Source: a candidate division WOR-3 bacterium
GTDB lineage: Bacteria > SDB-A
Assembly: GCA_016926475.1 (NCBI GenBank)
Contig: JAFGON010000086.1
Coordinates: 1-23,272, forward strand
Length of the DNA: 23,272 nt
Direction: 5' to 3'
The translations under genes were made by a program, and so were the position numbers. Shown in pieces: positions 1-23,272 of this stretch. The stretch's first letter is position 1. The number at the start of each line of letters is the position of its first letter. The notes below the pieces were generated by a model. It did not search any database and was not told the DNA's origin. It was given only the letters and a program-made list of their open reading frames with translations.

Positions 1-1
1 A

Positions 2-133
2 CTCAAAGTTGGAGACGAGTTTTGGGATTTTCTTGGCGGTAAAGGGACTTATTCCGAATTGTTAAACTGCTTTGAGAGAGTGGGTTTAGAATTAAGACCT
101 GAGATTGAAAAGTATTTTAAAAAATTTAAATAA
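2..133 (+). CDS. C-terminal fragment, possibly a TdeIII-like type II restriction endonuclease (5' end outside window)
   Basis: An open frame enters from the left edge and ends at TAA 131-133, giving 43 residues. It contains EFWDFLGGKGTYSELL followed by VGLELRPEIEKYF and a lysine-rich tail. From memory, this FWDFLGG..TY.ELL ending resembles the C-terminus of TdeIII-type type II restriction endonucleases, but the catalytic part lies outside the window, so the assignment is tentative. A T-rich, gene-free stretch follows. A restriction gene here would fit the accessory, decaying character of the next 3 kb. It could also be the tail of another protein of unknown function. No partner methyltransferase for a restriction system is visible in the window. 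Confidence 0.4.
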   Translation, partial: LKVGDEFWDFLGGKGTYSELLNCFERVGLELRPEIEKYFKKFK

Positions 134-311
134 ATTTTGTATATTTTTTTTGTTTTCGAAATAAATAATGATTTTTTTATAAAAAGCTTAATTTTTTAGT
201 GTTATCTATCGCTAGATTTTAGTCTGGATTTAAGAAGGATAATAATCTGATAAAAGCTGGAATTAAATACAAAATTAATAACATTCCAAAAGAAATTGCG
301 TAATCCAAAAA

Positions 312-464
312 ATGAAAGCAGTTCTTTACAACAAAAGATTTTCTTCCGATAAATTCGTCTACCGTGAAATAGACAGATCCGTTCTCAACGACGACGAAAT
401 CCTGATAAAAATACGTTCAGTGTCACTGAATGCGGCTAAAAACAGGGGAGTAAAAGGAGTTCAA
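312..464 (+). pseudogene. Truncated N-terminus of a quinone-oxidoreductase/alcohol-dehydrogenase family protein
   Basis: The first ~42 residues after ATG 312 (MKAVLYNKRF..., then LNDDEILIKIRSVSLNAA) match the start of the GroES-like domain of medium-chain zinc-type/quinone oxidoreductases, which are normally about 310-340 residues long. The match stops abruptly after SLNAA. The following codons (KNRGVKGVQ) are the translated leader and Shine-Dalgarno region of the next gene. There is no obvious ribosome-binding site before ATG 312 and no NAD(P)-binding domain. I read it as a deletion remnant that happens to be open into the next gene, not as a designed fusion. Confidence 0.55.
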
Positions 465-782
465 ATGGATCGGACCATAAAATTTCTCAAAGACGCCGGT
501 GTTTTTTATGTCGCGACAGTCAACGGGGATAAACCGCGGGTAAGACCTTTCGGCGCTGTCTGTAAACATAAGGACGGCTCAATATCTGCACAAACAACAA
601 AAAAGACTGCTACAAACAAATGAGCAGTAATCCGAACGTTGAAGTATGCGCTTAAAGACAGATCGTGGATTCGTATAAACGGCGTGTTTGTGAAAGATGA
701 TTCAGAAGACGCCAGAAAGGAATGTCCAAGTTCTGTGCTTTCGGCAAAGATCCTGTTGAAGAAAAACTTTAAGTTAGTATAA
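465..782 (+). pseudogene. Frameshifted PPOX-family (NimA/pyridoxamine-phosphate-oxidase-like) flavoprotein
   Basis: ATG 465 has a good Shine-Dalgarno (AAAGGAG, about 8 bases upstream). The frame starts MDRTIKFLKDAGVFYVATVN and continues DKPRVRPFGAV, the split-barrel FMN-binding signature of the PPOX/Nim family. The frame then breaks near 583-590. The next segment, in another frame, reads CTNNKKDCYKQMSSNPNVEV and stops at 653-655. A third segment from 651 reads LKDRSWIRINGVFVKDDSED and ends at TAA 780-782. Restoring one base at each break rebuilds a family-like order of motifs. The 3' part is also shorter than usual, lacking the terminal strand region. Intact relatives are small FMN/F420 or heme-utilisation-type proteins of about 130-150 residues; this copy is very probably non-functional. 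Confidence 0.8.
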
Positions 783-829
783 AAATAAAGTCAAAAGCCC
801 ATTTCAGTTTAAAACAAGAAAGGGGATTT

Positions 830-1345
830 ATGGAAACGGTCAAAAATATTTTGCAGTCCAAGGAGAAGCCGAAAGAAAAAATTTCCCTTTTGGCGGAAAA
901 GGCTAAGAAAGACAAAAAATTATTAGATGAAATCGTCGAATTCTTTCAAACGGGGTCAAACGCCGAAAAGGGAAATTGCATTGAAGTCATGGAGTATGTG
1001 TCGCAGGAAAAGCCGGAACTCGTTGTCCCATATCTGGATTTTATCGTAGAGAACATAAATTTCAACGCTCCCAAGGTTAAATGGGAATGTGCGAGGGTGA
1101 TCGGAAACCTTGCCCCAAAATATCCTGATAAAACCGCGAAAGCAGTCGAAAAACTTTTTAAGAACACGAAAGACAAAGGCACCGTAGTCAGGTGGAGCGC
1201 AGCTTTTGCGTTGACCGAGATCGCGAAATCAAACCAAAAACTTCAAAAAGAACTTATGAAAAAGTTCAATAAAATAGTGGAGGATGAAACCAACAATGGC
1301 GTAAAAAACGTTTACATCAAAGTTTTGAAGAAAATTGGGAAATAG
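830..1345 (+). CDS. HEAT-repeat protein
   Basis: This intact 171-residue protein starts at ATG 830 behind AAGGGG. It is rich in Lys/Glu and almost entirely helical in character. Repeated helix pairs with the HEAT pattern are visible, for example KVKWECARVIGNLAPKYPDK (about residues 82-101) and VVRWSAAFALTEIAK (about 119-133), each with a hydrophobic helix carrying an Arg/Trp-Ala core. There is no signal peptide or membrane segment, so it should be cytosolic. Such short HEAT proteins act as protein-binding scaffolds, and a few are enzyme subunits or DNA-glycosylase relatives. None of the AlkD-type catalytic features are evident. The specific partner is unknown. It stands alone, flanked by decayed genes on both sides, yet it shows no lesion. 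Confidence 0.8.
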   Translation: METVKNILQSKEKPKEKISLLAEKAKKDKKLLDEIVEFFQTGSNAEKGNCIEVMEYVSQEKPELVVPYLDFIVENINFNAPKVKWECARVIGNLAPKYPDKTAKAVEKLFKNTKDKGTVVRWSAAFALTEIAKSNQKLQKELMKKFNKIVEDETNNGVKNVYIKVLKKIGK

Positions 1346-1402
1346 AATTTTTCACGAATGGGTAAAAACCAGCATTTTAGCTAATTAATAGAATAGAATA
1401 AA

Positions 1403-2421
1403 ATGAAAAAAAATACGCTCGATTTTATCTGCTGTCCTGAATGCAAGAAAAATCTTTCTTTGAAAATCCTGAAGCAAAGCGCAAAGGAAATTCAGAGCGG
1501 GAGTTTGTTCTGTCAGTCCTGCTCGGTTGAATATCCGGTTGTCTCCGAAAAAGGCCTATACTGTTGGGAAGCAACTCAATCCATAGCTGGGTGTCGCCCA
1601 TAGACGAAGCCCTATCTCATTACATTGTTTCAAAGCCTGATGGTTTTTTGTCAATCAACCACTTGAAAAAAATTGGACTCAAAGCGGCTGTAAAATTAGC
1701 TTCTTCCAGTCAAAAGCAACACCCAACTAAATCCGGCGATTTAAAAGATGATATAAAAAAAAATAGGGGTAAGATTAAATATAGAAAAAGCGGAAATTGG
1801 TTTAAACACAGAAATCGAAAAGCAGGATTTTTGAACTCTCTGTCAAACCCGAGTGAACCAGTTAAATCGTTTCTGAGTCTTGTCAAATCCCGAAAATCTT
1901 CATCTTTAGTCGATATAGCTTCTGGAGGCGGCAGCGGAGTTGCATCAATCTCGAAATTATTGGGGGAAAATATAAAAATTTTTGCCTTGGAACGGGATTT
2001 AAAATGTCTTTGGATTATTCAGGAGAAGTTCAAACTTATCGGTAAAGCCCTTAATTGCGAAGCGGTGGGAGCTGATGTCAGGCGTATGCCTTTCATGAAA
2101 GGTTCGGTTGATATTGTGACTTCAATGATGGCAATGCAGGAAATTCTCGGTATAGGTGCGGTCTTAAAAGAGATTCACAGAATCTTGAAACCCGGAGGAT
2201 CTTATATCGCACTTTTCAACAAAGAACCCTGGGTCTACGATATGATTCCAGTTGAAGAGTACCAAAACTTTTCCAGAGCAGTAGATATGTACTCTGGTTA
2301 CGAAGATTTGGTCGAAAAAGCCCGGGAAAACGGATTAATTCTGTCAAAAGAAAAGACATACTCTGACCAAGGCAGGGAATTTTGTCTGGTTGAAATTATT
2401 AAAGAAAGTAATCAGAGTTGA
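1403..2421 (+). pseudogene. Zinc-ribbon (Trm112-like) plus class I SAM methyltransferase, split by one frameshift
   Basis: The first part (ATG 1403) encodes a zinc ribbon with Cys11-x2-Cys14 and Cys37-x2-Cys40 and then EYPVVSEK. At the A-run 1548-1552 the frame is lost and reads to a stop at 1603. In the overlapping frame the sequence continues as KRPILLGSNSIHSW and then a full methyltransferase domain: VDIASGGGSG (motif I), an acidic ALERD strand end, the ADVRRMPF..GSVDIV motif and LKEIHRILKPGGSY. Adding one A to the run joins both halves into about 339 residues, the layout of methyltransferases with an N-terminal Trm112-like ribbon. The downstream half alone could be translated from TTG 1564 but would lack the ribbon. 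The break is either real decay or a homopolymer sequencing error. The substrate is unknown. Confidence 0.8.
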
Positions 2422-2473
2422 CACAATTGAAAATGTCGTTGTCTGCCCGGCTATGGTCATGAAGAAGAAATAG

Positions 2474-2934
2474 CTTTTTATAAAGCTTACAATTAAACCT
2501 GCGAAAACAAGTGATATAAACACAATTCTAGATTTTATGGCCGATTACTATAAATAGAAGGGGTCAAGTTTGACAAGACCAAATCCGGAAAAACTCTTGA
2601 AGAATTTATTTCAAATCCTTCTTTCGGGGCTTTGTTTTTAATTCTTATTTCCGATGAACCTGTGGGTTATTTTTGTCTGACCAGCAGTTATACCCTTGAA
2701 AACTACGGCAAGGATTGCTTTTTAGACGAGATATACATTAAACCAGACCATAGAAAACTGGGTGTAGGTTCAGAGATTATAAAGTACATAGAAAATTATC
2801 TTAAAAACAGAGATTTCAAGGCAATTCACCTGATAGTCTACGACAGCAATCAAGAGGCGCATAAATTTTACCTCAGGAATGGTTTTCACGATCACAGTGC
2901 CAGTTTTATGACAAAGCTGTTGAAAAAGGATTGA
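2474..2934 (+). pseudogene. Frameshifted GNAT-family N-acetyltransferase
   Basis: The upstream segment (about 2486-2554) reads KLTIKPAKTSDINTILDFMA then DYYK and stops at TAG. One frame over, the protein continues IEGVKFDKTKSGKTLEEFIS and then, from about 2632, a complete GNAT core: DEPVGYF, the acetyl-CoA-binding EIYIKPDHRKLGVGSEIIKY (R-x-x-G-x-G) and the HKFYLRNGF motif near the end. Inserting one A in the short A-run before the TAG restores a continuous ~150-residue N-acetyltransferase. The 5' end is also damaged: the restored frame meets another TAG at 2471-2473 and has no good start codon or ribosome-binding site. The substrate is unknown. Expression of an active enzyme is unlikely. Confidence 0.8.
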
Positions 2935-2967
2935 TAAATTTTTTTAATCTGAGAATAAATACAGGGT

Positions 2968-3226
2968 TTGTTCGAAAACATCGACTGTGTAGAATTGTAC
3001 GTGTCGGATCTCGACAGGGGTATTAAATACTATTGCGGACTCTTGGGTTTAGATTTACTCTGGCGAGCCAAGAAATCGTCAGGCTTAAAATTGCCAGTGA
3101 CGCGCTTTATGTCTTATTGCAGACGGAAAGAAAAGGATGAATGTCGATTTTCGGGTTGAATCCGTCTATAAAGTGATAAAGCAGATTAACGGTGGAAAAA
3201 ATGTTATCGGTGTTGAAAAGAAATAG
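2968..3226 (+). pseudogene. Decayed VOC-family (glyoxalase/bleomycin-resistance fold) protein
   Basis: From TTG 2968 the frame reads FENIDCVELYVSDLDRGIKY and CGLLGLDLLWR, the typical first beta-alpha-beta-beta module of a vicinal oxygen chelate protein. Near 3080 the frame shifts. The continuation in the next frame is LKIASDALYVLLQTERKG, then a stop, and after a further one-base shift NVDFRVESVYKVIKQI followed by NGGKNVIGVE and a stop at 3224-3226. Adding one base at each of two places rebuilds the fold up to about residue 85. The last quarter, which normally carries the second metal ligand and the GN.F.L ending, is missing. It is therefore both frameshifted and truncated. The original substrate cannot be told. 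Confidence 0.8.
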
Positions 3227-3257
3227 ATATAATTTGTAAAAAATATATAATTATTTC

Positions 3258-3611
3258 ATGAAAACGAATAAAGAAAACTTAAATAAAATTGAAATCTTGA
3301 AGACAATGGAAGATTTCATCAATCAGATCAGACCAAAAAAAGAGTTACGCCACAAGGTTGATATTGCCTATAAATTTGACAAGCAAAGCATAATAATATA
3401 TGAAATTAGGCCATTTTTAAGGGACATGGCGCTGAAAATTGAATCTCCTGTGGCAAAAGCAGTATATGTAAAATCCAAAAATCATTGGAACATATATTGG
3501 ATGAAAAGGGATTTGAGATGGCATTCCTATTATCCAGATCCTGAGGTTGATACTTTGGATGAATTTTTAAATATTGTAAAAGAAGATGAAGAGGGTTGTT
3601 TTTGGGGATGA
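3258..3611 (+). CDS. DUF3024-domain protein
   Basis: This is an intact 117-residue protein from ATG 3258. It shows the pattern of the DUF3024 family: a helical N-terminus, IIIYEIRPFLRD (about residues 46-57), PVAKAVYVKSKNHWNIYWMK (64-83), the LRWHSYYP motif, and the closing EGCFWG. The length fits the family, whose proteins are small, cytosolic and of unknown function. There is no strong ribosome-binding site; TATAAT-like hexamers occur at 3228 and 3246 but without a convincing -35 element. It is flanked by a decayed glyoxalase gene and the corA leader, and has no lesion. Confidence 0.8.
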   Translation: MKTNKENLNKIEILKTMEDFINQIRPKKELRHKVDIAYKFDKQSIIIYEIRPFLRDMALKIESPVAKAVYVKSKNHWNIYWMKRDLRWHSYYPDPEVDTLDEFLNIVKEDEEGCFWG

Positions 3612-3749
3612 AATCATAAAAGAGCGATAATAATTTTGCCCTTTTATAAATCGAATTATTTGTTAATTTCGATAGGCAGCCAAACAACAGTTTACAAAAA
3701 AAATTTTAAAATGTATCATTTATGATCTTTCATAAAGGAGGATTAATTC

Positions 3750-3788
3750 ATGGAAGGTGAATGTAGTCGGTCGTCAGAAAAGATTTGA
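3750..3788 (+). other. Possible 12-codon leader ORF upstream of corA
   Basis: ATG 3750 lies behind AAAGGAGG (3734-3741) at ideal spacing, the best ribosome-binding site in this part of the window. The frame encodes only MEGECSRSSEKI before TGA 3786-3788. The main gene starts 70 bases later. It may be a regulatory leader peptide, or the start of a lost gene whose body has shifted frame: an open frame from GTG 3757 runs into corA in phase. Confidence 0.3.
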
Positions 3789-3858
3789 CCGTCCCTCCGC
3801 AATTGCTCTGCTCGCAAAGCTTTCCGAAGGTTCGGTCCCGAAAGAAAAGGAGAGGGCA

Positions 3859-4791
3859 ATGAAAAAATTCTATAAAATTTTAAACCAGAAAGAAATTCTC
3901 GAAGTCGGTGAGTTTACTGAAAACTGCTGGATAAACGTAGTGAACCCTGATGAGAAAGAAAGAAATTGGCTCATAGAAGAATTCGGCATAGACGGAGAAA
4001 GCATCGCGGACATACTCGATATTGATGAGCAGTCAAGAGCTGAAAAAGAAGATCATTACATTTTGCTAATTTTGAGAATACCTGTCTATGACAAGGACCT
4101 TGATGTATCATATTTCACGCTTCCCCTCGGAGTGATATTCCACGAGAAATGTCTTATTACAATTTGCCTTCAAGACAACATTGTCATAAAAAATCTAATG
4201 ACAAAAGGTGTAAAGAACATCAGGCTTGACACCAAAAATCGTTTTCTTTTAACGCTTCTTCTCAGAGCTTCAATAAACTTTCTTTTTTTTCTGAAAGCCT
4301 TGAACAGGGAAACGACATCAATAGAGAAAGACCTGAGAAAATCCATCAAAAACACCGAACTCTACGACTTGCTTACTATTGAAAAATCTTTGGTCTTTTT
4401 TAATACTTCTATAAGAGCAAACGAGCTTTTAATTGAAAAAATCCAAAAAACCGGTCTGCTCAGGCTGGATGAAGATGAAATTGAACTTCTTGAGGATCTG
4501 GTTATCGAGAACAAGCAGGCGGCTGAAATGGCGAAGATTCACAGCAACATTTTAAGCGGGATGATGGACGCTTTCGCCTCGATTATCTCGAACAACCTCA
4601 ACGTCGTAGTAAAAAAACTGACCGCCATCTCGCTTGTCCTCATGATTCCGACTCTTATTGCGAGTGTTTACGGAATGAATGTAGGACTGCCGTTTCAGCA
4701 TACATGGTATGCTTTTCTTGTAATAATTCTCGGGTCGGTTCTTTTATCAGCGGGTGCACTGATATTCTTTGTTCTGAAGAAATTTTTATAA
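3859..4791 (+). CDS. corA: CorA-family divalent metal ion (Mg2+/Co2+/Zn2+) transport protein
   Basis: The protein has 310 residues. ATG 3859 is chosen over the in-frame GTG 3757 because GGAGAGGG sits just upstream and family similarity begins there. The cytosolic N-terminal domain contains NCWINVVNPDEKE (22-34) and DILDIDEQSRAEKEDHYILL (51-70). A long, charged stalk helix covers about 150-255. The two membrane segments are roughly 256-271 and 283-306. The first ends in the ion-selectivity motif YGMN (271-274), followed by VGLPF, a variant of the periplasmic loop (MPEL in classical CorA). It should form a homopentamer in the inner membrane. It has no operon partners; an AT-rich hairpin follows the stop. 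The transported ion cannot be decided from sequence. Confidence 0.88.
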   Translation: MKKFYKILNQKEILEVGEFTENCWINVVNPDEKERNWLIEEFGIDGESIADILDIDEQSRAEKEDHYILLILRIPVYDKDLDVSYFTLPLGVIFHEKCLITICLQDNIVIKNLMTKGVKNIRLDTKNRFLLTLLLRASINFLFFLKALNRETTSIEKDLRKSIKNTELYDLLTIEKSLVFFNTSIRANELLIEKIQKTGLLRLDEDEIELLEDLVIENKQAAEMAKIHSNILSGMMDAFASIISNNLNVVVKKLTAISLVLMIPTLIASVYGMNVGLPFQHTWYAFLVIILGSVLLSAGALIFFVLKKFL

Positions 4792-4794
4792 ATA

Positions 4795-4824
4795 GAATAT
4801 TTTCAATTATTGAAAAAGATATTC
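4795..4824 (+). repeat. AT-rich inverted repeat after corA
   Basis: GAATAT TTTCAA, a TTA loop, TTGAAA, a three-base bulge and ATATTC pair as a 12-bp hairpin starting 4 bases after the corA stop codon. There is no following T-run and the stem is AT-rich, so a role as intrinsic terminator is doubtful. Confidence 0.35.
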
Positions 4825-4857
4825 AAATCTGATTTCAGAAAAAATGGGTGTATTTTT

Positions 4858-4885
4858 TTGACAATGTTTAGGGTTGGATTAGATT
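4858..4885 (+). promoter_or_regulatory. Possible sigma70-type promoter for the CaCA exchanger
   Basis: TTGACA at 4858-4863 is a perfect -35 hexamer. TAGATT at 4880-4885 follows after a 16-base spacer and matches 4 of 6 consensus positions. The implied leader would be about 230 bases and would include the palindrome at 4961. Confidence 0.3.
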
Positions 4886-4960
4886 TTTTCTAACCTCTGA
4901 TAGCTGTAAACATTTTTCATACCGAGCATTTCTTCTCCGCTTGTCGGCATATTGTATATT

Positions 4961-4976
4961 ACCAAATATATTTGGT
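4961..4976. promoter_or_regulatory. Perfect 16-bp palindrome, candidate operator
   Basis: ACCAAATATATTTGGT is identical to its own reverse complement. It lies downstream of the possible promoter and about 150 bases before the exchanger start. Its length and symmetry suit a homodimeric repressor, but no regulator gene is adjacent and chance in AT-rich DNA is possible. Confidence 0.45.
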
Positions 4977-5124
4977 GTTGTCAGTGTTGTTAATCTCTTT
5001 GCGCTTTTTAATTTTCTGTTTGGAACTGGAAGTAAAAAAAGAAATTCTTGTGAAGAAGAACAAATCGTTTTAAATTATTTCCAGATCGAAAAGAATATTT
5101 TCTGTAAACCTGGAAAGAGATTAA

Positions 5125-6054
5125 ATGGCATTGACGATTATTTTACTATTTATGGGGGTAGTTCTTCTCACGGGAGGTGCGGAGTTTCTGGTCAGGGGAA
5201 GCTCTGGTCTGGCAAGGCGGTTAGGAGTATCCCCTCTCGTCATAGGCCTGACGATTGTCTCTTTCGGGACGAGCAGTCCGGAACTTATCGTCGGAATAAG
5301 ATCGGCAATTTCAGGATATGCCGGTCTGGCTGTCGGAAACGTAATAGGTTCAAACATAGCCAATATAGCGCTAATTCTCGGTATAGCGTCTCTTATAAAT
5401 CCGCTTAAAGTAAACCTCGTAGCCGTGAAAAAAGATTCTCCGTTTCTAGTCATCATGTCTTTGCTATGTTTTTTGTTTCTCTTGGATCGGGAGCTTTTAA
5501 GAGCCGAAGCTATAATACTCTTTTTTTTCTGCGCTCTATACATGGTTTTCACCGGCTTAATCGCAGTGCGTGAAAAAGATACAGACAGTGGTTATGAAAA
5601 AATCTGTAAAACCTCCTGGTTTTTACTAATAATTATGTTACTCGGAGGTTTGGCGGCTCTTTTAATAGGAGCGAATCTGATTATTAGAGGCGGTATCGAA
5701 CTCGCTCTTTTTTTCGGCGTAAGCGAGGAGGTAATCGGAATTTCAATTGTAGCTGTCGGAACGAGTCTGCCTGAACTCGCCTCCTCTGTCGTCGCGGCGA
5801 TAAGGAAAGAGGCAGACCTTGCCATTGGCAACATTTTAGGGGCGTGTATATTGAACATTGGGTTCGTCCTGGGGATTTCAGGACTCATTTCCCAGTTTTC
5901 AGTCCCGCTTTTGAAGATAGACGATATTTTGATCATGTTCCTGGTCGGGTTGCTCCTTTTCCCGTTCCTGAGATCCAATTACACTCTCTCCCGGAGGGAA
6001 GGTTTTATTTTTATAGTGATATATGCGGTTTACATTTTCTTTTTGTGGCTGTGA
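5125..6054 (+). CDS. CaCA-family sodium/calcium (cation) exchanger, YrbG-like
   Basis: This is a 309-residue integral membrane protein with about ten hydrophobic segments and the internal duplication of the family. Alpha-repeat 1 has SFGTSSPEL (46-54) and GNVIGSNIANI (71-81). Alpha-repeat 2 has AVGTSLPEL (210-218) and GNILGACILNI (235-245). The two acidic residues in the PEL motifs are those that bind Na+/Ca2+ in the family. A short charged loop near 148-162 links the halves. It should exchange cytosolic Ca2+ for external cations. ATG 5125 is preceded by GGAAAGAG. The second repeat has Ala-Cys where Ser-Asn is usual, which may alter ion selectivity. The gene stands alone, two genes away from no obvious partner. 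Confidence 0.9.
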   Translation: MALTIILLFMGVVLLTGGAEFLVRGSSGLARRLGVSPLVIGLTIVSFGTSSPELIVGIRSAISGYAGLAVGNVIGSNIANIALILGIASLINPLKVNLVAVKKDSPFLVIMSLLCFLFLLDRELLRAEAIILFFFCALYMVFTGLIAVREKDTDSGYEKICKTSWFLLIIMLLGGLAALLIGANLIIRGGIELALFFGVSEEVIGISIVAVGTSLPELASSVVAAIRKEADLAIGNILGACILNIGFVLGISGLISQFSVPLLKIDDILIMFLVGLLLFPFLRSNYTLSRREGFIFIVIYAVYIFFLWL

Positions 6055-6082
6055 TGGAAAAATAAATTAGAAATTTAGAAAT

Positions 6083-6110
6083 TTGACAATCAAATTTTAT
6101 TTTGAATACT
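6083..6110 (+). promoter_or_regulatory. Possible promoter in the 6055-6310 spacer
   Basis: TTGACA (6083-6088), a 16-base spacer and AATACT (6105-6110, 4 of 6 matches) lie about 200 bases before the nucleotidyltransferase gene. A 13-codon ORF with a fair ribosome-binding site (ATG 6125) follows but has no recognisable product. The rest of the spacer shows nothing I can name. Confidence 0.3.
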
Positions 6111-6310
6111 AACAAAAAGGGGTGATGAAAAGGGTGGAGGTAGAAATGATGATCGACAATATCTGATAATTTTTCCAATTATTTTTTAGGTCCATATCTG
6201 CAAACCGGTAATTGCGGGGAGAAATATTTACCCATAAAAGTTAGAAGAAATAAAATGCTGTTGAATTTTGGTTTTGAACAGTTTCACAACTACGAGAAAC
6301 GGAAGAGAAA

Positions 6311-7150
6311 ATGGAAGAATTGAAAGATAAAGAAAAAACGGGTTCACCTACACCATTCTGGGAGCTAAACAAACTCCTCGAAGAGCTGGTCACGGGGATA
6401 ACTTCCGTACTGAAGGATAATTTTTTCGGTGCCTACCTTCAAGGTTCATTCGCCGTCGGGGATTTTGACCGGGACAGCGATGTCGACTTCATAATAGTCT
6501 CCAAAAGGGAAATTGACTACGAAACTGTGGATCAGCTCCAAGTAATACACGCATATATTTTCGACAAAAATGAGAACTACTGGTCGCAACATCTTGAAGG
6601 GACATATTTTCCACTCAAAGCGATAAGCGAATATCCTGAGAGAGGAGATGAATTCCCATATCTTGACAACGGAAGCCGTAAACTTTGCATGACAAGTCAC
6701 TGCAACACGCTTGTTGTTAGGTGGATTTTAAGGGAAAAAGCCAAAATAATCCGCGGAATCCAACCCATGGAATTCATCAAATACTTTCCCGATAAAATGC
6801 TGAGAACAGAAATTTTTCATGCCATCTGCGAATGGGGTAAAGATATCATGGGGAATCCCGACAAATTCAGAAATAGGTTTTATCAAGGGTTTATCGTCCT
6901 GAGTTTCTGCCGGATGTTCCACGATTTAATCACCGCGACAATCAATTCAAAGAAAACCTGCGCGGATTGGGCGAAAATAAATCTCGATCCGGTATGGAAA
7001 GACCTCATCAACAGAACCTGGGCGACCCGGCATGTCCCTGAAAAATCGGTCAATGAACCGCCGGATGAAGATGATTTTGCCAGAACACTGATATTTGTCG
7101 ACCACGTGATTGAGTTGAGTAATAAATGGATGTCTGAAAGCACACCGTAA
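6311..7150 (+). CDS. Nucleotidyltransferase, aminoglycoside adenylyltransferase (ANT(3'')/DUF4111)-like
   Basis: This 279-residue cytosolic protein has an N-terminal nucleotidyltransferase fold with GSFAVGDFDRDSDVDFIIV at 45-63. Gly45-Ser46 and the acidic pair Asp57/Asp59 form the metal- and nucleotide-binding motif of the pol-beta superfamily. The C-terminal half is helical and resembles the DUF4111 substrate domain of streptomycin/spectinomycin adenylyltransferases, including VVRWILREKAKIIRGIQP (134-151). Known members transfer AMP from ATP to aminoglycoside hydroxyls. Chromosomal homologues like this one may have other substrates, so resistance is only a possibility. ATG 6311 has GGAAGAGA directly upstream. 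The gene is single, in front of a MATE pump gene with a 222-base gap. Confidence 0.85.
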   Translation: MEELKDKEKTGSPTPFWELNKLLEELVTGITSVLKDNFFGAYLQGSFAVGDFDRDSDVDFIIVSKREIDYETVDQLQVIHAYIFDKNENYWSQHLEGTYFPLKAISEYPERGDEFPYLDNGSRKLCMTSHCNTLVVRWILREKAKIIRGIQPMEFIKYFPDKMLRTEIFHAICEWGKDIMGNPDKFRNRFYQGFIVLSFCRMFHDLITATINSKKTCADWAKINLDPVWKDLINRTWATRHVPEKSVNEPPDEDDFARTLIFVDHVIELSNKWMSESTP

Positions 7151-7341
7151 AAAATGTTATGGTTCGACTGAAGATACAGCAAAAAAGGCAGACTCAAAAA
7201 AAGAAATGATTATTACCATAGCCCGGAGTATGATGTAATATTTAGAGAAGAAAAAAAGTTTAATAATATTCTTCTGCCAGCATAATTGACAGTTAAAAGT
7301 TTTTTCAGTCAATGGCTGAGAAAATCACAACTTTTCATTAA

Positions 7342-7362
7342 GCCGGTTTTTGAAATACCGGC
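7342..7362 (+). promoter_or_regulatory. Leader hairpin directly before the MATE ribosome-binding site
   Basis: GCCGGT (7342-7347) and ACCGGC (7357-7362) form a perfect 6-bp GC-rich stem around a 9-base loop. The Shine-Dalgarno GGAG (7363-7366) begins at the very next base and the start codon is at 7373, so folding could modulate ribosome access. No ligand-binding domain is recognisable. Confidence 0.4.
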
Positions 7363-7372
7363 GGAGAAAAAC

Positions 7373-8788
7373 ATGAAAGACATGACCACGGGAAGTGTCA
7401 CGAAAAGCATTTTTTTGTTCAGCGTTCCGATGCTTCTGGGCAACGTCTTTCAGCAGTTCTACAACGTTGTCGATTCGATTGTCGTCGGCAGGTTTGTCGG
7501 AAAAGGCGCGCTCGGAGCCGTCGGAGTCTGTTTTCCGATAATATTTTTCATTATAGCGCTTATCATGGGTGCGACAATGGGATCCATGGTTCTCGTTGCG
7601 CAGTTTTTCGGCGCTAAAAACTTTGAAAAACTCAGGAAAACAGTCGACACCACATACATTGTCATGTTTATGACGGCTTTGATAATGACTGTTGTGGGTC
7701 TTTTGGCGAGCAGATACATTCTAATAATTCTGGGAACTCCTCCGGAGGTAATGAAGGACGCCAAAACATATATGGATATAATCTTTATTGGTCTCGTTTC
7801 CATTTTCGGCTATAACGGACTCAGCGCGATAATGAGGGGAGTCGGCGATTCCAAGACACCTCTGTATTTGCTAATTGTATCGAGCCTGATAAATGTTGTC
7901 CTCGATCTATTGTTCGTGCTGGTATTCAAATGGGGAGTAGCTGGGGTCGCTTGGGCGACTGTAATCGCTCAGACAGTGTCTTTCGCCTTGGGCGTCATCG
8001 TGCTCAATCTGAAAATTCCTATCCTCGCACTCAGGATAAGGAATTGTGGATTCGACAAAAAAATTTTTACGGAGAGCTTGAAAATCGGATTGCCATCCGG
8101 CGCACAGCAGATGTTCGTATCGCTCGGAATGATGGCCCTCACCAGAATAGTCAACGGGTTTGGGACAAACGCTTTAACGGCTTTTACAGCCGCCGGAAGG
8201 GTGGACTCATTTGCGATGATGCCGGCCATGAACTTTTCAATGGCACTCTCGACTTTCACCGGCCAGAATATTGGCGCGGACAAGATGGACAGGGTGGCAA
8301 AAGGTCTGAAAAGCACCCTTTTGATGTCGATATTTTATTCTTTGGCTGTGACGCTGTTAATTTTTTTCAAGGGCGGAGACTTCATAAAGATCTTTAACAC
8401 CGACCCGAATGTCGTCGAAATCGGAAGGGAATATCTCATCATAGTCAGCTCCTTCTACATAGCTTTTTCGGTTATGTTTGCTTCGAACGGTCTTTTGAGA
8501 GGCGCTGGAGACACATTGATACCCATGATAATCACCCTGTTTTCGCTCTGGGCTTTCAGAATTCCCATTTCGTTTTTTTTGTCGAGGTTTATGGGGACTT
8601 CAGGAATCTGGTGGGGGATTCCGGTGGCGTGGTGCCTTGGGGCTGTCGCCTCGCTGGGATATTACTCCCGGGGTAAATGGAAGAAAAGGATTGCAATAAG
8701 AAGTTTTGATAAGCAAAAAGTGGCGGAGCAAGAGATAATAAACGAAGTTGAATGCGAAGATTTTGAAAAAAAAGAGTTCAGGCCATGA
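7373..8788 (+). CDS. MATE-family multidrug/toxin efflux transporter
   Basis: A 471-residue polytopic protein starts at ATG 7373, with GGAG 6 bases upstream; an in-frame TTG at 7286 would add 29 atypical residues. The family's opening is clear: MKDMTTGSVTKSIFLFSVP, then FQQFYNVVDSIVVGRFVG with the conserved N-x-x-D-x-x-VG pattern of helix 1/2, and the internal repeat with GLPSGAQQMFVSLGMMALTR in the second half. About twelve membrane segments are visible, ending in a charged cytosolic tail. MATE pumps export cationic drugs and metabolites in exchange for Na+ or H+; this one groups by eye with the DinF/NorM-like bacterial branch. The oxidoreductase gene follows 37 bases later and may be co-transcribed. 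Confidence 0.92.
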   Translation: MKDMTTGSVTKSIFLFSVPMLLGNVFQQFYNVVDSIVVGRFVGKGALGAVGVCFPIIFFIIALIMGATMGSMVLVAQFFGAKNFEKLRKTVDTTYIVMFMTALIMTVVGLLASRYILIILGTPPEVMKDAKTYMDIIFIGLVSIFGYNGLSAIMRGVGDSKTPLYLLIVSSLINVVLDLLFVLVFKWGVAGVAWATVIAQTVSFALGVIVLNLKIPILALRIRNCGFDKKIFTESLKIGLPSGAQQMFVSLGMMALTRIVNGFGTNALTAFTAAGRVDSFAMMPAMNFSMALSTFTGQNIGADKMDRVAKGLKSTLLMSIFYSLAVTLLIFFKGGDFIKIFNTDPNVVEIGREYLIIVSSFYIAFSVMFASNGLLRGAGDTLIPMIITLFSLWAFRIPISFFLSRFMGTSGIWWGIPVAWCLGAVASLGYYSRGKWKKRIAIRSFDKQKVAEQEIINEVECEDFEKKEFRP

Positions 8789-8825
8789 GAATTGACGTTA
8801 AACCTTTGGAAAACCAGGGGGTAAT

Positions 8826-10337
8826 GTGAAAAATGAATCCATTTCAATTATCGGCGCCGGTTTCGCTGGGCTTTCCGCGGGAATATACGCGCAGATAAAC
8901 GGGTACAAGACACGAATTTTAGAAGCGCACACTCTTCCCGGAGGACTCTGCACCGCATGGAAGCGCGGGGATTTTGTAATTGACGGGTGCGTCCACTGGC
9001 TTGTTGGTTCTTCTCCCAAAAGCGGCATGTATAAGCTTTGGGAAGAGGTTGGAATAGTCCCTGGCAGGGATTTCTTTTACGCTGAAGAATACATGAGATA
9101 CGAAAGCAAGGACGGCAGGACAGTGATTTTCTACTCTGACGTAGATAAGTTTGAGAAACACCTGCTCGAATTTTCTCCAGGGGATGAAAAACCCATAAAA
9201 GAATTCACAGAGGGAATCCGCATGTGCCTGGGTTTCGACAGACCATCTGACACAGCTCATTTTATTGTGAAAATTTTTCAAAAAATCAGAATGGGGCTTT
9301 TTTTTATTGCCAACGGAAGAAAGTTAAAAAACTGGATGAACATAACAACGGATGAATTTGTTCAAAGATTTAAAGACCCTGTTCTCAGAGAAGCGTTTCT
9401 TCAGATCTGGATAACTGATTTTTCGATGTTTTTCATGCTTTTCACCTTCGCGTTTCTTCATAACAAAAACGCCGGTTACCCCATAGGCGGGTCAATGCCT
9501 CTTTCAAAAGCGCTTGAAAAAAAATACAGGGAACTTGGCGGAGAGATTCTATATGGAAAGAAAGTTGAAAAAATCCTGACAGTAAAAGACAGGGCGACTG
9601 GAGTAAAACTCGCCGACGGAACCGAGTATTGCTCGGACATCGTCGTCTCGGCGGCAGACGGTTATTCGACGATATTCAAGATGCTCGAAGGTAAATACGC
9701 CGATGAAAAAACCAGAACACCCTACGAAAAATGGAAAATCTTTCCGTCTCTTGTCTACGTCGCGGTAGGTGTCAACATGACATTCGAAAAAGAGCCGAAA
9801 ACAGTGTCCGGTATTTGTTTCGAGCTGGAAGAGCCCGTTGAGATCGCCGACTGGAAAACAAAAAATCTCACCGTCCATATTTTCAACCAGGATTCTTCCC
9901 TGGCTCCTCAGGGTAAAACTGTACTGACGGTGATGATACCGAGCGGCTATGATTACTGGGTCGATATTTCAAAGGATCAAGAAAAATACAGGCATCAAAA
10001 AGAAAAGATAAACAATAATATATTGGAAATTCTTGAAAAAAGATTTCCTGGACTGAAAGAAAAGGTCGAGATGACGGATGTTTCAACGCCTCTGACTTTC
10101 GAACGCTACACTGGGAACTGGAAAGGCAGTTTCGAGGGGTGGCTGATTACGCCGGAAAATTCAAACGTCATCATGAAACCCATGAACCAGACCCTGCCCA
10201 GCCTTGAGAATTTCTATATGTGCGGTCAATGGGTGGAACCCGGAGGGGGTCTTCCGACGGGTGTCATGTCGGCAAGACGGCTTTTAAAGAAAATCTGTAA
10301 GAAAAGCGGAAAAAAGTTCACCGCGTTTGTCAGGTGA
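8826..10337 (+). CDS. FAD-dependent oxidoreductase of the phytoene desaturase/retinol saturase (CrtI/RetSat) family
   Basis: A protein of 503 residues from GTG 8826, behind a G-rich ribosome-binding site (CAGGGGG). The N-terminus carries the dinucleotide-binding fold SIIGAGFAGLSAGIYAQ (7-23), the ribose-binding Glu33 and LPGGLCTAWKRGDFVID (37-53), then GCVHWLVG, typical of this subgroup. The C-terminal FAD contact is FYMCGQWVEPGGGLPTGVMS (about 464-483). Such enzymes add or remove hydrogens at C=C bonds of isoprenoids and related lipids using FAD. There are no phytoene synthase or other carotenoid genes nearby, so a carotenoid role is not supported and the substrate remains open. It lies downstream of the MATE gene. 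Confidence 0.9.
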   Translation: MKNESISIIGAGFAGLSAGIYAQINGYKTRILEAHTLPGGLCTAWKRGDFVIDGCVHWLVGSSPKSGMYKLWEEVGIVPGRDFFYAEEYMRYESKDGRTVIFYSDVDKFEKHLLEFSPGDEKPIKEFTEGIRMCLGFDRPSDTAHFIVKIFQKIRMGLFFIANGRKLKNWMNITTDEFVQRFKDPVLREAFLQIWITDFSMFFMLFTFAFLHNKNAGYPIGGSMPLSKALEKKYRELGGEILYGKKVEKILTVKDRATGVKLADGTEYCSDIVVSAADGYSTIFKMLEGKYADEKTRTPYEKWKIFPSLVYVAVGVNMTFEKEPKTVSGICFELEEPVEIADWKTKNLTVHIFNQDSSLAPQGKTVLTVMIPSGYDYWVDISKDQEKYRHQKEKINNNILEILEKRFPGLKEKVEMTDVSTPLTFERYTGNWKGSFEGWLITPENSNVIMKPMNQTLPSLENFYMCGQWVEPGGGLPTGVMSARRLLKKICKKSGKKFTAFVR

Positions 10338-10365
10338 TTTTTGGAATGCAAGGAGCCGGTTTAAA

Positions 10366-10560
10366 ATGAAAATCATCAACTCTATACTGGACGGGCTTGA
10401 AAAAGGAGGAAATGTCAAATCTGCCAAGGAGAGGTCCTCTTTGGACAGGAGTCATAAGCAGGAGAGGCGGTATAAAGCTGATAAATATGGTCGGGATGCT
10501 AAAAACCAAACGGTTTATACCAATGACCTTTGTTGGTTTTCTTTTTCGGAGGGAAAATGA
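10366..10560 (+). CDS. Small ORF of doubtful status before a methyltransferase gene
   Basis: This is a 64-residue, highly charged frame (MKIINSILDGLEKGGNVKSA...). ATG 10366 follows AAGGAG at a long spacing of about ten bases. Its TGA overlaps the ATG of the next gene (ATGA), as in coupled gene pairs. I recognise no family. A second frame over the same bases, from ATG 10412, reads SNLPRRGPLWTGVISRRGG and is equally open, so the region may be a frameshifted remnant instead of a gene. Confidence 0.25.
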   Translation: MKIINSILDGLEKGGNVKSAKERSSLDRSHKQERRYKADKYGRDAKNQTVYTNDLCWFSFSEGK

Positions 10561-11342
10561 AACAATGGTACGAAAAGCTGTTTGAAAATTACGGCGATAA
10601 ATACGACAGAGAGATTTTTACAAGCGGAACAATCGGTGAATGCGATTTCATAGAAAAAGAGATAAACTTCAACAAATCTCTGAATATATTAGACGTAGGC
10701 TGCGGAACCGGTAGACATTCCATCGAGTTGACAAGAAGAGGCTACATGGTCAAAGGAATTGACCTCTCCGAATCAATGCTCGATAAAGCACGGGAAAAGG
10801 CGGTAAGGGCTGGCTTGACAATAGATTTTTCAAAAAATGATGCAAGAAACCTTCCTTTTAATTCCGAATTTGACCTCGCGATAATGCTCTGCGAGGGTGG
10901 ATTTCCTCTCATGGAGACCGACGAGATGAATTATGAGATCCTGAAAAGTGTGACGAAAGCTCTGAAAGAAAACGCAAAGTTTGTTTTTACGACACTTAAC
11001 GGACTTTTCCCGCTGTACCATTCAGTAGAGAAGTTCTGTGCGGAAAATTCTGCTGAGGGAAATGCTACTTACAGGAGCAACTCTTTCGACCTGATGACTT
11101 TTAGAGACAGAAATATAACCGAGCTCGAAAACGATGAAGGCGAGAAAATAAAATTGGACTGCAACGAAAGATATTATGTACCTTGTGAGATAACCTGGCT
11201 TTTACAATCTCTTGGATATAGTGAAATTGAAATTTTCGGTGCAAAAATTGGGGCTTTTTCGAGAGATGACAAACTGACGACTGAAGATTTCGAAATGCTC
11301 GTGATAGCAGAAAGGCGTGATGTTATTCAAGAACATTCATAA
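10557..11342 (+). CDS. Class I SAM-dependent methyltransferase
   Basis: A 261-residue protein. ATG 10557 is chosen because GGAGGG lies just upstream and MKQWYEKLFENYGDKYD is the usual start of this family; an in-frame upstream start at 10530 would swallow the ribosome-binding site. Motif I is NILDVGCGTGRHSIEL (43-58), followed by the acidic Asp69 in VKGIDLSESMLDKARE and the motif-II-like FDLAIMLCEGG. The remainder has the alternating strand/helix pattern of small-molecule methyltransferases. The substrate is not evident. An AT-rich hairpin overlaps its stop codon. Confidence 0.88.
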   Translation: MKQWYEKLFENYGDKYDREIFTSGTIGECDFIEKEINFNKSLNILDVGCGTGRHSIELTRRGYMVKGIDLSESMLDKAREKAVRAGLTIDFSKNDARNLPFNSEFDLAIMLCEGGFPLMETDEMNYEILKSVTKALKENAKFVFTTLNGLFPLYHSVEKFCAENSAEGNATYRSNSFDLMTFRDRNITELENDEGEKIKLDCNERYYVPCEITWLLQSLGYSEIEIFGAKIGAFSRDDKLTTEDFEMLVIAERRDVIQEHS

Positions 11343-11363
11343 AATTCTTAAAGTAAGAATTTT
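11341..11363 (+). terminator. Possible AT-rich terminator hairpin
   Basis: AAAATTCTTA (11341-11350) and TAAGAATTTT (11354-11363) pair perfectly over 10 bp around an AAG loop, at the stop codon of the methyltransferase gene. The T-run at the end is part of the stem and the stem has only two G-C pairs, so terminator strength is uncertain. Confidence 0.35.
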
Positions 11364-11440
11364 TGGTAAAGTTTTAGAATTCTTTTAAGGCGATAAGTTT
11401 TATCTTTCAAAGCAAGGATCTTGGGTCGCCGGGTTTGTTG

Positions 11441-11611
11441 ATGAAATACGGGATTCATATCTTTAAAGAATACTCGAAAACACTGATTAATAAAACGGCT
11501 GCAAAAACCCAGAATGATCCGTCTTTATTTGGCATGTTTAACCTGATTTATGACGGAAAACTTTTAGCGGACAGATACGTGTCTCTGACTAGATTCAAAA
11601 AACATTCTTAA
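11441..11611 (+). pseudogene. C-terminal remnant resembling a YoaP-like acetyltransferase tail
   Basis: A 56-codon frame with no ribosome-binding site reads SKTLINKTAAKTQNDPSLFG, then MFNLIYDGKLLADRYVS and RFKKHS before TAA. This 'A..AQN.P..FG.F...YDGK.L.....S..RF' pattern is the closing beta-strand/helix portion of the thioredoxin-like YoaP domain attached to some GNAT acetyltransferases, recalled from family knowledge. The catalytic N-terminal domain is absent upstream. I infer a 5'-deleted remnant. Translation from ATG 11441 as a small protein cannot be excluded. Confidence 0.5.
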
Positions 11612-11644
11612 AAAGGCAAATCTCAATGGATGAAGGAGGTGAAT

Positions 11645-12373
11645 GTGAAACTTTACAACGAACTGTCGGCTTGGTGGCCTGTTCTTTCAGCTCCGGAGGA
11701 TTACGAGGAGGAATCAAGCCTTTATGTCAGAATTATTGAAAAATACAAAAAAGATATAAAAACAGCAATCGAACTTGGAAGCGGCGGGGGAAACAACGCC
11801 TCCCATCTGAAAAAACTATACACCATGACTTTGGTCGATATGTCTCTGGGGATGATAGAAGTCAGCAAAACACTCAACCCCGAATGCAGGCATTTTGAAG
11901 GAGACATGAGGTCTGTGAGGTTAGGTGAAAAATTTGACCTTGTGTTCATACACGATGCAATAATGTACATGACGACAGAGGAAGACCTGTTCAGAACATT
12001 TATTACTGCAAAAGAACACATGAAAGATGAGGGCGTTCTCTTCATCGCCCCCGATTACTTCAAGGAGACTTTCAAACCCTTCACAAGCCACGGCGGACAC
12101 GACAGAAAAGAAAGAAGTATGAGATATTTGGAATGGACCTGCGACAAGAACCCTCATGACACTCTAATTGAGACGTATTTTGCCTATATATTAAAAAACG
12201 AAAAAGGAGAAATAAGTTTCGAGGACGACATTTCGATAAACGGAATTTTCTCAAAAAATACATGGCAGATCCTCCTTGAAAAGGTAGGTTTTAAAGTCTT
12301 TTTTGAGAGCATAGAACACTCAGAAATCGAATCGGGACAGTACATCGGAATTGTCGGGTTGATGGATGGATAG
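11645..12373 (+). CDS. Class I SAM-dependent methyltransferase
   Basis: A 242-residue protein. The start is GTG 11645, because the very strong Shine-Dalgarno AAGGAGGTG ends only a few bases before it; the in-frame ATG 11630 lies in front of that site. The opening VKLYNELSAWWPVLSAPEDY is the typical N-terminus of this group. Motif I is AIELGSGGGNNASHL (41-55), Asp65 follows in TLVDMSLGMIEVS, and FDLVFIHDAIMYM forms the next motif. SHGGHD and LEWTCDKNP mark the substrate region. It is soluble, with unknown substrate. It is a distinct family from the neighbour at 10557, not a duplicate. Confidence 0.87.
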   Translation: MKLYNELSAWWPVLSAPEDYEEESSLYVRIIEKYKKDIKTAIELGSGGGNNASHLKKLYTMTLVDMSLGMIEVSKTLNPECRHFEGDMRSVRLGEKFDLVFIHDAIMYMTTEEDLFRTFITAKEHMKDEGVLFIAPDYFKETFKPFTSHGGHDRKERSMRYLEWTCDKNPHDTLIETYFAYILKNEKGEISFEDDISINGIFSKNTWQILLEKVGFKVFFESIEHSEIESGQYIGIVGLMDG

Positions 12374-12383
12374 TTTAAAAGTT

Positions 12384-12428
12384 CAAGCCCTTCTAAATCC
12401 ATATCCACCTATGTAGAAAAAGGGCTTG
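12384..12428. repeat. Inverted repeat with 9-bp arms
   Basis: CAAGCCCTT (12384-12392) and AAGGGCTTG (12420-12428) are perfect inverted copies, 27 bases apart, starting 11 bases after the methyltransferase stop. CTA/TAG inside extends the pairing with a bulge. Neither side carries a T-run, so it is not an obvious terminator. It could stabilise the mRNA end or mark the edge of an inserted segment. Confidence 0.4.
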
Positions 12429-12708
12429 TAAGTCGCTTGAATAATTGCTTATGGCAGATGAATTGAAAATATCTTTGAATTTGCGCATTATATAAAATGT
12501 ATTTTAGAGGTTTACGATTTAAGGGTTTGGATTTTTTTAATGTTTGGAATGTTTTTTTCTTACTTGCTTCGGTAAATTGGCCTATTCCACCGAGAGTAAA
12601 TAAAGATGACATCAAAGAAAAACAAACAACAAAGTTCATGAAATCAAGCGATTTACAACGCACAAAGTCAGTTTTTAGGCAAGCAAAAAAAATTGTATTA
12701 TCCAGCAT
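12409..12708 (-). other. Weak minus-strand ORF, possibly part of a dispersed repeat
   Basis: This is a 99-codon frame whose product is rich in Lys, Phe and Cys. It includes FTLGGIGQFTEASKKKTFQT and KPLNRKPLKYILYNAQIQRY. There is no Shine-Dalgarno before its start and no family I can name. The AT-rich composition and isolated position make a non-coding or repeat origin more likely than a gene. Confidence 0.15.
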
Positions 12709-12846
12709 ATATTTTAAGCGGGAATATTAAAGACATAAATTTGTTATATGGAAAGAAAAGGATGTTTAAAGTTCAGCTAATGTTAAAAGACGGCAGCAGA
12801 GGAGAAGCTTTTTCCTTCTATATTTGAATTGAGCTTTTCATAAAAC

Positions 12847-12875
12847 TTGACAGCAGTATAATCAGATGTTATGAT
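12847..12875 (+). promoter_or_regulatory. Near-consensus sigma70-type promoter
   Basis: TTGACA (12847-12852) is a perfect -35, and TATGAT (12870-12875, 5 of 6) follows after exactly 17 bases. Transcription would start near 12882, giving a leader of about 195 bases before the GNAT gene at 13077. Confidence 0.55.
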
Positions 12876-12943
12876 GTTGTATACATTTGATGGTTTTTCA
12901 CTTTAAAAAAGTCTTTAACTTTTCAACAAATTTCTGTTTTAAA

Positions 12944-13018
12944 TGGAATGAACGATTCGACTCGTAATTCCAATATATTTAGTGCTTTACGCATGAACAC
13001 GCCGAAGGCATTTCGGCG
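12944..13018 (+). promoter_or_regulatory. Two hairpins in the leader of the GNAT/racemase operon
   Basis: Hairpin 1: TGGAAT (12944-12949) pairs with ATTCCA (12967-12972), enclosing ACGA/TCGT. Hairpin 2: CGCCGAA (13000-13006) pairs with TTCGGCG (13012-13018) around GGCAT. The start codon is 58 bases further on, with AAAGGAG at about 9 bases before it. No known riboswitch class is recognised. Confidence 0.4.
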
Positions 13019-13076
13019 ACGGAGCTTGACTATAAGATGTTTTTTATCCCATGTAGCAAAGAGAAAGGAGTAAAAA

Positions 13077-13517
13077 ATGACGGAAATAAATATATACGAT
13101 CCGAAAAACAAACCAGATAAAGGTCAAAAACAAAAAATTGTCGATTTTCTGTATGAAAACCTGGAAAAATTTGGAGATCCGAAACCCGCAATTGAAAAAG
13201 CCGTGGATTACGCCTTGAAAAACATCGAATCTTTCGGAGGTTTTGTCCTCTCGTATAATTCAGGAGAGAATATTTTTGGCGCGGTTGTCGTCAACAGGAC
13301 AGGGATGAAAGACTACATTCCTGAAAACATTCTCGTATACATCGCGACCAAAAAAGAAGAAAGAGGAAAAGGAATCGGCAAGAAACTGATGAAAAAAACA
13401 ATTGAAATAGCCGAAGGCAGTATCAAGCTACATGTCGAACCTGATAACCCAGCTAGGTTTTTGTATGAAGGATTTGGCTTTACGAACAAATACCTCGAGA
13501 TGAGATTGACAAAATAA
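13077..13517 (+). CDS. GNAT-family N-acetyltransferase
   Basis: An intact 146-residue protein from ATG 13077, preceded by AAAGGAG. The core strand ILVYIATKKEE leads into the acetyl-CoA loop RGKGIGKKLMKK (about 98-109), and the C-terminal NPARFLYEGFGF is the usual substrate-side motif. The N-terminal ~45 residues are helical (KIVDFLYENLEKFGDPKPAI). The racemase gene begins 3 bases after its stop, so the two are almost certainly co-transcribed, which suggests an amino acid or amino acid derivative as acetyl acceptor. This is an inference from context only. Confidence 0.88.
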   Translation: MTEINIYDPKNKPDKGQKQKIVDFLYENLEKFGDPKPAIEKAVDYALKNIESFGGFVLSYNSGENIFGAVVVNRTGMKDYIPENILVYIATKKEERGKGIGKKLMKKTIEIAEGSIKLHVEPDNPARFLYEGFGFTNKYLEMRLTK

Positions 13518-13520
13518 AAC

Positions 13521-14591
13521 ATGGCAAAAATCACTTTAGACCGAACAAAGCTCAGAGAGAATTACAGCTTTCTGTATAAACTGTTCAAAAAACAAGGCAT
13601 ACAATGGGCGGTTGTGACAAAACTACTCTGCGGAAACAGGGATTTTCTCGAAGAAGTATTAAAATTAGAGCCTTTCCAAACCTGCGACTCGAGACTATCG
13701 AGCCTGAAGACGATAAAGAGCATAAATCCAAAAATAGAGACAATATACATAAAGCCGCCTCCGCAAAAATCGATCCAAAATGTTGTAAAATACGCGGATA
13801 TAAGCCTTAACACAGAATTGAAAACAGTCGAAATGCTTTCAGAAGAAGCGGTCAGACAGAAAAAAAAGCATAAAATCATTATTATGATAGAGATGGGAGA
13901 GTTGAGAGAAGGTGTTATGAGAGACAGGCTGATAGATTTTTATGAGAGGATTTTCAGATTGCCTAATATAGAAGTCACTGGGGTTGGGACAAATCTCGCC
14001 TGCCTGAATGGAGTCCTTCCAAACCACGATAAATTGATACAGCTCAGTCTTTATAAACAGCTCATAGAGGCGAAGTTTGGTAAAAAAATTCCCCTTGTCT
14101 CGGGGGGGTCTTCGGTGACTATTCCCCTGATATTCAAAAACCTTTTGCCAAAGGGCATAAACCATTTCAGGGTAGGAGAAACACTTTTCATCGGAACAGA
14201 TGTATACAATGATGAAAAGATGAATGGTCTTAACACCGACATATTCAAGCTTCACTGTGAGATAATCGAGTTAAAGAAAAAACCGAGTGTGCCGACAGGT
14301 GAAATGGGGACAAATCTTGAAGGACACACACCTTGTTTCGATGAAAACGAGAAAAGTCGGGATTCTTTCAGGGCGATAATAGACGTGGGCATTCTCGATG
14401 TGGAGATAAACCATATTTTTCCCGTTGATACTAATTATTCAATAATAGGCGCGAGTTCAGATATGTTCGTGATAGACATCAAAGACAATCCGAAAAATCT
14501 TAAAACCGGCGACTATCTTCAATTCTACCTGGACTACCTCGGAGTATTAAGGGTTATGAATTCGAAATTCATTGAAAAGAAAATTGAATAA
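13521..14591 (+). CDS. PLP-dependent alanine/ornithine racemase-family protein
   Basis: A 356-residue fold-type III PLP enzyme. The N-terminal barrel starts MAKITLDRTKLRENY, and the Schiff-base lysine is Lys34 in WAVVTKLLCGN (29-39). IEVTGVGTNLACLNG (150-164), the phosphate-binding VSGGSSVTIPL (193-203) and NHFRVGETLFIG (214-225) follow. The C-terminal domain includes AIIDVGILDVE and GASSDMFVIDI. This pattern is that of the ornithine/alanine racemase branch (for example Clostridium ornithine racemase), not the canonical Alr of cell-wall synthesis. The ornithine aminomutase genes that accompany ornithine racemase in clostridia are absent here. The substrate may be another amino acid. The gene is tightly coupled to the upstream GNAT gene. 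Confidence 0.87.
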   Translation: MAKITLDRTKLRENYSFLYKLFKKQGIQWAVVTKLLCGNRDFLEEVLKLEPFQTCDSRLSSLKTIKSINPKIETIYIKPPPQKSIQNVVKYADISLNTELKTVEMLSEEAVRQKKKHKIIIMIEMGELREGVMRDRLIDFYERIFRLPNIEVTGVGTNLACLNGVLPNHDKLIQLSLYKQLIEAKFGKKIPLVSGGSSVTIPLIFKNLLPKGINHFRVGETLFIGTDVYNDEKMNGLNTDIFKLHCEIIELKKKPSVPTGEMGTNLEGHTPCFDENEKSRDSFRAIIDVGILDVEINHIFPVDTNYSIIGASSDMFVIDIKDNPKNLKTGDYLQFYLDYLGVLRVMNSKFIEKKIE

Positions 14592-14600
14592 AAAATATTT

Positions 14601-14629
14601 TTGTAATAATCCTGTTCTGAAAATATAAT
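14601..14629 (+). promoter_or_regulatory. Promoter of the mannoside/GH130 operon
   Basis: TTGTAA (14601-14606, 4 of 6) and a perfect TATAAT (14624-14629) are separated by exactly 17 bases. The predicted start near 14636 leaves a very short leader holding the AGAGGGA ribosome-binding site before ATG 14649. Confidence 0.55.
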
Positions 14630-14648
14630 TACCTGAAAGAGGGATCCA

Positions 14649-16919
14649 ATGGAAAGAGTTAGATCTGTAGCCGTAATAGGAAATTACCTGCCCAGAATGT
14701 GCGGCATCGCAACATTTACGACCGATTTGGTCAGCGCATTGTCATCCAAGGGGATTGACTGCTGGGCGATCGCGATGAACGACAGACCGGAAGGATACAG
14801 ATACCCAAAGGAAGTCCGATTCGAAATAAACCAGAACAAATCAAGCGAATATGTTCTCGCCTCGGATTACCTGAACATAAGCCAGATTGACGCTGTTTCG
14901 CTTCAGCATGAATACGGGATTTTCGGGGGGGAATACGGCTCTTACATCGTATCTCTGATAAAGAGGCTGAGGATGCCCGTCGTGACGACACTTCACACAG
15001 TTCTAAAAGAGCCTGTTTCAACACAGAAAAAAATTCTCTCTGATATCGCGCGTTTTTCGGAGAAAATAATTGTCATGTCCGAAAACGCCAGCGATTTTCT
15101 CAAAGAAATATACGGTGTCCCGAAAGACAAGATTGTTTTGATCCATCACGGAATTCCCGACATGCCTTTTGTAGATCCGAATTATTACAAAGACCAATTC
15201 GGCGTCGAGGGCAGAAAAGTTATTTTGACATTCGGTTTACTATCTCCCAACAAGGGAATCGAATACATGATAGATGCCATGCCGAAAATAATGGAAAAAC
15301 ATGCCGATGTCGTTTATGTAATCGTTGGAGCGACTCATCCTAACATAAAAAAGACGCATGGAGAAGAATACAGACAAAGCCTTGTAAGAAGGGCAAAAGC
15401 CGCGGGAGTTGACCAGAACATAATGTTTTTTAACCGGTTCGTTGAGAGAAATGAACTGTGCGAATTTTTGGGGGCATGCGACGTGTACGTAACCCCGTAT
15501 TTATCCGAAGCTCAAATAGTCTCTGGAACCCTCGCTTACGCGATGGGTGTAGGCAAAGCGACGGTTTCGACTCCTTACTGGTACGCTGTCGAGATGATGT
15601 CCGAAGACAGGGGAGTTTTGGTAGGGTTTCGGGATTCCGAAGCCCTTGCTGAAGCCGTTTCCGGACTGCTCAGCGACGACATCAAGAGAAACGCCATGAG
15701 AAAACGAGCCTACACTTTTCTAAGAAGGGCCGTGTGGAGCCAGGTGGCTGTTGATTATTTAGCGATTTTAAACGGGGTTAAAAATGAGAGAATAGAAAAT
15801 GCGAAAGTTATTTTCAGCACCAAAACCCTCGCGCAGGACAAAACGAGCCTTCCTGAAATCGATTTCAGGCACGTGATGCTGATGACCGACGACACGGGGA
15901 TACTTCAGCACGCCACGTATTCCATTCCTGACTACGACCATGGTTATTGTGCCGACGACAACTCAAGAGGTTTGATAGCCTCCGTGATGGCTCAGAGTTT
16001 TACGCCTGAAGATCCGAAAATGCTGAACATGCAGAAAAAATTTCTCGCTTTTCTTAAACATTCTTTCAACGATAAAACGGGTTGGTTCAGAAATTTTATG
16101 TCTTTCGAAAGAAAATGGCTTGAAGAGAAGGGCTCTGAAGACAGTCAGGGAAGGGCAATATGGGGACTGGGAGTCTGCGCGGCTCTTTCCGGTGACAAAA
16201 GCTGTGTCGCCCTCAGCACGACCCTTTTTCACAGAGCAGTAGAGGTAATGTTGAAACTATCCCACCCCAGGGCAGTCTCTTTCGCTCTTGTTGGAATACA
16301 CGCCTATCTCGCGAGGTTTTCTGGAGACAGCGAAATAAGAAGGGCGAGGGAGAAACTCGCCAATTATCTTTTTGAAAAGTTTAAAAAAAGACCCGACATG
16401 AATTGGCCTTGGTTCGACGACGAACTTTTTTACGCCAACGCGAAAATTCCTCAGGCTCTATTGCTCTCGGGGCAGTGGATGCAGAGAACAGATATGTCGA
16501 ATATGGGTTTTGATCTCCTAAACTGGGTGATAGAATTACAGAGCGAAAAAAACTATTTTTCTCCCATTGGGAACAGGGGCTGGCTGAGAAAAGGAGGGAG
16601 TAAGGCAAATTTCGACCAGCAGCCAATAGAAGCTCAGGCTATGATCGAGACATGTCTTCTGGCGTACAATATGACTGGTGACGACAAATACAGCAACATG
16701 GCTCATCTTGCTTTTAACTGGTTTCTCGGACAAAATATTCTCAATGAGCCTCTTTACGATTTCGCTACAGGGGGATGCCGGGACGGACTCACCCCCGACG
16801 GTCCAAATATGAACCAGGGAGCAGAGTCGACTCTCGCCTGGCTTTTGTCCCTTCTGGCGATGCACGGTTTTAGCGCAGAACAGAACAAGATGCAATACAC
16901 GGTTCCAATAGCTGAGTAA
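14649..16919 (+). CDS. GT4 glycosyltransferase fused to a C-terminal alpha/alpha-toroid-like domain
   Basis: A 756-residue cytosolic protein. Residues 1-370 are a GT-B glycosyltransferase of family GT4: PRMCGIATFTTDL near the N-terminus, LQHEYGIFGGEYG (85-97), TLHTV, the donor-side FGLLSPNKGIEYMIDA (195-210), and EAQIVSGTLAYAMGVGKATV (287-306), a family variant of the usual E-x7-E motif. Residues about 385-750 form a separate helical domain with DDNSRGLIA, QGRAIWGLG, DMNWPWFDDELFYANAKIPQ and FDQQPIEAQAMIE, resembling the alpha/alpha toroids of glycan-processing enzymes. I know this fusion from gene neighbourhoods with GH130 phosphorylases, as here. It probably elongates a mannose-containing glycan from a nucleotide sugar, likely GDP-mannose (inference). 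It is the first gene of the operon. Confidence 0.88.
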   Translation: MERVRSVAVIGNYLPRMCGIATFTTDLVSALSSKGIDCWAIAMNDRPEGYRYPKEVRFEINQNKSSEYVLASDYLNISQIDAVSLQHEYGIFGGEYGSYIVSLIKRLRMPVVTTLHTVLKEPVSTQKKILSDIARFSEKIIVMSENASDFLKEIYGVPKDKIVLIHHGIPDMPFVDPNYYKDQFGVEGRKVILTFGLLSPNKGIEYMIDAMPKIMEKHADVVYVIVGATHPNIKKTHGEEYRQSLVRRAKAAGVDQNIMFFNRFVERNELCEFLGACDVYVTPYLSEAQIVSGTLAYAMGVGKATVSTPYWYAVEMMSEDRGVLVGFRDSEALAEAVSGLLSDDIKRNAMRKRAYTFLRRAVWSQVAVDYLAILNGVKNERIENAKVIFSTKTLAQDKTSLPEIDFRHVMLMTDDTGILQHATYSIPDYDHGYCADDNSRGLIASVMAQSFTPEDPKMLNMQKKFLAFLKHSFNDKTGWFRNFMSFERKWLEEKGSEDSQGRAIWGLGVCAALSGDKSCVALSTTLFHRAVEVMLKLSHPRAVSFALVGIHAYLARFSGDSEIRRAREKLANYLFEKFKKRPDMNWPWFDDELFYANAKIPQALLLSGQWMQRTDMSNMGFDLLNWVIELQSEKNYFSPIGNRGWLRKGGSKANFDQQPIEAQAMIETCLLAYNMTGDDKYSNMAHLAFNWFLGQNILNEPLYDFATGGCRDGLTPDGPNMNQGAESTLAWLLSLLAMHGFSAEQNKMQYTVPIAE

Positions 16920-16923
16920 AGAT

Positions 16924-18384
16924 TTGAAAAAAATCTTAGTTGAAAGAAAAGGATTGATACTTCAACCTTCCCACGAGAGAGTGTTGATAAGACCTTTTAT
17001 TCCTGAAAATTCGGCAAGAAGAGAAAAAATAATCAGCAGAGTGATGAATCTATCTGAAAAAAGCACTTCTGAATTGCTCAAACAAATAATAGATGAATTT
17101 AAAACAAGGCACCAAGACATAAAAAGCGTCTTCAGAAAGAATTATGAAAATGTCCGAAGGTGGACGATAACCGACATGCCTCTCTCCGAAGACAGAGAAC
17201 TTCTTATAGGGGCGTATTTCACGCAGGAATACTCGCTGGAATCCGCGGCTCTCTTCAACCCCTCGATTGTTCCGCATCCAAACCAAAAAAACCTTGCCAA
17301 AGGAAGCTTGAGATTTATACTGAGCTTGAGGGCGACAGGGGAAGGTCATATTTCTTCAATAGTTTTCAGAGAGGGTGTTATAACCGAAAATTCTGAAATA
17401 ACAATAAAAGACCCTACTCCTTTTGTCGATGAACCGGAGAGAATTCCTAATCAAATATACGAGAAAAATCTTTTTTCAAGAAAACTGGTTGAGTTGAATT
17501 TTTACAACGATTTCAGCAAAAACGTACTCTCTCAGTTGCCTGAAAATTTCACAATTTCGGAGCTTGATGAGAAGATTGAAAAAGCAAAGCACGGATTTCA
17601 AAGGTCGGGGGGAGACATAGAACTCACCGCCAGAAATCTTCTCGTTTTGGCCTATTCAAACTACGAGGTCACATTCGAAAAGGATCAAAAAACATCCGAA
17701 AAGGCAATTTTCCCGTTTTCACCGAGCCACAGCAACGGAATAGAAGACGCGCGGTTTGTAATGTTTTCCGAAGAGGACAATAATAATCTTTATTACGCGA
17801 CATACACGGCTTTTGACGGAAAGACAATCCTCCCTCAACTCATAGAGACGGAAGATTTTGTTTCTTTCAAGTTCATTACATTGAACGGACCCGCGGCTAA
17901 AAACAAAGGACTTGCGCTTTTCCCAAAGAAAATAAACGGTCTTTATGCGATGCTCTCACGGCAGGACAACGAGAACCTTTTCCTGATGTATTCGGACAAC
18001 ATCCATTTTTGGTACGATCCGAAGATTTTAATGAAACCGACTTACTCCTGGGAATTTGTCCAGCTTGGAAATTGCGGGTCTCCAATTGAGACCGATCAGG
18101 GTTGGATCGTTCTTAGCCATGGCGTTGGTCCGATGAGAAAATACTGCATAGGAGCTTTTTTGCTGGACAAGGAAAATCCGGAAAAGGTCATTGGAAGGCT
18201 TAAATATCCTTTGTTAGAGCCCGGCGAAAACGAGAGGGAGGGATACGTTCCTAACGTAGTCTATACCTGCGGAGCGCTCATCCACAGAGAAAATTTAATC
18301 ATACCGTACGCCATGTCGGATTACGCCACAGGCTTTGCGGTAGTCGAAGTCGAAAATCTCGTAAAAGCAATGACATCCGGCTGA
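16924..18384 (+). CDS. GH130-family beta-mannoside phosphorylase, long form (candidate beta-1,2-oligomannan phosphorylase)
   Basis: A 486-residue protein starting at TTG 16924, 4 bases after the previous stop, without a clear Shine-Dalgarno. An N-terminal helical extension (about 1-240) precedes the five-bladed propeller. Diagnostic GH130 motifs are SHSNGIEDARFV (269-279; Asp275 is the expected general acid), ALFPKKINGLYAMLSRQDNE, NIHFW, GNCGSPIETDQGWIVLSHGV and EREGYVPNVVYTCGA. GH130 phosphorylases reversibly cleave terminal beta-mannosides with phosphate to mannose 1-phosphate. The long form resembles the beta-1,2-oligomannan phosphorylase described from Thermoanaerobacter, which is likewise paired with a shorter GH130. 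No signal peptide is visible, so it acts in the cytosol. Linkage specificity is an inference. Confidence 0.88.
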   Translation: MKKILVERKGLILQPSHERVLIRPFIPENSARREKIISRVMNLSEKSTSELLKQIIDEFKTRHQDIKSVFRKNYENVRRWTITDMPLSEDRELLIGAYFTQEYSLESAALFNPSIVPHPNQKNLAKGSLRFILSLRATGEGHISSIVFREGVITENSEITIKDPTPFVDEPERIPNQIYEKNLFSRKLVELNFYNDFSKNVLSQLPENFTISELDEKIEKAKHGFQRSGGDIELTARNLLVLAYSNYEVTFEKDQKTSEKAIFPFSPSHSNGIEDARFVMFSEEDNNNLYYATYTAFDGKTILPQLIETEDFVSFKFITLNGPAAKNKGLALFPKKINGLYAMLSRQDNENLFLMYSDNIHFWYDPKILMKPTYSWEFVQLGNCGSPIETDQGWIVLSHGVGPMRKYCIGAFLLDKENPEKVIGRLKYPLLEPGENEREGYVPNVVYTCGALIHRENLIIPYAMSDYATGFAVVEVENLVKAMTSG

Positions 18385-19433
18385 TGAAAGTCGCTGTACT
18401 CGCCCCGATAGCTTGGAGAACACCTCCCCGTCATTACGGACCTTGGGAAAGGTTTTGCTCTCTGTTGACGGAAGAGCTCGTTTGTCTCGGATTGGATGTC
18501 ACTTTGTTTGCCACGGGTGATTCAGTCACAAAAGCTAAACTTGAATGGGTTTGCCCGAGGGGATACGAAGAGGACAAAAGCATGGATGCCAAGGTCTGGG
18601 AGAGTATTCACATATCAAACTGCTTTGAAAAGGCTTCCGGTTTTGACTTAATACACAACAATTTCGACTTTTTGCCACTTACATATTCTAACCTCGTCAA
18701 GACGCCTGTTTTGACGACGATTCACGGATTTTCCTCGGATAAAATCTTAAGGGTATATGAAAAATATGACAGAACTAATTACTATGTCTCCATAAGCGAT
18801 TCCGACAGATCCCCTCTTCTTCATTACGAGAAGACGATTCACCACGGAATAGACCTGGAAAATTTCACATTCAGAGAAAAACCCGGAGGTGACTATCTGC
18901 TTTATTTCGGCAGGTTCCACCGTGACAAAGGCGCCAGAGAGGCAATTGAGATATCCAAAACAACAGGTAAAAAACTGCTTATGGCGGGTATAGTCCAGGA
19001 CAGAAACTATTTTGACGAGTTCGTCAGACCTTTTATCGCAGAAGGTAAAATAGAATTTCTGGGAAGCGTCGGGCCCGAACAGAGGGACAAATTGCTCGGC
19101 AATGCATTGGCGCTTCTTCATCCTATAAATTTCGACGAACCGTTCGGCTTTTCAGTGGTCGAAGCCATGGCTTGCGGAACACCAGTGATAGCGTTTAACA
19201 GGGGCAGTATGCCTGAAATAATTGAAGACGGCAGAACTGGTTTTCTTGTCTGTAATACAAAAGAAGCTTCTGATTCGGTGTTTAGGCTCGGTAGCATAAA
19301 AAGAGTTGAATGCAGGAAAGCAGCAGAGAAAAGGTTTTCACGCAGAAAAATGGCAGTTGAATACGTAGATGTCTATAAAAGAATATTTCTAAAGGGAAAG
19401 ACCGATGAAAAGACAGACAATCAAAAGATTTGA
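18384..19433 (+). CDS. GT4-family glycosyltransferase
   Basis: A 349-residue GT-B enzyme whose ATG overlaps the previous TGA (ATGA at 18383-18386), a sign of translational coupling. It starts MKVAVLAPIAWRTPPRHYGP WERF, where the glycine-containing loop is the acceptor-side nucleotide-sugar loop. IHNNFDFLPL, TTIHGF, HHGIDLENF and LLYFGRFHRDKGAREAIEI (about 172-190) follow. The catalytic E-x7-E motif is complete in EPFGFSVVEAMACGTPVIAF (Glu252 and Glu260). Relatives transfer mannose or glucose from nucleotide sugars with retention. Set between two GH130 genes, it is probably the priming or branching partner of the toroid-fused transferase. Donor and acceptor are not determined by sequence. Confidence 0.9.
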   Translation: MKVAVLAPIAWRTPPRHYGPWERFCSLLTEELVCLGLDVTLFATGDSVTKAKLEWVCPRGYEEDKSMDAKVWESIHISNCFEKASGFDLIHNNFDFLPLTYSNLVKTPVLTTIHGFSSDKILRVYEKYDRTNYYVSISDSDRSPLLHYEKTIHHGIDLENFTFREKPGGDYLLYFGRFHRDKGAREAIEISKTTGKKLLMAGIVQDRNYFDEFVRPFIAEGKIEFLGSVGPEQRDKLLGNALALLHPINFDEPFGFSVVEAMACGTPVIAFNRGSMPEIIEDGRTGFLVCNTKEASDSVFRLGSIKRVECRKAAEKRFSRRKMAVEYVDVYKRIFLKGKTDEKTDNQKI

Positions 19434-20343
19434 CGGCAACCCCATACTGACGAAAAAAGACGTTCCCTACGAGGTCGAAACCGTTCACAACGCGGGTGTA
19501 GTGAAGAGAAGAGATAAATACATCATGCTCTTCCGGTCACACAGAAGAAACGGCAGGTCAATCATAGGGATAGCCGACAGCTTGGACGGTTACCATTTCA
19601 CGGTCAGGGAAAAACCTTTTATCGTCCCGGCTGTTGATGGCGTATTCGCAGAATACGAAGAATACGGAGTTGAGGACTGCAGGATAACCGAAATAGAAGG
19701 TGAATTCATCTTAACATACAGCGCTTATTCCAGGCACGGAGTCCGTGTAGTCCTCGCTAAGACCAGGGATTTCATTTCTCTTGAAAGGGTTTCCCTTATA
19801 ACTCAGTCCGACTGCAGAAATGTGGTCGTGTTTCCTGAAAAATTCGGCAAAAAATTCGCGAGGCTTGACAGGCCACATTCAGAAATATCTCCGTGGTCAA
19901 TTTGGATTTCTTATTCTCCCGACCTTGTCCACTGGGGAGATTCAAAAGTCGTTATGAAACCTGGGCGTTACAGATGGGATGAACTGAAAATCGGACCCGG
20001 AGCGCCGCCTATTAAAACCAAACGCGGATGGCTGAGTATTTATCACGGCGTTTTCAAGACAATGGACGGAGCTATATACAGACTCGGTGCGGCACTGCAC
20101 GACGCCGCGGATCCGTCCAAAATATTGGGCGTGTCTGATGACTGGATTTTACAGCCCGAGGATCCTTGGGAGATGACGGGTTATGTCCACAACGTAGTCT
20201 TCACTTGCGGGGCTGTCCCCGAAGAAGACGGATCGCTCAAAATATACTGGGGAGGCGCGGACACAGTCATGTGCGCGGGAGAGGCGGCGATAGAAGAAAT
20301 CGTCGAAATGTGCCTTGAGAACCCGAGGAAAATGGACGATTGA
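19405..20343 (+). CDS. GH130-family beta-mannoside phosphorylase, short form
   Basis: A 312-residue compact five-bladed beta-propeller. Its ATG lies 29 bases inside the preceding GT4 gene, so the two are coupled. Family motifs are NPILTKKDVPY, VHNAGVVKRRDKYIMLFR (27-44), YEEYGVEDCRIT (84-94, with Asp91 the expected general acid), WISYSPDLVHWG, KIGPGAPPIKTKRGWLSIYH and GYVHNVVFTCGAV. Short GH130 enzymes include beta-1,2-mannobiose, beta-1,4-mannooligosaccharide and mannosyl-glucose phosphorylases. Pairing with a long GH130 makes the mannobiose type attractive. The usual VPNVVF is VHNVVF here (His for Pro). It is cytosolic and releases mannose 1-phosphate. Confidence 0.9.
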   Translation: MKRQTIKRFDGNPILTKKDVPYEVETVHNAGVVKRRDKYIMLFRSHRRNGRSIIGIADSLDGYHFTVREKPFIVPAVDGVFAEYEEYGVEDCRITEIEGEFILTYSAYSRHGVRVVLAKTRDFISLERVSLITQSDCRNVVVFPEKFGKKFARLDRPHSEISPWSIWISYSPDLVHWGDSKVVMKPGRYRWDELKIGPGAPPIKTKRGWLSIYHGVFKTMDGAIYRLGAALHDAADPSKILGVSDDWILQPEDPWEMTGYVHNVVFTCGAVPEEDGSLKIYWGGADTVMCAGEAAIEEIVEMCLENPRKMDD

Positions 20344-20909
20344 CCTTTCAAAAGAAACCATTGAAATGCTATTGTTTTAATAACTTCACCGTTATAGGAA
20401 AAGTTAATATTTTCTGGAACATGTCCTCTTATAAACCCAAAATAACAAGAATACAATTGCCGGGTACGAAAAATAGTACAAATTTGGAATGCGAAGAAAA
20501 CACCTGTAAGGAAATTGACGATCTAGGTTGCAAGATGCAGGTACTCCTCAAGGGATCGGACGTAAGTTTTGACCAGACCTTGCTCGACATGAGCAGGTGT
20601 TCGGAATTTCAGAAGAAAGTTCTTGCCATAGAAAGCTTGACTCCGAGAGGTTTTGTGACTACATACGGCTGTTTAGCCAGAAAAATCGGCTTGCCCAGAA
20701 GTGCCAGAGCAGTCGGCAACGCGCTTAAAAACAATCCTTTTCCAATTGTCATTCCATGCCACAGAACAGTCATGTCCGACGGGTCTGTGGGCGGCTACCA
20801 GGGAGGAAAGAAAATGAAAAGAAGGCTTATCGAAATGGAAGGGGTGGATTTCGATCTCAAAAACAGAGTTGTCCTCAAAAATTTCATGTATGACATCACA
20901 AGTAATTGA
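20340..20909 (+). CDS. Methylated-DNA--protein-cysteine S-methyltransferase (Ogt/MGMT type)
   Basis: A 189-residue DNA-repair protein. From TTG 20340, which overlaps the GH130 stop, or possibly TTG 20361, it reads KCYCFNNFTVIGKVNIFW, matching the usual N-terminal strand pattern; no ATG start fits better. The alkyl-transfer domain is complete: FQKKVLAIESLTPRGFVTTY (90-109), the recognition helix ARAVGNALKNNPFPIVIPCH (122-141) and the active-site Cys140 in PCHR, then GSVGGYQGG. It removes O6-alkyl groups from guanine in a single-use reaction. The central segment (about 45-85) is poorly conserved. Its linkage to a glycan operon appears functionally unrelated. Confidence 0.88.
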   Translation: MTFQKKPLKCYCFNNFTVIGKVNIFWNMSSYKPKITRIQLPGTKNSTNLECEENTCKEIDDLGCKMQVLLKGSDVSFDQTLLDMSRCSEFQKKVLAIESLTPRGFVTTYGCLARKIGLPRSARAVGNALKNNPFPIVIPCHRTVMSDGSVGGYQGGKKMKRRLIEMEGVDFDLKNRVVLKNFMYDITSN

Positions 20910-21693
20910 AAACATCACGGAAGACGACGAAAAAGCGCTCGGACTCATGCAGCCCAGTGAATGGGGCGACATCGTGCCTTTGTTCAAGTTCTACGCTTCG
21001 AAAGAATTCTGCCGGCCTCTGGCAATTAGGGAAAATTCACAGATTGTAGGTGTAGGCACGGCGATATTCTTCGAAAAGACGGCCTGGCTCGCGCATATCA
21101 TTGTCCGAGAGGACAAAAGAAACAAAGGGTTTGGGAAAAAAATACTCGACGATCTTCTTGAAACGACATTTGGTTGCGAGAGCGTCTCTCTCATCGCCAC
21201 GGAGCTGGGTCTTCCTCTTTATGAAAAAGCAGGATTTCGTGAAGTTACGGAATATGTTGTTTTGGAATCCGAAAAAGCGACAGGACATACGGATTCAGCC
21301 CCCTACGTAAGGCGGTTGTCGCGGGATGACATAAAAGGCGTTCTCGCATTGGACGAAAAAATATCCGGTGAAAAAAGAAGCGAGCTTCTTTTGGAGAAAC
21401 TCTGCGGAGGGATTGTGCATAAACCAGAAAATCATCTCAGGGGATATTTTCTTCCCGGCCTTGGAGAGGGATTGATATTTGCTGAGGACGATGAAGCCGG
21501 AGAGCACCTTATGAAATACAGGATGTCTGTTGAAAAAAAGGCGGTTCTTCCCCGAGACAACGTCAAGGGTATTGATTGTCTCGCCAGCTACGGGTTTTCC
21601 AAGAAGAAAAGAGTTAAAAGAATGATCTACGGAAAGGAATTTCCGTGGCACCCGGAAATGGTCTGGAACAGAATAGGAGGAAACTTCGGATGA
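20890..21693 (+). CDS. GNAT-family acetyltransferase with C-terminal YitH-like domain
   Basis: A 267-residue protein. ATG 20890 overlaps the end of the alkyltransferase gene; an upstream in-frame TTG 20869 is also possible, and neither has a strong Shine-Dalgarno. The N-terminal GNAT core shows WLAHIIVREDKRNKGFGKKI (about 64-83) with the acetyl-CoA loop, and PLYEKAGFREVTEYVVLE. Residues from about 135 form a second domain (YVRRLSRDDIKGVLALDEKI, then a C-terminal YGFSKKKRVKRMIYGKEF), like the YitH/Acetyltransf_18-type tail seen in two-domain GNAT proteins. It is cytosolic and its substrate is unknown. Its stop overlaps the next start. Confidence 0.8.
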   Translation: MTSQVIENITEDDEKALGLMQPSEWGDIVPLFKFYASKEFCRPLAIRENSQIVGVGTAIFFEKTAWLAHIIVREDKRNKGFGKKILDDLLETTFGCESVSLIATELGLPLYEKAGFREVTEYVVLESEKATGHTDSAPYVRRLSRDDIKGVLALDEKISGEKRSELLLEKLCGGIVHKPENHLRGYFLPGLGEGLIFAEDDEAGEHLMKYRMSVEKKAVLPRDNVKGIDCLASYGFSKKKRVKRMIYGKEFPWHPEMVWNRIGGNFG

Positions 21694-22340
21694 GAGACGG
21701 CATAAATATTGTTCTACCCCACTCGTTAGAAAGCAGAAGAGTTGAATTTGAGAATTATTTGGACAAAGCCTGCAAAAGATTGAGTGTTTTTGCTGAGCGT
21801 CATGGATGGGAAAGACATGTAAAAATTCCTTTTATGAAGGAAGTCAGAATTTTTGATGACAAAAAGATTTTCAATTCTCAACTATTGACTTTATCGGGTA
21901 TGGAGACAGAAATTGAACTGCCGGACACGTATTGCGCGGCTCTTGAAAAAGAGATTCTGATTGCGGTTACACCGGAATATTACGCCGAAGCTTACCCCGA
22001 AGGTGTTGAAGAAGCGGGTTATGAAAAACTTTTAACTCATGAGATGGCGCACAGACTGCACATAAGAATATTAAACGGAGACGAAGATGCGATGGGTCCT
22101 GTCTGGTTTTTTGAAGGTTTTGCGATCTTTGCCGCCCAACAGCTTAAAGATGACTCTATGGTTTTGTCGAAAGACGACATAAAAAATATCGTCGAAAATC
22201 CCCAAAGAGGCAGTTACAAGTATTATTCTCGCGTAATGGAGGTTTTTTTGAAAAAATGCCCACTCCGAGAACTTGTTTTCAGGGCGGGTGAACCTGGTTT
22301 CAACAGGTGGGTTAAAGATAATCTAATCAGCCAGTTATAA
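21690..22340 (+). CDS. Soluble gluzincin-type metallopeptidase (peptidase MA-like)
   Basis: A 216-residue protein. ATG 21690 overlaps the previous TGA (ATGA) and has AGGAGG about 10 bases upstream. The zinc site is LLTHEMAHRLHIRI (114-127; His117, Glu118 and His121), with the third ligand expected at Glu142 in PVWFFEGFAIFAAQQ (137-151), the HExxH...E arrangement of gluzincins. The C-terminal part (YYSRVMEVFLKK, RAGEPGFNRW) matches the helical tail of peptidase MA-like proteins. It has no signal peptide or membrane segment, unlike many relatives, so it appears cytosolic. Its role next to a GNAT gene is unknown. It is the last gene of the plus-strand run. Confidence 0.82.
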   Translation: MRDGINIVLPHSLESRRVEFENYLDKACKRLSVFAERHGWERHVKIPFMKEVRIFDDKKIFNSQLLTLSGMETEIELPDTYCAALEKEILIAVTPEYYAEAYPEGVEEAGYEKLLTHEMAHRLHIRILNGDEDAMGPVWFFEGFAIFAAQQLKDDSMVLSKDDIKNIVENPQRGSYKYYSRVMEVFLKKCPLRELVFRAGEPGFNRWVKDNLISQL

Positions 22341-22375
22341 AATAAATATTCTTTGTTTCGCCCAAGAGAATATGC

Positions 22376-22404
22376 AAAAAGGGCTGTCGTTGATTTGACA
22401 GCCC
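22376..22404 (-). terminator. Intrinsic terminator of the minus-strand secreted protein gene
   Basis: Read on the minus strand, GGGCTGTC and GACAGCCC form a perfect 8-bp GC-rich stem with an 8-base loop, followed at once by TTTTT. It starts 16 bases after the minus-strand stop codon. On the plus strand there is no T-run after the stem, so it is directional. Confidence 0.8.
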
Positions 22405-22420
22405 CGTTGCTTTGAAAACT

Positions 22421-23272
22421 TTATCTGATTATAAGCGCTTTTTCTGTGATTTCTATATCGCCTGAGTTTATCCTGACGAATAGAACTCCTTCGGAGGAGG
22501 GGGTTATGCTTATCGTGTTTTGTCCAGATAGGTTCTGATAGTTGTAGTCCCCGACCATTCTTCCGGTCGCGTCGAAAACTTTAACGCTCATGTCCTGTCC
22601 GGCGGTGAAACTGTATTTTATCGTAATGTCCCTCGAATTGCCGAGGACGGAAACAGTGCCGACTGATGTCGAGATTGCCGGTTCCTCGACTGAATTAGGC
22701 TGGACAACGACGGTTTTGACTGTGTTTGAATAATTTCCCCAGCCCCTTGTGTTGTGACCTCTGACTCGGAAATAATTTTCGCCGAGGGGTAGGGTCGAAG
22801 GCGTGTATGAAGTGTCGTATATGACGCTGTCGAGAACTTCAATCTGGCTGAAGCTGGCCACAGGCGATATGTCGTCAACATAAAAATTATCATGGAGGGT
22901 GTTGTCGTCGGTTATTGTCCTGAACCTGAAATAGACGGCTTTCCCCTCCCATTGACTTAAAGAATATTTCTTTTGTGTCCATGTCTGTTGGCTGCCGGAG
23001 TATCTCGTGTCGAGCTGAATCCATTCTCTCTCGTCTTCTGAGACTTCGACTATAGTTACGTCGTAGTCGTTTTCTGAGTAATTCCAAAACCAGAAGGAAA
23101 ATGTGTCGTTGGGCTGGACGATGTATGGGTATTTGGTCTGGGCGGTGTTTGCGATGTTGTCCTGTGAACCTGAATAAAGGCTGTAAGTCCCCGCGTGCTT
23201 TTTCGATGTGCTCTGCGTGAAGCCTGTAAGGATCCAGTTTGAAGTTCCGGACTCTATCCCGTCCGCGGAATA
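22421..23272 (-). CDS. C-terminal part of a secreted modular protein with sorting-domain-like C-terminus (5' end outside window)
   Basis: The minus-strand frame is open from the right edge to TAA at 22421-22423, 283 residues without a stop. The visible N-terminal part (about 140 residues) is a jelly-roll, MAM/'choice-of-anchor J'-like domain: DGIESGTSNWILTGFTQS, SFWFWNYSENDYDVTIVEVS, WEGKAVYFRFR and NFYVDDI, as in immune-inhibitor-A-type peptidases. A fibronectin-III-like stretch (LPLGENYFRVRGHNTRGWGN) and a final 'type A sorting'-like module follow: ITIKYSF, VKVFDATGRMVGDYNY, EGVLFVRINSG and the KALIIR end. Such tails direct export or surface attachment in FCB-type bacteria. The catalytic or binding N-terminus and signal peptide lie beyond the window, so the function is unknown. 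Confidence 0.82.
   Translation of the reverse strand, partial: YSADGIESGTSNWILTGFTQSTSKKHAGTYSLYSGSQDNIANTAQTKYPYIVQPNDTFSFWFWNYSENDYDVTIVEVSEDEREWIQLDTRYSGSQQTWTQKKYSLSQWEGKAVYFRFRTITDDNTLHDNFYVDDISPVASFSQIEVLDSVIYDTSYTPSTLPLGENYFRVRGHNTRGWGNYSNTVKTVVVQPNSVEEPAISTSVGTVSVLGNSRDITIKYSFTAGQDMSVKVFDATGRMVGDYNYQNLSGQNTISITPSSEGVLFVRINSGDIEITEKALIIR

What the first reader, a model, noticed from the sequence alone, without database searches (positions are those of the whole stretch)
14649..20343. GT4-toroid, long GH130, GT4, short GH130: a self-contained cytosolic mannoside synthesis and phosphorolysis module
Two glycosyltransferases alternate with two different GH130 phosphorylases behind one promoter, with a 4-base gap, a 1-base overlap and a 29-base overlap between genes. 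No signal peptide, transporter or secreted glycosidase accompanies them. Glycosyltransferases would build a mannoside from nucleotide sugar, and phosphorylases would release mannose 1-phosphate without ATP. The long/short GH130 pairing resembles the beta-1,2-oligomannan and beta-1,2-mannobiose phosphorylase pair known from Thermoanaerobacter. An intracellular mannose reserve, analogous to the beta-1,2-mannan reserve of Leishmania that also uses GH130 enzymes, is a testable reading.
Basis: partly seen in the sequence, partly recalled or inferred. Interest (0 to 1): 0.65.

Follow-up and report, generated by a model that had tools for sequence, protein, structure and literature searches.

The report
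Widespread bacterial mannoside-cycling gene cassette
Four neighbouring genes, found in the same grouping in bacteria from many phyla, most likely build and take apart a mannose-containing sugar inside the cell, but I found no report identifying that sugar, so its role (energy reserve or stress protectant) is open and directly testable.

Summary
The four genes are real and spaced as described. They are not peculiar to this genome. All three sampled species of the genus carry them in this order, as do several Acidobacteriota; the same four in other orders occur in Desulfobacterota, Spirochaetota and on an Ilyobacter plasmid. The core is the pair GT4-toroid + long GH130 (70 of 80 best relatives; in 119 genomes of one phylum 13/13 with the long GH130 also have GT4-toroid). 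No transporter or secreted enzyme recurs beside it. The long GH130 models as a beta-1,2-mannoside phosphorylase (Z 37 to Thermoanaerobacter enzymes) with the beta-1,2 Lys and phosphate-site residues invariant. The short GH130 keeps the phosphate site but has Arg for that Lys and forms its own clade, so a Thermoanaerobacter-like pair is only half supported. The GT side needs revision: GT4 enzymes make alpha bonds, GH130 handles beta-mannosides; GT4-toroid has lost the canonical Arg and E-x7-E; [quoted passage not shown] Best reading: an intracellular alpha/beta-mixed mannoside cycle turning over alpha-mannose-1-phosphate, more likely a stress solute or small reserve than a pure mannan store. 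Function is untested.

The parts
14649..16919 (+). GT4-toroid gene (756 aa): N-terminal GT-B glycosyltransferase plus C-terminal (alpha/alpha)6 toroid
   Evidence: 40-61% identity across phyla
14649..15791 (+). GT-B domain (residues 1-381), GT4-like; Leu197 where PimA/MshA have the phosphate-binding Arg, Lys202 kept, E287-x7-Leu295 instead of E-x7-E
   Evidence: VIA-align Z 35-37 to SPS, MshA, PimA; HMMER alignments; Leu197 and Leu295 invariant in 42/42, Glu287 in 34/42
15837..16877 (+). toroid domain (residues 397-743); no Pfam family; related in sequence to YPO2471 (7tem), in fold to cellobiose 2-epimerases; invariant acids D414, D436, D437, E661, D712, E726
   Evidence: Z 38.1 to 7tem and 30-31 to cellobiose 2-epimerases; hmmsearch E 3.2e-14 to 7tem; for Pfam; for conservation
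16924..18384 (+). long GH130 gene (486 aa): five-bladed propeller with helical N-terminal addition and helical insert
   Evidence: mean pLDDT 92.6; Z 37.0, 33% identity to beta-1,2-mannobiose phosphorylase
17464..17658 (+). helical insert of the long GH130 (residues 181-245), absent in alphaproteobacterial homologues
   Evidence: secondary structure; alignment A1
17743..17748 (+). catalytic-site Glu274-Asp275 of the long GH130
   Evidence: invariant in 48/48; aligned with the Glu-Asp of Teth514_1788
17905..17907 (+). Lys328 (NKG motif) of the long GH130: position of the beta-1,2 specificity Lys
   Evidence: 48/48 Lys; aligned to NKD of beta-1,2 enzymes; rule from PMC4599007
18384..19433 (+). 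short GT4 gene (349 aa), canonical E-x7-E (E252, E260), R177/K182, Y18
   Evidence: 41% identity to TeGSS over 333 residues
19405..20343 (+). short GH130 gene (312 aa); Glu90-Asp91, Arg138 (not Lys), Arg156, His214 invariant in 13/13
   Evidence: own clade, support 100/100
14601..14629 (+). promoter-like match before the cassette (TTGTAA-17-TATAAT), not above chance
12847..12875 (+). best promoter-like match (TTGACA-17-TATGAT), upstream of the acetyltransferase-racemase pair that precedes the cassette
22381..22404 (+). terminator-like stem-loop after the last co-directional gene

Best explanation
A conserved, horizontally mobile cytosolic cassette that builds and recycles a soluble oligosaccharide containing both alpha-linked sugars and beta-linked mannose. 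Shown by sequence, structure prediction and genome comparison: the four genes and their cross-phylum grouping; the phosphorylase-type active sites of both GH130s; the beta-1,2-type active site of the long one; the canonical retaining donor site of the short GT4; the atypical donor site of GT4-toroid. Inferred: the short GT4 adds an alpha-linked hexose (glucose or mannose) from a nucleotide sugar; GT4-toroid binds or makes the acceptor chain, with its toroid shaping or trimming it; the GH130s add beta-mannose from alpha-mannose-1-phosphate when it is plentiful and release alpha-mannose-1-phosphate by phosphorolysis when it is needed, the long one on beta-1,2 bonds and the short one on a different bond or acceptor. 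The freed mannose-1-phosphate goes to GDP-mannose or glycolysis. The product most likely serves as a stress-protective solute or small carbohydrate reserve; which of the two is not decided.
For: All four genes together in several phyla and on a plasmid; GT4-toroid beside 70 of 80 best long-GH130 relatives; in 119 genomes of one phylum long GH130 in 13, GT4-toroid in 24 including all 13 (P about 3e-11 ignoring relatedness), short GH130 orthologue in 3, all within the 13. Of 8 loci read in genomes with GT4-toroid but no long GH130, 7 have another short GH130 beside it. No other recurrent cross-phylum neighbour, hence no importer or exporter. Fold and residues of the long GH130. In 9 of 13 alphaproteobacterial plasmid loci a mannose-metabolism gene is near: class I mannose-6-phosphate isomerase in 6, mannose-1-phosphate guanylyltransferase, phosphomannomutase or AGE epimerase in others. 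Chaperone or stress genes near in 4 of 13. The short GT4 resembles a glucosylsucrose synthase whose product is a salt- and heat-stress solute (PMC9909042). A guanylyltransferase homologue exists in the own genome.
Against: No substrate, product or expression evidence. In 5 of 13 alphaproteobacterial plasmid loci the long GH130 has no annotated GT4-toroid beside it and two of the 80 best relatives lack it with ample flank (L078, L094), so the pair is not obligate. The donor site of GT4-toroid lacks two canonical residues and may not use a nucleotide sugar. Neither class I PMI nor the bifunctional PGI/PMI family was found in the own genome, so how mannose-6-phosphate arises is unclear. No strict EcfG stress-promoter match lies directly upstream of the cassette in the alphaproteobacterial plasmids.
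Confidence: 0.45

Rival explanations
1. Mannogen-like store: the cassette makes a beta-1,2-mannan homopolymer as energy reserve and mobilises it by phosphorolysis, the two GH130s splitting chain-length tasks like Teth514_1788/1789, or the long GH130 acting like the dual-activity GT108 enzymes of Leishmania.
For: Long GH130 fold and beta-1,2 Lys; intracellular setting without transporter; GT108 enzymes are found by fold (Z 21.5-22.6).
Against: Retaining GT4s do not make beta bonds; the short GH130 has Arg instead of Lys and sits outside the Teth514 clade; the GT108 match is far weaker than GH130 (22.6 against 37); the genome already has glycogen synthase and an alpha-glucan phosphorylase.
Confidence: 0.18
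2. Salvage only: the GH130s degrade beta-mannosides from outside or from turnover, and the GT4s are unrelated passengers or glycosylate something else.
For: Characterised GH130s often act in catabolic gene clusters (PMC4264767, PMC4599007); these GH130s keep phosphorolytic sites; some alphaproteobacterial long GH130s lack an adjacent GT4-toroid.
Against: GT4-toroid co-occurs with the long GH130 in 13/13 genomes of the sampled phylum and lies in the same locus in 70/80; no importer or endo-enzyme recurs nearby.
Confidence: 0.15
3. Envelope or protein glycan: the GT4s assemble a cytosolic precursor of a surface or protein-linked glycan and the GH130s edit it.
For: GT4-toroid resembles PimA/PimB' and MshA in fold; Sphingomonas and Rhizobium carriers make complex surface glycans (general knowledge).
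Against: No flippase, polymerase, polyprenyl-phosphate transferase or exporter recurs beside the cassette.
Confidence: 0.12

Closest known systems
Teth514_1788 / Teth514_1789 (1,2-beta-oligomannan and beta-1,2-mannobiose phosphorylases, Thermoanaerobacter; PMC4264767)
   Same: Long GH130: same fold (Z 36.8-37.0), 32-33% identity, Lys in the NK motif, Glu-Asp pair, Arg and His conserved. A GT4 gene and a mannose-1-phosphate guanylyltransferase lie in that cluster too.
   Different: The Teth cluster has an ABC importer and a GH5 gene; the two Teth enzymes group together apart from the window proteins; the long GH130 has two helical additions; the short GH130 has Arg in place of the Lys.
TeGSS, tll1591 glucosylsucrose synthase (GT4 alpha-1,2-glucosyltransferase; PMC9909042)
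   Same: Short GT4: 41% identity over the whole length; Tyr18, Arg179, Lys184 and both Glu of E-x7-E conserved.
   Different: Sucrose-contacting Trp10 is not at the same position; genes beside it are GH130s, not sucrose-phosphate synthase; donor and acceptor unknown.
YPO2471 (PDB 7tem, 'putative exported protein') and the cellobiose 2-epimerase / AGE fold
   Same: Toroid domain: sequence relation to 7tem (E 3.2e-14), fold Z 38.1; cellobiose 2-epimerases Z 30-31.
   Different: Fused to a GT-B domain and without sign of export; the conserved polar residues are mostly acids, with only H408 and H421 as conserved His, both at the domain's start.
Leishmania mannogen enzymes (GT108, MTP1-4; Sernee 2019 as reviewed in PMC8950772)
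   Same: Beta-mannoside turnover by a five-bladed propeller enzyme with no importer; possible dual synthesis and phosphorolysis.
   Different: Structural match much weaker (Z 21.5-22.6, 11-14% identity); no GT4-toroid partner is described in what I read.

Membership tests
GH130 phosphorylases (long GH130) | five-bladed propeller and PF04041 above cut-off | tested here: met
   107 bits against 26; AlphaFold2 model pLDDT 92.6, Z 37 to GH130
GH130 phosphorylases (long GH130) | catalytic Asp and basic phosphate-site residues (hydrolases carry acids there) | tested here: met
   D275, K328, R346, H399 invariant 48/48, aligned with Teth514_1788; rule in PMC4599007; which residues bind phosphate was taken by alignment, not by superposition
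GH130 phosphorylases (short GH130) | catalytic Asp and basic phosphate-site residues | tested here: met
   D91, R138, R156, H214 invariant 13/13
GH130 phosphorylases | phosphorolysis of a beta-mannoside to alpha-mannose-1-phosphate | not testable with these tools
   needs enzyme assay
beta-1,2-mannoside-specific GH130 (Teth514_1788/1789, Lin0857) | Lys at the +1 subsite (long GH130) | tested here: met
   K328 48/48, aligned to the NKD Lys of 9fj8, 7fip and Uhgb_MS
beta-1,2-mannoside-specific GH130 (Teth514_1788/1789, Lin0857) | Lys at the +1 subsite (short GH130) | tested here: not met
   R138 13/13, as in the beta-1,4 enzymes' NRN motif
beta-1,2-mannoside-specific GH130 (Teth514_1788/1789, Lin0857) | groups with characterised beta-1,2 enzymes in a tree | tested here: inconclusive
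   long GH130 on the beta-1,2 side at 94/89, on a long branch; short GH130 on the other side
GH130_1 / GH130_2 (beta-1,4) | Tyr-Asp at the catalytic pair | tested here: not met
   both window GH130s have Glu-Asp
GT4 (short GT4) | GT-B Pfam domains, Arg/Lys pair and E-x7-E | tested here: met
GT4 (GT4-toroid) | GT-B fold and Glycos_transf_1/Glyco_transf_4 above cut-off | tested here: met
GT4 (GT4-toroid) | canonical Arg and E-x7-E donor site | tested here: not met
   Leu197 and Leu295 invariant
AGE / cellobiose 2-epimerase | (alpha/alpha)6 barrel | tested here: met
   Z 30-31
AGE / cellobiose 2-epimerase | catalytic His residues | tested here: inconclusive
   no conserved His in the middle or C-terminal part of the toroid, but residues were not superposed
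Leishmania GT108 mannogen system | GT108 sequence family / closest fold | tested here: inconclusive
   GT108 chains listed at Z 21.5-22.6, well below GH130 at 31-37; no GT108 family model was run
Leishmania GT108 mannogen system | beta-1,2-mannan product in the cytosol | not testable with these tools
   needs cells or enzymes

The most novel reading that the evidence does not exclude
Bacteria from about ten phyla share an undescribed intracellular glycan cycle: a GT-B/toroid fusion with an unusual donor site and a GH130 phosphorylase together make and remobilise a beta-mannose-containing oligosaccharide that serves as a stress solute or reserve, a bacterial counterpart to mannogen.
Probability: 0.3. 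Interest if true: 0.7.

Novelty: new variant of a known kind. Interest (0 to 1): 0.5.

Why it matters
The families are known, but I found no paper describing the GT4-toroid/GH130 pair or its product, although it spans Acidobacteriota, Verrucomicrobiota, Planctomycetota, Bacteroidota, Spirochaetota, Desulfobacterota, Fusobacteriota, Cyanobacteria and Alphaproteobacteria. Identifying the product would name a soluble glycan that many environmental bacteria may carry, assign function to an unnamed toroid domain and to a GH130 subgroup with its own architecture, and test whether phosphorolytic turnover of an internal mannoside exists outside Leishmania. Cultured carriers (Spirosoma, Sphingobium, Ilyobacter) make this testable.

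Tried and rejected
EcfG (general stress) promoter motif upstream of the alphaproteobacterial cassettes: the strict pattern gave three matches, none directly upstream of the cassette genes. The adjacent 'Glycosyltransferase' and 'Glycosidases' genes in the Sphingomonas melonis EcfG regulon (PMC6599016) could not be equated with this pair; 'Glycosidases' may equally mean a GH13 enzyme. Prior description of the module: searches for GH130 with GT4/gene cluster, mannogen, GT108, PH1107, mannosylglucosylglycerate and mannoside synthase found none; most subscription papers and all preprints are outside the library. Considered and rejected: a beta-1,4-mannan utilisation locus (no Tyr-Asp, no importer, no endo-mannanase) and chance adjacency (cross-phylum recurrence). 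In the tree only aligned parts of seven reference enzymes were available; no hydrolase or GH130_1 reference could be included. The toroid's catalytic role could not be resolved: no Pfam family matches it and I did not superpose residues.
Full report
What is there. Four co-directional genes occupy 14649-20343: a 756-residue protein with an N-terminal GT-B glycosyltransferase and a C-terminal toroid ('GT4-toroid'), a 486-residue GH130 ('long'), a 349-residue GT4 ('short GT4') and a 312-residue GH130 ('short GH130'). Pfam supports all family assignments with wide margins. The window is the whole contig C86 of a 2.15 Mb genome, and these are its only two GH130 genes.

Conservation within the genus. 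Both other sampled species of the genus carry the four genes in the same order and on the same strand, flanked by the same genes: upstream an acetyltransferase and an ornithine-racemase-like PLP enzyme, downstream an O6-methylguanine methyltransferase, another acetyltransferase and an HExxH protein. These flanking genes were not found beside the cassette outside the genus, so I treat them as local context and not part of the cassette. 'One promoter' is not shown: the region has no more promoter-like matches than chance, and the unit may begin upstream near 12847 and end at the terminator-like stem at 22381.

Conservation beyond the genus. A tblastn search of plasmids found the long GH130 in Sphingomonads, Rhizobiales and Ilyobacter polytropus. 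The Ilyobacter plasmid pILYOP02 carries all four genes in the order GT4, short GH130, long GH130, GT4-toroid, with 63%, 68%, about 50% and 45% identity. Of these 80, 70 have GT4-toroid in the same locus, 52 of them within 200 bases; 11 also have both short genes. The window's order is found in Acidobacteriota (L033, L055, L056, L059); GT4-toroid, short GT4, short GH130, long GH130 in Desulfobacterota and Spirochaetota (L086, L096, L105, and L071, L102 truncated); and a divergent arrangement in L064. Clustering all neighbours, the cassette genes are the only families that recur broadly across phyla. In a sample of 119 genomes of the phylum of L033, the long GH130 is in 13, GT4-toroid in 24 including all 13, and the short GH130 orthologue in 3, all within the 13. 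Of the eight GT4-toroid loci I read in genomes lacking the long GH130, seven have a different short GH130 directly beside GT4-toroid; these group together in the tree. GT4-toroid thus usually has a GH130 beside it, though the pairing is not absolute: five of 13 alphaproteobacterial plasmid loci have the long GH130 without an annotated adjacent GT4-toroid, as do two of the 80 loci with ample flank (L078, L094).

Long GH130. The AlphaFold2 model has mean pLDDT 92.6. It is a GH130 propeller with a helical N-terminal addition and a helical insert (residues 181-245) that alphaproteobacterial homologues lack. The nearest solved structures are beta-1,2-mannobiose phosphorylase of Thermoanaerobacter (Z 37.0, 1.8 A over 283 residues, 33% identity), the Listeria enzyme and Teth514_1788; beta-1,4 enzymes and hydrolases follow at 31-34 and Leishmania GT108 at 21.5-22.6. 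Rows within Z of 1 are tied, so the statement is that the beta-1,2 enzymes as a set rank first. Residues: Glu274-Asp275, Lys328, Arg346, His399 and Asp466 are invariant in 48 sequences. Cuskin et al. (PMC4599007) report that beta-1,2 specificity goes with a Lys absent from beta-1,4 enzymes and that hydrolases lack the phosphate-binding bases of phosphorylases. By the aligned motifs the long GH130 has the beta-1,2 Lys and the phosphorylase pattern; that this Lys is the one they name is my inference from the alignments.

Short GH130. It keeps Asp91, Arg156 and His214 but has Arg138 where beta-1,2 enzymes have Lys, and Glu90-Asp91 where beta-1,4 enzymes have Tyr-Asp: a mixture of the two known patterns, invariant in 13 sequences. 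In the tree it is a clade of its own (100/100), on the beta-1,4 side with moderate support (94/89); the long GH130 is a clade of its own (100/100) on the beta-1,2 side (94/89). Neither lies inside a characterised clade, and the pair is not the Teth514_1788/1789 pair.

The glycosyltransferases. The short GT4 is 41% identical over its length to TeGSS, a UDP-glucose:sucrose alpha-1,2-glucosyltransferase (PMC9909042), and keeps its Tyr18, Arg179, Lys184 and E-x7-E equivalents, but not Trp10, which contacts sucrose. GT4-toroid's N-terminal domain has the GT-B fold (Z 35-37 to sucrose-phosphate synthase, MshA and PimA), but the Arg of the donor site seen in PimA and MshA is Leu in 42 of 42 sequences, and the second Glu of E-x7-E is Leu in 42 of 42. 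Its C-terminal toroid has the fold of cellobiose 2-epimerases (Z 30-31) and is related in sequence to YPO2471; no Pfam family matches it convincingly. The two domains' mutual placement is uncertain (pTM 0.54).

Mechanism. GT4 enzymes retain configuration, so they make alpha bonds from nucleotide sugars; GH130 phosphorylases act on beta-mannosides with inversion (general knowledge; PMC8950772). A GT4 product therefore cannot itself be the bond that GH130 cleaves. The simplest model consistent with the recurrent grouping is a glycan with both bond types: GT4s lay down or prime an alpha-linked part, and GH130s add or remove beta-mannose using alpha-mannose-1-phosphate. The mannose part is backed by context: 9 of 13 alphaproteobacterial loci have mannose-6-phosphate isomerase, mannose-1-phosphate guanylyltransferase, phosphomannomutase or an AGE epimerase close by (no background rate was computed). 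The lack of transporters argues for an internal product. For the role, chaperone and stress genes lie near in 4 of 13 of these loci and TeGSS makes a stress solute; against a reserve, the window's genome also has glycogen synthase and an alpha-glucan phosphorylase. None of this is decisive.

Verdict. The reading as a beta-1,2-mannan reserve is partly supported (long GH130, intracellular setting) and partly not (short GH130, alpha-forming GTs, odd donor site). I rate it a new variant of a known kind with moderate interest.

Noticed in passing
window 13077-22340: Nine co-directional genes (acetyltransferase, ornithine-racemase-like enzyme, the four cassette genes, O6-methylguanine methyltransferase, acetyltransferase, HExxH protein) keep the same order in all three species of the genus; the flanking five were not found beside the cassette elsewhere.
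   Followed up: partly
L110, L112, L113, L114, L115, L116, L117 (genomes of the phylum of L033): GT4-toroid without the long GH130 is directly beside a different short GH130 clade, often with a 4-base overlap; L114 also has a short-GT4 homologue.
   Followed up: partly
GT4-toroid residues 397-743 (window 15837-16877): A toroid domain family without a Pfam model, related to the solved but unnamed YPO2471 protein of Yersinia; invariant acids suggest an active site.
   Followed up: partly
L022, L025, L127, L128 (Sphingomonad plasmids): The long GH130 sits in plasmid regions with GroESL, Hsp20, DnaK, ClpB, DegP, Dps, universal stress proteins or pentose-phosphate genes.
   Followed up: no
L023, L124 (Rhizobium plasmids): An AGE-family epimerase gene follows GT4-toroid and the long GH130, the same fold as the toroid fused to GT4.
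   Followed up: no
window 22421-22861 (minus strand): C-terminal part of a secreted protein; congeners show a zinc carboxypeptidase-like protein with a C-terminal sorting-type domain here (L027 5350-7539, L028 12544-14790).
   Followed up: no
L082, L088: The pair also appears in contigs labelled as archaeal MAGs (Methanomassiliicoccaceae, Thermoplasmata); binning errors were not excluded.
   Followed up: no
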